DNA of 64,000 bases. Origin: Tychonema bourrellyi FEM_GT703. Its GTDB lineage: Bacteria > Cyanobacteriota > Cyanobacteriia > Cyanobacteriales > Microcoleaceae. Position numbers and translations under genes: made by a program. The notes beneath the pieces were generated by a model that was given only the letters and a program-made list of their open reading frames with translations, searched no databases and was not told where the DNA came from. The stretch's first letter is position 1, and each line of letters begins with the position of its first letter. The stretch spans positions 1 through 64,000 of the forward strand of contig NZ_NXIB02000009.1 of assembly GCF_002412335.2 (NCBI RefSeq), given 5' to 3'. Shown piece by piece: positions 1 to 64,000 of the stretch.

Positions 1-118
1 TCTTCTCAAAGTCCCCCTTCTTAAGGGGGATTTAGGGGGATCTAGACTCAGGTAAAAACCAGATTTCTCAGGGCTTTCAGGCTTAAGTTGACACCAATGG
101 GCAGTGCCGTGTCCCTAC
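1..118 (-). mobile_element. MITE-like element family A, copy 1 (cut by window edge)
   Basis: This is the reverse complement of the left half of the elements at 12223-12454 and 41245-41480. It has the same terminal sequence (CTTAAGTTGACACC followed by AATGGGCAGTGCCGTGTCCC, ending near 118) and the same interior with AAGTCCCCCTTCTTAAGGGG. It carries no coding capacity. The rest of the element lies outside the window. Confidence 0.75.
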
Positions 119-163
119 AAGAGCTATGTAGCTCACTACTTGCAATCTGCTGTAAGTAGCCTT

Positions 164-1039
164 TTAAAGGCTCAAGTTGCGCCGTAAAAAGCTTTCTAAG
201 GATTCCATTCTCATGTCGTAGATTGATTCCAACCTTTGCACTTCTTCGGGAGTACAAAAAAACTCGTTACCCAGCAATACCCGTAAAGTTCCTAAGTCTT
301 TTTGAGCTTGAGGATTTAATAAACCCAAAGCATTTCGCAATCCATCAAACACAACCAGGGGCGGGCTAATGACTATAGGTTCGCGATCGAATAAACGTCC
401 AAAAATGCGGGCAATGTCGTCTCTTGTCAGCACATCCGGGCCACCGACTGGCAGAATTTGGTTGCGCGCCCCTTCAACGGTTGGCGAGTCTACAGCAATA
501 TGAGCTAAGTCATCGGTACTGACAACAGAGGTGCGGTTTTTGCCGTCGCCAATCAGCAGGTAAAGTCCGGTTTCTCGAAACCTTTCTGCTGACGGTAATA
601 AGCTGGAAGCAAAACCTGCTGGCCGCAAGATGGTATAATTCAATCCGCTGTTTTGCAGGTATTTTTCGACTTCACGCTTGGCTTTGAATACTGCGGAATC
701 TTCGTATCCGCGATCGACTCCCAGTACCGAAATAAATACAAAATGCTCAACTCCGGCTTCCTTGGCGCAGTCGATCAATTCTATGTTAGCACGGTAGTGT
801 ACGGCTTGAACGTCGCCACCAGTGCCGTGGGTGCTGATGACGCATTTCACTCCTTGGCAGGCTTTTTTAATATCCTTATCTTGTTTCAAGTCGCCGATGA
901 AAATTTCTGCGCCTCGGTTTTCTAGTTCTGAGTAGCGGGATGCGAGGCGAACAAATGCGCGGACGGGTTTTTCTTGCTGTCTAATTTCTCGTACTATGCG
1001 GCGGCCGAGTGCGCCTGTTGCTCCGGTTACTAAGAACAT
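164..1039 (-). CDS. NAD(P)-binding SDR-family protein (NmrA/Ycf39-like)
   Basis: Atypical short-chain dehydrogenase/NmrA-like protein of about 291 aa. The N-terminal Rossmann motif TGATGALGRRIV starts about four residues in, followed by strands ending in VRAF and IFIGD, as in nucleotide-sugar or quinone-reductase-like atypical SDRs. The later YTILRPAGF segment is also typical of this family. An upstream in-frame start at 1072 would add 11 residues (MQNVNNQQPNI); the ATG at 1039 places the glycine-rich loop at the usual distance from the N-terminus, so I prefer it. In cyanobacteria and plastids, Ycf39/HCF244 relatives act in photosystem II assembly, but this protein cannot be assigned to that role from sequence alone. 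The substrate is unknown. Confidence 0.85.
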   Translation of the reverse strand: MFLVTGATGALGRRIVREIRQQEKPVRAFVRLASRYSELENRGAEIFIGDLKQDKDIKKACQGVKCVISTHGTGGDVQAVHYRANIELIDCAKEAGVEHFVFISVLGVDRGYEDSAVFKAKREVEKYLQNSGLNYTILRPAGFASSLLPSAERFRETGLYLLIGDGKNRTSVVSTDDLAHIAVDSPTVEGARNQILPVGGPDVLTRDDIARIFGRLFDREPIVISPPLVVFDGLRNALGLLNPQAQKDLGTLRVLLGNEFFCTPEEVQRLESIYDMRMESLESFLRRNLSL

Positions 1040-1207
1040 AATGTTTGGTTGTTGGTTGTTCACATTTTGCACCGTATCCCATTATAGCGGTTTTTCAGGG
1101 AGTTGGTGGTGAAGGGTTCAGAAAGTGCGATCGCTTTGGTATAATGACAAGTAAATAAATAGGGATACAATAAATATATCAATTAATTATCGAGAGGGCT
1201 AAGAGTC

Positions 1208-1768
1208 ATGATAGGCATCGGAACCAAACTCACTTTAGAAGATTTTCTAGCTTTGCCCGACGGAGACGTGTATTATGAATTGGTAGATGGTCAAGCAGTT
1301 CCTAAAATGTCTCCCAAATTTTTCCATTCGACTTTACAGTTTGCTTTGTGTAGCCTAATTCGTGCATGGTGTAAAGGACGGGGGCGAGTGTTGCCAGAAT
1401 GGGCAGTTTTGTTAAAACGTCAGGGTAAAGATTGGGCACCTGTTCCAGATTTAACCTACATTTCTTATGAACGTTTACCGAAAATTTGGCGACGGAATGA
1501 AGCTTGTCCTGCAATTCCTGAATTGGTGATTGAGATTATATCGCCGGATCAAACGATGAAGGAATTTGAAGAGAAGGCGAAAGATTATTTGGCTGCGGGT
1601 GTTCCGCGAGTTTGGGTTATCGATCCAGAGGCTATCTTAATTAAAAGTTTTTTCCCCGATGGTTCTAGTCAAATTTATACAGATAATATGCCGATTGTGG
1701 ATGAGTTGTTGCCCGGTTTGGAGTTGACGACTCGACTAATTTTTGAAGAAGCAGAGTTGATTGATTGA
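1208..1768 (+). CDS. Uma2 family (DUF820) putative restriction-endonuclease-like protein
   Basis: The 186 aa size and motif order fit the Uma2/DUF820 family, which is greatly expanded in cyanobacteria. It has an N-terminal LTLEDFLALPDG with YELVDGQ, a central PVPDLTYIS strand, PELVIEIISP and a final YLAAGVPRVWVIDP. The D in VPDL and the E of LVIEIISP are the expected PD-(D/E)XK acidic residues, so a nuclease fold is likely. The cellular role of the family is not established. It is a single gene with an ATG start preceded by a purine-rich AGAGGG. No partner is visible; the gene is ordinary for this kind of genome. Confidence 0.9.
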   Translation: MIGIGTKLTLEDFLALPDGDVYYELVDGQAVPKMSPKFFHSTLQFALCSLIRAWCKGRGRVLPEWAVLLKRQGKDWAPVPDLTYISYERLPKIWRRNEACPAIPELVIEIISPDQTMKEFEEKAKDYLAAGVPRVWVIDPEAILIKSFFPDGSSQIYTDNMPIVDELLPGLELTTRLIFEEAELID

Positions 1769-1951
1769 GTGCGATCGCTTCTAGTAAAATTTAACTGTAG
1801 CTTACAGACTCAACCTTTGCCGATTGTCCGCTCTCACTTGTCAAGTCCCCAAGCATTAAGTAATCAATATGACTGCTTTAGGAGTATCAGGCGTGGTATT
1901 CTCTAAAGTAGCATCCACTTTCAGCCCAGTACCAGTGGACAAGAGGAACTT

Positions 1952-2527
1952 ATGATCGAGCTTTCTACCGAACAACTGCTTTACTTGCTGTACGCAGTAG
2001 CCTACTCAAAACAGAGTAAGGCGACTAAAGGCGATGTGAAACAGCATTTATCTAAAGGATACCAGAAGGATGCGAATGCTATCTGTGATATTTTGTGTCA
2101 GAAGCAATTGCTCGAATCTCCTAAAAAAGGTCAGCTTTTCGTGACAGAGCAAGGTAAGAAAGTTCTAGCTACTAATCTGCAAACCAGTAAGTATGAGTTT
2201 GATTCAGCAAAAGGAGCGAAACTTATAAATACTCTTTGGCGTTACTGTCAAGTCGGAGTTGCGGATTCTCAGACTTCCGATGGTGGTAAAGAGATGGACT
2301 TTGAGAAATTTGTAGAAAAGTTTAAGGCTCTTTATTTTGAAGAAAGAAAGCGTCAAGAGTTAAGGGGAGTAGTTGCTATTCGCAGCCGAGAAATTTGTCA
2401 TAAATTTTTGGAACAGAACGATATATCTCAATCAAATTTGAATAAAAACTTTGCTTTGCTTAAATCAACTGGCAAAGTTTTTGCAGTTATCGAAAAAGAA
2501 GATGAACTTATTCAGTGGGTAGAGTAA
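1952..2527 (+). CDS. Putative winged-helix protein, first gene of a two-gene cassette
   Basis: I do not recognise a named family. Residues 1-75 read as a winged helix-turn-helix: helix LSTEQLLYLLYAVAY, then a second helix (KGDVKQHL), a recognition-type helix (ANAICDILCQKQLL) and a wing-like GQLFVTEQGKKVL. The C-terminal 90 residues are charged and helical (EERKRQELRGVVAIRSREI). The gene ends 3 bases before the next ATG, so the two are almost certainly cotranscribed and probably translationally coupled. By analogy with other small wHTH plus ATPase pairs it may sense DNA or regulate the ATPase; this is inference. Codon usage is AT-rich, like its partner and unlike the nearby core genes. Confidence 0.75.
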   Translation: MIELSTEQLLYLLYAVAYSKQSKATKGDVKQHLSKGYQKDANAICDILCQKQLLESPKKGQLFVTEQGKKVLATNLQTSKYEFDSAKGAKLINTLWRYCQVGVADSQTSDGGKEMDFEKFVEKFKALYFEERKRQELRGVVAIRSREICHKFLEQNDISQSNLNKNFALLKSTGKVFAVIEKEDELIQWVE

Positions 2528-2530
2528 GCT

Positions 2531-4267
2531 ATGACAGAAGATGCAGGAAAAAAAAGGTATATAAGAGACTTCCTTCACCAAGTAAATTCAAGCGCAGGAT
2601 TTGTTGATGATATTAGAATAGATCGCGTTGTTAGGCTTCCAGGGTCAGAAGGTGAAGGATCTACAGCCAAAAGTTTGTCGGGGCGGCAAATATCTAACCT
2701 AACTGAGCTTCTTAAGGACGATCTTCGTCATACATTTGATGACGGCTACTTTACATTTAGATTCGTTGCAGCCCTAGTTGGTAGTGGTAAAACCTCTCTA
2801 TTAACTTACCTCCATGAATTAGCTAAAACTAAACCAGCCTATCAGAAGCACTCTGTAGTTGTTGAGTTCCAACTCTCTGTGTTTGATGAATTTATTGGTA
2901 AGGGTTTTAAGAAAGAATTGTACTCCCACATCCTAGCTCATACATTTTATGAGTTGTCACACAATAAAGAATTATTGGATTCAGTTAAAAATGTAGCTAG
3001 AAAAGTTTTGAGGGATTATTTATCTGACACTGAAGTTACTCAACTTAATGCCGCTCAAGATTTGATGCTATTTCGCACAAAATTCAAAAAGTCTATTGCT
3101 GATAATGTGGATAGTCTTGAAGAATTTTTCTTTTCTATAGTATCTAAAGTATCAGCCGTTGATCCCAACTTTAGTTTTGTTTACCTCATAGATGAGTTAG
3201 ATGCTTTAGTAACATCTCCCGATCAAATTAAAGAAACAAGACTTCTTTTCAAACAATTAATTAGAAGGGCAAAAGAAAAATTCGGATCGAAGATTCGCTT
3301 GTTAATATACTTAGTAGGTACATCAAATAACGTAGAAAGTTTTATTGCTGAAGATTCTGTCATGGAAAGTCTTTTAGGTGAATCAGTGATAAATCTAAAT
3401 AAGGGTTATATCAATGAATTTGAACTGATTAGAAATAAAATTGATGAGCGTATTAAAGGCGCTTATAAGGGATATAAGAATTTTTCTCAAGCATGGGAAG
3501 AAATTAAAGATATAACATTGAATCCTGTTAATACCTTGAGAGAGTTTTGTCAACACTATGCTGGGGCTGTATTAGAAATACATGAAAAATATTTTCAAGA
3601 AGCTCCAGAACAGGAATTTGAAGGCAATTCACGCCAGTTAGTAGAATCCAAGTGTAGACAACACTGGGCAAGTTACCTCAAGCAGAAATCATACACTCTA
3701 TCGGCATTTTTAACTACAAAAAAGATTAAAGGTCACGCCTTTGACTGTTACGTGGAATTACTGCACAACGGCACTTGTGTTGCTAGAGCCTTTGGCGAAG
3801 CTAAAAACTATGAACTGTTAAGCAGCCATTTAGAAAAGTTTAATCAATGGTTAGAAGCTGCCAATTTCAAACCCTTTACCCCTGATGGGACACCGGGAGA
3901 TTTATCTTTTATGATTGCTCCTTCCTGTCCACCTCTCCTGGAAAGAAAGTTGGAACTTAAAAACATTCAATTTATCAAATCTGATAAGGTTATTCCCCCG
4001 CCAATACCCACACCCACATCCACGCCTATACCCAAACCAACTCCTACAGCCACGCCATTTCCTATTAATCTCAATAAAGCCAATAAATCCGAAATAAAGA
4101 AGGCTTTCAATGGAACCTATATCAGGGAGAAAACTATCGATGAATTTATCATTGATAGAAATACTGAAATCTATTGTGACATAGACGATATGGCGTTTCT
4201 AGGTCTTACCCCAGCCGCAAAGAAAATACTTCAAACAAAGTTTGATAAAGGTGAGATTTGCTTTTAA
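2531..4267 (+). CDS. P-loop ATPase with putative REase-like and HhH C-terminal modules
   Basis: 578 aa, not assignable to a named system. Visible domains in order: a P-loop near residues 81-88 (VGSGKTS) and a Walker B at 216-223 (FVYLIDEL), giving an AAA/STAND-like ATPase over roughly 40-310; a segment near 400-445 with D405, then E423-A-K425 (GEAKNYELL), the spacing of a PD-(D/E)XK nuclease core; a proline/threonine linker at 489-511; and a C-terminal stretch at 512-570 starting INLNKANKSEIKKAF that resembles a degenerate ComEA-type helix-hairpin-helix. An ATPase joined to a nuclease-like and a DNA-binding-like module suggests nucleic-acid surveillance or defence, but this is inference. It follows the winged-helix gene by 3 bases. 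Downstream lies another PD-(D/E)XK-like gene on the opposite strand. Confidence 0.75.
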   Translation: MTEDAGKKRYIRDFLHQVNSSAGFVDDIRIDRVVRLPGSEGEGSTAKSLSGRQISNLTELLKDDLRHTFDDGYFTFRFVAALVGSGKTSLLTYLHELAKTKPAYQKHSVVVEFQLSVFDEFIGKGFKKELYSHILAHTFYELSHNKELLDSVKNVARKVLRDYLSDTEVTQLNAAQDLMLFRTKFKKSIADNVDSLEEFFFSIVSKVSAVDPNFSFVYLIDELDALVTSPDQIKETRLLFKQLIRRAKEKFGSKIRLLIYLVGTSNNVESFIAEDSVMESLLGESVINLNKGYINEFELIRNKIDERIKGAYKGYKNFSQAWEEIKDITLNPVNTLREFCQHYAGAVLEIHEKYFQEAPEQEFEGNSRQLVESKCRQHWASYLKQKSYTLSAFLTTKKIKGHAFDCYVELLHNGTCVARAFGEAKNYELLSSHLEKFNQWLEAANFKPFTPDGTPGDLSFMIAPSCPPLLERKLELKNIQFIKSDKVIPPPIPTPTSTPIPKPTPTATPFPINLNKANKSEIKKAFNGTYIREKTIDEFIIDRNTEIYCDIDDMAFLGLTPAAKKILQTKFDKGEICF

Positions 4268-4362
4268 CATAAGATGCAATGATTAGAGGATTTGGTAGTT
4301 CGTGGCGATCGGCCAACCATTGAATTTCTCCACGGGCTAACTTTTCTTTGTAATCAAATCAG

Positions 4363-4965
4363 CTAAATTTCCCGTGCCATCCATACCAAAAAGCCCAAAA
4401 TTTGATCGACAGGAGGCAGTGGATAATCAATCAAATCAATTGTTACTATTTGTCCTTCTAGTTTCAGAAATCGCCACTGAGTGCCATTGGTGACTGAACC
4501 ATAAATTATAGGAATCGGCTTTTTCTTAGCCTCATTGAATTTTTGTGCTGCCACCATCTCAGCAATACATTGTCCGAATCCTGTTCTGAGATCGGATTTT
4601 TTGGCCTCCACAATAATGACTGCCGGTGCTTCAATTTCTAGAATTTCTTCGGAACGGCTAAAAAGAAAATCGCACATTCCGTTCAATCCCATTGATTCAT
4701 CTACTGTGAAGTCTTCTCCTGAAAATAAACTGACTCGTCGCTGTAAAATTCGTCTGGCTTCTAACAATACAGGATAAATAATTCCTTCAGAACGAGCTTT
4801 TTCGCTGGCTGATGAGGCTAACGGTAGGCTTTCTTCTAAAAAGGCAGTCAGTGTTTGTGAGGGGGAAATTGGGTCAATATTAGGCAAAAAACGAACTGAT
4901 TCTACAGTGGTTAGATTAAATGCTTCCTTGACTTTACCGATCGTGGTGAAAGAACTGTATGGCAT
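4363..4965 (-). CDS. PD-(D/E)XK-like conserved cyanobacterial protein
   Basis: About 200 aa, from a family widespread in cyanobacteria but without an established function. The pattern LNGMCDFLFS (acidic D) followed about 25 residues later by VIIVEAKKSDL (E-x-K) and then a helix with GFGQCIAEMVAA is that of a PD-(D/E)XK nuclease-fold core, similar to the N-terminal part of type I restriction R subunits. The start at 4965 (MPYSSFTTIGKV) is preferred. The longer reading from 5040 runs through a repeat element and begins with non-conserved residues. Convergent with the ATPase gene upstream; whether they work together is unknown. Confidence 0.75.
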   Translation of the reverse strand: MPYSSFTTIGKVKEAFNLTTVESVRFLPNIDPISPSQTLTAFLEESLPLASSASEKARSEGIIYPVLLEARRILQRRVSLFSGEDFTVDESMGLNGMCDFLFSRSEEILEIEAPAVIIVEAKKSDLRTGFGQCIAEMVAAQKFNEAKKKPIPIIYGSVTNGTQWRFLKLEGQIVTIDLIDYPLPPVDQILGFLVWMAREI

Positions 4966-5002
4966 AGGGATTAACAGTATTAAGTTGAATTGGTAAGTGT
5001 AT

Positions 5003-5185
5003 TTAAACTGAGATCTTACACCAATGTCAGCAACGGGCAAGATGCCCGTTCCACAAAGACTCTATTTTCTTGTGGTCAGCAACGGGCAAGATGCCCGTTC
5101 CACAAAGACTCTATTTTCTTGTGGAACAGGCATCTTGCCTGTTCATAAAAGGCTAATTAAGAATTGTGCAATATCTGAGTTTAAA
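5003..5185. mobile_element. MITE-like element family B, copy 1, with 49-bp tandem duplication
   Basis: Ends are inverted repeats: TTTAAACTGAGATCTTACAC at 5003 and its imperfect complement (GTGCAATATCTGAGTTTAAA) ending at 5185. The interior carries GGGCAAGATGCCC palindromes. A 49-base unit is duplicated exactly head to tail (5027-5075 and 5076-5124), followed by the inverted half AACAGGCATCTTGCCTGTT. It ends 2 bases before the stop codon of the DUF2786 gene. Related copies lie at 11100, 37271 and 58509. Confidence 0.75.
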
Positions 5186-5186
5186 C

Positions 5187-5906
5187 TCAAAGACTTTCAT
5201 TGAGTTGTTTCATATCACCTTGTGGTTTGACTTGCTTATGCAAACTAATTTGGTCGCCTACTTCATATCCGGTGTTAAAACCAGCCTCGCTACTGATTTG
5301 AGAACCAGTTCTCTTTTTAACTTTACCACCTAAAGTCTCTAAATACTTTGCGATCGCCTGTTGATTCTTCTCAAACATCGATCGCACCACAATCGCCGGA
5401 GTAGCCGCCACATCCCCCACACCCGGAATCCCCGACTCTTCCATCTCACTTTTTTGTTCCAACAACCTTTGTCTCAATTTCGTCGCACATCCAACTCGAA
5501 AAGCATTGAGATAAGCCAATCCCCGCCCACTTCCTTTGCGGTATTTCGCCCTCCGTTCGATCGCATGACTCAAATACTCGTAAAGGTGCGTACAAACTGT
5601 CAAGTTGGTAGAAGTTCCCACCAAAAACATCGTACCAGTATAAGTATTTCGCATCGCATTGCAACCGTTAGCTTCGGCAATACCCGAAAGTAAAATCATT
5701 TTCCAAGTAACGTAGCGGGGTGTCGTTTCGACTCCGCTTTCACTAATCTCTTCCTGTTGATTGGGGCCTAAATCCGCGAGACTGAGATTATATTGTGCTA
5801 GTAAGAGAGAAGCTTTTTCGGCCGCCGCAGTCGATTCATTTTCATTGGATGAAGTGGCGAGGGCTAACAGCTTTTTGATTTTATCGACGATATTTGTGTC
5901 TGCCAT
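5187..5906 (-). CDS. DUF2786 domain-containing protein
   Basis: The 239 aa product opens with the classical DUF2786 signature: DKIKKLLALATSSN, then AAEKASLLLAQYNLSLADL, a helical hairpin found in phage and bacterial proteins of unknown function. The middle part (TWKMILLSGIAEANGCNA, then YEYLSHAIERRAKYRKG) matches the usual C-terminal extension of these proteins, which often occur in mobile or phage-related regions. The start at 5906 is followed directly by the conserved domain, so I keep it. No partner gene is evident. Function unknown. Confidence 0.85.
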   Translation of the reverse strand: MADTNIVDKIKKLLALATSSNENESTAAAEKASLLLAQYNLSLADLGPNQQEEISESGVETTPRYVTWKMILLSGIAEANGCNAMRNTYTGTMFLVGTSTNLTVCTHLYEYLSHAIERRAKYRKGSGRGLAYLNAFRVGCATKLRQRLLEQKSEMEESGIPGVGDVAATPAIVVRSMFEKNQQAIAKYLETLGGKVKKRTGSQISSEAGFNTGYEVGDQISLHKQVKPQGDMKQLNESL

Positions 5907-6027
5907 TTTTCAATCAATTTTGGGGTGAGAGAGGATTTGGCGATCGGGCTAATTTTAGTATAATACAAAATCTGACCTAAGTATACCCTGTTATTTCTTA
6001 GTCCGCGCAGGCGGACTTTGTTTGTGT

Positions 6028-6138
6028 AGACGCGGTTTCAACCGCCGAGTTTTGTGTAGGTTTCAACCGCCGAGTTTTGTGTAGGTTTCAACCGCCGAGT
6101 ATCTTTGTTTTTTATAAACGCGGTTTCAACCGCCGAGT
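6028..6138. repeat. Palindromic repeat, four copies of a GCGGTTTCAACCGC-type unit
   Basis: Units GGTTTCAACCGCCGAGT occur at about 6034, 6059, 6084 and 6122. The first three are spaced 25 bases apart with TTTGTGTA between them. Each core (GCGGTT-TC-AACCGC) is self-complementary. It sits just downstream of the DUF790 gene's stop and could form transcript-ending hairpins. The spacing is too short and the number of copies too low for a CRISPR. Confidence 0.7.
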
Positions 6139-6141
6139 GAT

Positions 6142-7359
6142 CTAATCATCCAGAACTTCCAGGACTGATTTGGGTAATAGTTTATCTTTAAACCAGATGA
6201 CTTTTGCTGGCACGTCTTTCACCTTCACCCCTGCTTTCTCCAAATTCAGACGTTCGGAAATAGCCAAAATCAAGTTATCGCAGTCCGACTTATGTACTTG
6301 TGCAAATTTCTTTTGCAAATACTCCGGTCGCCAATAACCAACTATCTCTAATAAAAACACTCGGCCGTCGGGATGCACTAACCGAAAGTCGGGAATCATC
6401 ACACTACCTGGAATCGGAATTAGATCAACTTCTCGTTCCAATTGCCACTCGGTTTTTGTGGAACTCCATCTTTCAGCAAATGCTGCTTCTAACATACTAT
6501 CATAAGGTTTCCCAGGTGGATAGTGGCTGACTAAGCCGCACTCGGAATTTAGGGTGAATTTACCTGTTTTTAATACGCCTGTAAAAGGGTCTTTTGTTTG
6601 GAGTGTTGAGTGCATACTCCATTTGGTGACGTGCAGCAGTGCGGGCAGCATTTTTGCTAGGGCTAAGCCGTAGCGGGTGCTGGGTTTGAATAAGCTTGTC
6701 GGCCCGTCGATGGTGAGGGTAAAACCGATTTCGGCATCGCCTTCGATGTAGGTCATTAATTGAAATAGTTTTAGATAGCGAAATAGGAGTTTGTATTCTC
6801 CTGGATCGTTACGGTGGGCGTTTAATTGCACTTGACTTGCGCGGTAAAATATGCCTTGGACTTGAGAAAGATTGTAGCGATGCAAGAGTGCTTCTGCTGT
6901 GGGTGCGTCGAATTGGGTGAAAATTTTGTTTTCGTTTAAATCTGCGTATAAACCTGTACTGATTTCGTTGGTTAAAACTTCTCGATTTAACTCTTGACTA
7001 AGTTCAAGTGCTAGTGTTTCGAGGGTTAATTGGGTGGAATGATGGCTGGGAGTCGATCGCGCAGACAAGGCAAAAACCCGCTGTCTCAAGTCTGAAGGTT
7101 CTAGGGGACTGATGACTTCAAAGGTGCTGAAACCGCCTCTCAGCAGGTGAGCAAATCCGCGTTTGACCCGGTAGTCGGGGCTGTCGCCTTCTAGTGATTG
7201 CAAGTGTTTGTCTAGTTCGCCTTGGGTTTTGCCGATCGACTCTTGAAAGCAATTTATAATTTCGGTAGCTGCTTCTAGGTTTTTAGCATCTATCTTGAGA
7301 CGTAATGGGATGATCGATTCCCCATTTTGGCGGTGACTTAGTAAATCGGTTGGTAACAT
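6142..7359 (-). CDS. DUF790 family (Bax1-like) nuclease
   Basis: The 405 aa protein matches DUF790, the family of Bax1, the archaeal endonuclease that partners the XPB helicase. The N-terminus MLPTDLL..HRQNGESIIPLRL and the DSPDYRVKRGFAHLL segment are family hallmarks. The C-terminal nuclease domain shows VMIPDFRLVHPDG followed by VFLLEIVGYWRPEYL, the D and E of a PD-(D/E)XK fold (here E-x-V rather than E-x-K, as usual in this family). DNA repair by helicase-coupled flap or bubble cleavage is the known role of Bax1. The helicase gene normally found beside it is not in this window. Confidence 0.85.
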   Translation of the reverse strand: MLPTDLLSHRQNGESIIPLRLKIDAKNLEAATEIINCFQESIGKTQGELDKHLQSLEGDSPDYRVKRGFAHLLRGGFSTFEVISPLEPSDLRQRVFALSARSTPSHHSTQLTLETLALELSQELNREVLTNEISTGLYADLNENKIFTQFDAPTAEALLHRYNLSQVQGIFYRASQVQLNAHRNDPGEYKLLFRYLKLFQLMTYIEGDAEIGFTLTIDGPTSLFKPSTRYGLALAKMLPALLHVTKWSMHSTLQTKDPFTGVLKTGKFTLNSECGLVSHYPPGKPYDSMLEAAFAERWSSTKTEWQLEREVDLIPIPGSVMIPDFRLVHPDGRVFLLEIVGYWRPEYLQKKFAQVHKSDCDNLILAISERLNLEKAGVKVKDVPAKVIWFKDKLLPKSVLEVLDD

Positions 7360-7487
7360 AAGGTCTCACTAGATTGGGGCTCATTTTGCGAGACCCAACC
7401 TAAATTTGTTCTAAGTGTTCAGTTGGCTTTTGGATAAGCGGTCTGTACTATTCCTGGGACGGACTCAGCACATAAAAGTTGTTCAAA

Positions 7488-7549
7488 AACCGATCGAAGG
7501 TGATAGCCACAAACCCGTAACCGATCGAAGGTGATAGCCACAAACCCGT
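7488..7549. repeat. 31-bp exact tandem duplication
   Basis: The 31-base unit beginning AACCGATCGAAGGTGATAGC and ending CACAAACCCGT occurs at 7488-7518 and again at 7519-7549 without a gap. It lies in the 290-base gap between the divergent DUF790 and PfpI genes. No gene is seen here. Confidence 0.9.
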
Positions 7550-7653
7550 CCTTGGTGTTAGGACTGGGATCTTTTGCTGCCAAAGCTTTATAATACCTAG
7601 AATTGCTAGAGTAAAAACAACAGGCACAAAGATATCCGCAAAAGGAATAGACT

Positions 7654-8334
7654 ATGACTAGCAAAAAAGTTCTGATTGTTTTAACCAGCCACGATACTCT
7701 GGGCGACACTGGTAAAGAAACGGGTTTTTATCTCCCAGAAGTGACGCATCCCTTGGACGCATTTACTCAGGCGGGATTAACTGTAGATTTTGTCAGTCCA
7801 AAAGGCGGCAAAGCTCCGATGGTTGGGGTTGATTTAGAAGACCCGCTAAATAAGGCTTTTGTAGAGGATTCCGAACAGGTGGCGCGAGTCGAAAATACTC
7901 TGAATCCCGCACAAATTGACCCCGCAGAATATGGGGCTATTTTTTACGCTGGGGGACACGGGACAATGTGGGATTTTGCTGATAATCAAGAACTTGCGGG
8001 GATTGCTGCTGCAATTTATGAAGCAGGTGGCGTTGTGGGTGCTGTTTGTCATGGGCCGGCGGCGTTAGTTAATCTTAAGTTGTCTGATGGTGAATATCTC
8101 GTTGCTAATAAGACTGTGGCTGCTTTTACTAATGAAGAAGAAGCCGCTGTGGGATTGACTGACATCGTGCCGTTTTTGCTGGAGGCGAAGTTAATTGAGC
8201 GCGGGGCTAATTTTACCAAGGTTGCTAGTTTTCAGGCTTGTGTTGTTGAGTGCGATCGGCTGGTGACAGGCCAAAATCCCGCTTCCGCAGCAGGCGTTGG
8301 CGAAAAAATGGTAGAATTGCTCAAAAATAAGTAA
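7654..8334 (+). CDS. DJ-1/PfpI family type 1 glutamine amidotransferase-like protein
   Basis: The 226 aa protein has the DJ-1/PfpI fold signature of the Hsp31/glyoxalase III-like branch. E22 lies in KETGFYLPEV, the glycine-rich loop is YAGGHGTMWDF, and the nucleophile elbow is GAVCHGPAALV with C132 and H133. This Glu-Cys-His arrangement is known from Hsp31-like enzymes that detoxify methylglyoxal or act as holding chaperones. It is cytosolic with no signal peptide. The ATG at 7654 lies behind AAAGGAATAG, a reasonable ribosome-binding site. Single gene. Confidence 0.9.
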   Translation: MTSKKVLIVLTSHDTLGDTGKETGFYLPEVTHPLDAFTQAGLTVDFVSPKGGKAPMVGVDLEDPLNKAFVEDSEQVARVENTLNPAQIDPAEYGAIFYAGGHGTMWDFADNQELAGIAAAIYEAGGVVGAVCHGPAALVNLKLSDGEYLVANKTVAAFTNEEEAAVGLTDIVPFLLEAKLIERGANFTKVASFQACVVECDRLVTGQNPASAAGVGEKMVELLKNK

Positions 8335-8369
8335 TTCGCTCTAATTAAACGTCAAACGCTTCTATGTTA

Positions 8370-8445
8370 GATCCCCGACTTCTTGAAGAAGTCGAGGATC
8401 GCCGTTTCCCTACAATTAATTGGAGCAGGGAAACGGCATTGCCTT
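8370..8445. repeat. Two adjacent short palindromic repeats
   Basis: 8370-8400 forms a hairpin around GACTTCTTGAAGAAGTC with GATC ends. The next stretch pairs CCGTTTCCCTACAATTAATT with AGGGAAACGG. Similar palindromes occur at 15988-16026 and 42684-42703 (first type) and at 25760 and 37480 (second type). They may end transcription of the PfpI gene. Confidence 0.65.
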
Positions 8446-8520
8446 GGACTCTGTACGGGTAATTGAAATAGCTAAACGAATAAGATATAAGGGCATAATA
8501 TAATTTTGAGTGGACAGGGT

Positions 8521-9879
8521 ATGGAACTAGATTTACAGAGATTTTATAAAGTTTGCAATCCCAGCTACACCCTCGCAGTAGCAAATCCAGAAGACAGACA
8601 ATACTACATTGAATTTTCTTCAGTCAGAGGTGGCAAAATTGTCGAACAATTGGATCGCACCATCAGCCGCCTCTCGCCTGATGAGCCTACTTGTCAATTG
8701 TTCACTGGCCATATCGGCTGCGGTAAATCTACAGAGTTGCTGAGGCTGCAATCTGAATTGGAGCATCAGGGATTTCACGTGGTCTACTTTGAGTCTAGCA
8801 AAGACTTAGATATGGCTGATGTCGATATCACTGATATTTTATTGAGTGTTGCCCGCCAGGTGAGCGAAAGCATTGAGAAGATGAAAATCAAGCTGCAACC
8901 GACTGGTTTTAAAGCTTTGCTGAAAGGGGTAGCAGATGTTTTTCAAACTCAAATTGACCTGCAAGCTGAAGCTTCTTTGCCGGGTGTTGGTGGCATAAAT
9001 GCCAGTACGGATGGAGAGTTTTCTTTGGCTTTGGGAATTGGTAAAATTACTGCGAAAGCTAAGGATTCTCCGAATTTGCGATCGGAGTTAAGGCAATATT
9101 TGGAGCCACGAACTAATGTAATTTTAGATGCTCTGAATAAGGAGTTGCTTGAACCGGCTACTAAAGAACTCAAACGTCTGGGAAAACAAGGTTTGGTGGT
9201 AATTATTGATAATCTCGATCGCATACATTTGTGCACGAAGCCTACAGGACGACTTCAGCCGGAATATCTGTTTGTAGATAGGGGTGAGCAGTTGGCAAGA
9301 CTCAATTGTCACGTAGTTTATACAATTCCTTTGGTCTTAATTTTTTCTAACGATTTGGGGCAGTTGACCAATCGATTTGGGGTAGATCCCAAGGTGTTAC
9401 CAATGGTGCCGGTGCGGAACCGCGATGGTTCTGAGTGCTTCCAGGGTGTAGAATTGCTGCGGCAAATGGTTTTGGCTCGTGCTTTCCCAACGGTGGAGCC
9501 GATCGCACGCTATGATTTGATTGGCAAAATTTTTGATAATCCCGAAACTCTCGATCGCCTTTGTCGAGTTAGCGGGGGACACGTCCGCAATTTGCTACAA
9601 CTGCTCTATAGTTGCCTCCAGAGAGAAGAACCGCCACTGTCTAGGGCAACTTTGGAAAAAGTGATCGTTCAGCGTCGTCATCATCTCACGTTAGCGATAG
9701 AGCCTGATGAATGGACATTACTAAACCAAGTATCGGCAACCAAAGCTGTGAGTGGAGAAACTAAATATCAAATTTTGTTGCGTAGTCTCTGGGTGTTTGA
9801 ATACCGTTATGGTGATGATTATTGGTTTGATATCAATCCAATTTTGGCAGATGCAAAAGAGTTGATAGTTGACAGTTGA
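8521..9879 (+). CDS. P-loop ATPase of a cyanobacterial family of unknown function
   Basis: Around 450 aa. A Walker A motif (GHIGCGKSTELL) is near residue 65 and a Walker B-like strand (GLVVIIDNLDRI) near 225, followed by arginine-containing sensor-like segments (RVSGGHVRNLLQLL) that resemble the Orc/STAND type of AAA ATPase. Relatives are frequent in filamentous cyanobacteria; no function is established. I prefer the ATG at 8521 (MELDLQRFYK); a TTG at 8506 would add five residues. The last codons (ELIVDS, stop) read into the adjacent heptad repeat array, so the stop codon itself is repeat sequence and the native C-terminus may have been altered. Confidence 0.75.
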   Translation: MELDLQRFYKVCNPSYTLAVANPEDRQYYIEFSSVRGGKIVEQLDRTISRLSPDEPTCQLFTGHIGCGKSTELLRLQSELEHQGFHVVYFESSKDLDMADVDITDILLSVARQVSESIEKMKIKLQPTGFKALLKGVADVFQTQIDLQAEASLPGVGGINASTDGEFSLALGIGKITAKAKDSPNLRSELRQYLEPRTNVILDALNKELLEPATKELKRLGKQGLVVIIDNLDRIHLCTKPTGRLQPEYLFVDRGEQLARLNCHVVYTIPLVLIFSNDLGQLTNRFGVDPKVLPMVPVRNRDGSECFQGVELLRQMVLARAFPTVEPIARYDLIGKIFDNPETLDRLCRVSGGHVRNLLQLLYSCLQREEPPLSRATLEKVIVQRRHHLTLAIEPDEWTLLNQVSATKAVSGETKYQILLRSLWVFEYRYGDDYWFDINPILADAKELIVDS

Positions 9880-10042
9880 CGGTTGACAGTTGACAGTTGA
9901 CAGTTGACGGTTGACAGTTGACGGTTGACAGTTGACAGTTGACAGTTGACGGTTGACAGTCAACAGCTAACAGTCAACAGTCAACAGCTAACAGCTAACA
10001 GTCAACAGCTAACAGCTAACAGTCAACAGTCAACAGTCAACT
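9868..10042. repeat. Heptanucleotide repeat array (AGTTGAC / AGTCAAC)
   Basis: About 24 consecutive 7-base units, first AGTTGAC/GGTTGAC on the left, then units in the opposite sense (AGTCAAC, AGCTAAC) on the right, so the array is a large imperfect inverted repeat. It fills the whole gap between the ATPase stop codon and aroE and leaves only seven bases before the aroE ATG. Smaller arrays of the same heptad lie at 24689, 25820 and 53358. Confidence 0.9.
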
Positions 10043-10049
10043 AATAAAA

Positions 10050-11063
10050 ATGATTAAAGGCACTACGAAACTATTGGGAGTAATTGGCGATCCGATCGCA
10101 CATTCTCTGTCACCAGCGATGCACAATGCGGCTATTTCCCATTTGGGAGTCGATTTTGTTTACCTAGCGTTTCCGGTAAAACCAGAGGATTTAAAAGTTG
10201 CTCTTTTGGGCTTTGGGGCGATCGGCATTCAGGGATTTAGCATCACGATTCCCCACAAACAAGCCATCTTACCACTGTTGTCGGAGGTTTCTCCTATTGC
10301 TCGTGCGATCGGCGCAGTCAATACCGTATACCTAACTGACAAAGGTTGGTGTGGCACAAATACTGACGTTGAAGGCTTTCTCGCGCCGTTGCAGACCCCC
10401 CCAACCCCCCCTTACCAAGGGGGGGCTAAAGACGTGAAATTTGCCTTAGAAAGTGGCAATATGACTGCCCAATCTTGTCCCCCCCTTTACCAAGGGGCAG
10501 CCCCCCAATCTTGTCCCCCCCCTTACCAAGGGGGGGCTAGGGGGGGTTCCGATTGGAGTCAAAAAGTAGCAGTAATTTTGGGAAATGGCGGCGCGGCGAG
10601 AGCGGTTGTGGCGGGATGCGCTCAATTGGGATGTGCGGAGATTCACGTTGTGGGGCGCAACGAGCAAAACTTAGCAGAATTTCAGCAGAGTTGGGTCAAT
10701 TCTCCCATGCCTGTCAAATCTTTGCGAGTGCATACTTGGGATAATTTGTCAAGCTTAATTTCCCATGCAGATTTGCTAGTCAACACCACGCCTGTCGGGA
10801 TGTATCCGCAGGGGGAAATATCGCCGATTTCTGCAAGTGCGATCGATCGAATTTCAGTAGGTGCGATCGCCTATGATTTAATTTACAACCCAAATCCTAC
10901 TCAATTTCTCAAAGATGCCCAGCTTCGGGGAGCGCAAACCATTGACGGACTAGAAATGTTAGTTCAACAAGGAGCCGCCGCCTTAAAAATTTGGCTTAAC
11001 ACAGATTCAGTCCCAGTCGATGTCATGCGCCACGCCCTACGAAAGCATTTAGGCTTAGGCTAA
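10050..11063 (+). CDS. aroE: Shikimate dehydrogenase with in-frame repeat insertion
   Basis: Reduces 3-dehydroshikimate to shikimate with NADPH in aromatic amino acid synthesis. The N-terminal catalytic domain shows GDPIAHSLSPAMHNAA and the ITIPHK motif with its catalytic Lys; GTNTDVEGF follows. The NADP domain has ILGNGGAARAVV, and the end has NTTPVGMYP and DGLEMLVQQGA. Normal length is about 285 aa, but this one is 337. Residues 115-167 (PPYQGG-type text) are translated from G/C-rich palindromic repeats at 10392-10550, sitting exactly in the linker between the two domains. All catalytic motifs are intact and the frame is kept, so the enzyme is probably active. No ribosome-binding site is visible, because the upstream region is a heptad repeat. 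Confidence 0.95.
   Translation: MIKGTTKLLGVIGDPIAHSLSPAMHNAAISHLGVDFVYLAFPVKPEDLKVALLGFGAIGIQGFSITIPHKQAILPLLSEVSPIARAIGAVNTVYLTDKGWCGTNTDVEGFLAPLQTPPTPPYQGGAKDVKFALESGNMTAQSCPPLYQGAAPQSCPPPYQGGARGGSDWSQKVAVILGNGGAARAVVAGCAQLGCAEIHVVGRNEQNLAEFQQSWVNSPMPVKSLRVHTWDNLSSLISHADLLVNTTPVGMYPQGEISPISASAIDRISVGAIAYDLIYNPNPTQFLKDAQLRGAQTIDGLEMLVQQGAAALKIWLNTDSVPVDVMRHALRKHLGLG
10392..10550. repeat. Palindromic CCCCCTTACCAAGGGGG repeats inserted in aroE
   Basis: Three copies of a C-run/TTACCAA/G-run palindrome (near 10409, 10481 and 10516), each read in frame as PPYQGG or PPLYQGA. The same core type occurs outside genes in this window (for example ACTAAGGGGAGGG near 42039). It is absent from the normal aroE reading frame. 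Confidence 0.85.
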
Positions 11064-11099
11064 AGAGCAATTTGCAACTAATTCGCGCTAAGCTGATGA

Positions 11100-11234
11100 T
11101 TAAAACTTACATCTTGCACCATTTTCAAGAACAGGCAAGATGCCTGTTCCACAAAAATTAAATTTTCTTGTGGGGTGGGCATCTTGCCCGCCCATAACAG
11201 GGTTATTGAAAATGGTGCAATATCTCAGTTAAAA
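11100..11234. mobile_element. MITE-like element family B, copy 2
   Basis: About 135 bp with terminal inverted repeats close to 30 bases: TTAAAACTTACATCTTGCAC at the left and GTGCAATATCTCAGTTAAAA at the right, both continuing inward with CATTTTCAA/TTGAAAATG. The interior has two palindromes, ACAGGCAAGATGCCTGT and GGGCATCTTGCCC. No coding capacity. Confidence 0.85.
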
Positions 11235-11253
11235 TATAGTTGCGCTGTAACCT

Positions 11254-11685
11254 ATGAAATTTCGAGCCATCAGCCTTTTTTTCACAACTTGCCTAATCGG
11301 AATTTTTAGTTTAGCATTCACTCCCCCTGCTTGGGCCATAACACAAATTAAACTCTCCGATCTTTCATATCATGAATGTCCAGCAGAAATGGCAGAAGGA
11401 ACAGTCACCAGCGGCAGTTCGATGGAAGCTACTTGCTTTCTGATTACTGGAAAAGCTAAAAATAGCACTAACAAACCCGTTGTCAATGCCGATATTTTCG
11501 GCCGCATTTATGATGCTGAAGATAATCCGGTGATGCAGAATCGTACTCGTCTAGGTTCGATAGAAGAAGTTCCTCCCGGAGTGAGCGATTTTCAGATTAG
11601 AATCTCCGTTGCCTCCAATCAACCAACACCTTTGAAGCTCAAGCAATTTAAAGCTACAGGTTTTACAGGCGTCGTTCGTCGCTAA
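11254..11685 (+). CDS. Secreted protein of unknown function
   Basis: 143 aa with a clear signal peptide: positively charged start MKFR, hydrophobic stretch LFFTTCLIGIFSLAF and cleavage site PAWA-IT near residue 28. The mature part is short and beta-rich, with two Cys (HECPAEMAEG and EATCFLITG) that could form a disulfide, then phrases of an FxxxLDV/immunoglobulin-like kind (NKPVVNADIFGRIYD, EVPPGVSDFQIRI). The pattern resembles proteins that describe modification of a neighbouring chain (for example FxLYD domains), but I do not assign a function. It starts 20 bases after a MITE-like element that probably contains or displaces its promoter. Confidence 0.75.
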   Translation: MKFRAISLFFTTCLIGIFSLAFTPPAWAITQIKLSDLSYHECPAEMAEGTVTSGSSMEATCFLITGKAKNSTNKPVVNADIFGRIYDAEDNPVMQNRTRLGSIEEVPPGVSDFQIRISVASNQPTPLKLKQFKATGFTGVVRR

Positions 11686-11777
11686 TCTCAAGTTTGGTAT
11701 AGAGCGTTAGAAACAAATCTGGTCATTGAGCGAAGTCGAAATGCACTCAATGACCTAAGCCCCTTGGCGGTTTCTAT

Positions 11778-12065
11778 CTAAAATGCTGTTTGCAAGTTGT
11801 TTAAAAGATTAATCAAGAATTCCGAGCCGAACTGGAGGACAAAAAACGCAATCAGGGGAGAAAAGTCAATCCCTCCCAGGGGGGGGATAATTGAGCGGAA
11901 TAGATTGAGGTAAGGGTCTGTTAACTGACTCAAAATCGAAAACGGAGCACTTGACCAATCGATATTAGGAAACCAGGTTAATAACACTCTAAAAATCATC
12001 AGATATAGGTAGATTTGTAGAAATGAAGACAGCGTGGTTGCCAAAAGGCCTATTGAATAAGTCAT
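11778..12065 (-). CDS. YggT family membrane protein
   Basis: 95 aa with two hydrophobic helices. The family hallmark is visible: LYLMIFRVLLTWFPNIDW after the first helix, then LTDPYLNLFRSIIPPLGGIDFSPLIAF. In cyanobacteria and plastids YggT/YlmG proteins act in membrane organisation, nucleoid or thylakoid structure, or c-type cytochrome maturation (CCB3); which applies here cannot be told. Single gene, start as given. After its stop comes a 90-base gap to the upstream secreted-protein gene on the other strand. Confidence 0.9.
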   Translation of the reverse strand: MTYSIGLLATTLSSFLQIYLYLMIFRVLLTWFPNIDWSSAPFSILSQLTDPYLNLFRSIIPPLGGIDFSPLIAFFVLQFGSEFLINLLNNLQTAF

Positions 12066-12222
12066 AAATTTTGCTTGATGTTTGAGTACAGTTTAGAAAT
12101 GCTTTACCTTTGAGTTTAGCATATTTTGGAAAGTCAATCGATTTTAGATTTTGGATTTTGGATTTTCGATTGAAAAATTGACCCTACGGATAAATCCGGG
12201 AGGCCCGATCCCAATTAATCGG

Positions 12223-12454
12223 GGTAGGGACGCGGCACTGCCCATTGGTGTCAACTTAAGGCTAAAAACCTTGATAAATCTCGCTTTTACCTGAGTATAG
12301 ATCCCCCTAAATCCCCCTTAAGAAGGGGGACTTTGAGAAAGTTCTTGTCCCCCCCTTCTTAAGGGGGGTTAGGGGGGATCTAGGCCTAATCGTCAAACAG
12401 CAGTCTCTGACTACATTTGACCTTAAGTTGACACCTATGGGCACTCGCCGTGTC
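12223..12454. mobile_element. MITE-like element family A, copy 2 (complete)
   Basis: About 230 bp. Left end TAGGGACGCGGCACTGCCCA, then TTGGTGTCAACTTAAG; right end CTTAAGTTGACACCTATGGG, then CACTCGCCGTGTCC. The ends form an imperfect inverted repeat of about 35 bases. Inside are two palindromes in succession (CCCCCTTAAGAAGGGGG and CCCCCCTTCTTAAGGGGGG). The remaining bases of the 12066-12474 gap hold TTTTGGATTT-type repeats. No gene is seen. Confidence 0.85.
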
Positions 12455-12474
12455 CTCGGTATGACTGAAATTGA

Positions 12475-12798
12475 TCAGGAGTCTTCCGCTAAAGAACTTT
12501 GGCTGCTGTGTACCTGTGCGTTGCCATTCACGTCGCCGAGTTGCAACCGCACGTCATCTATGGCCTGATTTAGCTGGGCAATTTTATCTTCTAAACTCAG
12601 CCTTGCTACTTCAATGCGTTCATCTTCGAGTTGGCTGCCTTTCCCTTTGCTTTGCTTGATGGGCTTTGCCTCTGATGGGTCTGCCAGGAATGCCTCAGCA
12701 GCGCGCCGCGACAGCACCACGCCCAAAACTGCACCGACTAAGCCACCAACTGCGGCACCAGCCAGAAATCCGCCTGTAAAACCCTCTCGATTGCTCAT
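12475..12798 (-). CDS. Small YtxH-like membrane/coiled-coil protein
   Basis: 107 aa. Residues 7-30 are a glycine/alanine-rich hydrophobic helix (GFLAGAAVGGLVGAVLGVVL) of the glycine-zipper type found in YtxH-like proteins. Then come a basic SRRAAEAF stretch, a charged linker and a short coiled coil (LEDKIAQLNQAIDDVRLQL). Its likely place is the cytoplasmic or thylakoid membrane with the coil in the cytosol. Function unknown. The C-terminal end of the gene abuts a family A repeat element. Confidence 0.75.
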   Translation of the reverse strand: MSNREGFTGGFLAGAAVGGLVGAVLGVVLSRRAAEAFLADPSEAKPIKQSKGKGSQLEDERIEVARLSLEDKIAQLNQAIDDVRLQLGDVNGNAQVHSSQSSLAEDS

Positions 12799-12860
12799 TG
12801 CTCAACTCAACTGCGTGATATTTCTGTGATTTTTTGATGATTTCTGAGAAATTATAAAAA

Positions 12861-13238
12861 TTACCCAGAAATCATGTTTTGATTAAAAACAGTTCCGACT
12901 TCTTGCTGGAAGCGGATCATCTCTAAAGATCGATCGCCATAAAGGTCTTCTATGTGCTCTAAGCAGCAGTCGATCGCAAAATCGTTCAATTGGGCAGGCT
13001 CAATGCCGTACATATCCTGAAATACCTCTGAGTCTACACGACAAAAGCGCGGGCGATGAGCATAAATCCCGCATTCTCGCTTTTTTTTGTCAAAGTTGAT
13101 ACACCAACCGTCATCTCCTACTAAGCTCAAGTAGACCGCTAATTCTTCTTCTGATAAATACTCGTCTAAGTCGGGACGCTCTGTTGGGTCGAGGTAACAA
13201 CAAGCACCGCACTGTTTTACGCAAAGCCAGGTAGCCAT
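12861..13238 (-). CDS. YkgJ family cysteine cluster protein
   Basis: The 125 aa protein shows the YkgJ cysteine pattern: CVKQCGACCYL at the N-terminus, WCINFD in the middle, CGIYAHRPRFCR and a final DCC. Proteins of this family are thought to bind a metal, either zinc or an iron-sulfur cluster, through these Cys residues. Their biochemical role is not established. The gene stands alone between a small membrane protein and the divergently transcribed SLH gene. Confidence 0.9.
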   Translation of the reverse strand: MATWLCVKQCGACCYLDPTERPDLDEYLSEEELAVYLSLVGDDGWCINFDKKKRECGIYAHRPRFCRVDSEVFQDMYGIEPAQLNDFAIDCCLEHIEDLYGDRSLEMIRFQQEVGTVFNQNMISG

Positions 13239-13336
13239 AATTCGATTTGAGATTTTAGATTTTTAGAATTTAGATTTTAGATATTGGTTAATCGTAGTTT
13301 ACCATAACTTAGACAAAGACTATTATATAGGTGATA

Positions 13337-14347
13337 ATGATGTCTTCTTCACAACCTCCGTCCAGGGAAAAAAGACCTCTAGGATTTGATGAATTGATTG
13401 CGATCGTAGTAGCCTTTGGTACTATGGGCTCAATTTTCTTTTGGGTAACAGGTAAAAACCCAAGTCAATTCAGTGCTACAAATTGGCAATTTCCAGCGGT
13501 TTTTTCTCAACCTGCTGCTGTGCCCGATAGTTCAAAAACATTAACGCCCCCGCCGTCGAGTTCGGATGTGTTCAAGCCCTCAGCGACCGTAATTCCTGCC
13601 CCATCTCCCCTTGCTCCTGGGTCGCCTTTACCGGAAGTTGTTGTGCCAATTCCTGTGATTGTTCCCCCGGTTAGCGCTGTCCCAGAACAACCAATTGGGC
13701 GATCGACTCCAGCCCCACCAACTACCAAATCTCAACCAGCTAAAGGAAAAATTGCTCCCGTCAAATTTTCCGATGTTCCAGACAAGTATTGGGCACGTCC
13801 ATTTATTGTAGCTTTAGTCGATCGCAAAATCTTTGCTGATTTCACCGACAACAAATTTCGTCCCGACGAACCAATCACACGAGCCGAACTAGCCCGTTTA
13901 ATTAAACGAATGTCTGACCAAGAACCGCGCCGAAAGTCCCTTGATTTTAAAGACATAAAATCCAGTAATTCTGCCGCTTCTTCCATCGACTACAGCGTCA
14001 AAACAGGATACTTAAAAGGATATCCAAACAATGAGTTCCGTCCTGACAAACCAGTTCCCCGTGTTGAAGTAATCGCAGCTCTGGCTAGCGGGTTGAATCT
14101 AAAACCATCAAAAGAAACAACCAAAACTTTACAAGTTTATACAGACAGAAAAAAACTCCCGAAATGGGCAGTGAACAAAGTAGCATCAGCAACGGAAGCG
14201 GGGATTGTCGTCAACTACCCAAAGCGCCAACTGTTGCAGCCAAATCGAACAGCAACTCGCGCTGAAGTAGCAGCAATGCTTTACCAAGCTATGGCAAAAC
14301 AAGGAAAAGTACCAGCTAAATCTTCTCAATATATTGTGCGGCTTTAA
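13337..14347 (+). CDS. SLH domain-containing membrane-anchored protein
   Basis: About 336 aa. A single hydrophobic segment near residues 18-35 (ELIAIVVAFGTMGSIFFWV) is likely a membrane anchor or uncleaved signal. A proline-rich linker of about 100 residues follows, then three S-layer homology repeats: KFSDVPDKYWARPFIVAL..FRPDEPITRAEL, then SIDYSVKTGYLKGYPNNEFRPDKPVPRVE, then the last with WAVNKVASATEAGIV and ATRAEVAAML. SLH repeats bind secondary cell-wall polymers or, in cyanobacteria, link the outer membrane to peptidoglycan. The ATG at 13337 or 13340 is preceded by TATAGGTGAT; a GTG at 13331 is less likely. Confidence 0.88.
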   Translation: MMSSSQPPSREKRPLGFDELIAIVVAFGTMGSIFFWVTGKNPSQFSATNWQFPAVFSQPAAVPDSSKTLTPPPSSSDVFKPSATVIPAPSPLAPGSPLPEVVVPIPVIVPPVSAVPEQPIGRSTPAPPTTKSQPAKGKIAPVKFSDVPDKYWARPFIVALVDRKIFADFTDNKFRPDEPITRAELARLIKRMSDQEPRRKSLDFKDIKSSNSAASSIDYSVKTGYLKGYPNNEFRPDKPVPRVEVIAALASGLNLKPSKETTKTLQVYTDRKKLPKWAVNKVASATEAGIVVNYPKRQLLQPNRTATRAEVAAMLYQAMAKQGKVPAKSSQYIVRL

Positions 14348-14410
14348 AACGTAGTTGTCATTCTGAGTGTAGCGAAGAATCTGGGACGTTCAAAGGTGCT
14401 AAAATAAAAT

Positions 14411-14582
14411 TTGTGGGGCGGGCTAGAAGCCCGCCCCACAATCAAATATATTTTTTATTGTTCGTAGTAAGGACTTATGCAGTTAACTGTCATGCTCAGG
14501 ATGAAATAATTTCGTTGAAGTGCATAAATCTTATTGCCGCGACTGCGCTAAAATATATTATGCCGCGACTGCGCTAAAATAA
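14411..14582. repeat. Hairpin and 26-bp tandem repeat after the SLH gene
   Basis: 14411-14442 is a strong hairpin (TGTGGGGCGGGCTAGAAGCC paired with CCCGCCCCACA), a plausible terminator for the SLH gene. 14535-14582 holds two head-to-tail copies of TGCCGCGACTGCGCTAAAAT plus ATATTA. No gene is seen between 14348 and 14886. Confidence 0.7.
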
Positions 14583-14599
14583 GTAGCTGTCCAGTTTAC

Positions 14600-14868
14600 T
14601 GAGACTGTTGGCGAATGTCTGAGGGGTCTCACTCCTCACTTCTGAATCCAGCGCCCGCGCAAGTTTCTCGCATAGATTTTGTAGGTTGGGTAGAGCGTCA
14701 GCGAAACCCAACACATTATTTTAAAAGAGTTGGGTTTCGCTCTCGCGTTAACCCAACCTACAAAATCTACCCTTCGACGGAGTTTATCCTGAGCGTAGTC
14801 GAAGGGCTCAGGACACCGCATTTCACCTGTGAGGGGTGACACCCTCTGTGAATTCACCAACAGTCTCT
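14600..14868. mobile_element. Foldback (nested inverted-repeat) element
   Basis: Outer arms of about 40 bases: GAGACTGTTGGCGAATGTCT at 14601 matches the complement of GTGAATTCACCAACAGTCTC ending at 14868, with both arms containing GAGGGGT. Inside is a second inverted repeat (GATTTTGTAGGTTGGGTAGA near 14675 with AACCCAACCTACAAAATC near 14751) and a third hairpin CTTCGACGGAG..CGTAGTCGAAG. It carries no real gene. It sits 18 bases upstream of the broken reading frame at 14887. Confidence 0.75.
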
Positions 14869-14886
14869 TCCCTGCATAAGGTACGT

Positions 14887-15417
14887 ATGCCAACGGGAGA
14901 GTTACGCGGATTAATTTACAAATCTGGTGATGAAATTTACACCAAGCCTTATGAGGAATTGGTGGCAGAAATTGTAGGTTAAGAAGATCGAGAGTTACTA
15001 CGTGATTTTATTCTGACCATTGGCATAGTCAGCAATCATGGGAACTGGTTTACCTCAGAAAATCACAATAAAGAACTCAAGGTTCTGGCACAATCTTATG
15101 ATTGGTTAATTTTTCTTACAGATGAAGGTTTAGCCGAGTTTATAACTGAATTATTGCTTGAACCAACGCCTTTACTTGCACCGGCAAAAAATGCGTTTAT
15201 GGCAAGTTACACAGCAGATAAGAAAAAAAACTCATTTACAAAAGTTCAAATGAATTATGAAGCCGATCAAGTTCTACAATTATATTTCAAAGAAAACACA
15301 AATCGCATAGAAAAATGGTTTAATATCATTTCTCCGGGTAATGATTCAATGCAGAAACTCCATTCCCAAATAGCTCAATTGCGCGACAAAAACTGGCAGA
15401 TTATACATTCTCTATGA
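14887..15417 (+). pseudogene. Broken gene upstream of the adenine methyltransferase
   Basis: A single reading frame runs from an ATG at 14887 (MPTGELRGLIYKSG) to the TGA at 15415-15417, interrupted by one TAA at 14980-14982. Without it the product would be about 176 aa, ending DKNWQIIHSL. The last bases overlap the methyltransferase ATG (ATGA), as in a coupled operon. I do not recognise the family. Its position, just before and coupled to a DNA adenine methyltransferase, would suit a restriction enzyme or a phage-type protein. A foldback element immediately upstream may have removed its original 5' end. The reading could also be rescued by a non-AUG start after the stop. Confidence 0.6.
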
Positions 15418-15992
15418 CAGCAGGAAGACAGGTAATTAGTGACAAGAAAGATTGGGGTACTCCCCAGAAGTATGTTGACGCTGTAAAAGAAGTTTTCGGT
15501 GGCGTTATTCATTTAGATCCATGCTCCAGTCCTTTTTCCATAGTTGGCGCAGTTGTAGAGTGTAGACTTCCAGAATATGATGGTCTATCAGAGTTTTGGA
15601 CTTTTCCCACAATATACGTTAATCCTCCCTATGGTAATGATGTAAAACGAGGCACAAAAATTACAGATTGGTTTCGTAAATGTGAAGAAGCAAATAGAGT
15701 TTTTCAATCTGAAGTAATAGCGCTTGTACCAGTTGCTACTAACACAGGACATTGGAAAAAATATGTCTATGGTAAAGCCACAGCGATTTGTTTTCTCTAC
15801 GATACGCGATTGAGATTTTTGGTAGATGGAAAAGATGAAGGTAAGGGTGCTCCTATGTCCTGTGCAATGATTTATTGGGGTAAAAACTTCCCGTCCTTCT
15901 TTGATGTGTTCATTAAATATGGTGCAGTAGTAAATATCGAAAATTTACGGGATGTAAAAATAGGCTGTATCAATAAATGCGATCGCTGTTAG
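15414..15992 (+). CDS. Phage-type DNA N6-adenine methyltransferase (Dam family)
   Basis: 192 aa, the usual size of the phage Dam-type N6-adenine methyltransferases (PF05869-like). The family pattern is visible: DWGTPQKYVDAVKEVFG at the N-terminus, LDPCSSP near residue 34 (substrate/SAM region), and the catalytic NPPYG at 70-74. ALVPVATNTGHWKKYV, FLYDTRLRFLVDG and GAPMSCAMIYWG follow. It transfers a methyl group from S-adenosylmethionine to adenine in DNA. The ATG overlaps the stop of the preceding broken gene by four bases (ATGA). AT-rich sequence and family point to a phage or mobile origin. An intact restriction partner is not present. Confidence 0.88.
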   Translation: MTAGRQVISDKKDWGTPQKYVDAVKEVFGGVIHLDPCSSPFSIVGAVVECRLPEYDGLSEFWTFPTIYVNPPYGNDVKRGTKITDWFRKCEEANRVFQSEVIALVPVATNTGHWKKYVYGKATAICFLYDTRLRFLVDGKDEGKGAPMSCAMIYWGKNFPSFFDVFIKYGAVVNIENLRDVKIGCINKCDRC

Positions 15993-16026
15993 AGTCCCGA
16001 CTTCTTAAAGAAGTCGGGTATCTAAC
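15988..16026. repeat. Short palindrome, CGACTTCTTAAAGAAGTCG type
   Basis: GTTAGAGTCCCGACTTCTT pairs with AAGAAGTCGGGTATCTAAC, 39 bases in all. It overlaps the end of the methyltransferase gene and may serve as its terminator. Members of the same family lie at 8370 and 42684. Confidence 0.7.
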
Positions 16027-16043
16027 AGCAGGAAGCAGCTATA

Positions 16044-17669
16044 TCAATCTTGAAAAACCATAATACTACCAGAATAGCAAGCCACCCAAACCTGATTAGT
16101 TTGCGAATCGTAAGTAATCCCGATCGGACTTGAATTCACATTCACCGTTTTCAGCACTTTCAGATCACTCGTGCGAACCTTACTCACAGTATTGGAAGAA
16201 TAGTTGACAACATAAATCAGCTTACCATCATCAGAAATCGTCATGCTTCGAGGCTGACTACCAGTCGAAATTTTATCCACAACGTCGCCAGAATTTAGGT
16301 TGATTTTTGCGACATTTCCTTCACCATTCAAAGTAGCATAAAGATACTTCCCGTTGGGATCAATAACCAAATGACGTGGTGCATTACCAATATTTCTCAA
16401 CCATGCTACCGAAAAATCTGTGAGATTGACCCTCGCAATATCCGAAGAACCCATAACAGCAACATAGGCAGTTTTCGAGTCAGGAGTGACAACAATACCA
16501 CGAGGATATGCACCCAGTTTTACCCGCTCAATTTCGCTATTTTTCTGAGTATCAACTACACTCAAATCCCAACTGCACCAATTGCTAGTAAGTACCAAGC
16601 GATTATCCGGCGAAACCGCATTGAATTTCGGTACAGCACCTACAGAAATTACCTTTTCAATTTTCAGGGTTTCGGTATTGATGCGGTACATGAAACTTTG
16701 GTCGTGTTTGGCGGTGGGAGAACACCTGTCACTACCCGGATTGTCAAAGCCAGAACCGTACATCTGATAGTTTGATACATAGGCATATTTGCCATCAGTT
16801 GTAAAAGCAGCTTCAACGGGAGCACCTTGGGAATTCCCCTTAAATTTAGAAAAGCCAAATTTTGACAAATTTACTCGATCGGGAATTGTCTTGACTAACT
16901 TAAAGTTCCGATCGTACACTGTGATTGTGTGACTGTACATCATGTTTTGAGCAAAAAACAGACCAGAACCCGAATGAACTATTGACTTTGGCGATATATT
17001 GCCATAAATAGTCTTTTTCAGTGTCATGTTTCCGTTAATATTTTGACGACGAATCCCCATTTTTGGTTGTTGTTTGTTTGTCCTTTTTGATGGTTCTTGA
17101 TTCGTGGAATTTTCCGTTGCAAATGGTGGTAAAAATGGATTATTAAAGAGTGGTTTTCTGGGCTGGTTTTTGGTAGAATCTTCTAATTGATTAGGATTTT
17201 CTGTTGCAGTGGGAGACGGAACAATTTGATTTTGATTTTCGGTAGGAGATGGGGAAACTTTGTCAAGATTTGGAGATATTGTTTCAGCAGATTCTGATTT
17301 ATTACCTTCGGGCTTAACTTTTAGTGCTGACAAAGTTTTAGGGCCGACAATTCCATCAACTTTCAGATTGTTTTCTGCTTGAAATTTTTTGACAGCATCT
17401 TGAGTGACAGAACCGTAATATCCTGTGGGTTGGCGGCTGAAATATCCTGCGTCTTGCAAAGTTTTCTGAAGTTCGGCAACTTCTGAGCCGGAATCGCCTT
17501 TTCTGATGGCAAGTGCGGGATTGACTAGGTTAAAAATTGTTAAAACAAGGGTAAAGAATAGTAAAGGAGTAGAGGCTAAATTTAGGTGTGTTGTTGAGTT
17601 GGTCGCTTGAGTTTGACTGGGATGGGTTTCCCAAGTTTCAGCTAAATGCAGGTATGCTAGTCCGTCCAT
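16044..17669 (-). CDS. Exported protein: peptidoglycan-binding domain plus YVTN beta-propeller
   Basis: About 541 aa from the ATG at 17669 (MDGLAYLHLAETWE). The longer reading from 17819 only translates a repeat. A hydrophobic signal-like helix (LLFFTLVLTIFNLVNPALA) near residues 35-55 is followed by a PG_binding_1 domain (GDSGSEVAELQKTLQDAGYF..VDGIVGPKTLSAL). A proline/asparagine-rich linker follows. The second half is a YVTN/YncE-like seven-bladed propeller with repeats such as AYVAVMGSSDIARVNL, YATLNGEGNVAKINL and IYVVNYSSNTVSKVR. It probably binds peptidoglycan in the periplasm while the propeller contacts a ligand or partner. Function beyond that is unknown. Confidence 0.85.
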   Translation of the reverse strand: MDGLAYLHLAETWETHPSQTQATNSTTHLNLASTPLLFFTLVLTIFNLVNPALAIRKGDSGSEVAELQKTLQDAGYFSRQPTGYYGSVTQDAVKKFQAENNLKVDGIVGPKTLSALKVKPEGNKSESAETISPNLDKVSPSPTENQNQIVPSPTATENPNQLEDSTKNQPRKPLFNNPFLPPFATENSTNQEPSKRTNKQQPKMGIRRQNINGNMTLKKTIYGNISPKSIVHSGSGLFFAQNMMYSHTITVYDRNFKLVKTIPDRVNLSKFGFSKFKGNSQGAPVEAAFTTDGKYAYVSNYQMYGSGFDNPGSDRCSPTAKHDQSFMYRINTETLKIEKVISVGAVPKFNAVSPDNRLVLTSNWCSWDLSVVDTQKNSEIERVKLGAYPRGIVVTPDSKTAYVAVMGSSDIARVNLTDFSVAWLRNIGNAPRHLVIDPNGKYLYATLNGEGNVAKINLNSGDVVDKISTGSQPRSMTISDDGKLIYVVNYSSNTVSKVRTSDLKVLKTVNVNSSPIGITYDSQTNQVWVACYSGSIMVFQD

Positions 17670-17721
17670 AGTTTTTACTAAGTGATTTTGGTGATAAGCT
17701 GTTACGCATTTAAAATGGTAT

Positions 17722-17824
17722 TGTAGGGTGCGTAGGGGCGAATGGCCATTCGCCCGTACAAGGCGTTTCCCATGTATAGTAGGGGCGAATGGCCATTCGC
17801 CCGTACAAGGCTGACGCACCCTAC
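17722..17824. mobile_element. Foldback element family C, copy 1
   Basis: Outer arms GTAGGGTGCGT and ACGCACCCTAC enclose two direct copies of a palindromic 30-base unit (AGGGGCGAATGGCCATTCGC then CCGTACAAGG). Related elements are at 29279, 35108 and 38790. It lies in the 294-base gap between the divergent propeller and alr genes. The rest of the gap holds no gene. Confidence 0.75.
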
Positions 17825-17963
17825 ATCGATAGTTAGTGGTTTAAATGCTCCACAGCTTATGATACACCAATTAACATTACTCAAAGTGATAAACTGGAAA
17901 AGTTTACGATCGTCAGAACTTACGAAAATTTTTAATGGTGTCAGTAAGTAGGAGTGAGCAATA

Positions 17964-19163
17964 ATGTTGAATAGGGAACAAACACCGATCGCACCACCGA
18001 CCAAAGAATGCCCCCAGATGGTACAGTATGACGGTTATGGTGGACTTTGCCAGCGGGCTTGGGTGGAGATAGATTTAGCGGCTTTAACCCACAATATAAA
18101 ACAGCTTAAAAATATTTTATCTCCCAATACACAACTGATGGCAGTTGTCAAGGCTGATGCTTATGGCCACGGTGCGATCGCAGTTAGTCAAACAGTTTTA
18201 CAAGCAGGTGCTAGTTGGCTGGGAGTTGCGACGATTCCAGAGGGCATTGAATTGCGAGAAGCTGGGATTGAAGCGCCGATTTTGGTGTTGGGGGCGACGT
18301 ATACTACCGAACAGGTAAAAGCGATCGCCCATTGGCACTTACAGCCGACTATTTGTACTGTCAAACAAGCTCTCATATTTTCGGAAGTTTTGGCTACTCT
18401 CAATCAATCTTTGCCCGTTCATGCTAAGTTAGATACGGGAATGTCTCGCTTGGGTACACCTTGGCAAGAAGCAACAGAATTTGTGCAGCTAATCCAGCGG
18501 TTGCCAAATCTGAAATTAGCTAGCGTTTACTCTCACTTGGCGACAGCAGATAGTCCAGACCAGACTATTATGTTACAGCAACACGAGAAGTTTAAACAGG
18601 CGATCGCCCAAATTAAGATAGCAGGAATTAATCCCGATCGCCTACACTTAGCAAACTCTGCTGCTACCCTGACCAATCCAAACTTGCATTACGATTTAGT
18701 GCGAGTCGGTTTAGCTAATTACGGTCTTTATCCAGCGCCTCATTTGCAAAGTGCAATCGATTTAAAGCCTGTAATGCAGGTAAAAGCTAGGGTGACACAG
18801 GTGAAAACTATAGAAGCGGGAACCGGTGTCAGTTACGGTCATCAATTTGTAGCTGAACAACAAACACAGATTGCTGTAGTTGGCATCGGTTATGCGGATG
18901 GGATTCCCCGCAATCTTTCTAATAAAATGCAGGTGTTAATCAGGGGGAATTTTGTGCCACAAGTAGGTTCGGTGACGATGGATCAGTTAATGCTTGATGT
19001 TAGCGCTATTCCTGATTTAGAAGTGGGTGAAGTGGTTACTTTGTTAGGCAAAGATCGGGAAAATCAGATTTCTGCTGATGATTGGGCTACGATTTTAGGA
19101 ACTATTTCCTGGGAAATTCTCTGTGGTTTCAAACACAGGTTGCCGCGTGTAGCTGTCTCATAG
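17964..19163 (+). CDS. alr: Alanine racemase
   Basis: Interconverts L- and D-alanine with PLP for peptidoglycan synthesis, in the cytosol. 399 aa, typical length. The PLP lysine is K63 in AVVKADAYGHG, the catalytic tyrosine is about Y291 in VSYGHQF, and the conserved HLANSAA and VGIGYADGIPR segments are present. The first 30 residues before RAWVEIDLAAL are an extension of variable sequence, common in cyanobacterial homologues. The ATG at 17964 follows GGAGTGAGCAATA, a good ribosome-binding site. Single gene, followed by heptad repeats. Confidence 0.95.
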   Translation: MLNREQTPIAPPTKECPQMVQYDGYGGLCQRAWVEIDLAALTHNIKQLKNILSPNTQLMAVVKADAYGHGAIAVSQTVLQAGASWLGVATIPEGIELREAGIEAPILVLGATYTTEQVKAIAHWHLQPTICTVKQALIFSEVLATLNQSLPVHAKLDTGMSRLGTPWQEATEFVQLIQRLPNLKLASVYSHLATADSPDQTIMLQQHEKFKQAIAQIKIAGINPDRLHLANSAATLTNPNLHYDLVRVGLANYGLYPAPHLQSAIDLKPVMQVKARVTQVKTIEAGTGVSYGHQFVAEQQTQIAVVGIGYADGIPRNLSNKMQVLIRGNFVPQVGSVTMDQLMLDVSAIPDLEVGEVVTLLGKDRENQISADDWATILGTISWEILCGFKHRLPRVAVS

Positions 19164-19164
19164 T

Positions 19165-19305
19165 TATGGGTTAGTAGTTATTGGTTATGGGTTAGTAGTT
19201 ATTGGTTATGGGGTATTTTTTAGCAATGCCCAATGCCCAATCCCCAATGCCCAATGCCCAATCCTCAATACCAATGCCCAATGCCCAATTCCCCATTACC
19301 AATTA
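19165..19305. repeat. Heptad repeats (TATTGGT/GTTAGTA and CCCAATG types)
   Basis: Two kinds follow each other: TTATGGGTTAGTAGTTATTG, then CAATGCCCAATGCCCAATCC. They fill the gap between alr and mscS. Read in frame they give the spurious MPNPQCPMPNPQ extension of the channel gene. Confidence 0.85.
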
Positions 19306-19307
19306 AT

Positions 19308-20153
19308 ATGACAGCGATCGCAAATTTTCTACTAATATCTCAAACATTGCTACTACAATTAGAGGCAGGAAGAATTCAAGCTTTCCAAGTCGCCCAAGAA
19401 TTCTCGAAAAAATCCCTAGAATTGGGGTTTGAAATTGTCCCTAAACTGCTGTGGGCGATCGGCATTTTGTTAATTACGCGATTTGCGATCGGCATTGTGG
19501 GGCGCGTCACCCGCCGAGCCCTGAGTCGCACCCAAGCAACGCTGCGAAAATTTTTAGTCCAAGCTGCTGAAATTGCGATTTTGGTAGTCGGAGTAATCGC
19601 CACTTTGAGTCAGTTGGGGATTCAAACTACCAGTGTAGTTGCTGTGGTGGGTGCTGCGGGTTTGGCGATTGGTTTGGCTTGGCAAAATACTTTGTCACAC
19701 TTTGCTGCTGGGGTGATGTTGATTAGTTTACGGCCTTTTGAAGTCGGAGATGCGATCGAAGGTGGAGAGGTTAAAGGAGTCGTGGACAGCATTGGCATTT
19801 TTTCAACTACCCTGGTGACAGACGATCATGTCAAAATTATTGTACCAAATAATAAGTTATTTGACGGTACACTGAAAAATACAACTGCAATGGGAACGAG
19901 ACGGGTAGACTTAAAGATCGATATTGGCGATCGCCCAATCCGTCCAACTGTAGCAGAGTTATTAGAAATTGCCGAATCTCACCCGCTAGTTTTGGACAAT
20001 CCAGCACCGACTTGTCTAGTGGCGGAGATTACTCCCGATTCAACTATTTTGTCTCTTCGCCCTTGGTGTGCATCTGTAGCCTACGAACAAGTGCGATCGC
20101 AAATTCAACAACTCGTCAAAGAAGCAATGGATGCTCAAAAAAATCAACCATAA
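19308..20153 (+). CDS. Mechanosensitive ion channel, MscS family
   Basis: About 281 aa from the ATG at 19308 (MTAIANFLLISQTL); the upstream 25 codons are repeat text. Three transmembrane helices are visible (near 40-60 WAIGILLITRFAIGI, 80-100 LVQAAEIAILVVGVIATL, and the pore helix VVAVVGAAGLAIGLAWQN with its Gly/Ala packing face). The MscS beta domain follows, with SLRPFEVGDAIEGG, VTDDHVKIIVPNNKLFDG and the C-terminal alpha-beta part. Opens under membrane tension to release solutes during hypo-osmotic shock. Length is that of a minimal MscS. Confidence 0.92.
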   Translation: MTAIANFLLISQTLLLQLEAGRIQAFQVAQEFSKKSLELGFEIVPKLLWAIGILLITRFAIGIVGRVTRRALSRTQATLRKFLVQAAEIAILVVGVIATLSQLGIQTTSVVAVVGAAGLAIGLAWQNTLSHFAAGVMLISLRPFEVGDAIEGGEVKGVVDSIGIFSTTLVTDDHVKIIVPNNKLFDGTLKNTTAMGTRRVDLKIDIGDRPIRPTVAELLEIAESHPLVLDNPAPTCLVAEITPDSTILSLRPWCASVAYEQVRSQIQQLVKEAMDAQKNQP

Positions 20154-20210
20154 TCAGTGTCAATTTTAACTCTAAAATCTTAAATATAAAATAGTTACGA
20201 GGTATTTTCA

Positions 20211-21332
20211 ATGAGTAAATGGTATCCGCAGCAAATTCTCCAAGAACCAGGTGTCAGGATTTCTCCAACCGAGAAACAAACAATTCTCCGCAAATTTCCC
20301 CCTCCCGACGAAAAGGGCCAAATCTATGCCGACGGAATATTTGAAGGCGGTGGCGTGCGAGGAGTTGCGTTTTTAGGAGCTCTCAGGTGCTGTAGCGATT
20401 TGGGCATCCGCTGGCGAAAACTCGCAGGTACTTCCGCCGGTGCAATTACCGCCGCAGTATTAGCAACAGACTTGTCAATTGATGACTTAGAAGAATTGTT
20501 AGGACAGCTCGATTATAGCATATTTTTAACCAAAAAAAACAGTCCTCTAATTTTAAATGGCGACCCAGCAGACGACTTACAATCTCCGGTATGGACGCTA
20601 CTTTTCTTAACAATTAGTCGCCAGATGGGAGAATATTCTTCCTTACCTTTCCGTCAATGGCTAGAAGCAACTCTAGCCAAGGGGCATTTGCAAACTTTTG
20701 CCGATGTCAAACAGGTAAAAGACCGAGAATTAAAAGTAGTAATCTCCAACCTCACGCGCGGTGAAATGTTGGTACTACCAGACGATTTGCAGCGCCGGGA
20801 ATCGGCGGATTCCGATGCTTTGTACGAGCAGTTGCGACTCAAAAGTGCTGAAGACTTTAGCGTAGCTGAAGCAGTACGGTTGTCGATGAGTATTCCGCTA
20901 TTTTTTGAGCCGGGAAAGCTCGGCAATGACTTAATAGTAGATGGGGGAATTCTGAGCAATTTCCCGCTGTGGATTTATGATAAACAATCCGGTTCGACTC
21001 CCATTACACCTCGCTGGTTTACCTTTGGGTTTCGATTAATTGATACTGGAATTGAAAGTCAAATTAAGATTGACAGTCCGGTGTCAATGTTGTCGGGGAT
21101 GTTCACCACGATGATGAAAGCAAGAGACAGGTATCACCAGCGCGAGATGGATAAAGGCCGGGTGATTAATATTGATGTGACTGAAGCTCAAGTGACGACG
21201 ACGGACTTTAATCTTGATGCCGATCGCAAAGCTAAGCTGTATCGGTTGGGATATCTGTATACTAAGAGATTTTTTCTGAGTTCCAATTTTAGTTGGGAAA
21301 AGCACTTGAAGGCTAGGGGATTTGGGGAATAG
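20211..21332 (+). CDS. Patatin-like phospholipase
   Basis: 373 aa. The patatin signatures are complete: oxyanion loop EGGGVRGVAFLGAL, nucleophile elbow GTSAG with S75, and the second member of the dyad D244 in VDGGILSNFP. These enzymes hydrolyse acyl esters of membrane lipids. There is no signal peptide or membrane helix, so it acts from the cytosol. The C-terminal region (TTTDFNLDADRKAKLYRLGY) is typical of bacterial members often found beside transport or stress genes. It starts 57 bases after the MscS gene on the same strand, so the two may be cotranscribed. Confidence 0.92.
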   Translation: MSKWYPQQILQEPGVRISPTEKQTILRKFPPPDEKGQIYADGIFEGGGVRGVAFLGALRCCSDLGIRWRKLAGTSAGAITAAVLATDLSIDDLEELLGQLDYSIFLTKKNSPLILNGDPADDLQSPVWTLLFLTISRQMGEYSSLPFRQWLEATLAKGHLQTFADVKQVKDRELKVVISNLTRGEMLVLPDDLQRRESADSDALYEQLRLKSAEDFSVAEAVRLSMSIPLFFEPGKLGNDLIVDGGILSNFPLWIYDKQSGSTPITPRWFTFGFRLIDTGIESQIKIDSPVSMLSGMFTTMMKARDRYHQREMDKGRVINIDVTEAQVTTTDFNLDADRKAKLYRLGYLYTKRFFLSSNFSWEKHLKARGFGE

Positions 21333-21440
21333 GCGAGGGTCAGAGGTGTCGGATGCTAGACATAGCAAGGCTTTCAGGAAATTCGTGATTAGGGGTTGCC
21401 AAGAGCTAGATGTGTATGCTATGATTAGTTGCTGTCATCT

Positions 21441-21529
21441 GGAGAGGTGGCTGAGTGGTCGAAAGCGGCAGATTGCTAATCTGTTAAGGGTGTTATCACC
21501 CTTCGGGGGTTCGAATCCCCCCCTCTCCG
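21441..21529 (+). tRNA. tRNA-Ser (GCT anticodon)
   Basis: An 89-base class II tRNA. The acceptor arm is GGAGAGG with CCTCTCC and discriminator G, the D-loop contains GAGTGGTCGAAAG, and the anticodon loop TTGCTAA reads GCT between AGA and TCT stem strands. The long variable arm is GGGTGTTATCACCC, and the T arm is GGGGGTTCGAATCCCCC. The long variable arm and anticodon agree on serine (AGC/AGT codons). No CCA is encoded. Confidence 0.96.
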
Positions 21530-21535
21530 TTCTAT

Positions 21536-21817
21536 TTAACTTGCTGAGTGCTGAGTTTTGTTGTTCTCAATGTATTGGCGCAAAACTTTGTTAATTAGAG
21601 TTTTATACTCTTCTCCTTGAGCCTGAAACCACTGCTTCACATCTGGATCGAGCTGAACTAGGTTGTGGGCTTGATCTGCCGGAATACGTAAAGTAGCTCG
21701 TTCAAAAAATTCATCTGTCAGCGGTGGAATATCTGAGTAATCAATATTCTGTTCTGACCTTGACTCTAAGGCTGACCAGTTAGTACCAGAGGTATTGTTC
21801 AAATCGTTTCTGCTCAT
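21536..21817 (-). CDS. brnA: BrnA family antitoxin (module 1)
   Basis: 93 aa. The C-terminal half is the ribbon-helix-helix BrnA pattern: ERATLRIPADQ, then DPDVKQWFQAQGEEYKTLINKVLRQYI. BrnA binds and neutralises the BrnT RNase and represses the operon through its RHH. It overlaps the brnT gene upstream by 38 bases. Its stop lies 6 bases from the tRNA-Ser gene, convergent with it. Confidence 0.88.
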   Translation of the reverse strand: MSRNDLNNTSGTNWSALESRSEQNIDYSDIPPLTDEFFERATLRIPADQAHNLVQLDPDVKQWFQAQGEEYKTLINKVLRQYIENNKTQHSAS

Positions 21818-22058
21818 GACGGTTGGCTCTTCGCGCTGAAATGATTCGGATTACATTGTTTTGACGTTCTGTCCAGACTACCACCGCTATTCCAGAACCG
21901 AGAAAACCGATTCCAAACCAACGATCTTCGCCATAATCAAAACGATCGTCTAGCTCAATCAGCATTTCACCATCAAACATCGCTGGAACATCGGCAAAAT
22001 CAATCTCATGTTTACGGATGTTTTCAAGGTTTTTCGCTTCGTCCCACTCAAATTGCAT
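21780..22058 (-). CDS. brnT: BrnT family toxin (module 1)
   Basis: 92 aa type II RNase toxin. BrnT signatures: FEWDEAKNLENIRKHEIDF at the start, a middle DYGEDRWFGIGFLG, and the ending IRIISARRANRHEQKRFEQ, whose arginines and lysines form the RNase site. It cleaves RNA when freed from BrnA. First gene of the operon, the usual toxin-first order of brnTA. The ATG at 22058 is preceded by a purine-rich region. Confidence 0.92.
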   Translation of the reverse strand: MQFEWDEAKNLENIRKHEIDFADVPAMFDGEMLIELDDRFDYGEDRWFGIGFLGSGIAVVVWTERQNNVIRIISARRANRHEQKRFEQYLWY

Positions 22059-22221
22059 GAAGGATTAGGGTATGCCAGATTAAACTAACTTTTTTCATTA
22101 TATCGTCAAACCGATCGCGCTTACAAGTGTATCTTAGCGCGAAGCCTAGTGTTTTGCATGAAATTCTTGTGCCGCTGAGAAGTCGTCCGGTGCTGGTTTG
22201 AAATAATTAGGTATGCTAAAA

Positions 22222-22302
22222 TCACCTATCCCCATCGACCTGCTTAACCTGCTCTAAAGGTATATCTAGCGCTTCGGCAATTTGCTCATCGCTTAAGCCA
22301 AA
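22222..22302 (-). pseudogene. Remnant of an Rpn-type nuclease/transposase C-terminus
   Basis: On the minus strand a stop-bounded piece reads FGLSDEQIAEALDIPLEQVK then QVDGDR and a stop. This is the typical last helix-turn-helix of Rpn (PD-(D/E)XK transposase-like) proteins, which end in a motif of the kind GLSxEEIAExTGLSxEEV. The sequence before it is cut by a stop codon, and nothing else of the gene is readable. The 22059-22333 gap otherwise holds no gene. Confidence 0.5.
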
Positions 22303-22333
22303 CTAAAGAAACAAAGTTTGACTGGACAATCAA

Positions 22334-22585
22334 CTATTTTGCTGCACGAAGTTCCTCTTGGATGACTCGGCGCAATGTTTCTTCGTCTAGGGGCGGCTTC
22401 GCTTTTTCAAGATACTCCCGCAAAGCTTCGTTCATAATAGTTTGATAGCCTTTACCAGCAGAGTCACCTCGTTCTCGAAATGTCTCTAGCACATCATCAT
22501 CAATATAAATTGTTATGCGGGTTTTGCCTGTTTGTGGAATAACAGCGCCCCGTTTACCTTGACTAAAATCATATTCCGGTTTCAT
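22334..22585 (-). CDS. brnA: BrnA family antitoxin (module 2)
   Basis: About 83 aa from the ATG at 22585 (MKPEYDFSQGKRGAVI, the normal BrnA start). The longer reading from 22636 begins inside brnT and is not convincing. The RHH part is KTRITIYIDDDVLETFRERG then GYQTIMNEALREYL. It overlaps the brnT gene by 17 bases. The sequence differs strongly from the first BrnA, so the two modules should not cross-neutralise. Confidence 0.9.
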   Translation of the reverse strand: MKPEYDFSQGKRGAVIPQTGKTRITIYIDDDVLETFRERGDSAGKGYQTIMNEALREYLEKAKPPLDEETLRRVIQEELRAAK

Positions 22586-22841
22586 ACTTACGTCTCTCAG
22601 AACGAGTAGCAGGACGAGCTGAAATAAGTCGAACACTATTACCTCTATGGGTGTAGATCACGACCAGCAAACGCCAGAGATGATCCATGCCAATCACAAC
22701 AAATCGTTGTTCACCTTGGGCAGTTGTGTCTTCAAAAGAAAGAGCATTCAGGTCGAACAAAACTGCCTCGGCATCAGAAAACTGCACACCATGCTTTTGC
22801 CGATTAATGTCAGCTTTGTTAGGATCCCATTCAACTTCCAT
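22569..22841 (-). CDS. brnT: BrnT family toxin (module 2)
   Basis: 90 aa. Signature segments: VEWDPNKADINRQKHGVQF, FEDTTAQGEQRFVVIGMD, YTHRGNSVRLISARPATRSE and a terminal RRKYETG. All are BrnT conserved blocks, and this copy is nearer the family consensus than module 1. First gene of its operon. Both modules are on the same strand within 1.3 kb next to a tRNA gene. Confidence 0.93.
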   Translation of the reverse strand: MEVEWDPNKADINRQKHGVQFSDAEAVLFDLNALSFEDTTAQGEQRFVVIGMDHLWRLLVVIYTHRGNSVRLISARPATRSERRKYETGI

Positions 22842-22984
22842 ACATATATTATATGCAATAAATGAGTTTTGCGGTAGAAGACTGGCTTTTCGTAGGTATT
22901 ACGGCAAAACGCAGCGGTGGCAGGTAACATCGAACTCAGCATCAGTGGCTAGTGTTGCAAATCAGTTTCTTGGTAAATCCTAAT

Positions 22985-23923
22985 CTAATCAAGTGCTTTC
23001 ATCGCTTCGACAACTTGCCGCGATACGAAAGGCAAAATCTCTTCATTCTTGCTATTCTCTTTCCCCTCAGTAAATACCACTAACAAATACGGCCGCAAAT
23101 TCGGTATTTCAATATAAGCCGCATCATGTCGCACTTGACTTGTCAGTCCAGCTTTTGACCACAATTTAGCTTCTTGTGGTAATCCGCCACCTAAAAAACC
23201 TGTAACTTGATTTTCAGGATCTGCTTCTAATTCTGCTGGTTCCAAACTGCGTTTCATTAAACTCATCATGTCTTGGGATGCTTTGGCAGAAACAGCGACA
23301 CCACCTATGATACTATGCAGCAAAATCGCCGTGGCATTTGTGGTTAGCATATTTCTATTTTCCATTAATTCTCCCAAAAATTCTCGTTCGCGACCGTAGG
23401 GGCCATCGCACCAGGTTTTTTGATTGAGGTTAATGTCTTGTAAGTCTAGCCAATTCAATGATTGAAAGTAACGGTTGATGATATTACGCTGCTGTTTCCA
23501 AGTTTCAAACGGGCCTGGTGGCAATTCTGGGCCACTGGTGGTGCCGGTTAATACATCTACCACTAAACTGGTGGCATCATTGCTGGAATCAACTATCATG
23601 TCTCTGACAGCGCGTTCTAATTCTGGCGATGTTTTAATCATCCCTTTTTCTGCCCATTCCCAGACGGCAACGAGGTAGAATAATTTGACGATGCTGGCAG
23701 GATACACTCGTTCTGTAGCTCTGTGGCTAAAACCTCTGGCTTGATATTTCCAATATTCTTCTGGGCTCAGGGCTCCACCTGTGTTGACTCGCACCGGCGG
23801 ATCGTAAACTATCCAGGTAATGGCGATGCGATCGCAGGCTAATCCTGTGAATTCTGCCTTGGCTGCGTCTATAATGCTACTGCCGTGGGTTTCTAATTGT
23901 TCGTCTTGGCGGAAAAATGTCAT
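22985..23923 (-). CDS. Serine hydrolase of the class A beta-lactamase-like family
   Basis: About 312 aa from the ATG at 23923; an alternative start at 23953 adds ten residues. The beta-lactamase fold motifs are there: SxxK in PASIVKLFYL, SxN in VDSSNDATSLV and a KTG-like WSKAGLT. No signal peptide is seen, unusual for a resistance enzyme. The family in cyanobacteria is mostly of unknown substrate, so esterase or peptidase activity is equally possible. The start region overlaps a poor open frame on the opposite strand and lies about 50 bases from the divergent NlpC/P60 gene. Confidence 0.85.
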   Translation of the reverse strand: MTFFRQDEQLETHGSSIIDAAKAEFTGLACDRIAITWIVYDPPVRVNTGGALSPEEYWKYQARGFSHRATERVYPASIVKLFYLVAVWEWAEKGMIKTSPELERAVRDMIVDSSNDATSLVVDVLTGTTSGPELPPGPFETWKQQRNIINRYFQSLNWLDLQDINLNQKTWCDGPYGREREFLGELMENRNMLTTNATAILLHSIIGGVAVSAKASQDMMSLMKRSLEPAELEADPENQVTGFLGGGLPQEAKLWSKAGLTSQVRHDAAYIEIPNLRPYLLVVFTEGKENSKNEEILPFVSRQVVEAMKALD

Positions 23924-23975
23924 GGGAAGTTTTAGGGAGTTATCAGTTATCAACTATAAACTAAAAAAAAATCAA

Positions 23976-24695
23976 ATGGCCAATTATCAATTATCGGATG
24001 TTCTGGAGTATCGGGTGCGATCGCACATAAATATTTACGATTCCCCAAAGTGCGATCGCCTCGCAACTCAGGCGGCGGCTGGGCGACACTTGCGAATAGT
24101 CGATCGCCCGCTGATTGACGATGAGAGAGGTGTAAACTTTGAGACAACGGCTGTGATGGTGCGGCTGTGCGAAGATGATTATCCGGGATGGCTGGATATT
24201 CGAGATGTTGAGTTGCTGGATGTGGCAGACACATTCTATCATCGTGAGATATTTTCGGAAGCGGAAATTAGAGCAAAATTGCCAACAGTCATTGATTTTG
24301 CTCATCAAGCTATGAAGCAATCTAATTATTATCTTTGGGGCGGTACTGTCGCACCAAATTATGATTGTTCTGGATTGATGCAGGCTGCTTTTTTGTCTGC
24401 AAACATCTGGTTGCCGAGAGATGCTTATCAACAAGAAGCTTTTACTAACCCGATTAGTATTAGTGATTTAGAACCAGGAGATTTAGTTTTTTTTGGAACA
24501 CCGCAAAAGGCAACTCATGTGGGATTATATCTAGGAGATAATCGTTATATTCATAGTTCAGGGAAAGAACAAGGTCGCAATGGTATCGGTATCGATGTTT
24601 TGTCCGAGGATGGCGATAAAGTTAGTCAAATTTATTATCGGCAATTACGAGGATGTGGTAAAGTGGTGGCAAGTTATCAATCTGGCAATTGTTGA
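23976..24695 (+). CDS. NlpC/P60 cell-wall peptidase with N-terminal SH3b domain
   Basis: About 239 aa from ATG 23976 (MANYQLSDVLEYR); the longer frame is noise from the opposite gene. Residues 1-85 form an SH3b-like domain (LNIYDSPK.., LCEDDYPGWLDIRDVE). The C-terminal half is NlpC/P60: C131 in NYDCSGLMQAAF, first His in ATHVGLYLGD and a third polar site in RYIHSSG. Crystal structures of close cyanobacterial homologues show gamma-D-glutamyl-L-diamino-acid endopeptidase activity in peptidoglycan recycling. It is probably cytosolic, as no signal peptide is visible. Confidence 0.92.
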   Translation: MANYQLSDVLEYRVRSHINIYDSPKCDRLATQAAAGRHLRIVDRPLIDDERGVNFETTAVMVRLCEDDYPGWLDIRDVELLDVADTFYHREIFSEAEIRAKLPTVIDFAHQAMKQSNYYLWGGTVAPNYDCSGLMQAAFLSANIWLPRDAYQQEAFTNPISISDLEPGDLVFFGTPQKATHVGLYLGDNRYIHSSGKEQGRNGIGIDVLSEDGDKVSQIYYRQLRGCGKVVASYQSGNC

Positions 24696-24728
24696 CCGTT
24701 GACTGTTGACTGTTGACTGTTGACTTTT
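24689..24728. repeat. Short heptad array (TGTTGAC)
   Basis: Units TTGTTGA, CCGTTGAC and TGTTGACTGTTGACTGTTGA overlap the last codons of the peptidase gene (QSGNC, stop). The gene's final residues may come from the repeat. Confidence 0.8.
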
Positions 24729-24747
24729 AGTATTATTGAAGAAAGAA

Positions 24748-25752
24748 ATGGACGCTGCATTATTTTTGGAAAAATTGGCTGAACAACAGGCTGAAGCTGA
24801 AGTTGTTCTTGACGTTTCGGCGGTAGTACCAGTTTACAACGAGGTGGAAAGTTTACCTCATTTGATTGAGGCGATCGCCACTTCCATCAAAGCATCTGGA
24901 CTCAGCTATCAAATTATTTGCGTCGATGATGGCTCAAAAGACGGTTCTGCTGAACTTCTCCAACAATTGGCAAGCAGTCGTGATGACCTTTGTGCAGTAA
25001 TTTTACGCCGCAATTACGGGCAAACTGCGGCCATGTCAGCAGGTTTCGATCGCGCTCGTGGTCGTGCTATCGTCACCCTAGACGGCGATTTGCAAAATGA
25101 CCCGGCGGATATTCCGCTATTGTTGGCAAAGTTAGATGAAGGCTACGATTTAGTCAGTGGCTGGCGGAAAAATCGGCAAGATAATACTGTTAGTCGGTTG
25201 ATTCCCTCTAAAATTGCTAACTGGCTAATTGGCCGCGTTACAGGCGTTGTTTTGCATGACTACGGCTGTTCTTTGAAAGCTTATCGATCGGAGTTGGTGG
25301 CAGACTTGAATCTCTATGGCGAATTGCACCGATTTTTGCCAGCTTTGGCATTTATTGAAGGGGCGAGAATTGCCGAACTCCCGGTGCGACACCACGCCCG
25401 CCGTTTTGGTCAAAGCAAGTACGGAATTTGGCGGACTTTTCGGGTGTTGATGGATTTATTAACTATTTCATTTATGAAGAAGTTCCTAACTCGACCGATG
25501 CACGTTTTTGGACTTTTGGGAATGAGTTCTATGGCTTTGGGAACGGTTTTAGGGATTTATTTGACAATCTTAAAATTAGGTTTTGGTCAAATTATTGGTA
25601 ATCGTCCTTTGCTGATTTTGGCTGTAGTTTTGGTGTTGACTGGGGTACAGTTATTTTGTTTTGGTTTGTTGGCAGAAGTGATGATGCGGACTTATCATGA
25701 ATCCCAGGGAAAACCAATTTATCGAGTGCGCGAGGTGTTTGGTTATAAGTAA
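24748..25752 (+). CDS. Family 2 glycosyltransferase (polyprenyl-phosphate type)
   Basis: About 334 aa. Residues 25-240 are the GT2 domain: VVPVYNEVESLP, ICVDDGSKDGS, RNYGQTAAMSAGF, LDGDLQNDP (metal-binding DxD), GWRKNRQDN and DYGCSLKAYR. Two C-terminal transmembrane helices follow. This layout is that of DPM1/GtrB-like transferases that put a sugar on dolichol- or undecaprenyl-phosphate in the membrane. I prefer the ATG at 24748; a TTG at 24736 adds four residues. The heptad array upstream hides any promoter. Confidence 0.92.
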   Translation: MDAALFLEKLAEQQAEAEVVLDVSAVVPVYNEVESLPHLIEAIATSIKASGLSYQIICVDDGSKDGSAELLQQLASSRDDLCAVILRRNYGQTAAMSAGFDRARGRAIVTLDGDLQNDPADIPLLLAKLDEGYDLVSGWRKNRQDNTVSRLIPSKIANWLIGRVTGVVLHDYGCSLKAYRSELVADLNLYGELHRFLPALAFIEGARIAELPVRHHARRFGQSKYGIWRTFRVLMDLLTISFMKKFLTRPMHVFGLLGMSSMALGTVLGIYLTILKLGFGQIIGNRPLLILAVVLVLTGVQLFCFGLLAEVMMRTYHESQGKPIYRVREVFGYK

Positions 25753-25754
25753 GT

Positions 25755-25912
25755 CGCAGTGTCGAAGTTTCCCTACAATTAATCTGGGTAGGGAAACGGC
25801 ACTGCCGTCTCCTCTTTACGATGTCAACAGTCAACAGTCAACAGTCAACTGTCAACAGTCAACAATCAACTGTCAACTGTCAACTGTCAACTGTCAACTG
25901 TCAACCGTTTAA
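25755..25912. repeat. Palindrome plus heptad repeat array (AGTCAAC / TGTCAAC)
   Basis: 25760-25812 pairs TTCCCTACAATTAATCTGGG with TAGGGAAACGGCACTGCCG. From 25818 about 13 heptads follow, mostly AGTCAAC then TGTCAAC, up to the stop of the cysteine desulfurase. The gap holds no gene. Confidence 0.85.
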
Positions 25913-27078
25913 CTCATTACTTTTTGAGCTTGTCGGAGAGATGTAATAGTGGCGATCGCGTGTTCGGACACAGCATCTATTTCTGCTACAGTATTAAAAC
26001 GCCCAATCCCGAAGCGAATCGAAGCGTAGGCTAATTTGTCCGATCGCCCGATCGCAGCCAAAACATGAGATGGTGATATCTTCGCCGAAGTACAAGCAGA
26101 ACCCGAAGACACCGCCGCCGCTGACTGTAACCCTAACATTAATGCTTGACCATCAACGCCACCTACACTAATATTAAGATTCCCAGGTAATCTCTTAGTA
26201 GCATGACCGTTCAGAACAACATCTCCTAACCCTATCAAATTCCCCCACAAACGCTCACGCAAATTCACAACTCGTGCTGTTTCCACCTCCATTTCCGCAA
26301 TCCCTAATTCCACTGCTTTAGCAAATCCTACTATTTGCGGTGCATACAGCGTACCCGATCGCATTCCCCGTTCATGGCCACCTCCGTGCATTTGCGGTGC
26401 TAACTGCACTCTCGGTTTGTTGCGACGCACGTAGAGAGCACCAATGCCTTTTGGCCCGTAAATTTTGTGGGCTGTCAAGGACATTAAATCAATGTTCATA
26501 TCCTGTACATCAATCGGGATTTTGCCGATCGCCTGCGCTGCATCTGTGTGGAAAATAATATCATTTCCACGGCATATTGCCGCAATCTCTCCAATGGGCT
26601 GAATCACTCCAATTTCATTATTTGCCATCATCACTGAAACTAAAATTGTCTCAGCCCGAATCGCTTTAATCAAATCCCCTATATCAATCAATCCGTCACT
26701 TTTTACTGGTAAAACCGTAATCTCAAATCCCAATTTTTCCAAATATGTACAGGGGTCAAGAATCGCATTATGTTCAGTTTTAACTGTAATAATGTGCTTC
26801 CCTTTACTGAAATAGGCTTCAGCGACGCCTTTAATCGCTAAGTTATTCGCCTCCGTTGCGCCGCTGGTAAACACAATTTCTTCTGGGGAAGCGTTGATTG
26901 CTTCTGCCAAAATTTGTCGTGACTGTTTTACCGCTGCTTCTGCTTCCCAGCCGTAGACGTGGCTGATGCTGGCTGCGTTGCCGAATTGTTCGGTGAAATA
27001 CGGCAGCATCGCATCAAGTACCCGCTTGTCTACGGGGGTTGTCGAGTGGTTGTCGAGATAGATAGGACGTGCGGACAT
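25909..27078 (-). CDS. Cysteine desulfurase (IscS/NifS type)
   Basis: 389 aa. Takes sulfur from L-cysteine as a persulfide for iron-sulfur cluster and thio-cofactor synthesis, using PLP. Visible landmarks: YLDNHSTTP at the start, the FTSGATEANNLAI loop, HTDAAQAIGK, PLP lysine K205 in LTAHKIYGPKG, and catalytic C329 in SSGSACTSA near the usual position. No neighbouring iscU, iscR or sufE is seen, so its specific pathway is not shown. The last 20 codons end right at the heptad array. Confidence 0.95.
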   Translation of the reverse strand: MSARPIYLDNHSTTPVDKRVLDAMLPYFTEQFGNAASISHVYGWEAEAAVKQSRQILAEAINASPEEIVFTSGATEANNLAIKGVAEAYFSKGKHIITVKTEHNAILDPCTYLEKLGFEITVLPVKSDGLIDIGDLIKAIRAETILVSVMMANNEIGVIQPIGEIAAICRGNDIIFHTDAAQAIGKIPIDVQDMNIDLMSLTAHKIYGPKGIGALYVRRNKPRVQLAPQMHGGGHERGMRSGTLYAPQIVGFAKAVELGIAEMEVETARVVNLRERLWGNLIGLGDVVLNGHATKRLPGNLNISVGGVDGQALMLGLQSAAAVSSGSACTSAKISPSHVLAAIGRSDKLAYASIRFGIGRFNTVAEIDAVSEHAIATITSLRQAQKVMS

Positions 27079-27173
27079 AGTGGATATTCGTGAAAAAAGG
27101 TGTTAGATTTATTGTAGACGAGCCTTTTGTTATACAACTAAACTTTATATTTAACAAATATTTGTGAAGATTT

Positions 27174-27818
27174 ATGCGCTCTGACATCCAGGGATTAGAA
27201 ATTACTGTCGGTGAACTCAAGCGCCTGAGTGGGGCGACACCCGATCGCGTATATCGACCAGCAACCGCAACTAAGTTTGCCCACGAAGGCTTGAAAACAG
27301 TCGGCTTAATGTTTTTGGTTCTAATCAGTTGTTTGCTGCTGGTTATGATATTTCCCAGGGCTTATTTAGTTTGGTTCATCATCCACCTAACCGCAATCGT
27401 CGGTTTGATAGTTGAGGATGCCTGGAAAATTAGGTGCAGCAGTCAAAATAAACATTTAATTAATCTTTTTGATGATGTCGATCGCTACAATGGTATAATT
27501 AAAACTATCCAAATTAACGACCAAATAGAAGAAGCTGGCAATTCGCAAGTCAAAATAGGCGATCGCACAAAACTCATTAAAGCATTACAGCTAATCAGAG
27601 ATGATTTAGTCCGAGCTTTGAAAACCGAGAGAATTCTCAGGGAAAACAAAAAATTCGTGGCGACTAACTCAGAACTATTTTCCAATAACTTGACAGCTTT
27701 GAGTCGATTGCAAATTAGCGATCGAGCCAGCCAGCCGGGGCGATTGCTCAACGAAGCTTTGCAATTAGCCTTGGGAGTTCAAGCAGAAATGAAAAAGTTG
27801 CAAAATCGAGACTCTTGA
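27174..27818 (+). CDS. Two-helix membrane protein of unknown function
   Basis: 214 aa. Two adjacent hydrophobic helices occupy about residues 44-85 (VGLMFLVLISCLLLVMIF, then VWFIIHLTAIVGLIV). The rest is cytosolic and helical: LFDDVDRYNGIIKTIQIND, then LIRDDLVRALKTERILRENK. It looks like a conserved cyanobacterial hypothetical protein. Starts 95 bases from the divergent cysteine desulfurase start. No function assigned. Confidence 0.75.
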   Translation: MRSDIQGLEITVGELKRLSGATPDRVYRPATATKFAHEGLKTVGLMFLVLISCLLLVMIFPRAYLVWFIIHLTAIVGLIVEDAWKIRCSSQNKHLINLFDDVDRYNGIIKTIQINDQIEEAGNSQVKIGDRTKLIKALQLIRDDLVRALKTERILRENKKFVATNSELFSNNLTALSRLQISDRASQPGRLLNEALQLALGVQAEMKKLQNRDS

Positions 27819-27914
27819 GAATTGTTAAGAAATTCAACCTGAATTATAAATTTTTTCCTGTGACATAGCTAGGTCAGGATATCTTGGAAAGGTAACGTTA
27901 ACAACCAGGTCAGT

Positions 27915-29243
27915 ATGTCTGCTAAACCTAAAATTATAGTTCTAGATGACGATCCCACAGGTTCTCAAACCGTACACAGTTGCTTGCTGCTGACACGTTG
28001 GGACGAAGAAACCTTGCGTTTGGGACTGCGGGACAAGTCGCCGATTTTCTTTATACTGACAAATACTCGATCGCTAACTCCCGAAACAGCAGCCTCCGTC
28101 ACCCGCGAAGTGTGCCAAAATCTCAAAGTTGCGATCGCAGCCGAAGCAATCGACGACTTCCTCATAGTTAGCCGTTCCGATTCTACCCTGCGCGGTCACT
28201 ATCCGATCGAAACCGACGCGATCGCCGAAGAACTCGGCCCCTTCGACGGTCATTTTCTAATTCCCGCCTTTTTTGAAGGAGGAAGAATTACCCGCGACAG
28301 CGTGCATTACCTGATGGTTAACAGCGTCGAAACACCAGTTCACCAAACCGAATTTGCCAAAGATTCAGTCTTCGGCTACAGTCACAGTTACCTGCCAGAC
28401 TATGTAGCAGAAAAAACCAAAGGTCGCATCCAGGCCGAGCAAGTCGATCGCATCTTACTCGCAGACATTCGCCACGGAAATTTAGAGCGACTAATGGACA
28501 TGACAGACAACCAATGTGCAGTAGTAGATTGCGAAAATCAAAGCGATTTAGACACCTTTGCCAAACACATTCTCGATGCAGCTAGTCAAGGGAAAAAGTT
28601 TTTATTCCGCAGTGGAGCAAGTATCTTAACATCCTTAGCTGACCTCGGCCCCCAGCCAATTGCAGCCGACGAAATGGCAAAATATGTGAGGGATGGCAAG
28701 CCCGGTGCAGTAATAGTTGGTTCCCACGTCAAGAAAACTACAGAACAATTGGAATACTTGTTAAAAGAAGCCCAGACAGTTAGCATTGAAATAGACGTAT
28801 CTCACTTGCTAGAAGATTCACCAGAATATCGGACAGACCTGTTGAATAAAACTCTAGAAAAAGTCCGCAGTGCTCACAGCGATGACAAAACCCCAGTAAT
28901 TTATACCAGTCGCCAAGAACTACAATTTAAAAATACCGAAATCCGGTTAAAATTTGGAGAAGCTGTTTCTGGTTTATTGATGGATATAGTGCGGGGACTG
29001 CCCGGAGATATCGGGTTTTTAATTAGCAAAGGCGGCATCACTTCCAACGATGTTTTGAGTACAGGTTTATCCCTCAAAAGTGTTAGACTGCTAGGTCAAA
29101 TTATCGCAGGTTGTTCAGTAGTAAAAACCGAGGCAGATCATCCTCTATTTCCCAACTTACCAGTGGTTTTGTTTCCCGGAAATGTGGGAGATAGTAATGC
29201 TTTGGCAACGGCTTACAAGCGGCTGAGCAAGCAGTCTAGCTAG
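27915..29243 (+). CDS. Four-carbon acid sugar kinase family protein (DUF1537)
   Basis: 442 aa, the length of OtnK/DUF1537 kinases that phosphorylate 3-hydroxy four-carbon acid sugars such as threonate derivatives. The N-terminal domain shows VLDDDPTGSQTVHS, VSRSDSTLRGHY and LIPAFFEGGRITRDS, all family hallmarks. The C-terminal nucleotide-binding domain shows VIVGSHVKKTT, FLISKGGITSNDVLS and VVLFPGNVGDSNALA. No aldolase or dehydrogenase of an acid-sugar pathway is next to it, so its substrate in this organism is open. Confidence 0.92.
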   Translation: MSAKPKIIVLDDDPTGSQTVHSCLLLTRWDEETLRLGLRDKSPIFFILTNTRSLTPETAASVTREVCQNLKVAIAAEAIDDFLIVSRSDSTLRGHYPIETDAIAEELGPFDGHFLIPAFFEGGRITRDSVHYLMVNSVETPVHQTEFAKDSVFGYSHSYLPDYVAEKTKGRIQAEQVDRILLADIRHGNLERLMDMTDNQCAVVDCENQSDLDTFAKHILDAASQGKKFLFRSGASILTSLADLGPQPIAADEMAKYVRDGKPGAVIVGSHVKKTTEQLEYLLKEAQTVSIEIDVSHLLEDSPEYRTDLLNKTLEKVRSAHSDDKTPVIYTSRQELQFKNTEIRLKFGEAVSGLLMDIVRGLPGDIGFLISKGGITSNDVLSTGLSLKSVRLLGQIIAGCSVVKTEADHPLFPNLPVVLFPGNVGDSNALATAYKRLSKQSS

Positions 29244-29278
29244 TTGAATTTCAGATTAGCCCAGATGAATTGAGTTCT

Positions 29279-29385
29279 AAGCTGTTCGGCATTTAAACTC
29301 CTGGCTGTCGGTGCGTAGGGGCGAATGGTCATTCGCCCGTACAAGGTTTTCCGTTTCAGCGTAAGGGTTCTAGCTGACGCACCCT
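29279..29385. mobile_element. Foldback element family C, copy 2 (right end incomplete)
   Basis: Starts with AAGCTGTTCGGCATTTAAAC, the left end shared with 35108 and 38790. Then come GGTGCGTAGGGGCGAATGG.., CCGTTTCAGCGTAAGGGTTC and GCTGACGCACCCTAC. The matching right end is missing; another element begins at once. Confidence 0.7.
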
Positions 29386-29386
29386 A

Positions 29387-29518
29387 CTATAGAAATCCTA
29401 AATCAGTTGTGTAATTTTTGTAGGGGCTCGCTTGCCCCGTGGTTGCCCCGCTTATGCTGGGGTAGGCACGGGGGCACTACCCCTACAAATCCTCATGAAT
29501 GATTTAGGATTGCTATAG
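29387..29518. mobile_element. MITE-like element family D, copy 1
   Basis: Inverted ends: CTATAGAAATCCTAAATCA and TGATTTAGGATTGCTATAG. The interior pairs TTTGTAGGGGCTCGCTTGCC with GGGGCACTACCCCTACAAA. About 132 bp without coding capacity. A second copy is at 41993-42100. Confidence 0.8.
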
Positions 29519-29530
29519 CCTCGTTACTAC

Positions 29531-30427
29531 TCAGCCATAAATAGGCATACGCTTGGCAAAAAACACAGTGACTATCACTGCAAGTCCAAATATCAAGGTC
29601 ATGGCGTCTAATGACTCACCTAATAACGGTACAGAGAAAATAATCGATAAAAACGGCTGAATAAGTTGCAATTGACTAACACGAACTACATCACCCATCG
29701 CTAAGGCGCGATACCACACAAACATACCTAGCCACATTGAGAGGAGAGAAACATAGAAAAATCCCCCCCAGGAAGGCAAAGGAATAGGGGCAGTTGGCCA
29801 GGCAATAAGTGTAACGGGTATAGTAATTGGTAGTAATAAGATAAGCATCCAGCAGATCACAATTTCGCCTGGCCAACGTTGTGACAGGCGAGCACCAACC
29901 GCATAACCAAAGGCGGCACATAACACTGCTAATAAAAGTAAAAAATCTGCCCAATGTACACTAACGCCCGCTACGCTCACACCTGCGCCCCGTAGCCAAG
30001 CAAATGCTACAACGAGCACTGTCCCTGCAATAGAAAACAGCCAAAAACCTGCCGATGGCTTACGGCGAAAGATTAAAGCACCCATGATGGCTGTCGCTAG
30101 TGGGAGAATGCCAGTTATCACAGAGGCATGTGTAGACTCAACATAGCGTAAGCCCAAAGCTAAAAAAATTGGCCATCCCAATACATTACCTGTCGCAGCT
30201 AAAGTTAGTGGTAAGTAATCCTCGCGCTTAGGTCGAGGAGCTTGCACAGCCACTAAATAAATAATCGAAAGCAAACCAGCCAAGGCAGCCCGCCCAAAAC
30301 TCACAAACCAAGGGGATAAGGCTGGTTCTATTGCCGATCCAGTTGCTAACCGTGTCATGGGCAAAGTCAAGGCAAATATCAAGACACCTAATGAACCCAA
30401 CAAAAAGCTTTTGTTTTCAGTTGACAT
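29531..30427 (-). CDS. DMT-superfamily transporter (EamA family)
   Basis: 298 aa with ten hydrophobic helices in two EamA halves (first about 5-140, second about 155-295). Typical sites: ALTLPMTRLATG in helix 1, GRAALAGLLSI and LRYVESTHASVITGILPLATAI at the first repeat's end, YRALAMGDVVRVSQLQLIQPFLSIIF in the second. It exports or imports a small metabolite across the cytoplasmic membrane; the substrate is not deducible. It runs opposite to its neighbours and ends next to the family D repeat. Confidence 0.92.
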   Translation of the reverse strand: MSTENKSFLLGSLGVLIFALTLPMTRLATGSAIEPALSPWFVSFGRAALAGLLSIIYLVAVQAPRPKREDYLPLTLAATGNVLGWPIFLALGLRYVESTHASVITGILPLATAIMGALIFRRKPSAGFWLFSIAGTVLVVAFAWLRGAGVSVAGVSVHWADFLLLLAVLCAAFGYAVGARLSQRWPGEIVICWMLILLLPITIPVTLIAWPTAPIPLPSWGGFFYVSLLSMWLGMFVWYRALAMGDVVRVSQLQLIQPFLSIIFSVPLLGESLDAMTLIFGLAVIVTVFFAKRMPIYG

Positions 30428-30712
30428 GATTTTAATGTTACCCTCTTACTAGGTAAGGCAGTTGGTGTTCATTTATCCAATTATCTTGACACCGTAGAAA
30501 CGTAAGAGCAATCTATCTGTTCCATCAGATCTTGGGAAGAAAATGTCACGGGGATGTAGGTTTTGCAAATCCATGCCGAGTGCAAAGAATACCTTTACTA
30601 TCAGGTACTAGCAAAGGTGCTAGACGGTGCTTCACAGCACCTCAACCAAAAGAGGGCGGTTTATAAACATCAAAAATAGTTGACACTCCCTGTGCTGAAG
30701 CAACAGGGATTC

Positions 30713-31475
30713 TTAAGACCACAATTTGAGTCTCAAAGGTGCTGACAATTCGCCTCTACCGATTCCACTTAGATCGAGTCCAAGCATCACCGCTACTTTT
30801 CTACCAATATTTCCACAGCCGTTACAATCTGCATTAATTAACCAACCTTGAGCCGTTCGATACAAACCACGCTTAATTCGTTTGCCACTGGGAAGCCACC
30901 CTTCAGGTTTTTCGCCGAACGTAGGTAGCAAATCATGATCAACAAACGAAGCCTTAGAAGAATAAGATTCTTCGGTTTCTACAAACTTTAATCCATACTG
31001 CTCACAAAGTTGAGTAATTCTATCCTTCAGTCTGCCAGTAGGAATTTGTACAAACTTTTGATGAGTTTTGCTACCCATGTTGGCAGAATTTTTTTGTCCC
31101 TTATTCCAACCAAATACAACCGTTCCTATGCAATTTTTCAAACAGTGGTCAATTACCTTCCTTGCAGCTTTGTTGACGGCATCTCGCATCTGGCGGTTAC
31201 GTCTTTCGGTCAAATTGGCAAGTCTTTTAGACCAGAATCCGTTAGATTTGCCTTCCATCAAAAATGCAACCCGCTTGTTATACCCCTGGTTGAGCGATTT
31301 TAAATGCTTACCGTCAATGATAAAACTTGTGCCAGCATTGCTTACGCAAGTCAGCCAGTTATCTACGCCGTGGTCAATCATTAAGCACTTGGCGGGGTCT
31401 ACAAGAGCACAGATACTCAAGAATGGCTTGAGTATCTGAACCAGCTCGAATTAGATTTTGTTGGCAACCAAACAT
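30713..31475 (-). pseudogene. tnpB: tnpB with internal deletion and frameshift
   Basis: The N-terminus survives at 31475 in one frame (MFGCQQNLIRAGSDTQAILE, behind the strong AGGAGGA ribosome-binding site), matching the start of TnpB of this group. The C-terminal ~222 residues continue in another frame from about 31380: RuvC-like CLMIDHGVDNWLTC with the first Asp, VVFGWNKGQK, ETEESYSSKASFVDHD and INADCNGCGNIGRK with the last Asp. Full-length relatives are about 380-400 aa, so about 150 residues of the N-terminal half are missing. An RNA-guided nuclease in intact form; this copy cannot be active. Confidence 0.85.
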
Positions 31476-31520
31476 GACTTATCCTCCTATAATATAGTAC
31501 AGCAAAAAGCCGGATAAATC

Positions 31521-31661
31521 ATGAAGAAACGTTTAGATTTTCGGATCGAGGGATTTGAGTTTGAGATTCTTGAGCAATACTGCAAGGACGTGGGTAGAAC
31601 CAAGACCGATGTACTTAGAGAATTAATTAGGACATTGAAAGAGAAGAAAAAGCCGTCGTAG
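31521..31661 (+). CDS. Small RHH-like protein divergent from tnpB
   Basis: 46 aa: MKKRLDFRIEGFEFEILEQY, then CKDVGRTKTDVLRELIRTLK, then EKKKPSS. The order beta strand, helix, helix (RTKTDVLRELIRTL) is a CopG/Arc-like ribbon-helix-helix. It begins 46 bases from the tnpB start and is divergent, so it may regulate the tnpB promoter. Small genes of this kind beside IS1341-type tnpB occur in cyanobacteria as far as I recall; the protein has no proven role. Confidence 0.6.
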   Translation: MKKRLDFRIEGFEFEILEQYCKDVGRTKTDVLRELIRTLKEKKKPS

Positions 31662-31860
31662 AACGACGGGGCTTCAGACCCCGTTTTTTGGTGATTTATC
31701 AAATTTACGAAAAAAAATTCAGGCAGAACTCTACATATAGGGCCAACAGCGCCACAGATACTGCTATCAGTAGCGTTTCCAGCTTGTATCAGCCTAAATT
31801 TAAAAATTAAGTGCAAATTTTCACATAGTAATTTTTAGCTGAAAGGATTAGCATATAAGG

Positions 31861-33012
31861 GTGACAGAACATTATCATCCACTAAACTCATTAAAAGGTG
31901 GCCATTGGTTCAAGCTGATCTGTGGGGCTAGCTTTCAACACCTGCCTGCGGTGCGGAACCTGACCTTGGCTTACACCTTAGCAGGCGCTGACTGTATTGA
32001 TGTCGCGGCAGATCCAGCCGCGATCGCAGCAGCACAAGAAGCCCTACAGGTTGCCAGCGAAATACAGGCTCAAACCCAAAACCCCAGGTTTGGTGGCAAA
32101 GGTTTGCCCTGGTTGATGGTCAGTTTAAATGACGGAGAAGACCCGCATTTTCGTAAAGCCGAATTCAACCCAGTCGAGTGTCCGGCGGACTGCTGGCGGC
32201 CATGCGAAAAAATTTGTCCAGCCGAAGCAATCATTTTTCAGGGTGCTGGCGAGGGTGTTTCCGGGGTGATAGACGAGCGCTGCTATGGTTGCGGTCGCTG
32301 TCTACCGGTTTGTCCCAGCCAACTAATCTACACTCGTTCTTACGTGTCTGCTCCCGCCGCGATCGCACCTTTAATCTTGCCCTACGGTGTGGACGCCCTA
32401 GAAATCCACACGCAAGTAGGCAGAGAAACAGATTTTGCAAGACTTTGGTCAAGCATAAATCCCTGGGTGCATCAACTCAAGTTAATAGCCATTAGTTGCC
32501 CCGATGGAGACGGTTTGATTGATTATTTACGGACACTCTATCAAATAATTTCTCCCCTTCCTTGTCCCCTAATTTGGCAAACCGACGGTAGGCCGATGAG
32601 TGGAGATATTGGCATCGGAGCGACTAGAGCCGCAGTCAAACTCGGTCAAAAAGTCTTGGCGGCCGGCTTACCCGGATACGTGCAACTTGCCGGTGGCACT
32701 AATGCTTATACTGTCAGCAAACTCAGGGCATCTGGACTGATGAAGGAGCATGGGAAAAATTTGTCAATTCCTGATACTCCACATATTGCAGGTATAGCTT
32801 ATGGCAGCTATGCTCGCTTTCTGCTGTCCCCAATTTTAGAGCAATTAGAAACAATGCAAATCGATCGAGCCTTGGCGATTCCAAACGCGATCGCGCCACC
32901 AGCAGCCGGAGCCCACATACCAGGACTGACTCAGCTCGAAGCCTTCCCAGAACTGCTCTGGCAAGCCGTGAGTTTAGCTCATTCTCTAGTTTCCCCACTC
33001 AAAGAATATTAG
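31861..33012 (+). CDS. ldpA: LdpA family circadian/redox iron-sulfur protein
   Basis: 383 aa. LdpA in Synechococcus is an Fe-S protein that reports redox state to the circadian clock and sets light-dependent period length. The Cys pattern of a 2[4Fe-4S] ferredoxin is clear: [14 protein letters not shown] then [13 protein letters not shown]. Around it lie conserved LdpA blocks ([50 protein letters not shown]). The GTG start at 31861 gives the normal N-terminus. The downstream neighbour is an R3H/AAA ATPase gene on the same strand, separated by a long repeat array. Confidence 0.92.
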
Positions 33013-33300
33013 TCATTGGGAATTGGGCATGGGGAATTGGGCATGGGGAATTGGGCATTGGGCATTGGGCATTGGGCATTGGGCATTGGGCATTGGGCAT
33101 TGGGCATTGATACTAATAACCAATAACTAATAACTAATAACCAATAACTAATAACTAATAACCAATAACCAATAACTAATAACTAATAACCAATAACTAA
33201 TAACCAATAACCAATAACCAATAACTAATAACCAATAACCAATAACTAATAACCAATCACTAATAACCAATAACTAATAACCAATCACTAATAACCAATG
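33013..33300. repeat. Heptad repeat array (TTGGGCA then ACTAATA/ACCAATA)
   Basis: A first part of about 13 units of the GGGCATT/GGGAATT type is followed at 33112 by roughly 26 units of AACTAAT/AACCAAT type. It fills nearly the whole 329-base gap between ldpA and the R3H ATPase gene, leaving only about 40 bases for control signals. Confidence 0.9.
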
Positions 33301-33341
33301 ACTAAAAAGGTTGAAAACGTCACTGAACAGATGGACGGCGA

Positions 33342-35105
33342 ATGCAGATTAAAGACGACCTCAATAAATTACTCGACATCGTGCCAGATCACATCCGGCA
33401 ACCCCTAGAACAGCACCCGCAACGCAACAATCTGATCGAGATTGTCATGGACTTGGGTCGCCTCCCAGAAGCTCGTTTTCCATCAAATGCCCAACACCTT
33501 TCCCAAACGCCGATTTCAAAAGAAGACCTCAAATACTGTATTGAGCGAGTCGGCGATTTTGGTGGCGACAACCGAGCCGGCATCGAGCAAACCCTACACC
33601 GGATCAGCGCCCTTCGCAACCGCAGCGGCGAGATTATCGGCTTGACTTTGAGGGTTGGCCGCGCTGTGTTTGGGACGATCAAGATTATCCGCGATTTGGT
33701 GGAAACTGGCCAATCTATTCTGATGCTTGGCCGCCCCGGAGTTGGCAAAACAACTGCGCTGCGGGAAATTGCCCGCGTGCTCGCCGATGATTTGGAAAAA
33801 CGAGTGGTGATTATCGACACCTCTAACGAAATTGCCGGAGATGGAGATATTCCTCACCCGGCGATCGGCAGAGCCCGCAGAATGCAAGTTTCCCGCCCCG
33901 AACTTCAGCACCAAGTCATGATCGAAGCAGTGGAAAACCATATGCCAGAAGTGATCGTGATTGACGAAATCGGCACGGAATTGGAAGCTTTGGCCGCCCG
34001 GACGATCGCCGAAAGAGGCGTGCAGTTGGTCGGTACTGCTCACGGGAACCGGATCGAAAACTTGATGAAAAATCCCACTCTGGCCGATTTAATTGGGGGT
34101 ATCCAAGCCGTGACGCTGGGAGATGACGAGGCCCGACGCCGCGGTTCTCAAAAGACGGTTTTGGAGCGCAAATCACCGCCAACCTTTGCAATTGCGATCG
34201 AAATGCTCGAACGCCAGAAGTGGGTGGTACACGAGCAAGTTGCAGATGCGATCGACAGCCTACTACGCGGACGACAACCGAACCAGCAAATCAGAAGCGT
34301 CAGCGACACAGGAGAAGTGATTATCACCCACGAGTCGGGCAATCCCCCAGCCCGTTTTCCAGGGAACTCAGGTGCTCCGGCGGCGACTGTATCAGCAATC
34401 CGACCAGTCACACCCCTATCCGGGTGGCGGAGTGCTGGCAAAATGGTTCCCATGCCCCCTCCCGCCGAGAAAGTATCTGCTAACGGTAGTCCTGTTTCTG
34501 AGACCAGATATTTTGAGCAATTGCTCGAAGAATCTCTGGCCGTGGAACCCGTGGCCTTGCCTGGACGCTTGTCTCAAAATGTCGGCCCTAACGGCGAAGA
34601 TTTGCCACTCCACGTTTATCCTTATGGCATAGCTCGCCACCAGCTAGAACAGGTAATTTCGACCCTGAATCTGCCGATCGTGCTGACTAAGGATATTGAC
34701 ACTGCTGATGTGGTTTTAGCTTTGCGCTCTAACGTTCGGAACCAGTCGAAATTGCGGCACCTGGCTAAGACTCGCCAAGTTCCGCTGCACACAATTAAGG
34801 CTAGTACACTTCCCCACGTAGCCAGAGCTTTGCGTCGCTTGTTGGACATGGACGACCCCGGCATCCCGGAAATCGCCGATCTCAGCTTATTTGCCCACAG
34901 CGCTTCTTCTGACGAGCTCGAAGCTCTCGAAGAAACCCGCTTGGCGGTTGAGCAAATTGTGATTCCCAAGGGACAGCCAGTCGAACTTCTGCCCCGTTCC
35001 TCCAACGTCCGCAAAATGCAGCATGAACTTGTGGAACACTATCACCTGAAATCCGACAGTTTTGGTGAAGAACCAAATCGCCGTCTGCGGATCTATCCAG
35101 CTTAA
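33342..35105 (+). CDS. Ycf45-type AAA ATPase with C-terminal R3H domain
   Basis: 587 aa, related to plastid Ycf45 and to the sporulation ATPase SpoIIIAA. Residues 105-290 form the ATPase: Walker [10 protein letters not shown] at 130-137, [18 protein letters not shown], and Walker [14 protein letters not shown]. Residues 540-587 form an R3H nucleic-acid-binding domain ending [20 protein letters not shown]. The linker is proline-rich and variable. Role unknown; binding single-stranded nucleic acid is predicted from R3H. The ATG at 33342 follows the array with GACGGCGA as weak ribosome-binding site. Confidence 0.93.
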
Positions 35106-35107
35106 GG

Positions 35108-35254
35108 TTAAGCTGTTCTCCATTTAAACCAGTAACGAGGCTAGTAGGGTGCGTCAGCTAGAACCCTTACGCTGAAACGGAAAACCTGTACGGGCGAATG
35201 GCTCTCTTAGCCCCTACCCACCCTACGCCAGGAATTTAAATGCCGAACAGCTTA
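35108..35254. mobile_element. Foldback element family C, copy 3 (complete)
   Basis: Ends TTAAGCTGTTCTCCATTTAA and TTTAAATGCCGAACAGCTTA form an inverted repeat. Inside are GTAGGGTGCGTCAGCTAGAA.., AACGGAAAACC and ACCCACCCTACG. It starts two bases after the stop codon of the R3H ATPase gene. 35255-35437 holds TTTTAAGC-type sequence without a gene. Confidence 0.8.
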
Positions 35255-35437
35255 GGGATTCAAGCGTTTTAAGCTAGAAGGTAGAAAACAGAAACTTTTT
35301 CCTTGTTTCTGTTTTCCACCTGAATTGTTTAATCTAAAATCTAAAATCCTATGACTATCAGATTACCGATCGTTAAGCTGCTACGCAGGCTACGATTTTG
35401 TTAGTCTATCTTAAATACATTGTGGAAGTGAAACAGC

Positions 35438-36601
35438 GTGAATATTGAAATTGGGCGGGGCAAAAGTGCTCGCCGAGCTTACGGCATAGATGAAATCGCG
35501 CTCGTACCCGGACAGCGCACCCTCGATCCGAGTATGGCAGACACCCGGTGGCAGATTGGCGGGATCGATCGCGAAATTCCGATTATCGCCAGCGCTATGG
35601 ATGGAGTAGTCGATGTCCGCATGGCCGTTTTGCTGTCGGAATTAGGAGCACTGGGCGTCCTCAACCTAGAAGGAATTTACACCCGCTATGCCGACCCCCA
35701 GCCAATATTAGAGCGTATCGCTTCTGTCGGGAACCACGAATTCGTCTCCCTGATGCAGCAACTCTATGCCGAACCCATCAAGCCAGAATTAATTGGTCAG
35801 CGAATTAGAGAAATTAAAGATGCAGGAGGGATTGCCGCCGTCAGCGCTACCCCCGCCGGAGCGAGCAAATATGGCTCAGCAGTTGCAGCAGCAGGAGCTG
35901 ATATATTTTTCGTACAAGCAACTGTAGTGTCAACAGCTTTCCTGTCCCCGGAATCAGTAACGCCTCTAGACTTAACTCAATTTTGTCAAGAGATGCCGAT
36001 ACCAGTAATTTTGGGCAACTGCGTCACCTACGAAGTCGCCCTCAATTTAATGAAAACTGGCGCTGCTGGCATCCTCGTGGGCATCGGGCCAGGGGCTGCT
36101 TGCACATCCCGCGGCGTGTTGGGTGTCGGCGTTCCCCAAGCCACAGCAGTAGCAGACTGTGCAGCAGCGCGGGACGATTACTATCGCGAAACTGGCAAAT
36201 ACGTGTCGGTGATTGCTGACGGCGGTTTAATTACTGGTGGCGACATCTGTAAGTGCATCGCCTGTGGCGCCGACGGAGTGATGATTGGTTCGCCATTTGC
36301 TAGGGCCACAGAAGCTCCCGGCAGGGGCTTTCACTGGGGTATGGCGACTCCCAGTCCAGTTTTGCCACGGGGCACTCGGATTCGCGTGGGGACAACTGGT
36401 ACTTTGGAGCAGATTCTCCGGGGGCCGGCGCTGCTAGATGACGGTACGCACAACTTGCTCGGAGCACTGAAAACTAGCATGGGAACTCTAGGTGCTAAAA
36501 ACATTAAGGAGATGCAGCAAGTGGAAATAGTGATCGCTCCTTCTCTGCTGACTGAGGGGAAAGTCTATCAGAAAGCTCAGCAGTTGGGCATGGGTAAGTA
36601 G
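35438..36601 (+). CDS. guaB3: GuaB3 family IMP dehydrogenase-related protein
   Basis: 387 aa. IMPDH-like TIM barrel without the CBS pair that interrupts ordinary GuaB, the mark of the GuaB3 group found in cyanobacteria and actinobacteria. The nucleophile is C222 in [13 protein letters not shown]. Other blocks are [16 protein letters not shown] and [15 protein letters not shown], then [18 protein letters not shown]. GuaB3 of cyanobacteria has been reported to oxidise IMP, the first step of GMP synthesis. GTG start. Followed by yfr1 and trxA in the conserved order of cyanobacteria. Confidence 0.92.
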
Positions 36602-36705
36602 ATTTGCTGGTCACTGACGAGCTTACCTTAACAAACTTTGTTAGATAGTCTCGAAATTTACATAACGTTGTGGAATTATCGAGGTTGAGATGTCACAATA
36701 GAGTA

Positions 36706-36777
36706 AGCGGAGACACAAGTTTCCGTTCACTCCTCACACCACACTCCGCCCGAACTACTGTTTGGGCGGTTCCTTTT
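36706..36777 (+). ncRNA. yfr1: Yfr1 small RNA
   Basis: The 12-base element ACTCCTCACACC, the nearly invariant core of cyanobacterial Yfr1, is at 36729-36740. A small 5' stem (CGGA..TTCCG, 36708-36725) precedes it. A strong 3' hairpin (CCGCCCGAAC with GTTTGGGCGG, 36746-36769) followed by TTCCTTTT forms the terminator. Yfr1 is known to lie between guaB-type and trxA genes, exactly as here. It blocks translation of outer-membrane porin mRNAs in Prochlorococcus. The 5' end is estimated. Confidence 0.9.
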
Positions 36778-36951
36778 GTACCTACATTCTAGTTTTTACT
36801 GGTATAGTAAGGGTTTGAGCGTTTTTACTGGAAATTTTGGGATCGCCACCTCTTTTTTCTTTTTGCTCCTTTCTAGAATATTTAGTGCGACTGATTACAC
36901 TTTTTGCTAGAATTATGAACTGAGAAATAGTATTTACAAGGATGGCTAGGA

Positions 36952-37275
36952 ATGTCAGCAGCCGCGCAAGTAACCGACTCTACCTTCAAGCAAGAAGTGC
37001 TGGACAGCGAAATTCCAGTTCTAGTTGATTTTTGGGCTCCTTGGTGTGGGCCTTGTCGGATGGTCGCTCCTGTCGTAGACGAAATTGCCCAGCAATTTGA
37101 AGGTCAGGTGAAGGTAGTAAAAGTTAATACCGACGAAAATCCTAACGTGGCGACTCAATATGGTATCCGCAGCATTCCAACGCTGATGATATTTAAGGGC
37201 GGTCAGCGTGTTGATATGGTGGTTGGGGCAGTTCCGAAAACTACTCTTGCCAAAACTTTGGAAGGTCACCTTTAA
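36952..37275 (+). CDS. trxA: Thioredoxin
   Basis: 107 aa, typical m-type thioredoxin. Active site WCGPC at residues 31-35, preceded by VLVDFWAP; the cis-proline is in [14 protein letters not shown]. It reduces protein disulfides in the cytosol and links photosynthetic reductant to enzyme activity. ATG at 36952 behind TAGGA. The C-terminal end (LEGHL, stop) runs into a MITE-like element whose first bases (TTTAAT) supply the stop codon. Confidence 0.95.
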
Positions 37276-37404
37276 TCTCATATCTTGCACCATTCTCAAG
37301 GACAGGTAAAATGCCTGTTCCACAAAAAATAAATTTTATTGTGAAGTGGGTATCTTGCCCGCTTTTAAAGAGATTATTGCCAATGGTGCAAGGTTTGAGT
37401 TTAA
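37271..37404. mobile_element. MITE-like element family B, copy 3
   Basis: Left end TTTAATCTCATATCTTGCAC, right end GTGCAAGGTTTGAGTTTAA, about 134 bp. Interior: ACAGGTAAAATGCCTGT and GGTATCTTGCCC, degraded forms of the family palindromes. The left end overlaps the last codon and stop of trxA. Confidence 0.8.
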
Positions 37405-37435
37405 TGCTACTGGTGGTTAGCACAAATTTGGAGTG

Positions 37436-37570
37436 ATATCAATTCCGTTAGCATCGGAATGATATAAACGGAGGACACCGCGAGTGCCTTAGTCCCTACA
37501 ATTGATCGTGGTAGGGACTAAGGCACTCGCGGTGTCCTCTATATCATTCCGGTGCAGCCGGAATTGATAT
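37436..37570. repeat. Long near-perfect palindrome (135 bp)
   Basis: The left arm from 37436 (ATATCAATTCCG.., CGGAATGATATA, GAGGACACCGCGAGTGCCTT, AGTCCCTAC) is repeated as its complement up to 37570 (GTAGGGACT, AAGGCACTCGCGGTGTCCTC, TATATCATTCCGG, CCGGAATTGATAT). Arms of about 62 bases surround a short centre (AATTGATCGTG). It lies 67 bases upstream of the LOG gene. Confidence 0.9.
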
Positions 37571-37636
37571 AAATCGGAACTCCTGTTTACTTCAGCTACT
37601 CTCTAGCTATTAATTATTGCAGTTGCATAAAAATTC

Positions 37637-38704
37637 ATGATTCCTTCTATATCTGGTCAAGCTTTTGAATCCCTTCAGCCTGAAGTGATAGATTTAATTA
37701 ATCACTTGCCAATGTTAAAGCACAAAGAGTGGATCGGACGATCGCTCTCTACTATAGTGCGAATGGCAGGAGAGGATCTCGATCGCCTAGACTGGAAAAT
37801 TATCTCGTCGTCTCTGCGAGATATGGAAAATGCTTTCCAGATGTTTTATCCTTACCGTCATGTTCGCAAAATTGTGATGTTTGGTTCGGCAAGGGTGTCC
37901 CCGGAATCGCCGGAATATCAGATGGCAAAAGATTTTGCTACAGCCATTACCCAGCAGGGTTTTATGGTGATTACTGGTGGGGGTGGAGGAATTATGCAAG
38001 CGGGGAATGAGGGCGCGACTGCGGAAAATTCTTTTGGGCTGAATATTCAGTTGCCTTTTGAGCAAGGTTCTAATCCTTTCATTGAGGGCGATCGCAAAGC
38101 GCTCAATTTTAAATATTTTTTCACACGCAAGTTATTTTTTCTGCGGGAAAGCGATGCTTTGGCTCTGTTTCCCGGCGGTTTCGGCACTCTGGACGAGGCT
38201 TTTGAGTGTCTGACTTTGACTCAAACTGGCAAGTTTGGGCCGGCTCCTTTGGTATTGCTCGATCGACCAGGAGGCGATTATTGGCACGATTGGGATGCTT
38301 TTGTGCAAAAGCAATTGCGCGGTCGGGGTTTGATTTCAGCAGACGATCGCAGTTTATATACGATTACGGACAATGTAGAGGTGGCTTGCGAGGCGATCGC
38401 GAGTTTTTATCTAGTTTATCACTCCTGCCGCTACGTGAACGAAAAACTGGTAATTCGCTTGAAATCAGAGCTTTCTGACGTTAGTGTAGAACAGTTAAAT
38501 GCTGATTTTAGTGATATTGTCGTTACCGGAAAAATTGAAAAAAGTCAAGCTTTACCTCCAGAAATCGGAGATGAAACTTTCGATTTGCCGCGCCTGACTT
38601 TGCACTTCAACCAGCGGAATGTGGGACGGCTTTATCAGCTAATTGCTACTATCAATCAAATGGGAGCGACATCGCCGGAAGCGGCGCATCCAGAACAAAA
38701 GTAG
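37637..38704 (+). CDS. LOG family protein (lysine decarboxylase-like fold)
   Basis: 355 aa, longer than the ~190 aa plant-type LOG. The core is complete: VMFGSARV, VITGGGGGIMQAGNEGA (nucleotide-binding) and ALFPGGFGTLDEAFE, the PGGxGTxxE motif of cytokinin riboside 5'-monophosphate phosphoribohydrolases. About 90 residues precede the core and about 100 follow it. Cyanobacterial members of this length lack a proven substrate and probably cleave nucleoside monophosphates. Downstream heptads (TATTGGTTATTGG) begin at the stop codon. Confidence 0.9.
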   Translation: MIPSISGQAFESLQPEVIDLINHLPMLKHKEWIGRSLSTIVRMAGEDLDRLDWKIISSSLRDMENAFQMFYPYRHVRKIVMFGSARVSPESPEYQMAKDFATAITQQGFMVITGGGGGIMQAGNEGATAENSFGLNIQLPFEQGSNPFIEGDRKALNFKYFFTRKLFFLRESDALALFPGGFGTLDEAFECLTLTQTGKFGPAPLVLLDRPGGDYWHDWDAFVQKQLRGRGLISADDRSLYTITDNVEVACEAIASFYLVYHSCRYVNEKLVIRLKSELSDVSVEQLNADFSDIVVTGKIEKSQALPPEIGDETFDLPRLTLHFNQRNVGRLYQLIATINQMGATSPEAAHPEQK

Positions 38705-38882
38705 TTATTGGTTATTGGTTATTGGTTATTTGTTATTGGTTACTTGGTTTACTTGCGAGTTTACTCAGCAATACTTAGTGATTGAATATCGCTGTTCGGC
38801 ATTTAAACTCAGCAGCGTAGGGTGCGTCAGTATTATCAGGTTTTCCGTTTCAGCGTAAGGGTTCTACCTGACGCACCCTACT
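38705..38882. mobile_element. Heptad repeats, then foldback element family C copy 4 (38790-38882)
   Basis: 38705-38750 holds TTATTGG heptads. From 38790 comes CGCTGTTCGGCATTTAAACT, then GTAGGGTGCGTCAG, GTTTTCCGTTTCAGCGTAAG, and CTGACGCACCCTAC at the end. The right terminal repeat is missing. No gene is seen between LOG and the DevB gene. Confidence 0.75.
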
Positions 38883-38917
38883 AGCCTTTGAATCCTTCCA
38901 AGTTTTTAGTCAGGACT

Positions 38918-40414
38918 TTACTCCTTTTCAATTGCTACTTGTACCTGCAAATTTGTCAAGCCTTCAACTTGTTTACTGCCTTCGGGATTCAAGTGAATTT
39001 TAACTTCAACTACTCGGCTGTCCAAGTTTTCTCCCGGTTGGTTACTAAACACATTTTGTTTGCTGACTTTCAATCCAATTTCTTTCACAGTTCCCGGCAA
39101 TTCTCCTGAAAATGCTTGACTGTTAATAGTTGCTTTTTGTCCGACCTTAATTTTGCTAATATCGGTTTGATAAATTTCGGCAACGACTACCATTTGCTCG
39201 GTTTTCCCTACATCCGCAATACCATTGTCGCTAATCTTTTCACCGGGACGAGTATGGATTTTGAGGATTTTTCCAGCATTAGGAGTGCGGATATAAGCTT
39301 GATTCAATTCAGATTGGGCGCGTTTAACTTGGGCGATCGCACTATTTATTTCTGTTTGCGCTGCTTCTATATCCACCGGGCGGACTTCGGCTATTTTTTC
39401 CAGGGTTGCTTTCGCTTCTTCTAGTTGTTCGCCACCACTTTCTTTGATCCGTTTGAGATTGGCTTCAGCTTCATTTTGCTGCTGGATTGCTGTATTATTA
39501 ATTCGAGTCAGATTGGCTTGGGCTTCATTCAGTTGCTGTTTGGCTGTACTGTTAATGCGATTCAAGTTTTCTTGACCTTCCTGAAGTTGCTGAGTTGCTG
39601 TATTATTAATCCTAGCTAGATTAGCTTGAGCTTCTTTAACTTGCTGGCGACTTGTTTCTACTGCTAGCTTTTTAGTATCCATTACTGATTTAGAAATTGC
39701 ACCTTCGGCGACAAGTTGCTGATGTCTCAAATATTCGGCTTCGGCATTATTAAACTCAGCGACTAATTTACTAATTGCTGCTTGTTGTGCTTTTTTCTCT
39801 CCTTGAAATTGTGCGTTAATTCGGCTAATTGTGGCTTCTTGGACTTTCCTTTCTCCTTCCCATTGGGCGGTGATTCGGCTGATAGTTGCCTGCTGTGCGG
39901 TTCTGTCCCCTTGCCATTGTGCTTGAAGGCGATCGACTGTTGCTTGTTGTGCGGCTCGATTTCCTTGCAATTCTGCTTCTAGTTTGCCAATTGTGGCGGA
40001 TTGTGCGGTAAGTTCTCCCGATTTTGCACCTGCTTTGACTTGCGCTAAACTGGCTTGAGCAACTTTGACTTTTTCTTTGGCTTCATCTAAAGCTGATTTT
40101 AGCCGATCGCCTGCATCCAAAATTGCGATTAACTGTCCCGCTTTTACCCGATCGCCTTCTTTGACTAAAAGCTGGGAAATGCGATCGCCATTAAGAGTCT
40201 GGGATACTCCCAAGCGAATCACTTCCCCCTGCGGTTCCAATCTTCCTAAAGCCGTTATTTTCCGAACTGGAGGAGTTGTTTCGACAGGCAAAGGTGTAGG
40301 ATTTTGACTGAAAGATACAGACTGATAAATGCCATAAAAAGCAGTTGCAGCGCCCGCAATTACTAATCCCATTACCAATCGTTTGTCAGGTTTTACTAAA
40401 TTTTGAAAATTCAT
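38918..40414 (-). CDS. devB: DevB-type ABC exporter membrane fusion protein (HlyD family)
   Basis: 498 aa. One N-terminal membrane helix (LVMGLVIAGAATAFYGIYQ), then the lipoyl-like halves with ALGRLEPQGEV and LLVKEGDRVKAGQLIAILD. A very long coiled-coil hairpin (about residues 90-360, many QATI..AQWQGDR and QEGQENLNRI repeats) follows, and the closing VPNAGKILKIHTRPGEK-type segment. In Anabaena DevB joins DevC and DevA and TolC to export glycolipids to the heterocyst envelope. Here no devC or devA follows: the next gene is LOG on the other strand. A paralogue complex elsewhere would be needed. It is 9 bases after the TetR gene. Confidence 0.9.
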   Translation of the reverse strand: MNFQNLVKPDKRLVMGLVIAGAATAFYGIYQSVSFSQNPTPLPVETTPPVRKITALGRLEPQGEVIRLGVSQTLNGDRISQLLVKEGDRVKAGQLIAILDAGDRLKSALDEAKEKVKVAQASLAQVKAGAKSGELTAQSATIGKLEAELQGNRAAQQATVDRLQAQWQGDRTAQQATISRITAQWEGERKVQEATISRINAQFQGEKKAQQAAISKLVAEFNNAEAEYLRHQQLVAEGAISKSVMDTKKLAVETSRQQVKEAQANLARINNTATQQLQEGQENLNRINSTAKQQLNEAQANLTRINNTAIQQQNEAEANLKRIKESGGEQLEEAKATLEKIAEVRPVDIEAAQTEINSAIAQVKRAQSELNQAYIRTPNAGKILKIHTRPGEKISDNGIADVGKTEQMVVVAEIYQTDISKIKVGQKATINSQAFSGELPGTVKEIGLKVSKQNVFSNQPGENLDSRVVEVKIHLNPEGSKQVEGLTNLQVQVAIEKE

Positions 40415-40423
40415 ACTTGTCCT

Positions 40424-41008
40424 CTAGTTGCAGTTGTGATTTTGACCTAAATAAGCCAGCAATATTTCTTTTAATAATTTCGCTTGTTCAGTAAAAGATA
40501 TCCTTTCCCCTTGATGAAATCTTCTTCCCAACAAACCGTCAATATAGTTGATGACAAATATAGAAATCGCTGGGTCAGAGATACCTAAGTAGCAACTGAC
40601 TGCCTCTTCGTAACGCTTCCCAGCTTCCTGAAGTGCCTGATTTCTGTCAATCTCTTGGCGATTTTTGTGATGACAAAAATCAAATATGATCAAACAGTTT
40701 TTCAGAATGTAATCTTCATTTTTACTGACATAATCCATCATTTTTTCAATCCTTTCAGCTAGGGTTGGCGGATTGCCTAATTCTACTAGCGCTTCTTCTT
40801 TTGTATCTTCATAGCTCAAGTATTCAATCAATTGCTCGAACAAGCTTTCTTTACTGGGGAAATAGTGATAAAGCGTGCCTGTAGAAACTCCAATTTCTGA
40901 CGCAATTTCACGCATTGTGACTGAGGAATAGCCTTTTTCGGCAAAGAGCTCAAAGCATTGGTTTAACAGTTGTTTGCGGTAGTGTTCGTGGTCAACTATT
41001 TTTGGCAT
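40424..41008 (-). CDS. TetR/AcrR family transcriptional regulator
   Basis: 194 aa. The N-terminal HTH is clear: LLNQCFELFAEKGYSSVTMREIASEIGVSTG with TLYHYFPSKESLF. The ligand-binding C-terminal part is family-variable. It is the first gene of the operon with devB and very likely represses it; an inverted repeat of the right kind lies at 41080-41101. Ligand unknown, perhaps the exported compound. Confidence 0.93.
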   Translation of the reverse strand: MPKIVDHEHYRKQLLNQCFELFAEKGYSSVTMREIASEIGVSTGTLYHYFPSKESLFEQLIEYLSYEDTKEEALVELGNPPTLAERIEKMMDYVSKNEDYILKNCLIIFDFCHHKNRQEIDRNQALQEAGKRYEEAVSCYLGISDPAISIFVINYIDGLLGRRFHQGERISFTEQAKLLKEILLAYLGQNHNCN

Positions 41009-41079
41009 GGGTCGATCGATCTGACTTGGTGGATTCTAGATCCTATATCGGAGATTTAAAATCGATCGACTAAATATTC

Positions 41080-41101
41080 CTATATCGAACATCCGATATA
41101 G
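41080..41101. promoter_or_regulatory. Candidate TetR operator
   Basis: A perfect inverted repeat CTATATCG-AACATC-CGATATAG, 22 bases, 72 bases upstream of the TetR start. A half site, CTATATCGG, lies at 41043-41051, and another TATATCGAAC at 41153. Repeated half sites around the promoter are usual for an autoregulated TetR gene. Confidence 0.7.
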
Positions 41102-41244
41102 TATAACCAGATACAATCAATAGTTTTAGCGGCTGAGTTTGGAAAAAAAAGTATATCGAACAGTTGTTATAATTAATGTTGCACAGAGCTGTAGATTTTG
41201 TCAAGAGCTATAGTAAAATTATTTTGGGCGATCGAACTTTAGCT

Positions 41245-41480
41245 GTAGGGACACGGCAATGCCCATAGGTGTCAACTTAAGCCTGAAAGCCCTGAGAAAT
41301 CTGGTTTTCACCTGAGTCTAGATCCCCCTAAATCCCCCTTAAGAAGGGGGACTTTGATCGGACTCCTGTCCCCCCCTTCTTAAGGGGGGTTAGGGGGGAT
41401 CTGGCCTTAATAGTCAAACAGTAGTCTCTGACTGGGTTTGACGTTAAGTTGACAGCAATGGGCTCTTGGAGTGTCCCTAC
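41245..41480. mobile_element. MITE-like element family A, copy 3 (complete)
   Basis: About 236 bp with ends GTAGGGACACGGCAATGCCC then ATAGGTGTCAACTTAAG and GTTAAGTTGACAGCAATGGG then GTGTCCCTAC. The interior matches copies 1 and 2, including CCCCCTTAAGAAGGGGG and CCCCCTTCTTAAGGGGGG. It ends just before the GNAT gene and gives that ORF a spurious N-terminal extension. Confidence 0.85.
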
Positions 41481-41508
41481 TCCAATTAAAAGTCAAAATG
41501 ATTTATTT

Positions 41509-42018
41509 ATGAAAGTCAGAAACTACGAAATATCTGATACCCAAAAAATCATCCAACTATTTTACGACACCGTACACCAAGTAAATATCCGCGATTACAC
41601 AAAAGCCCAAGTAGACGCTTGGGCGCCAGCAGATATCGACATCGAAATTTGGATGAAAAGTTTAAGCAGTAAATTTACCTTTGTAGCAGAAGATGGTGGC
41701 ATTATTGCAGGTTTTGGAGAATTAGAAACAAACGGCCATATCGATAGATTCTACTGTCACAAAGACTTTCAAAGGAAAGGAGTTGGTACACAAATATTAG
41801 AACACATTGAATCCCAAGCCAAGGATTTAGGCATGAACAGACTATTTACTGAAGCCAGCATTACAGCCAAACCATTCTTTGAAACCCATAAATTTATTGC
41901 CATCAAAAAACAAGAAGTAGAACGGAGAGGACAGAAATTCATCAATTTTGCAATGGAAAAAAATCTAGAGAATATCTTTATTGGTAGGAGTTATATAGCA
42001 ATCCTAAATCATTTATGA
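41509..42018 (+). CDS. GNAT family N-acetyltransferase
   Basis: About 169 aa from the ATG at 41509 (MKVRNYEISDTQKI). The acetyl-CoA site is in FYCHKDFQRKGVGTQILEHIE, with the typical R/Q-x-x-G-x-G. The end TEASITAKPFFETHKFIAI and KQEVERRGQKFINFAMEK is that of YafP-like acetyltransferases. The last ten residues (IGRSYIAILNHL) and the stop come from a repeat element, so the real C-terminus may have been replaced. Acceptor molecule unknown. Confidence 0.88.
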   Translation: MKVRNYEISDTQKIIQLFYDTVHQVNIRDYTKAQVDAWAPADIDIEIWMKSLSSKFTFVAEDGGIIAGFGELETNGHIDRFYCHKDFQRKGVGTQILEHIESQAKDLGMNRLFTEASITAKPFFETHKFIAIKKQEVERRGQKFINFAMEKNLENIFIGRSYIAILNHL

Positions 42019-42100
42019 ATTTCTTACTCCCTCCTCTTACTAAGGGGAGGGCTGGGGTGGGGTAAAAATATTTACGACTCCTGCAAGGATTGCTATATCA
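41993..42100. mobile_element. MITE-like element family D, copy 2
   Basis: Left end ATATAGCAATCCTAAATCAT, right end TGCAAGGATTGCTATATCA. The inside has CCCTCCTCTTACTAAGGGGA, a C/G palindrome of the kind seen in aroE. It supplies the final codons and stop of the GNAT gene. 42101-42264 contains no gene. Confidence 0.75.
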
Positions 42101-42264
42101 TTTCCGTTTGATTCGTCCTGCTATGATATCAAGTTTTGTAGGGGCGGGTTCGCCGACATAAATGATTAAGTATCGACAAATTATATAAACCCGCCCTGTC
42201 CCATACCAAGATGATAAAACTGATGTAAAATTAGATCAAAGAATTTTGTGAAGGAGTTGCAATT

Positions 42265-42633
42265 GTGACGGAAGCTACAAATGTGCTGGGTGGAAAGTTA
42301 GAAACTTGCTGCACATCGCCCATGACGGGATATTATCGGGATGGTAAATGCAATACAGGTGGTGGCGACTATGGAGCTCATACTGTTTGTGTTCTACTGA
42401 CAGCAGAGTTTTTGCAATTCAGCAAGTCTAGGGGAAATGATTTGTTGACTCCGGTACCCGAATATAATTTCCCTGGTTTGAAGCCAGGGGAATGCTGGTG
42501 TTTATGTGCTTCGCGCTGGAAGGAAGCGATGGATGCTGGATGTGCACCTGGGGTGGTTTTGTCGGCAACTCACGTATTAACTTTGGAGTATGTTTCTTTG
42601 AATGAATTGCAGCAACACGCTGCTGATTTGTAG
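42265..42633 (+). CDS. DUF2237 family protein
   Basis: 122 aa, the normal length. Family pattern: NVLGGKLETCCTSPMTGYYRDG, CNTGGGDYGAHTVC, GNDLLTPVPEYNFPGLKPG and WCLCASRWKEA. Several conserved Cys could bind metal. No function is known for the family. The GTG start at 42265 is preceded by the clear ribosome-binding site AAGGAG. Confidence 0.9.
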   Translation: MTEATNVLGGKLETCCTSPMTGYYRDGKCNTGGGDYGAHTVCVLLTAEFLQFSKSRGNDLLTPVPEYNFPGLKPGECWCLCASRWKEAMDAGCAPGVVLSATHVLTLEYVSLNELQQHAADL

Positions 42634-42683
42634 GGATAAATTGGCGGCCATCCCATTTTAATATAAACGGAATACCCAGATAT

Positions 42684-42703
42684 CTGACTTCTTTAAGAAG
42701 TCG
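42684..42703. repeat. Short palindrome, GACTTCTTTAAGAAGTC
   Basis: GACTTCTTTAAGAAGTC with flanking TCT and GAA, third member of the family at 8370 and 15988. The rest of the 42634-42941 gap holds no gene that I can support. Confidence 0.65.
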
Positions 42704-42959
42704 AATATGTAACATAGAACACAAAAAAGCAGCAGCAATTATCAAATCTAAAATCACAAACAATCAATTCTGGATTCCTGATTCCCAACCTGATATCTGA
42801 TTGATAATTCCGTATATTTACGCACACCAATAATAACTTTACAATTCCATGATTCGCAGAGATCACGGATTGCAGAATTTATTTTTTGGATGCTATACAT
42901 AAAAAGTTTATGCTTAAAAGATAGCTTGTCTAAAAGTCAGAGTGCATTCCAAAGTAACC

Positions 42960-44981
42960 ATGTCATACTACAACCAATCAATCTACAAATGTCGTGAGAT
43001 AGAACGGGAGTACAATGCTACTAGCTTGCAACTCATAGTCGCGCAGCTAAGAGCAGAATTAAACAGCACCCGCGAGCAACTTCATCGGGAAATCGATCGA
43101 CTCACAACCGCCAACGAAACCCTGCAAGCAGCTATCCGTGCAGCCCCGATGCTTCTGTGGGCAACAGACAGAGAGGGCAAAGTCACCCTTGCAGAAGGCA
43201 AAGGACTAGAAAGTTTGGGGCTTTTGTCTGGTGAAGTTGTCGGGAATTCGATTTTTGAAATCTACAGCAACTATCCAGATGTCTTAGAAAATTTTACCCA
43301 GGTATTGGCGGGAAGCTCACGCAGTTGGAATACTCTACAGGGGGATTTAACTTACGAAATTCGATCGACACCTATGCGAAGTTCAAAGGGCGAAGTTGTC
43401 GGATTAGTCAGTGTTTTTACTGAGATTAGCGATCGCGATCGATTGCCAGTAGCCTTGCAAATAGCAAATCAAGAATTAGAGTGCCAGCTTCAGCAGCAAA
43501 CAGAAGTATTTAAAACAGCACTGACTGAAAGCGAAAGAAAATACCAAAATCTCGTAGAAACCTCTCAGGAATTGATTTGGTCAGTCGATCTTGAAGGCTC
43601 GTTGACCTTTGTCAATTCCGCTGCTGAACGCATCTATGGTTACGAACCACCAGAAATGATTGGTCACCGCTTCACCGATTTTTTGCTTCCCGAACATAAA
43701 CCCTTACAAATACAAATATTTGAACAACTTTTAGCTCCAAACAGCATTCAGCAAGCAGTAGCTAATTATGCTTATGAAACAGTACACATTCGCAAAGACG
43801 GCAGTCATGTTTACTTGCGGGTAAACAGCATTGTAAACAAAGCTGAAAACGGCACTATTTTAGGACTAACTGGTACCGCGACAGATATTAGCGATCGCAA
43901 ACGCGCCGAAGCCCATCAAACCAAATTAATCTCCTCATTGCAAACATCAGAACACAAATTTCGTAGCCTTTATGAGGCGACAAGCGATGCCGTAATGTTG
44001 CTTAATGAAAAGGAGTTTTTTGACTGCAACTCCGCAACTTTGAAAATATTTGGATGTACTAACAAAAAAGAATTTTACGGCAAGCATCCCAGGGAATTTT
44101 CACCTTTGTTTCAGCCTAGTGGAGAAGATTCAGCCAGTTTATCGAGCCAGCAAATAAATATAGCAATAGCAACAGGTAGCTGTCGATTTGACTGGGTACA
44201 TAAACGACTAGATGGTTCAGAATTTCCGGCAGAAGTTCTGTTAAATGTCATGGAAATTAACGGACAAAAATTTTTACAAGCAGTAGTACGCGACATTACA
44301 GACCGCAAACGGGATGAGGATCAAATCAAAGCTTCCCTAGCCGAAAAAGAAGTCCTTCTGCAAGAAATTCACCACCGCGTCAAAAATAATCTCCAAGTTA
44401 TTTCTAGTCTGCTGAAACTTCAGTCTCGCTATATTCAAGACAACCGAGTTATCGAAATGTTGAAAGAAAGCCAAAACCGCGTGAGGTCAATGGCTCTGGT
44501 TCATGAACAATTGTACCAATCAAAAGACTTGTCGAACATTAATTTTGCTGAATATATCGAAAACTTAGCCCACAATTTATTCCAAGCTTATGAAGTTAAT
44601 GCAGCAGGCATTAAGTTGGAAACAAATATTGCGCGGTGCGATCTCAATGTTGATACAGCAGTTCCTTGCGGATTAATTATCAACGAACTCGTCACCAATT
44701 CGCTAAAGTATGCTTTTTCAGAAAAGAATGAAGGTAAAATAAAAATAGATTTTAATTTAGATCGTAATGGGGTATGTGTCCTAGTTGTAAGCGACACGGG
44801 TGTCGGTTTTCCTAAAGACTTAGATTATCGGAATGCCAGAACATTGGGGTTGCGATTAGTCGGAGCTTTGGCAAGGCAAATTCGGGGTAGTATCACGCTA
44901 GTAGAAAGTGTAGGTACTGTTTTTAGGATTACATTTTCGCAACCTAAATTGCAGCAGGAGAGACAAATATATGTCAACTAA
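42960..44981 (+). CDS. Multi-PAS sensor histidine kinase (HisKA_2 type)
   Basis: About 673 aa from the ATG at 42960; a GTG at 42942 is possible. A short coiled coil (about 20-55) is followed by three PAS domains: about 60-165 (AAPMLLWATDREGKV), 195-320 (FVNSAAERIYGYEPPEM) and 335-455 (SDAVMLLNEKEFFDCNSATL). The kinase core is HisKA_2: EIHHRVKNNLQVISSLLKLQ with the phospho-His near residue 469, then HATPase with IINELVTNSLKYAFSE, VSDTGVGFP and LGLRLVGALA. No membrane segment, so a cytosolic sensor. It overlaps the next gene by 11 bases. Confidence 0.93.
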   Translation: MSYYNQSIYKCREIEREYNATSLQLIVAQLRAELNSTREQLHREIDRLTTANETLQAAIRAAPMLLWATDREGKVTLAEGKGLESLGLLSGEVVGNSIFEIYSNYPDVLENFTQVLAGSSRSWNTLQGDLTYEIRSTPMRSSKGEVVGLVSVFTEISDRDRLPVALQIANQELECQLQQQTEVFKTALTESERKYQNLVETSQELIWSVDLEGSLTFVNSAAERIYGYEPPEMIGHRFTDFLLPEHKPLQIQIFEQLLAPNSIQQAVANYAYETVHIRKDGSHVYLRVNSIVNKAENGTILGLTGTATDISDRKRAEAHQTKLISSLQTSEHKFRSLYEATSDAVMLLNEKEFFDCNSATLKIFGCTNKKEFYGKHPREFSPLFQPSGEDSASLSSQQINIAIATGSCRFDWVHKRLDGSEFPAEVLLNVMEINGQKFLQAVVRDITDRKRDEDQIKASLAEKEVLLQEIHHRVKNNLQVISSLLKLQSRYIQDNRVIEMLKESQNRVRSMALVHEQLYQSKDLSNINFAEYIENLAHNLFQAYEVNAAGIKLETNIARCDLNVDTAVPCGLIINELVTNSLKYAFSEKNEGKIKIDFNLDRNGVCVLVVSDTGVGFPKDLDYRNARTLGLRLVGALARQIRGSITLVESVGTVFRITFSQPKLQQERQIYVN

Positions 44982-46632
44982 AAAGATACTAATAGTGGAA
45001 GATGAAAGCATCATTGCTGAAGATATTGCTGATAGTTTAATGGATTTAGGATATCAAGTGACTGCGATTGTTCATTCAGGAGAAGAAGCACTGGAATCCG
45101 CAGCCAAAGAACGACCAGATTTAGTATTAATGGATGTCAACCTGCAAGGAGAAATCGACGGAATAACAGCAGGAGCAGAAATGCAATCGCGTTTCCAAAT
45201 TCCAGTGATTTACCTGACATCTTATGCCGATGAAAATACTTTGCGGCGAGTTAATTCTACAAAACCTTTCGGCTATATTGTCAAACCATTTGAAGAAAAG
45301 AACTTGCACACAACTATTCAACTAGCTCTGCACCGACATCTGTATGACAGCTTGACTAACCTGCCAAATCGTTCATTTTTGCGATCGAGGCTAAGTCAGG
45401 TATTGGAAAAGCAAACAGGATTGCCAGGAGTCATTCCGGTTTTCACTCTTAGCTTAGATAAAATCAACCGAATTAATAGTACCTTGGGCCACGATATCGG
45501 CGACTCTGTTCTTTGTAGCATCGCCCAGCGACTAACTAACGGCATTGAAAACATGAATATTGTGGCTCGTTTGGAAGCTGCTGAATTTGCACTTATTATC
45601 GAACCTGTCCTAGAAAAACAGGATGTTGTGAATATAGCTCAAAGCATTTTAGAAATTGTAGCCCAAGTAATTATTTTAGAAATCGGTGAAGTTTATGTTA
45701 CTGCTAGTATTGGTATTTCTTTGTATCCGGGCGACGGCATAGATGCGGACGAAATGCTTAAAAATGCTTATACAGCCATGTATCATGCTCAGGAAAAAGG
45801 TGGCAATAATTATCAATTTCATGCGGTAAATACTGCCAAGTATTCTATCAATAGATTGAGCCAAGAAGTTTGTCTTCGTAATGCTTTAAAACGGTCTGAG
45901 TTTGAAGTTTACTATGAGCCAAAAGTAGAAATAAAGACAGGTAAAATTGTTGGTGCAGAAGCTTTGGTGCGTTGGAACCATCCAGAAATGGGTCGGGTTT
46001 CGCCTGGAGACTTTATTCCGATGGCTGAAGAAATGGGCTTGATTGCGCCTCTGGGGGAATGGGTGTTAGAGACTGCTTGCAGGCAAACTCAAGCTTGGCA
46101 AGCCGAGGGTTTGGGGCCATTGCGAGTAGCCGTCAATGTGTCATCCCGCCAGTTTGAGGAAAAAAATATTATTGAAAGAGTCTGTGAAATATTAACAGAA
46201 ACTGGTCTCGATCCTAAATATCTGGAATTAGAATTGACGGAAAGTCTGGTGTTGCAAGATGAAGCGGCAGTATTTCAAGCTTTTAGTGTATGGAAAAATA
46301 TGGGAATTAGGGTGGCGATAGATGATTTTGGGACGGGATATGCTTCTTTAAGTTATTCAAAGCGATTTCCGTTTGATGTTCTCAAAATTGACAAGAGTTT
46401 TGTTCGTAATATTGCAGATGATCGTCAGAATGCCGCGATTACAGTAGCGATTATTCAAATGGCTCATTCCATGAATATGAAAGTGGTGGCTGAGGGGGTA
46501 GAAGATGAGCGGGAACTGGCTTTTTTGTGCGAGCATGGTTGTGATGAAATTCAAGGCTATTTTTTTAGTAAGGCTTTGCCAAGGGCTGATTTTGAAGAGT
46601 TGTTAAAAAGTGGTAAGCGCTGGGAGTTATAG
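44971..46632 (+). CDS. Response regulator with degenerate GGDEF and intact EAL domains
   Basis: 553 aa. Receiver domain 1-125 with D55 in LVLMDVNLQG and the acidic pair VEDES. The GGDEF-like part (135-290) reads EAAEFALII where the active site should be, so it is not a cyclase. EAL domain 300-550 keeps all metal and catalytic residues: AEALVRWNHPEMG, VNVSSRQF, ELELTESLVL, AIDDFGTGYASL, LKIDKSFV, VVAEGVEDE and QGYFFSKAL. Expected to hydrolyse c-di-GMP when phosphorylated by the overlapping kinase. Confidence 0.93.
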   Translation: MSTKKILIVEDESIIAEDIADSLMDLGYQVTAIVHSGEEALESAAKERPDLVLMDVNLQGEIDGITAGAEMQSRFQIPVIYLTSYADENTLRRVNSTKPFGYIVKPFEEKNLHTTIQLALHRHLYDSLTNLPNRSFLRSRLSQVLEKQTGLPGVIPVFTLSLDKINRINSTLGHDIGDSVLCSIAQRLTNGIENMNIVARLEAAEFALIIEPVLEKQDVVNIAQSILEIVAQVIILEIGEVYVTASIGISLYPGDGIDADEMLKNAYTAMYHAQEKGGNNYQFHAVNTAKYSINRLSQEVCLRNALKRSEFEVYYEPKVEIKTGKIVGAEALVRWNHPEMGRVSPGDFIPMAEEMGLIAPLGEWVLETACRQTQAWQAEGLGPLRVAVNVSSRQFEEKNIIERVCEILTETGLDPKYLELELTESLVLQDEAAVFQAFSVWKNMGIRVAIDDFGTGYASLSYSKRFPFDVLKIDKSFVRNIADDRQNAAITVAIIQMAHSMNMKVVAEGVEDERELAFLCEHGCDEIQGYFFSKALPRADFEELLKSGKRWEL

Positions 46633-46818
46633 AAGACGGAAGACGGAAGAAAGAAGAAGGAAAATGCAATAAATGCGATCGCGCTTTAAATCCTAATGGT
46701 TGGGCGATCGGAGTAAAGCCGATTTGCGAAAGCTGATATTAAAAACAGCTCCTCCCGTGTCTTGTGAGGCGCGGGAGAAATTGTCGATAAATCACGCCGA
46801 TCGGAAAACCGCGCGGTG

Positions 46819-47982
46819 TTAAGGTGCCGGAACCGCTACGCGATTCTTGGGAACAATCTGTGGCTGATAGGAAAATACCTCTCGGTCACGGGGATTGACG
46901 GTCACTTTGAGCCACTGCACGTCGTTGATGCCATTCGCCACATTGTCGCCAAAGGTCTCGACACGAGTGAAGTTCTCAAGGCGTTGGCCCTGACTATCCA
47001 GAAATGGCTTGTCAACGCGGTAGTAATGCGAGTCGCCATGCACGTAGGCCACCGGCTTACGGAAAGCGATCGTCTCATCGCGAAGCGCGATTAAAAAGTC
47101 CTTATAGCCATCAGGCGTGAGAGTGCCATCAGCCTGTTTATCGGTTTCCACCAGCGTGTTCGGATCGCGCAAAGGCGCTCTGGTGCCATCGGTCAGATCC
47201 CACCCCGGATTGGCTTGGGTGATAATCATCACCGCCACTGAATTGCTGTCCTTGGCTGCTTTAAAGCTCTCGCGCAACCAGACAATATTGGATTGGTTGC
47301 GTGCGTTATACTCAGCCGAGTCAGGTGCGGTGTCACAGAGGTTGTTGCATGAACCCGGGACATTGAGGGTGACATAGGTAACATTACCGACTGCCCAGCG
47401 ACGGTTTTCGACACAGGGTACGGCACCATTGACGCCGAGGCACAGCGGCGCTCTTTGCACTGTCTGGGCTAGCTTACGTTGTCCGAGTGTAAACTTGGTG
47501 TTGAAGAATAGCTGACGTTCGCGATCGAGCCGCTCGCGTGATGAGAATCCACCGTTTGCGGGGCGATCGCAGTCAGTCCAATCGTTATCGCCCGGTGTGA
47601 AGGCTGCTGGTGCCTTCAGCGCGTTGAAGAATCCGAGGGATTGCTTGTAGAAATCTTCGCTACAGGTAGTCGGCGTGACCGAGCCGGGGGTACCACTGCC
47701 CGCCTTCAGATCGCCGTCGTGGACTGTAAAGACCAGGTTTTGCGAGTTCATGTCAGCGATCAGGTTCGGAACCCCCGTCAACGCCTGTACGTCCGAGTAT
47801 GGAAGATCGCCCCAAAGGCCGATCGCGTATGGCTGGCTCTTGTTCTCCTGTTTGCGCTCGGCAGCAGTTGCTACACTGATGACGGAACTGGCCAGGAATG
47901 CGACGATCGCCCATAAACAAATATTACGTAGCATACGCTTAGTGGTAAGGCGTTGAAACACTGAGTAACCAAACTTCATCAT
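46819..47982 (-). CDS. Secreted metallophosphoesterase-like protein
   Basis: About 387 aa from the ATG at 47982, behind GAGGATATTT. The N-terminal region has a hydrophobic signal helix (LWAIVAFLASSVISVATAAE). The metallophosphoesterase residues appear as IGLWGDLPYSD, VHDGDLKAG, TPGDNDWTDC and VHGDSHYYR. It probably acts in the periplasm on a phosphate ester. The sequence looks richer in G+C than its neighbours, which may indicate transfer; this is an impression, not a calculation. Confidence 0.8.
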   Translation of the reverse strand: MMKFGYSVFQRLTTKRMLRNICLWAIVAFLASSVISVATAAERKQENKSQPYAIGLWGDLPYSDVQALTGVPNLIADMNSQNLVFTVHDGDLKAGSGTPGSVTPTTCSEDFYKQSLGFFNALKAPAAFTPGDNDWTDCDRPANGGFSSRERLDRERQLFFNTKFTLGQRKLAQTVQRAPLCLGVNGAVPCVENRRWAVGNVTYVTLNVPGSCNNLCDTAPDSAEYNARNQSNIVWLRESFKAAKDSNSVAVMIITQANPGWDLTDGTRAPLRDPNTLVETDKQADGTLTPDGYKDFLIALRDETIAFRKPVAYVHGDSHYYRVDKPFLDSQGQRLENFTRVETFGDNVANGINDVQWLKVTVNPRDREVFSYQPQIVPKNRVAVPAP

Positions 47983-48162
47983 AAATATCCTCAATTATTC
48001 TTTGCCTATGTTGGACAAATAGCTGCTGTCCACGCCATTAAACCCAAAAATTAGTGTATCGGATATAGTTTATGAAGGGGTTACGAGCAGGTTATTGATG
48101 AGTTACGAGTTTGATTTTTTACAGACAACTTAAGGAAATCCGTCCTGATTACGAACCAAAAT

Positions 48163-49440
48163 TCAAAAAATTCGATCGCCCAACCAATTGCCCAACCATA
48201 GTCCGAAACCGGAAGTCGCCACTAATAGAATAGACGTATAAAACCCTTTACCAGAGCCGATCGACCTTTCAGCCACTACCATCCTCGCCACAACTCCAGC
48301 AATAATGCCGATCGCAGCCCAAGCCCCATAGACAGTCTTAGATCCGGCGATGGCTAAAGCTTGGGTGAGAGCCCCCGAACCCGCTACGGCCACCGCACCC
48401 ACCCCAGCCCCAATTCCTAACCCGATTAAACCTGCAAGCCCCCGAGGGCCCTGAGAATTAACACCTACTTCCGCCATCAGCCCACAGATCAAGCCCACAG
48501 CCCCCCAACAGATACCCCCTGCCACCGTTCTCACCCAATCCCCAGAACCTGTTCCTGCCATCAATCCCGTCACTGTCGCGACTCCCGCAATAGCCACGAC
48601 TCCCGCCACCGCCCTAGACTCGGCCTCAGAACTGGCGATCGCCCCCAAGCCAGCCCCAACCAGCGCCCAAACCATCCCCGTTACCACACCTCCCGCTTGG
48701 AAACCCGCGATCGCACCCCCTACCGTCCCAGCCAAAGCCAAAGCTGCCAGCCAAACTCTAGGTGTTGCTGATCCCTCCGCCACCAAAATCGCCGCCCACA
48801 GCCCATCGGCACCACAGATTAAAGTCCACATCCACAGCGGGGCGGCAGATTTGGTCAAAATCCAGCCAGTCAAAGCATAACTGGCAAGGGCGATCGCGAG
48901 TGACCACCAAGGAAAGCTGGAATATTTTTGAGATTGTCGAGTTTCCGTGGCAAAGTTTCGCGGTTTTGAATATTGAGTTGAAAATTGTTTCTTTCTTTTC
49001 GAGGTAGGCTTTGCATGGTTTGGAGTTTTTAAATTACTACGCTTTCCTAGAAAGGTTTCACGGTTTTGGGTTTTAAATCCTTTCTGGCTGTTAGAGGTGG
49101 CTTTTCGATAGTTTTGACTTTTTTGGGAACCAGACCTGCCTGCGGGCTTTCTAAAGCCTTTTCTGTTGAGGTTTTCACGTATCGGTACTGGGGGTGTCGG
49201 TGGCCCAAATTGTGGTTCGATCGCCTTTAATTCCGGCTGACTGAGAAACAACAGCAATTGCTGGTAAGCTTCATTAATTTCTGTTAATCTTTGTTGAGCT
49301 TTTTGTTGGAGGCGATCGTTGTGGACAAAGCGATCGGGATGCCACACAAAGACCAAATCCCTGTAAGCCTGTTTAACTTCTTCTAGGGAAGCTCCAGGCT
49401 CTATTTCGAGGATTTGATAGTATTGATCAATGTCACCCAT
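48163..49440 (-). CDS. J-domain protein with Gly/Ala-rich membrane C-terminus
   Basis: 425 aa. Residues 5-70 form a J domain: YYQILEIEPGASLEEVKQAYRDL, then VWHPDRF with the HPD motif. A basic, Ser/Lys-rich linker follows (about 75-165). The C-terminal 240 residues are very hydrophobic and made of Gly/Ala-rich helices (for example LAALALAGTVGGAIAGFQ and GVVAIAGVATVTGLMAG). It should recruit Hsp70 to a membrane. Cyanobacteria have several such proteins; the client is unknown. Confidence 0.9.
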   Translation of the reverse strand: MGDIDQYYQILEIEPGASLEEVKQAYRDLVFVWHPDRFVHNDRLQQKAQQRLTEINEAYQQLLLFLSQPELKAIEPQFGPPTPPVPIRENLNRKGFRKPAGRSGSQKSQNYRKATSNSQKGFKTQNRETFLGKRSNLKTPNHAKPTSKRKKQFSTQYSKPRNFATETRQSQKYSSFPWWSLAIALASYALTGWILTKSAAPLWMWTLICGADGLWAAILVAEGSATPRVWLAALALAGTVGGAIAGFQAGGVVTGMVWALVGAGLGAIASSEAESRAVAGVVAIAGVATVTGLMAGTGSGDWVRTVAGGICWGAVGLICGLMAEVGVNSQGPRGLAGLIGLGIGAGVGAVAVAGSGALTQALAIAGSKTVYGAWAAIGIIAGVVARMVVAERSIGSGKGFYTSILLVATSGFGLWLGNWLGDRIF

Positions 49441-49562
49441 AAACTGCGATCATCTTAGATTTTAGATTTTGGATTTTGGATTTTGGAATTATTCAAGAAG
49501 GTTTCAACGGCTGCGGGACGACTAGGATCGGCGACCAGTAGCTACAATGAGGAAATACTTTC

Positions 49563-52500
49563 GTGCGATCGCCATCAGTGTCAGTGTCGTCAAATCAAAC
49601 ACCCACCATTATCTTAGTTGACGGCCACTCCTTGGCCTTTCGTTCCTACTTTGCCTTTTCCAAAAGTCGGGATGGAGGCTTGCGAACCAGCACCGGAATT
49701 CCCACCAGCGTCTGTTTTGGCTTTCTGAAGTCGCTGCTGGAAGTCATGGCGGCCCAAGAACCAGAATACATGGCGATCGCCTTTGACCTCGCCACACCCA
49801 CATTTCGCCACGAAGCCGACGACACCTACAAAGCCGGCCGCCCCGAAACACCGGAAGATTTTATCCCCGATCTGAAAAACCTCCAAGAACTGCTCGGCTA
49901 TTTCAACTTACCTGCCATAACGGCTCCAGGCTACGAGGCGGACGATATTTTGGGAACTTTGGCGAAAAAAGCTAGCGAGGCCGGTTATCGGGTCAAAATC
50001 CTCAGTGGCGATCGAGATTTGTTCCAATTAGTAGACACCGAAAAGCAGATAAGTGTTTTATATTTGAGTACAGATGAATTAAGGCGATCGGGCAAAGGCA
50101 AATCCCAAGAATTCGGCCCAGAAGCAGTCAAAGAAAAACTCGGTATTTTACCAGAACAAGTAATAGATTACAAAGCTTTGTGCGGCGACAAATCCGACAA
50201 CATTCCCGGAGTCAAAGGTATTGGCGACAAAACCGCTATTCAACTGTTGGATGCTTACAAAACTCTCGACGGAATTTATGCCGCGATCGACGAATTGAAA
50301 GGCGCAACTAAGAAAAAGTTAGAAGAGGGGAAAGAAGCAGCCTATCATTCTCAGCGGATGGCAACAATTGTCCAAGATGTTCCCTTGGAAATTAATTTAG
50401 AAGATTGCCAGTTGAAAGGTTTTGATGAAGCAGCTTTGATTCCGATGCTGGAAAAATTAGAGTTTAAAAATATTTTAAACAAAGTCAAAGAAATCCAAAA
50501 ACGGTTTGGTGGTGTGGAAGAGAAAGAAGAAGGAATAAGGAAGAAGGAAGAAGAAGAGAAGGAAGAAGGCCCTTCGACTCCGCTCATGGAAAGCTTCAGG
50601 AAGAAGGAAGAAGGAATATCTTTCAATAGTGGAACAGGCATCTTGCCTGTTGCTTTAGAAAATTCAGAAGAAGAAGAATTATCATTTTACACTCTCGCAG
50701 AAACCATAGCCGCCCAACAAGCAAACAAATTACCAATCAAACCCCGGATCATTCAAACCATTGAACAGTTAAACGAATTAGTCCAACTACTGCAAACCTG
50801 CACCGACAAAACTACACCCGTGGCGTGGGATACCGAAACCACCGCCCTCGAACCGCGAGATGCTGAATTAGTCGGAATTGGCTGCTGTTGGGGAATCGGC
50901 GAAACAGATTTGGCCTATATTGCGATCGCACATAAAACAGGTAAAAACTTAGACAAAGCTATAGTTATCAATGCTTTGCGTCCAATTTTGGAGAGTGAAA
51001 AATATCCCAAGGCGCTGCAAAATGCGAAATTTGACCGATCGATCCTGCGCTGTCAAGGAATTAAACTAACAGGAGTCGTCTTCGACACGATGTTAGCCAG
51101 CTATGTACTCAATCCAGAAACTAGCCACAGTCTCAGCGAATTGTCAAAGAAATACTTAGGAATTGTCGCCAAAAGTTACAAAGAATTAGTCGCAAAAGAC
51201 AAAACAATTGCTGACATCAGCATTCAACAAGTAGCTGACTACTGCGGCATGGATGTTTACACCACATTTCAGTTAGTAGAAAAACTTACAGCAGAATTAG
51301 ATAAACAGGACTTACGCACTCCGACTGAAGAAACCGGGTTTTTTACCGAATCTGCTGGTCATAACGAAGTATTTTTGTCAAAAAACCCGGTTTCTGGGCA
51401 CCCATCAAAGTCTTTGCATCGGTTGCTGCTAGAAGTAGAACAGCCCTTAGAACCAATTTTAGCAGAAATGGAATATTGCGGAATTCGCATTGATTCAGCT
51501 TATCTGCAAGAACTATCGCAACAACTAGAAAAGAGATTAGCCGAACTAGAAGAAAACACCTATGAAGCAGCGGGGAGAAAGTTTAATTTAGGTTCCCCAA
51601 AACAACTCAGCGAAATCTTGTTAGAAAAAATCCCCGATGAGTTTCAGAAGAAGTCTCGCAAAACGAAAACAGGATACTCTACCGACGCGGCTGTTTTGGA
51701 TAAACTGCAAGGCGATCACCCGATTGTAGACGATTTATTAGAACACCGAACATTATCCAAATTGAAATCAACCTATGTCGATGCTTTGCCGCAGTTAGTG
51801 CGGGCGGATACCGGGCGAGTGCATACAGATTTCAACCAAGCTGCTACAGGTACGGGAAGGCTTTCTTCTTCTAATCCCAATATGCAGAATATTCCCATCC
51901 GCACCGAATTTTCGCGGCAAATTCGCAAGGCTTTTTTACCAGAAGCAGGTTGGCTGATGGTATCGGCTGACTATTCTCAAATTGAGTTGCGGATTTTAGC
52001 TCATTTGAGTCAAGAACCTGTGTTAATCGAAGCTTACCAAAATAACCGAGATGTGCATACTGTGACAGCTCAACTATTGTTTGAAAAACAGGAAATCACA
52101 GCAGATGAAAGACGGTTTGGCAAAACGATTAATTTTGGGGTAATTTATGGTATGGGGGCGATTAAGTTTGGCAAATCGATGGGTAAAAGCGCGGCAGATG
52201 GTAAAAAGTTTATTGAACGATTTAACCAGCGTTATAGTAAAGTGTTTGAATATTTGGAGCAGGTAAAAAAAGAGGCGATCGCACTTGGCTATGTTTCCAC
52301 TATACTCGGCCGCCGTCGCTACTTAAATTTCGATCGCCTCAGCGACTTAAAAGGTACTAACCCCGCAGAAATTCACCCCGATCGACTTAAATCTCTCAGT
52401 AAAGATGATGCCCAATCTTTGCGCGCCGCAGCAAACGCTCCCATCCAAGGCTCTAGTGCTGATATCATTAAACTAGCCATGATTGAAGTCAACAAAGTTT

Positions 52501-52682
52501 TGCAAAACTATCAGGCGCGGTTGCTGCTGCAAGTTCACGATGAATTAATATTTGAAGTACCTCCCGACGAATGGGAGGAATTGCAGCCGAAAATCAAAGA
52601 TGCAATGGAAAATGCTCTACCTCTGAGTGTACCGTTGATAGTTGACATTCACGCTGGACAGAATTGGATGGAAACCAAATAA
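49563..52682 (+). CDS. polA: DNA polymerase I with two repeat-derived insertions
   Basis: 1039 aa, longer than usual (about 950-980 in cyanobacteria). N-terminal 5'-3' exonuclease 10-310 (ILVDGHSLAFRS, GDKSDNIPGVKGIG). The 3'-5' exonuclease is active-looking: WDTETTALE at 422, NAKFDRSIL and DYCGMDVY. Polymerase motifs A (SADYSQIELRILAH), B (RRFGKTINFGVIYG) and C (LLQVHDELIFE) are intact. Residues ~318-371 (Glu/Lys text then GTGILPVALENSEEE) and ~585-616 (EETGFFTESAG..KNPVSG) are translated repeats in linkers between domains. GTG start. Confidence 0.95.
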   Translation: MRSPSVSVSSNQTPTIILVDGHSLAFRSYFAFSKSRDGGLRTSTGIPTSVCFGFLKSLLEVMAAQEPEYMAIAFDLATPTFRHEADDTYKAGRPETPEDFIPDLKNLQELLGYFNLPAITAPGYEADDILGTLAKKASEAGYRVKILSGDRDLFQLVDTEKQISVLYLSTDELRRSGKGKSQEFGPEAVKEKLGILPEQVIDYKALCGDKSDNIPGVKGIGDKTAIQLLDAYKTLDGIYAAIDELKGATKKKLEEGKEAAYHSQRMATIVQDVPLEINLEDCQLKGFDEAALIPMLEKLEFKNILNKVKEIQKRFGGVEEKEEGIRKKEEEEKEEGPSTPLMESFRKKEEGISFNSGTGILPVALENSEEEELSFYTLAETIAAQQANKLPIKPRIIQTIEQLNELVQLLQTCTDKTTPVAWDTETTALEPRDAELVGIGCCWGIGETDLAYIAIAHKTGKNLDKAIVINALRPILESEKYPKALQNAKFDRSILRCQGIKLTGVVFDTMLASYVLNPETSHSLSELSKKYLGIVAKSYKELVAKDKTIADISIQQVADYCGMDVYTTFQLVEKLTAELDKQDLRTPTEETGFFTESAGHNEVFLSKNPVSGHPSKSLHRLLLEVEQPLEPILAEMEYCGIRIDSAYLQELSQQLEKRLAELEENTYEAAGRKFNLGSPKQLSEILLEKIPDEFQKKSRKTKTGYSTDAAVLDKLQGDHPIVDDLLEHRTLSKLKSTYVDALPQLVRADTGRVHTDFNQAATGTGRLSSSNPNMQNIPIRTEFSRQIRKAFLPEAGWLMVSADYSQIELRILAHLSQEPVLIEAYQNNRDVHTVTAQLLFEKQEITADERRFGKTINFGVIYGMGAIKFGKSMGKSAADGKKFIERFNQRYSKVFEYLEQVKKEAIALGYVSTILGRRRYLNFDRLSDLKGTNPAEIHPDRLKSLSKDDAQSLRAAANAPIQGSSADIIKLAMIEVNKVLQNYQARLLLQVHDELIFEVPPDEWEELQPKIKDAMENALPLSVPLIVDIHAGQNWMETK
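50514..50676. repeat. In-frame repeat insertion 1 in polA
   Basis: A GGAAGAAGGA-type purine repeat, a CCTTCGACTCCGCTCATGGA segment and GGAACAGGCATCTTGCCTGT, the core palindrome of the family B elements, read as GTGILPV. All of it is in frame and lies between the 5'-3' and 3'-5' exonuclease domains. Confidence 0.8.
51317..51413. repeat. In-frame repeat insertion 2 in polA (AAACCGGGTTTTTT palindrome)
   Basis: GAAACCGGGTTTTTT and its complement AAAAAACCCGGTTTC enclose TACCGAATCTGCTGG.., the same palindrome as at 60882-60992. It lies between the 3'-5' exonuclease and the polymerase domain, with no frame loss. Confidence 0.8.
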
Positions 52683-52694
52683 TTATAGAAAACT

Positions 52695-53267
52695 ATGAGT
52701 CAAATTAAAATCGCAATTTTCCCAACAATCAAAAGATTAAGTGCAGTGATTATGCTATTGCTACTATTCGGGTGTCCACAAAAGTTCGCAGCGAATAACT
52801 ATGCTGTCAAACGAGTCAGCGACGGCGACACTCTTGTCGCCAGCGATGCGGCTGGTAAAGATATCAAAGTGCGTTTTGCCTGTGTAGATGCACCGGAAAT
52901 TCCCCACACAAATGCTGAAAAAAATAGCAAAGCATCAGCACAAAAAAATCAATTTAAGTGGGGAATGCTAGCGCTGCAAAGAACACAGCAGCTAGTGAAA
53001 CAAGGAGGCGATCGGGTAGTTTTGGCCGTCACTGATACCGATCGCTACGGCCGCCAAGTCAGCGAAGTTCGCTTACCTAACGGCACATTTGTACAAGAAG
53101 TTTTGACCCGCGAAGGACTAGCAATGGTTTACCGTCCTTACTTGAAAAAATGTCCGAGTGCAAGTATTCTGGAACAAGCCGAAGCCGAAGCTAAGAAAAG
53201 TCGCAGCGGCGTTTGGGGAGATTCCAAGTTTGTCCCAGCTTGGGAATTTAGACACAACGACAAATGA
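52695..53267 (+). CDS. Secreted/lipoprotein thermonuclease (SNase family)
   Basis: 190 aa. Starts with a hydrophobic signal ending LLLLFGC at residues 21-27, a lipobox, so the protein is probably lipid-anchored outside the cytoplasm. SNase domain: RVSDGDTLVASDAAGKDIKV, VRFACVDAPEIPH with catalytic Arg and Asp/Glu, TDTDRYGRQVSEVR and GLAMVYRPYL. Calcium-dependent cleavage of DNA and RNA is the family's activity. It begins 12 bases after polA and may be cotranscribed. Confidence 0.9.
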   Translation: MSQIKIAIFPTIKRLSAVIMLLLLFGCPQKFAANNYAVKRVSDGDTLVASDAAGKDIKVRFACVDAPEIPHTNAEKNSKASAQKNQFKWGMLALQRTQQLVKQGGDRVVLAVTDTDRYGRQVSEVRLPNGTFVQEVLTREGLAMVYRPYLKKCPSASILEQAEAEAKKSRSGVWGDSKFVPAWEFRHNDK

Positions 53268-53518
53268 AGGTGCAGACGTACTCTACCAATAAAGTCTTTG
53301 CACAAGTCCAATCAATTAGCAAAAAACCTGTGCTACATTGCGGAGGATTTCACAATGAACAGTCAACAGTCAACAGTTCATAACTTATACAAACTGTCAA
53401 GCATAAAAAGTAGTGGAACGCTGCAAAGACCCCCTAACTACCGAAATCTGGTTTGGGATTAAGAACTCTATTTACTGTTAACCAGGGATGAATTAGAATA
53501 GAGATAATCCCTTTCTGG

Positions 53519-55255
53519 GTGACGAGTATATTGCCCATGTTTTCAACCTTAGCCTCGAAAAATCAACCCCATAACCCTCCTCAAACAGGGTTGAAAATTC
53601 TGTTCAGTCGCTTGGGTATCAGGCAGAAAATCGGCTGCGGATACGCCTTGGTCATTGGTATTGCCATTTTGGGTGCTGCGACGGGACGGGGAGTGGAATC
53701 TTATTATAAACAGCAGGTTCGTGAACAACTCGCGATCGACCGAGATAAAGCCGAAATCCTGACTAACCTCAATAATACTGCCCAGGAAGTCAGAATTCAA
53801 CAGTTGTTGCTGCTGAGTATGACGACAAAACCGCAAATTTTCGATCGCGAACGCTCGGACTTTCTGACTCACGTTGCTCAGATGAGCGCACAACTCGAAC
53901 AATTGCAAAACCTCCCGCCGACTTCAAATCCCGCAGTGGCTCAAGACTACCAACAGATTCAAGAGTTTGCTAAAGCCAACAGTAAAATAGTAGAAGCTTA
54001 CTTCCAACAAGTCCAAAAACTGTTGGGGAATGCGAAATTATCGGGTTTGAATCCGAAACAGCGACAAGATTTTGAGCGGAACTTAAACAATTTTGTCACT
54101 AGCAACAACGCTTTTAAACTCGAAAAGTTTTCCCAGGATTGTGCTCAACTAGCGGGCAGTTTTCGGGAGAAAGCAGACGAGGCATTTAGAAACTATGAGA
54201 AAGCAGAACAACTCGGAACTCTAATTCTGATCGGTTCTCTCTTCATATCAGCGGCGATCGCAGTAATGCTAGCAGTATACACCAGCCGTGCGATCGCCCG
54301 TCCCCTAAAAGCCACCACCCTCATCGCTCAGCGAGTTACCGAAGAATCCAACTTTGACCTACAAGCACCCGTCACTACTTCCGACGAAGTAGGATTGCTA
54401 GCAATTTCCATCAACGAACTTATCCAGCGAGTAGCAGAATATACAGAAGACTTGCAGGAAGCAAAAATAGCAGCCGAAGCCGCCAACCGCTCCAAAAGTG
54501 CATTTCTCGCCAACATGAGCCACGAACTCCGCACGCCTCTAAATGCGATCATTAATTACAGTGAAATGCTCCAAGAAGATGCTCAAGATTCCGGTTCCGA
54601 AGACTTTCTCCCCGACTTACAAAAAATTAAAACAGCAGGAAAACACCTGCTGGATATGATTAGCGATATCCTGGATATTTCCAAAATTGAAGCTGGTCAC
54701 GTCACCCTGTATTTAGAAAACTTCGACGTGGCGACAATGGTTGAGGAAGTGATGACTACGGCTCAACCGCTAGTAGAAAAAAAAGGCAATTCTTTAGCAC
54801 TAAAAACTGAAGGCGAACTCGGTATGATGTACGCCGATCAGCCAAAAGTGCGACAAATCCTCCTCAATTTGCTCAGTAATGCGGCCAAATTCACCGAAAA
54901 AGGTGTGATTACAATTGGGATAGAAAGAATGAAAAATGAAAAATCCAGACCGATGAGAAAGCATAAAAATAATGATGATTCTTCCCCTGGTTCACAGTAC
55001 ACTGCTCAAGTTTTGGTTTTTCGAGTCAGCGACACTGGTATTGGGATGACAGAGGAGCAATTGCAGCAGATATTCAAACCTTTTACTCAAGCTGATGTCT
55101 CGACTACTCGCAAGTATGGAGGTACTGGTTTGGGGTTGACAATTAGCCAGCGTTTGTGTCAAATTCTGGGCGGCGAAATTAGGGTTGAAAGCCAGGATGG
55201 TAAAGGTTCTACTTTTATTGTTAGTCTCCCGGAACGGGTGATTATGCAAGTTTGA
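53519..55255 (+). CDS. Membrane sensor histidine kinase
   Basis: 578 aa. Two transmembrane helices (about 40-58, [15 protein letters not shown]; about 236-258, [19 protein letters not shown]) flank a helical periplasmic sensor, four-helix-like, that could be a CHASE3 or 4HB domain. HAMP follows ([19 protein letters not shown]). His[21 protein letters not shown] with H335. HATPase: [27 protein letters not shown] and GTGLGLTIS. No regulator gene is adjacent. GTG start at 53519; ATG at 53537 is the alternative. Confidence 0.92.
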
Positions 55256-55424
55256 AGGAAGTTCGGCAACGGATTTTTTAACGGATGTAACGGAATCATG
55301 AATATTTCCTCCAGGTGTTTAAGAGTAAGCATCTTTTCGATGTTTGATATCAATTCCTCTCTTCATCGGAATTATTAATCTCTCTCTTCTCTTCCTTTGC
55401 GTCCTTTGCGCCTTCGCGGTTAAA

Positions 55425-55571
55425 TCATTCCCATGCAATCGGAAACGATATGACGCGGTAAATTACCAAAACATCTTCCTCAATTTCAAATAAAACTCGG
55501 CTTTGTACCTCCGCAGGCAAAGATGCTAAATCTTCGATCGCTTTCGGCTTAAAGTCAACTTGATAATTCAT
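55425..55571 (-). pseudogene. RelE/ParE-type toxin with internal deletion
   Basis: 48 codons: MNYQVDFKPKAIEDLASLPA, then EVQSRVL, then FEIEEDVLVIYRV, then ISFPIAWE. The first 27 residues are a normal RelE/ParE start and the next 13 are the normal ending strand (YEIEEDVLVIYRV). The middle ~40 residues are missing, so the product should lack toxin activity. No antitoxin is found. The rest of the 55256-55837 gap contains short repeats such as CTTCTTCCTTCTTCC at 55795 and no other gene. Confidence 0.65.
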
Positions 55572-55837
55572 CAAAGTGCAACTTTTAGACTCTACTGTTT
55601 ACCTTTTCCCTGGGAGGAACTGCGACAAAGGACGGAAATACCTATCTAAATATAGCGGAATACCGATCGCCCGATCGCCATTAACTCCCTACAATGACAA
55701 TTATAGGGGCGATCGAGCATTAGCCTCTACAGTAAGTCAATCTACCTGCTTCAAAGTAAAATACGAATGACTAAAAAGCTAGTCGTATCAGCCTTCTTCC
55801 TTCTTCCTTCTTCCTTCAATTCAGGGAATTAAAATTT

Positions 55838-58453
55838 ATGCAACCGAATAATCCAAACCAATTTACCGAAAAAGCCTGGGAAGCCCTCAGCCGCACTCCC
55901 GAACTCGTCAAAGCAGCCCAACAGCAGCAGCTAGAAAGCGAACACTTGATGAAAGCTTTGCTGGAACAAGAATCGGGACTTGCTATCAGCTTATTTAACA
56001 AAGCAGGCGTAACATTAGCAAAATTGCGCGATCGCACCGATGAGTTTATCAACCGCCAGCCGAAAATCTCTGGAAGCGGCGGCAATGTCTACCTTGGTCG
56101 TTCTCTTGACACTTTGCTCGATCGGGCCGAAACTTATCGCAAAGACTATGGCGATGAATTTATTTCCGTCGAACATCTGATATTAGGGTACATTAAGGAC
56201 GATCGCTTTGGCAAAAATCTACTGCAAGAATTTAAACTAGATGAAACCAAACTCAAAGATATAATTACCCAAGTCCGAGGAAACAACAAAGTGACCGATC
56301 AAAATCCAGAAGGCAAATACGAAGCGCTGGAAAAATACGGTCGAGATTTGACAGAAGCTGCGCGTCAAGGCAAACTAGATCCAGTCATCGGAAGAGATGA
56401 CGAAATCCGCCGCACGATTCAAATATTGAGCCGTCGCACCAAAAATAACCCCGTATTGATTGGGGAACCGGGAGTAGGTAAAACTGCGATCGCCGAAGGA
56501 CTCGCCCAACGAATTATCACCGGAGATGTGCCGCAATCTCTCAAAGATCGACAATTAATTAGCTTAGATATGGGCGCATTAATTGCTGGTGCAAAATTCC
56601 GGGGAGAATTTGAAGAACGCTTGAAGGCGGTGCTCAAAGAAGTGATGGATAGCAACGGCAAAGTCATCTTATTTATAGATGAAATTCACACCGTTGTCGG
56701 TGCGGGTGCAACTCAAGGCTCGATGGATGCAGGCAACTTGTTAAAACCGATGTTAGCGAGGGGAGAATTGCGCTGTATCGGCGCTACAACTCTCGACGAA
56801 TACCGCAAGTATCTGGAAAAAGATGCAGCCCTAGAACGCCGTTTTCAGCAAGTTTATGTTGACCAGCCAACAGTTGAAGATACTATCTCAATTCTGCGCG
56901 GTTTGAAGGAACGCTACGAGGTTCACCACGGTGTTAAAATTTCCGACAATGCGTTAGTGGCGGCGGCTACTTTGTCAACTCGATATATTAGCGATCGCTT
57001 CCTCCCTGACAAAGCCATTGATTTAATGGACGAAGCGGCGGCTAAACTCAAAATGGAGATTACTTCCAAGCCGGAAGAACTAGATGAAATAGATCGCAAA
57101 GTTTTGCAGCTAGAAATGGAAAGACTGTCGCTGCAAAAAGAAAGCAATGCTGCATCGATCGACCGTTTAGAAAGACTGGAAAAAGACTTGGCAAATCTCA
57201 AGGAAAGTCAAAGCGGTTTGAACGCGCAATGGCAATCGGAAAAAGGTGTCATAGACAGCATTCAAAAGATTAAAGAACAGATTGACAAGGCTAACATTGA
57301 AATTCAAAAAGCCGAGTTAAAATACGACCTCAACCGCGCTGCCGAGTTGAAATATGGCACGTTAACTCAGTTGCAAAAACAACTGCAAGAAGCTGAAACT
57401 AAACTTACAGCAAGTCAAATTACAGGTAAAACTCTGCTGCGGGAAGAAGTCACCGAATCTGATATTGCCGAGATTATTTCTAAGTGGACGGGAATTCCAA
57501 TTAGCAAGTTAGTTGAATCGGAAATGCAGAAACTTCTGCACTTGGAAGATGAACTGCACAAGCGGGTAATTGGACAGGATGAAGCGGTGACGGCGGTTGC
57601 AGATGCAATTGTGCGATCGCGCGCGGGTTTAGCCGATCCCAACCGTCCGGTGGCTAGTTTTATCTTCCTCGGCCCCACGGGTGTCGGTAAAACCGAATTA
57701 GCGAAAGCATTAGCGTCTTATCTGTTTGATACAGAAGAGGCGATCGTGCGAATTGATATGTCGGAATACATGGAAAAACACGCAGTTTCGCGGTTGATTG
57801 GTGCGCCTCCAGGATACGTCGGCTACGATGAAGGTGGACAATTAACTGAGGCTGTGCGCCGCCGTCCTTACTCGGTGATTCTATTCGATGAAATCGAGAA
57901 AGCGCACCCGGATGTCTTCAATATCATGCTGCAAATTCTCGATGACGGCCGCGTTACCGACGCTCAAGGTCACACGGTTGACTTTAAGAATTCTGTGATT
58001 ATTATGACATCGAATGTCGGCTCTCAATACATTTTAGATGTAGCGGGAGATGAGGAACAAATGCGGAGTCGGGTGATGGAGTCGATGCGGGCAACTTTCC
58101 GCCCGGAATTCTTGAACCGGATTGATGAGATGATTATTTTCAAAAGTTTGACTAAGAGCGAATTGCGGCAGATTGTGCTGTTGCAAGTTAAGCGTCTGGA
58201 AAAACGTTTGGCGGAACGCAAAATGTCTCTGAAATTGTCGGAATCTGCGCTTGATTTCTTAGCAGAAATAGGGTATGATCCGGTGTATGGTGCGCGGCCT
58301 TTGAAGCGGGGAATTCAACGGGAGTTGGAAACGCAAATGGCGAAGGGTATTTTGCGGGGAGATTTTGTGGATGGGGATACGATTTTTGTGGATATCGAGA
58401 ATGAAAGGTTGGCGTTTAAAAGGCTGCCGGCGCAGTTGGTGACTGTTAAATAA
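55838..58453 (+). CDS. clpB: ClpB disaggregase (Hsp100)
   Basis: 871 aa, full length. N-domain 1-150 ([17 protein letters not shown]). Two AAA domains: Walker [10 protein letters not shown] at about 212 and GPTGVGKTE at about 613; sensor-2 region [16 protein letters not shown] near the end. A middle coiled coil at about 410-520 ([16 protein letters not shown]) is typical of ClpB and absent from ClpC. Pulls aggregated proteins apart with DnaK. Usual cyanobacteria carry two clpB genes; whether this is ClpB1 or ClpB2 cannot be told. Purine-rich CTTCTTCC repeats lie upstream. Confidence 0.95.
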
Positions 58454-58508
58454 TTTGAGTAAGGTGGGCTGCGGTCCACCTAATTTTTTTGAGGGCGATG
58501 GTTCTTTT

Positions 58509-58645
58509 TTTAACCGCAGATGTTGCACCATTTTGAATCAGCTTTTTATGGGCGGGCTAGAAGCCCACCCCACAAGAATAATTTTTATTGTGGAACAGGC
58601 ATCTTGCCTGTTGCTGACATTGGTGCAAGATGTGAGTTTAACCGC
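58509..58645. mobile_element. MITE-like element family B, copy 4
   Basis: Left end TTTAACCGCAGATGTTGCAC, right end GTGCAAGATGTGAGTTTAAC. Interior: GGGCGGGCTAGAAGCCCACC and AACAGGCATCTTGCCTGTT. The direct repeat TTTAACCGCAGATG at both ends may be a target duplication. Confidence 0.8.
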
Positions 58646-58694
58646 AGATGAATCGCGGGCGAGACGCCGACGCCACAATGGACGCGGATGCGGC

Positions 58695-58871
58695 TTAAGG
58701 GCGATCGCTTTCTGATTTATCTTTTTTCTGTTCTTGACGTTCTCGAACAGATTTCGTCAGCAGGTATGTTGCCAAACTGCTAACGGATCTGCTGTCTTCT
58801 TCTGCCCATTCTTCCAGAGCTTTTTGAATCTCTTCTGGTAGGTATGCGGTAACTCTTCCCCGTGAAGCCAT
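58695..58871 (-). CDS. Ribbon-helix-helix protein, orphan antitoxin-like
   Basis: About 58 aa from the ATG at 58871 (MASRGRVTAYLPEEIQKAL). The strand RVTAYLP, helix EIQKALEEWAEEDS and second helix SVSSLATYLLTKSV make a CopG-like RHH, followed by a charged tail. Antitoxins and plasmid regulators look like this, but no toxin gene is next to it. Confidence 0.75.
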   Translation of the reverse strand: MASRGRVTAYLPEEIQKALEEWAEEDSRSVSSLATYLLTKSVRERQEQKKDKSESDRP

Positions 58872-59008
58872 TCGTTGTACTGCAAAACATTTCAACACAG
58901 TCCATCTTACGCTGTTTTGAGTTAAAACCGATAAAAATATTTCATTTTAAGTTATTTTGTACTATTGTACGTCATAATGTGTTATGCTCCGACCTGTAAA
59001 CAGTCAAA

Positions 59009-59044
59009 AGCCAGCCCCTTACTGTGGAAGGTTCCGGGCTGGCT
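59009..59044. promoter_or_regulatory. Strong hairpin in the leader of the 59061 gene
   Basis: AGCCAGCCC at 59009-59017 pairs with GGGCTGGCT at 59036-59044, loop of 18 bases. It ends 16 bases before the ATG at 59061 and could act on translation or be a terminator of an upstream RNA (no T run follows it). Confidence 0.5.
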
Positions 59045-59060
59045 CTGGCTCCAACATTCA

Positions 59061-59309
59061 ATGGAGACGAATTCTATGATTACATACAAACAACGCTTGT
59101 GTTGTTGGGCGATCGCCCGTTTGTTACCCTCTGAGCAATGGATAATTGTTGCCCGCTTCCGCAGTCGTTCTGATGCAGACGGGCATTTTCAGTTTCTGCG
59201 ACAAACTATACCTCACGTTAAGTTTGAGGTTGTGTTCGATTTAAGCGGGGACAGCAACCGTTTATCGGCGTTGGGCTGCCCTTCCAATCCCGTCACCAGC
59301 GCGTTATAA
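59061..59309 (+). CDS. Small hypothetical protein
   Basis: 82 aa from METNSMITYKQRLCCWAIAR. The middle block (IVARFRSRSDADGHFQFLRQ, then TIPHVKFEVVFD) looks like a conserved helical and beta-strand core of a cyanobacterial unknown. An alternative start at 59076 is possible, and a longer frame from 58965 covers the leader hairpin and is less likely. No function known. Confidence 0.6.
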   Translation: METNSMITYKQRLCCWAIARLLPSEQWIIVARFRSRSDADGHFQFLRQTIPHVKFEVVFDLSGDSNRLSALGCPSNPVTSAL

Positions 59310-59349
59310 AGGGTAATTTTTGAGGCGGTTTCAGTTAATTAAACATTGG

Positions 59350-59380
59350 CGATCGCACTTTTTGTTAGTAAGTGCGATCG
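59350..59380. terminator. Palindrome with HIP1 arms
   Basis: CGATCGCACTT (59350-59360) pairs with AAGTGCGATCG (59370-59380), loop TTTGTTAGT. Located after the small protein gene and before the DUF262 gene. A possible bidirectional terminator; no T run on the plus strand beyond the loop. The remaining bases of 59310-59512 hold no gene. Confidence 0.45.
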
Positions 59381-59512
59381 ACCGCATCATCTTAGCCAAA
59401 TCATAATTTACACTGGCTGGCCTCAAGACTAAAATTCTCCGAACAGGACTTTATCCACCCTGGGCTGTGGTAAAATTATCGTATTCACAACACTCACCCG
59501 TTAGTTAAAAAT

Positions 59513-60046
59513 ATGCGATCGAAACTAGAACAAATTACGCTTCAAGACAGAAATGCTGCTGAAATGGAAATTCGGGACAAGCGGCACCAAATTAATTACG
59601 ATACAAAACAGTATCCACTCGAAATACTGGTTCAAAAATATATGGAAGGAATTGACGATGATACTAATAAGTTGTTTATTCCAGATTACCAACGTGAAAT
59701 GACTTGGGATGAAGCAAGGCAATCAAAGTTTATCGAGTCTGTAATCTTGGGGCTGCCAATACCTTATCTATTCGTTGCCGACATCGGCGATCGTGAAAAT
59801 GATGAATCACGTTTAGAGATGGTAGATGGTGCAGAACGAATTCTTACTCTAACCAGATTTGTCAACAACGAATTAACCTTAAGTGGACTAGAAAAATTAG
59901 AACATTTAAATGGATTTAAGTTTGCTGATTTACTCCTTCCTCGTCAGAGGAACTTCAACCGAACTACACTTCGGGTGATCGAACTAATAAAAACTCCAAA
60001 TCAGGAATTCCGAAGAGATTTATTTGAACGGATACAATCTTTTTAA
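59513..60046 (+). CDS. DUF262 (GmrSD N-terminal-like) protein, probably truncated
   Basis: 177 aa. The ParB-like nuclease/NTPase N-domain is present: FIPDYQREMTWDEARQSKFI, ILGLPIPYLFVADI and MVDGAERILTL, where the last is a divergent form of the DGQQR motif. Then LNGFKFADLLLPRQRNFNRT and RRDLFERIQ, but the protein stops at SF. In relatives RI is followed by a longer conserved part (NTSG.. and more). The stop therefore looks like a truncation, although short versions occur. Next to the HEPN RNase gene downstream (113 bases). Confidence 0.75.
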   Translation: MRSKLEQITLQDRNAAEMEIRDKRHQINYDTKQYPLEILVQKYMEGIDDDTNKLFIPDYQREMTWDEARQSKFIESVILGLPIPYLFVADIGDRENDESRLEMVDGAERILTLTRFVNNELTLSGLEKLEHLNGFKFADLLLPRQRNFNRTTLRVIELIKTPNQEFRRDLFERIQSF

Positions 60047-60158
60047 TAGCAAAGCAAATACATTTGAAAGAGTCCACAAAATCTCTTGTTATTACTTTGA
60101 GAAATCCAAAAACTATTGTGTGTATTGAATAGGTCTACGATCGACTGCTAGGATAATC

Positions 60159-60851
60159 ATGGAAACTGTACTCTTCGACTTTAATACACGCACTAAAGAG
60201 GTGCATGATTACTTTATTTTTGTGGAGAGCTTGGAAAAACAAACAATAAAGTTAGCTGTATTCGATTCTGTTGGCACATACAAAATACAAAGCCTCAATC
60301 CTGAGTTAGCAAAAACTCTCAAATCTAATATTTTCTTGTTACTATATAATTTAGTTGAATCCACTATGCGAAATGCGATTGAAGCCATATTCGATGAGTT
60401 AAAAAATAAAGCAATCTCTTTTGACGATCTCAAACCAAAAATCAAAATGATTGTCCTCCAAAATCTTAAAAATCGTTCTCCTAAGAAAATTCATTTAACA
60501 ATCAACCAAATTTCTACAGATATCATCACAGCTACATTTGAGCGTGAAGAACTATTTTCAGGAAATGTGGATGCTAGGTTAATTAAAGAAATAGCGGAAA
60601 ACTATGGTTTTTCATATCAAACAGACTTTACTAAGACAAAGAATGGGCAAAATCTTGTAGTTGTTAAAAGGAACAGGAATGATTTGGCGCATGGGATTAA
60701 GTCTTTCGAGGAATTGGGTCACGATCAGGCTATTGAGGAACTATTAGAAATTAAGGAAGAAGTCGTAGAGTATTTGACGCAAATACTGGAAAATATCAGA
60801 GATTATCTGGACAACGAAGAGTATTTGGAGTTACCCACAAGTAATCCTTAA
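60159..60851 (+). CDS. HEPN-domain RNase (MAE_28990/MAE_18760 family)
   Basis: 230 aa. The HEPN RNase motif R-x4-6-H is visible near the end as RNDLAHGIKSFEELG, in a helical domain. The N-terminal half (LFDFNTRTKEVHDYF, ESTMRNAIEAIFDEL) matches the MAE_28990/MAE_18760 family of cyanobacterial HEPN nucleases. Members often follow a DUF262 gene, as here. HEPN proteins cut RNA in toxin-antitoxin and antiviral systems. Starts at 60159 (METVLFDF); no ribosome-binding site is clear. Confidence 0.85.
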   Translation: METVLFDFNTRTKEVHDYFIFVESLEKQTIKLAVFDSVGTYKIQSLNPELAKTLKSNIFLLLYNLVESTMRNAIEAIFDELKNKAISFDDLKPKIKMIVLQNLKNRSPKKIHLTINQISTDIITATFEREELFSGNVDARLIKEIAENYGFSYQTDFTKTKNGQNLVVVKRNRNDLAHGIKSFEELGHDQAIEELLEIKEEVVEYLTQILENIRDYLDNEEYLELPTSNP

Positions 60852-60881
60852 TTTCTGTTTTCTTCTGTCCGTGCAGGTGCT

Positions 60882-60992
60882 CAGAAACCGGGTTTTTGCG
60901 AGAATACTTCGTACAGCCCGCAGACACAGCAAAAAACCCGGTTTCTCGCGCCATCAACCTAAGATGACGCAATTACATAAACCGGGTTTTTG
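60882..60992. repeat. AAACCGGGTTTTTG palindromic repeats
   Basis: CAGAAACCGGGTTTTTGCGA and AAAAAACCCGGTTTCTCG form a hairpin; a third copy (AAACCGGGTTTTTGC) lies at 60978. The same palindrome is inserted in polA at 51331. Confidence 0.8.
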
Positions 60993-61009
60993 CATCCAGG
61001 ATTGATAAG

Positions 61010-61672
61010 TTACTTCCGCACCATGACAGACTTAATCACAGCATTCGACTGATACTTCTTAGTCTGAAAAAATCCCCCTTTACCAGCGCCGTAAACTCCC
61101 GCAAATTGCTTCCCTTCAGCCTTGGGTACAAACATAATTTTGTTAGTGGGTTGCTTGGCAAAAACCACATTTTCTCTCATTTCATTATCCACATTATAAG
61201 ATAAAGTAGCTTTGCCGTAAATTGCCTCTGCTTGTTTCAGAGTCATTCCTGGCCCGACACCCTGAACTGTTTTATAATTGGCATTGTCAGTCATCAAAAG
61301 TTCAATGACATCGCCATCTTTAAGCTTTGTAGCCGCAGCATAAATAATCCGATATTGCACTTTTCCCGACTGGCTGAGGGCCACAGCATCAAAGTCTACC
61401 ATAAAAGGAGATTCGACCTTAAACTGCGCCGTGGAACCCAGAGCCTTTTTCAGTTGTCCGAAAGTCATTCCCACCTGAGCGGCTCCAATTGTGCGATCGG
61501 AAATTGTTAAACTTGCAGAGGGTGTTTTTTGAGCAGCATTAGCCACTTCTCCCAGCGGATTCGTACCCCCACGGGCGACAGCGACACCGGGAGTCGAAAT
61601 TGCTCCCAAATAAGAGCCGATCGCCAATAAAACAGCTATCATTGATCCAGACAAAACTTTAACATTCAACAT
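61010..61672 (-). CDS. Secreted protein of unknown function with repeated domain
   Basis: 220 aa with signal peptide (VLSGSMIAVLLAIGSYLGAI, cleavage near VAVARG). The mature part seems to hold two similar units: IGAAQVGMTFGQLKKALG and VQGVGPGMTLKQAEAIYG, each followed by beta strands. This GMTxxQ/K pattern is seen in BLIP-like and SmpA/OmlA-type domains. A good ribosome-binding site (AGGAGA) lies 7 bases before the ATG at 61672. That ATG overlaps the divergent gene's ATG. Role unknown. Confidence 0.8.
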   Translation of the reverse strand: MLNVKVLSGSMIAVLLAIGSYLGAISTPGVAVARGGTNPLGEVANAAQKTPSASLTISDRTIGAAQVGMTFGQLKKALGSTAQFKVESPFMVDFDAVALSQSGKVQYRIIYAAATKLKDGDVIELLMTDNANYKTVQGVGPGMTLKQAEAIYGKATLSYNVDNEMRENVVFAKQPTNKIMFVPKAEGKQFAGVYGAGKGGFFQTKKYQSNAVIKSVMVRK

Positions 61673-61859
61673 GACTAATTCTCCTAAATTTCAAATGCGA
61701 CTATCAACCCGTATCTTTTGGGCTATCCTTGCCATCACCTTGCTAGTTTGGATTCTGAGAGGTGTTGGCCTCTTGACATTCATTCCCGGTGCTGTTATTT
61801 GGATACTGATTTTGCTTTCTTTTGTTGCGGGCATCCTCAGCACTTTACTGCGTCGGTGA
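61671..61859 (+). CDS. Small membrane protein
   Basis: 62 aa from ATG 61671, or 54 aa from the ATG at 61695 ([12 protein letters not shown]). Two helices: [15 protein letters not shown] and [20 protein letters not shown]. It resembles a conserved cyanobacterial small membrane protein of unknown function. The first ATG shares bases with the start of the minus-strand gene, so the 61695 start is more plausible. Confidence 0.6.
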
Positions 61860-61977
61860 GCGGCTATCGGGAAATTAATAAAAGAAGGAAGTTCGGCAAC
61901 GGATTCTGTAACGGATGTAACGGATGTAATAGATGTCAGGAAGAAGGAAGAGGAAAGAGGGAGCAAATAACAAATAA

Positions 61978-62090
61978 TAACCAATGCCCAATGCCCAATG
62001 CCCAATGCCCAATGCCCAATGCCCAATGCCCAATGCCCAATTCCCAATGACCAATGCCCAATTCCCAATGCCCAATTCCCATCATTTTAG
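61978..62090. repeat. Heptad repeat array (GCCCAAT)
   Basis: About 14 consecutive units of CCAATGC/CCAATTC type. It runs into the end of the YihY gene (stop at 62082-62084) and creates spurious frames of the ALGIGHW and MPNAQC type on the two strands. Confidence 0.9.
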
Positions 62091-63098
62091 TTTCATTGCT
62101 TTCCCAACTGTCACATTCAACTGAGCGCCAATCAGCATCACCAAACAACAAAGATAGAGCCACAATAGCAACACAATGAAAGTGCCGATCGTCCCGTAAG
62201 TCCAACTGTAATTGCCCAAATGCAAAACATAAAACCGAAACAAAGCTGAAATCAACGCCCACAAAATAGCGGCAAAAACAGCGCCCGAAAAAATAGGAAT
62301 GTCTCGTTGGTGTCGGCTGGGCCCGTAGCGGTAAACAAAGGCAAAGGCAACTGATACAATTCCCAAAGAACTAGGCCAGCGCCACAGCCACCAAATAGCT
62401 AACAGTTCCGACTCTAAAGGGCAACTTGTGGCGGGGAGCAGGCAACTTTTAAACTCTTTTAAATTGCAATTAGCAACGGACTCCAGCAGACAACTCTGGC
62501 GGGCAATAGCTTGTACAATTAAGTCGCTGACAAATACTGCTCCAGATGCTATAATTAATAGTATGATTGTGCCAATACTTAGGGCCAGAGCAATAAGTTT
62601 GGCTTTCAAAAAAGACCGAGTTCGATCGGGGGAGATTTCATGGATGCGATCGAGTGCAGCCATTGCCGCGCTCATTACTCCAGAAAATGCCCACAAGGAT
62701 GCTACAAAACTCAGAGAAAATAGTTCTTGATTGCGATATAAAAGGATTTCTTCGAGGGAACTGCGAATCAATTTTCGGACTTCATCGGGTATGACTTCGC
62801 CTAAAAGACCGGCGATTTGATAAAGTGTTGATTGCAAAGGTTCAAAAAGGGCGATCGCCGATAACACAGCCAACAGCCCCGGAAACAGCGCCAGCATAGA
62901 ATTGTAGGCCATTTCCGCCGACAGCCCCGGCAACCGCTGCTCTCCTGCCTTCACGCACACTTCCCTGAGCGTGCGCCAGGTCAAACACCGACAAAAAAGC
63001 CAAAAGTGACCAAATTTATTTTTGATAGCTCTCAGCAGCCTCAAAAGCACCCGAAACAAAGCTAAAATCAAGTAGCGCAGCCAGTAAAAAATGTTCAT
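62082..63098 (-). CDS. YihY/BrkB family membrane protein
   Basis: About 338 aa from the ATG at 63098 ([12 protein letters not shown]); the longer start at 63134 is less likely. The family block [26 protein letters not shown] is clear, followed by [20 protein letters not shown] and [19 protein letters not shown]. Six or more membrane helices. Earlier named ribonuclease BN, but that is not its activity; the role is unknown, probably transport or envelope related. Confidence 0.92.
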
Positions 63099-63173
63099 AA
63101 TGCACAGGAAACGGGGCGAAAGATGAGGTAACACAAGTCGTTAATTAATTAAGCCATTATCAACTCGCAATTG

Positions 63174-63231
63174 CCAATTCCCAATTCCCAATTCCCAATT
63201 CCCCAATCTAAAATCTAAAATCTAAAATCAA
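63174..63231. repeat. Heptad repeats (CCAATTC and AATCTAA)
   Basis: ATTCCCAATTCCCAATTCCC followed by AATCTAAAATCTAAAATCTA. It occupies most of the gap before the coiled-coil gene. Confidence 0.8.
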
Positions 63232-63235
63232 TATT

Positions 63236-63850
63236 ATGGCTCAGGATGTCAGACAGTGGTTAGATGAAATTAAGCGGCTGCAACAGCAGTTAACAGAAGT
63301 TTCGCGCGATCGCGATGAAGCCAGTGAAAGTGCAGCCCAGTGGCGTCAACTCTATAATACCGAAGCGGAACAGCGGCGGAATGATGCTAAATTAACTCAG
63401 CAAAGCATCGCCAATTTGGAAGCACAAATACAGCAACTCCAAACTTTCTCCCCCATTGTGTCGGAAGGCGACGAAGCTGGAAGTGCCCGCCAGCAAGAAG
63501 TTGAACAATTGCAAACTGTTGGCGAACTTAAGGCTAAGTTGGTTGTGGTAATGGAAGAGCGCGATCGGGCTTTTGAACAAATCAAACAATTGACTCAAGC
63601 CCTAAAGCAAGAAGAAGCCCGCCACGCTGAAACTAGCAAAAATTTAACTAGCGCCCTCGGAGATGCGGTTGACTTGCTCACGAAGGCCAAAACTCCTGCT
63701 GCTGTAAAGACAGAGACAGTATATTCTTTGGAGATAGTACCTGTTACCACTGGAAATTCGGGAGAAAGTGCGATCGAAATTCGCCACAATCCGGCTCAAC
63801 TTCCGCCTTCTAAAAATCAGTTACTTCAGCTACCACCTTTTGGTCAATAG
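63236..63850 (+). CDS. Coiled-coil protein of unknown function
   Basis: 204 aa. Residues 1-145 are a long coiled coil (WLDEIKRLQQQLTEVSRDRD, RRNDAKLTQQSIANLEAQIQ, ELKAKLVVVMEERDRAFEQI). The C-terminal 60 residues are unstructured in appearance (SAIEIRHNPAQLPPSKN). No membrane segment or known domain. It reads like a conserved cyanobacterial hypothetical; no function assigned. Confidence 0.75.
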   Translation: MAQDVRQWLDEIKRLQQQLTEVSRDRDEASESAAQWRQLYNTEAEQRRNDAKLTQQSIANLEAQIQQLQTFSPIVSEGDEAGSARQQEVEQLQTVGELKAKLVVVMEERDRAFEQIKQLTQALKQEEARHAETSKNLTSALGDAVDLLTKAKTPAAVKTETVYSLEIVPVTTGNSGESAIEIRHNPAQLPPSKNQLLQLPPFGQ

Positions 63851-63853
63851 TCA

Positions 63854-63920
63854 GTAGTAGGGTGCGTGACGGAGAAAAACCTTTAACTCGTAGCAAAGGA
63901 TGATTCATCGTCACGCACCG
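63854..63920. repeat. Foldback repeat related to family C
   Basis: GTAGGGTGCGTGACGG pairs imperfectly with CGTCACGCACCG over a 67-base stretch. It is a short relative of the TAGGGTGCGT elements. 63921-64000 holds no gene in view. Confidence 0.6.
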
Positions 63921-64000
63921 CTTCTCAAGGGAATTGTTTGTACTGTTGTGATTCTAGACAAAGCCTCGATATCACCATTCCCAGCCAGATCCTGGGAACG

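Follow-up and report, generated by a model that had tools for sequence, protein, structure and literature searches.

The Avs proteins carry an ATPase and a nuclease fused in one chain. In McrBC and in the CoCoNuTs, an NTP-driven subunit is coupled to a PD-(D/E)xK nuclease (PMC11090510), and BrxC, which binds DNA, combines an AAA+ domain with winged-helix (wHTH) domains (PMC13326643).

In this work, we analyzed a two-gene cassette located in the window, i.e., the whole stretch of 64,000 nucleotides studied here, corresponding to positions 1-64,000 (forward strand) of contig NZ_NXIB02000009.1 of Tychonema bourrellyi FEM_GT703. The original prediction had described a 191-aa wHTH protein (P1) and a 578-aa protein (P2) encoded 3 bases apart at 1952-4267, for which nucleic-acid surveillance was suggested as a role; the coordinates, protein lengths and gap were all correct. 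We consider it fairly likely that the pair constitutes a compact restriction-like defence module that depends on ATP, is horizontally mobile and unites ATPase and nuclease in one chain; judging from its context, its putative function is probably to guard the cell against foreign DNA. The pair comprises the following features:

1952..2527, + strand: P1, 191-aa winged-helix-type protein, first gene of the pair (ORF)
2363..2524, + strand: P1 C-terminal conserved segment, residues 138-191 (conserved in 13 homologues)
2531..4267, + strand: P2, 578-aa ATPase / nuclease-like / HhH protein, second gene (ORF; 12 full-length homologues aligned)
2696..3586, + strand: P2 ATPase region, residues 56-352 (sub-threshold AAA_22 and BrxC_BrxD; match to the N-half of the type B ATPase, see below)
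2777..2797, + strand: Walker A VGSGKTS, residues 83-89 (GSGKT invariant in 12 homologues)
3176..3199, + strand: Walker B FVYLIDEL, residues 216-223 (F216, Y218, L219, D221 and E222 invariant in 12 homologues)
3620..3994, + strand: nuclease-like segment, residues 364-488, with D405, E423 and K425 (D405 and GEAKNY invariant in 13 sequences)
3995..4057, + strand: Pro/Thr-rich linker, residues 489-509 (no invariant position; variable in length among homologues)
4058..4264, + strand: ComEA-like HhH, residues 510-578 (HHH_3 sub-threshold in 6/12; profile best E=4e-6)

Conservation and distribution of the gene pair

Homologues of the pair were searched in relatives and in a phylum-wide draw of 386 genomes, several of the genomes being draft assemblies. 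The two genes form an operon: P1 lies directly upstream of P2 in 13/13 readable loci of filamentous cyanobacteria, the window included, always with a spacer of exactly 3 nt between the P1 stop and the P2 start (GCT in the window); a fourteenth locus (G250), in which the junction is cut by the contig end, was left out of this count. The conserved pairing that the original prediction had counted in its favour is present, and the refuting case it had named, i.e., that the two genes never co-occur elsewhere, clearly fails. Pairwise dN/dS values of ~0.22-0.41 for P1 and 0.37-0.66 for P2 indicate that both genes are under purifying selection.

Within the 386-genome draw, 17 genomes displayed any P2 match at E<=0.001, and 8 of these were counted as carrying P2 homologues, namely six full-length proteins (the window included), G201, which aligned in two pieces sharing one frame, and the truncated G250. 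The remaining matches were weak and partial, mostly involving the Pro/Thr and HhH part of P2. The presence of the pair is patchy, and it is missing from most congeners with near-complete genomes. The search beyond cyanobacteria took in viral contigs, phage records and plasmids, none of which yielded a P2 homologue, and one pattern scan of genome contigs. Furthermore, a keyword search of the open-access literature retrieved no description of the P1-P2 pair, which may have been described under other names.

Domain architecture of P2

In line with the original prediction, which knew of no named system with this order, the comparison of both proteins with Pfam, PADLOC, NCBIfam and PHROGs gave nothing describing P1 or P2 above curated cut-off or noise; no model of PADLOC-DB 2.0.0 matched the pair, the only hit being a chance-level Cas3 (E=0.016). 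Below threshold, P2 homologues matched AAA_22 (9/12), HHH_3 (6/12) and BrxC_BrxD (4/12), and also NACHT. The motifs reported for P2 (VGSGKTS, FVYLIDEL, D405, E423, K425, the Pro/Thr stretch and the HhH-like C-terminus) were all found at their places, and the invariance of GSGKT, D405 and GEAKNY across the full-length homologues sets them above chance. The alignment of these 12 members, whose identity to the window protein goes down to 43%, contains 110 invariant positions out of 578. The ATPase accounts for 52/297 and segment 364-488 for 35/125, the largest share of any annotated domain, while the HhH has 6/69 and the linker 0/21. The longest invariant run is GEAKNY (422-427), exceeding the P-loop run GSGKT (84-88). 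An ATPase assignment agrees with the invariant P-loop and Walker B core, and the ComEA-like character of the C-terminus is borne out by its profile, which retrieves the ComEA-like HhH tails of unrelated ~550-aa proteins (E down to 4e-6), read by eye as PLD-like. When compared with the PDB, the HhH profile gave annexins (E 0.015), which were taken as helical-repeat noise.

P1 is homologous to the first protein of a three-gene operon

In P1, the predicted wHTH character is in line with a sub-threshold signal of Mrr_N (PF14338) in 10/13 homologues (best E=0.0014). Its C-terminal conserved segment is, as read by eye, possibly a second winged helix. The P1 profile also retrieves a protein of 214-280 aa, which is the first gene of an operon encoding a wHTH protein, an AAA ATPase and a DUF1802/Mrr_cat nuclease; here we coined the name type B for this operon, the pair of the window being type A. 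The P1 and type B wHTH profiles proved homologous by hhalign (E=8e-12, against 0.1 for the reversed control), and the N-halves of the P2 and type B ATPases matched at E=2e-4 (reversed 0.2), which may be generic P-loop similarity. Together, these matches point to an adaptor, and possibly an ATPase, common to both.

The type B gene order is identical in 28/28 sampled loci, with an ATPase of 607-817 aa where unbroken; three of these loci (L080, L086 and L256) have it divided between two ORFs, possibly through sequence error or decay. The type B nuclease occurs in 40/244 cyanobacterial genomes, the window's own included (G000:C229). The operon matched no PADLOC system, and keyword searches of the open-access literature found no published description of it and no mention of Sll1717; DUF1802 appeared in a single paper, on soil microbial networks. 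The genome of the window has all three type B genes, as a complete operon, on another contig (G000:C229:13200-17361; L255:4201-8362). At a separate locus, a type B operon is immediately preceded by a further, diverged gene for a type B ATPase (L052:5551-7386; G056:C58).

Like the pair, type B is patchy and starts with a homologous wHTH, followed by a P-loop ATPase and ending with a D..ExK protein; unlike the pair, it has three genes instead of two, a separate DUF1802 nuclease and no HhH seen. DUF1802 and Mrr_cat were found in neither P1 nor P2, and the separate nuclease gene of type B has no counterpart in the pair. We give an even chance to there being an undescribed immune family of cyanobacteria, built on a common wHTH adaptor, of which the pair is the compact version; its two architectures would be one of three genes (wHTH, ATPase and Mrr nuclease) and another of a wHTH plus an ATPase-nuclease-HhH fusion.

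The nuclease-like segment of P2

The D..ExK trait of the PD-(D/E)XK superfamily is present in 13/13 sequences (D405, E423 and K425), and the stretch past K425 (a helix, DLxFxIAPSC and LELKNIxFI) resembles by eye the extended core of these enzymes. Profiles of segment 364-488 gave no match against the PDB and Pfam, and Mrr_cat (PF04471) gave no hit, either with the whole of P2 (E<=1) or with the segment (E<=10). Comparison by hhalign with 27 cyanobacterial Mrr_cat sequences was not significant (E=0.42), and neither were those with the type B Mrr nuclease, the dsRBD and decoys; 60 column-shuffle controls displayed a wide spread with outliers, and therefore reversed profiles were used as later hhalign controls. 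Since the type B nuclease does match Mrr_cat (E=4e-10), the Mrr_cat profile comparison could have worked, and the P2 segment is regarded as either very diverged from the type B nuclease or independent of it. Two AlphaFold models from four-sequence alignments were of too low quality to judge the fold, reaching a pLDDT of 50.1 for the whole of P2 and 48.4 for residues 358-490, and the latter low-confidence model gave no Foldseek match at E<=0.001. On the basis of the invariant residues, we propose for segment 364-488 a putative PD-(D/E)XK-type nuclease fold.

The main rival to the defence-module reading is that P2 is a DNA/RNA-binding ATPase in which this segment is not a nuclease (e.g., a dsRBD-like or other alpha-beta-beta-beta-alpha domain) and which acts in sequestration, translocation or transcription control. 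We regard this as unlikely: the segment has no profile match to any nuclease, the alpha-beta-beta-beta-alpha order of the low-confidence model would suit a dsRBD too, and the Foldseek matches, none of them significant, include dsRBD chains, but D405, E423, K425 and the whole GEAKNY run are invariant in 13 sequences, and in type B a homologous adaptor stands beside a true nuclease. The specific identity of a dsRBD was considered and is not supported, as the comparison with cyanobacterial dsRBDs aligned only 6 columns and the conserved segment extends past a dsRBD.

Mobility, insertion sites and neighbours

The pair is contained in a DNA unit with the following limits:

1771..4351, no strand: mobile unit, outer limits, with 103 bp instead in two congeners (empty-site comparison with G026 and G027)
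1868..4311, no strand: core of the unit, common to loci at another chromosomal site (DNA homology to G028, G020 and G003)

In the two empty-site congeners, the flanking Uma2 gene and PD-(D/E)xK gene are 103 bp apart, this DNA replacing positions 1771-4351 of the window, and homology to the three genomes of the other site begins at 1771-1868 and stops at 4311-4313; the module is gained and lost as one unit. The same slot holds HicA/HicB, a NB-ARC ATPase and a protein read as TPR in G024, and a HicB in G004. In three other congeners the module directly follows a gene read as DAHP synthase, after which further congeners carry other ORFs, including by eye Uma2-like and C5-methyltransferase-like ones. 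No inverted repeats were found at the unit ends. The unit is AT-rich, its GC content being 36.6% where the window as a whole has 44.1%; roughly 0.6% of equally long stretches are as low. The CGATCG core is missing from the unit, against 6.4 occurrences expected at the window's mean density, partly because of its low GC, and the resulting CGATCG-free gap of 2534 bp is the second longest in the window, the longest being 3576 bp (28445-32021); the core is likewise missing from 9/10 type A cassettes checked, including the window, several of them being close relatives. These features fit horizontal acquisition of the unit, short of proof. The CGATCG (HIP1) cores at 1772 and 4306 lie almost exactly at the unit ends, which may be chance or a recombination trace.

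At the variable sites that the module occupies, congeners carry toxin-antitoxin, NB-ARC and apparent DNA-methyltransferase genes. G304 has the pair together with a phosphatase, an N6/N4 methyltransferase and a type B operon inside 10 kb, and in G201 a C5 methyltransferase adjoins the pair. Several other loci lie amid housekeeping genes, with no recognised defence neighbours. No neighbours are conserved across genera.

The slot shared with HicAB in congeners, and the tight coupling of a small first gene with a large second one in 13/13 loci, would also suit a toxin-antitoxin-like or abortive-infection unit, in which released P2 would harm host DNA and P1 would restrain or repress it. We consider this rather improbable, as the P1 homologue heads a three-gene ATPase-nuclease operon, which is closer to an effector complex, and a simple toxin would not usually come with an ATPase coupled to it. 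Less probable still is a housekeeping DNA-repair or competence factor, suggested by the ComEA-like HhH and by a recG downstream at one locus, given that the pair is absent from most near-complete congeners, lacks cross-genus neighbours and is low in GC. Tn7/TniB-like elements contain P-loop ATPases and nuclease-type domains, and the unit does occur at different sites, but its being a remnant or part of such an element is equally remote and was rejected, with no recognisable transposase gene, no terminal inverted repeats, and an empty site that shows a 103-bp replacement without target duplication.

Other genes were observed around the pair. In the window, 4363-5040 (- strand) encodes a PD-(D/E)xK protein (PADLOC Cas-associated PD_DExK, E=6e-51) whose many paralogues gave 12 matches within the genome of the window and as many as 28 in a single congener; 6142-7359 (- strand) encodes a DUF790 protein (E=3e-154) also matched, below cut-offs, by Bax1 endonuclease models; and 8506-9879 (+ strand), 4 kb from the pair, encodes a KAP/ATPase_2-like P-loop protein of 457 aa that weakly matches PADLOC PDC-S20 (E=4e-6). 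In G128, the 22.9-kb contig with the pair (L046:1641-3563; G128:C53) also codes for a protein matching the ResT/TelK telomere resolvase domain (E=5e-27), a sign that would point to a linear replicon.

Discussion

With the integration of these findings, a defence module could operate as follows. The winged-helix protein P1 would be a DNA-binding or adaptor subunit that recognises or recruits DNA, and the P2 ATPase would assemble or switch with nucleotide, while the HhH tail, on its flexible linker, would hold DNA non-specifically. Foreign or aberrant DNA would thus be recognised via P1/P2, followed by ATP-dependent assembly and by cleavage in cis by the predicted PD-(D/E)XK-type nuclease (D405, E423 and K425). 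Observed here are the operon, the invariant motifs, the HhH similarity, the homology of P1 to the type B wHTH and the gain or loss as one unit; we infer DNA as the target, the nuclease activity, the participation of P1 in the same complex and, from context, the role in defence. In favour of this reading are also the patchy presence, the HicAB and NB-ARC genes in the same slot, the methyltransferases near the pair in G304 and G201 and the low GC of the unit. Against it stand the absence of any profile or structural match to a nuclease fold in segment 364-488, the lack of a PADLOC match, the loci amid housekeeping genes and the lack of homologues in phages, viral contigs and plasmids. If this is true, an uncatalogued restriction-like system would be added to cyanobacteria, and the pair would be tied to a three-gene operon without PADLOC match whose nuclease is present in about 1/6 of the sampled cyanobacterial genomes. 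Furthermore, the empty-site and swapped-site comparisons constitute natural knock-outs, and the common adaptor makes the question of sensing tractable.

Regarding the known systems, the STAND/Avs fusions resemble P2 in having an ATPase and a nuclease-like domain in one chain, but P2 displays no STAND model or repeat sensor above cut-off and its nuclease-like segment is C-terminal. The likeness to McrBC and the CoCoNuTs is one of working principle, i.e., an NTP-driven subunit with a nuclease; McrBC consists of an AAA_5-clade GTPase and a separate McrC with DUF2357, neither of which was detected in P1 or P2. The ATPase region of P2 matches BREX BrxC weakly (BrxC_BrxD, E=0.006 for P2 and 3e-4 for the best homologue), with 16 bits against a cut-off of 22.2; P2 is about half as long, the nuclease-like and HhH segments belong to P2, and no BREX genes (PglX/PglZ) were recognised in the flanks examined. 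Finally, the Mrr type IV restriction enzyme (PF14338 and PF04471) has in common with the pair the weak Mrr_N-like signal of P1 and the E-x-K motif of P2, whose segment 364-488 also appears by eye to have its elements in the Mrr order; in contrast to Mrr, the pair splits these parts over two proteins and adds an ATPase, and Mrr_cat was not detected in P2.
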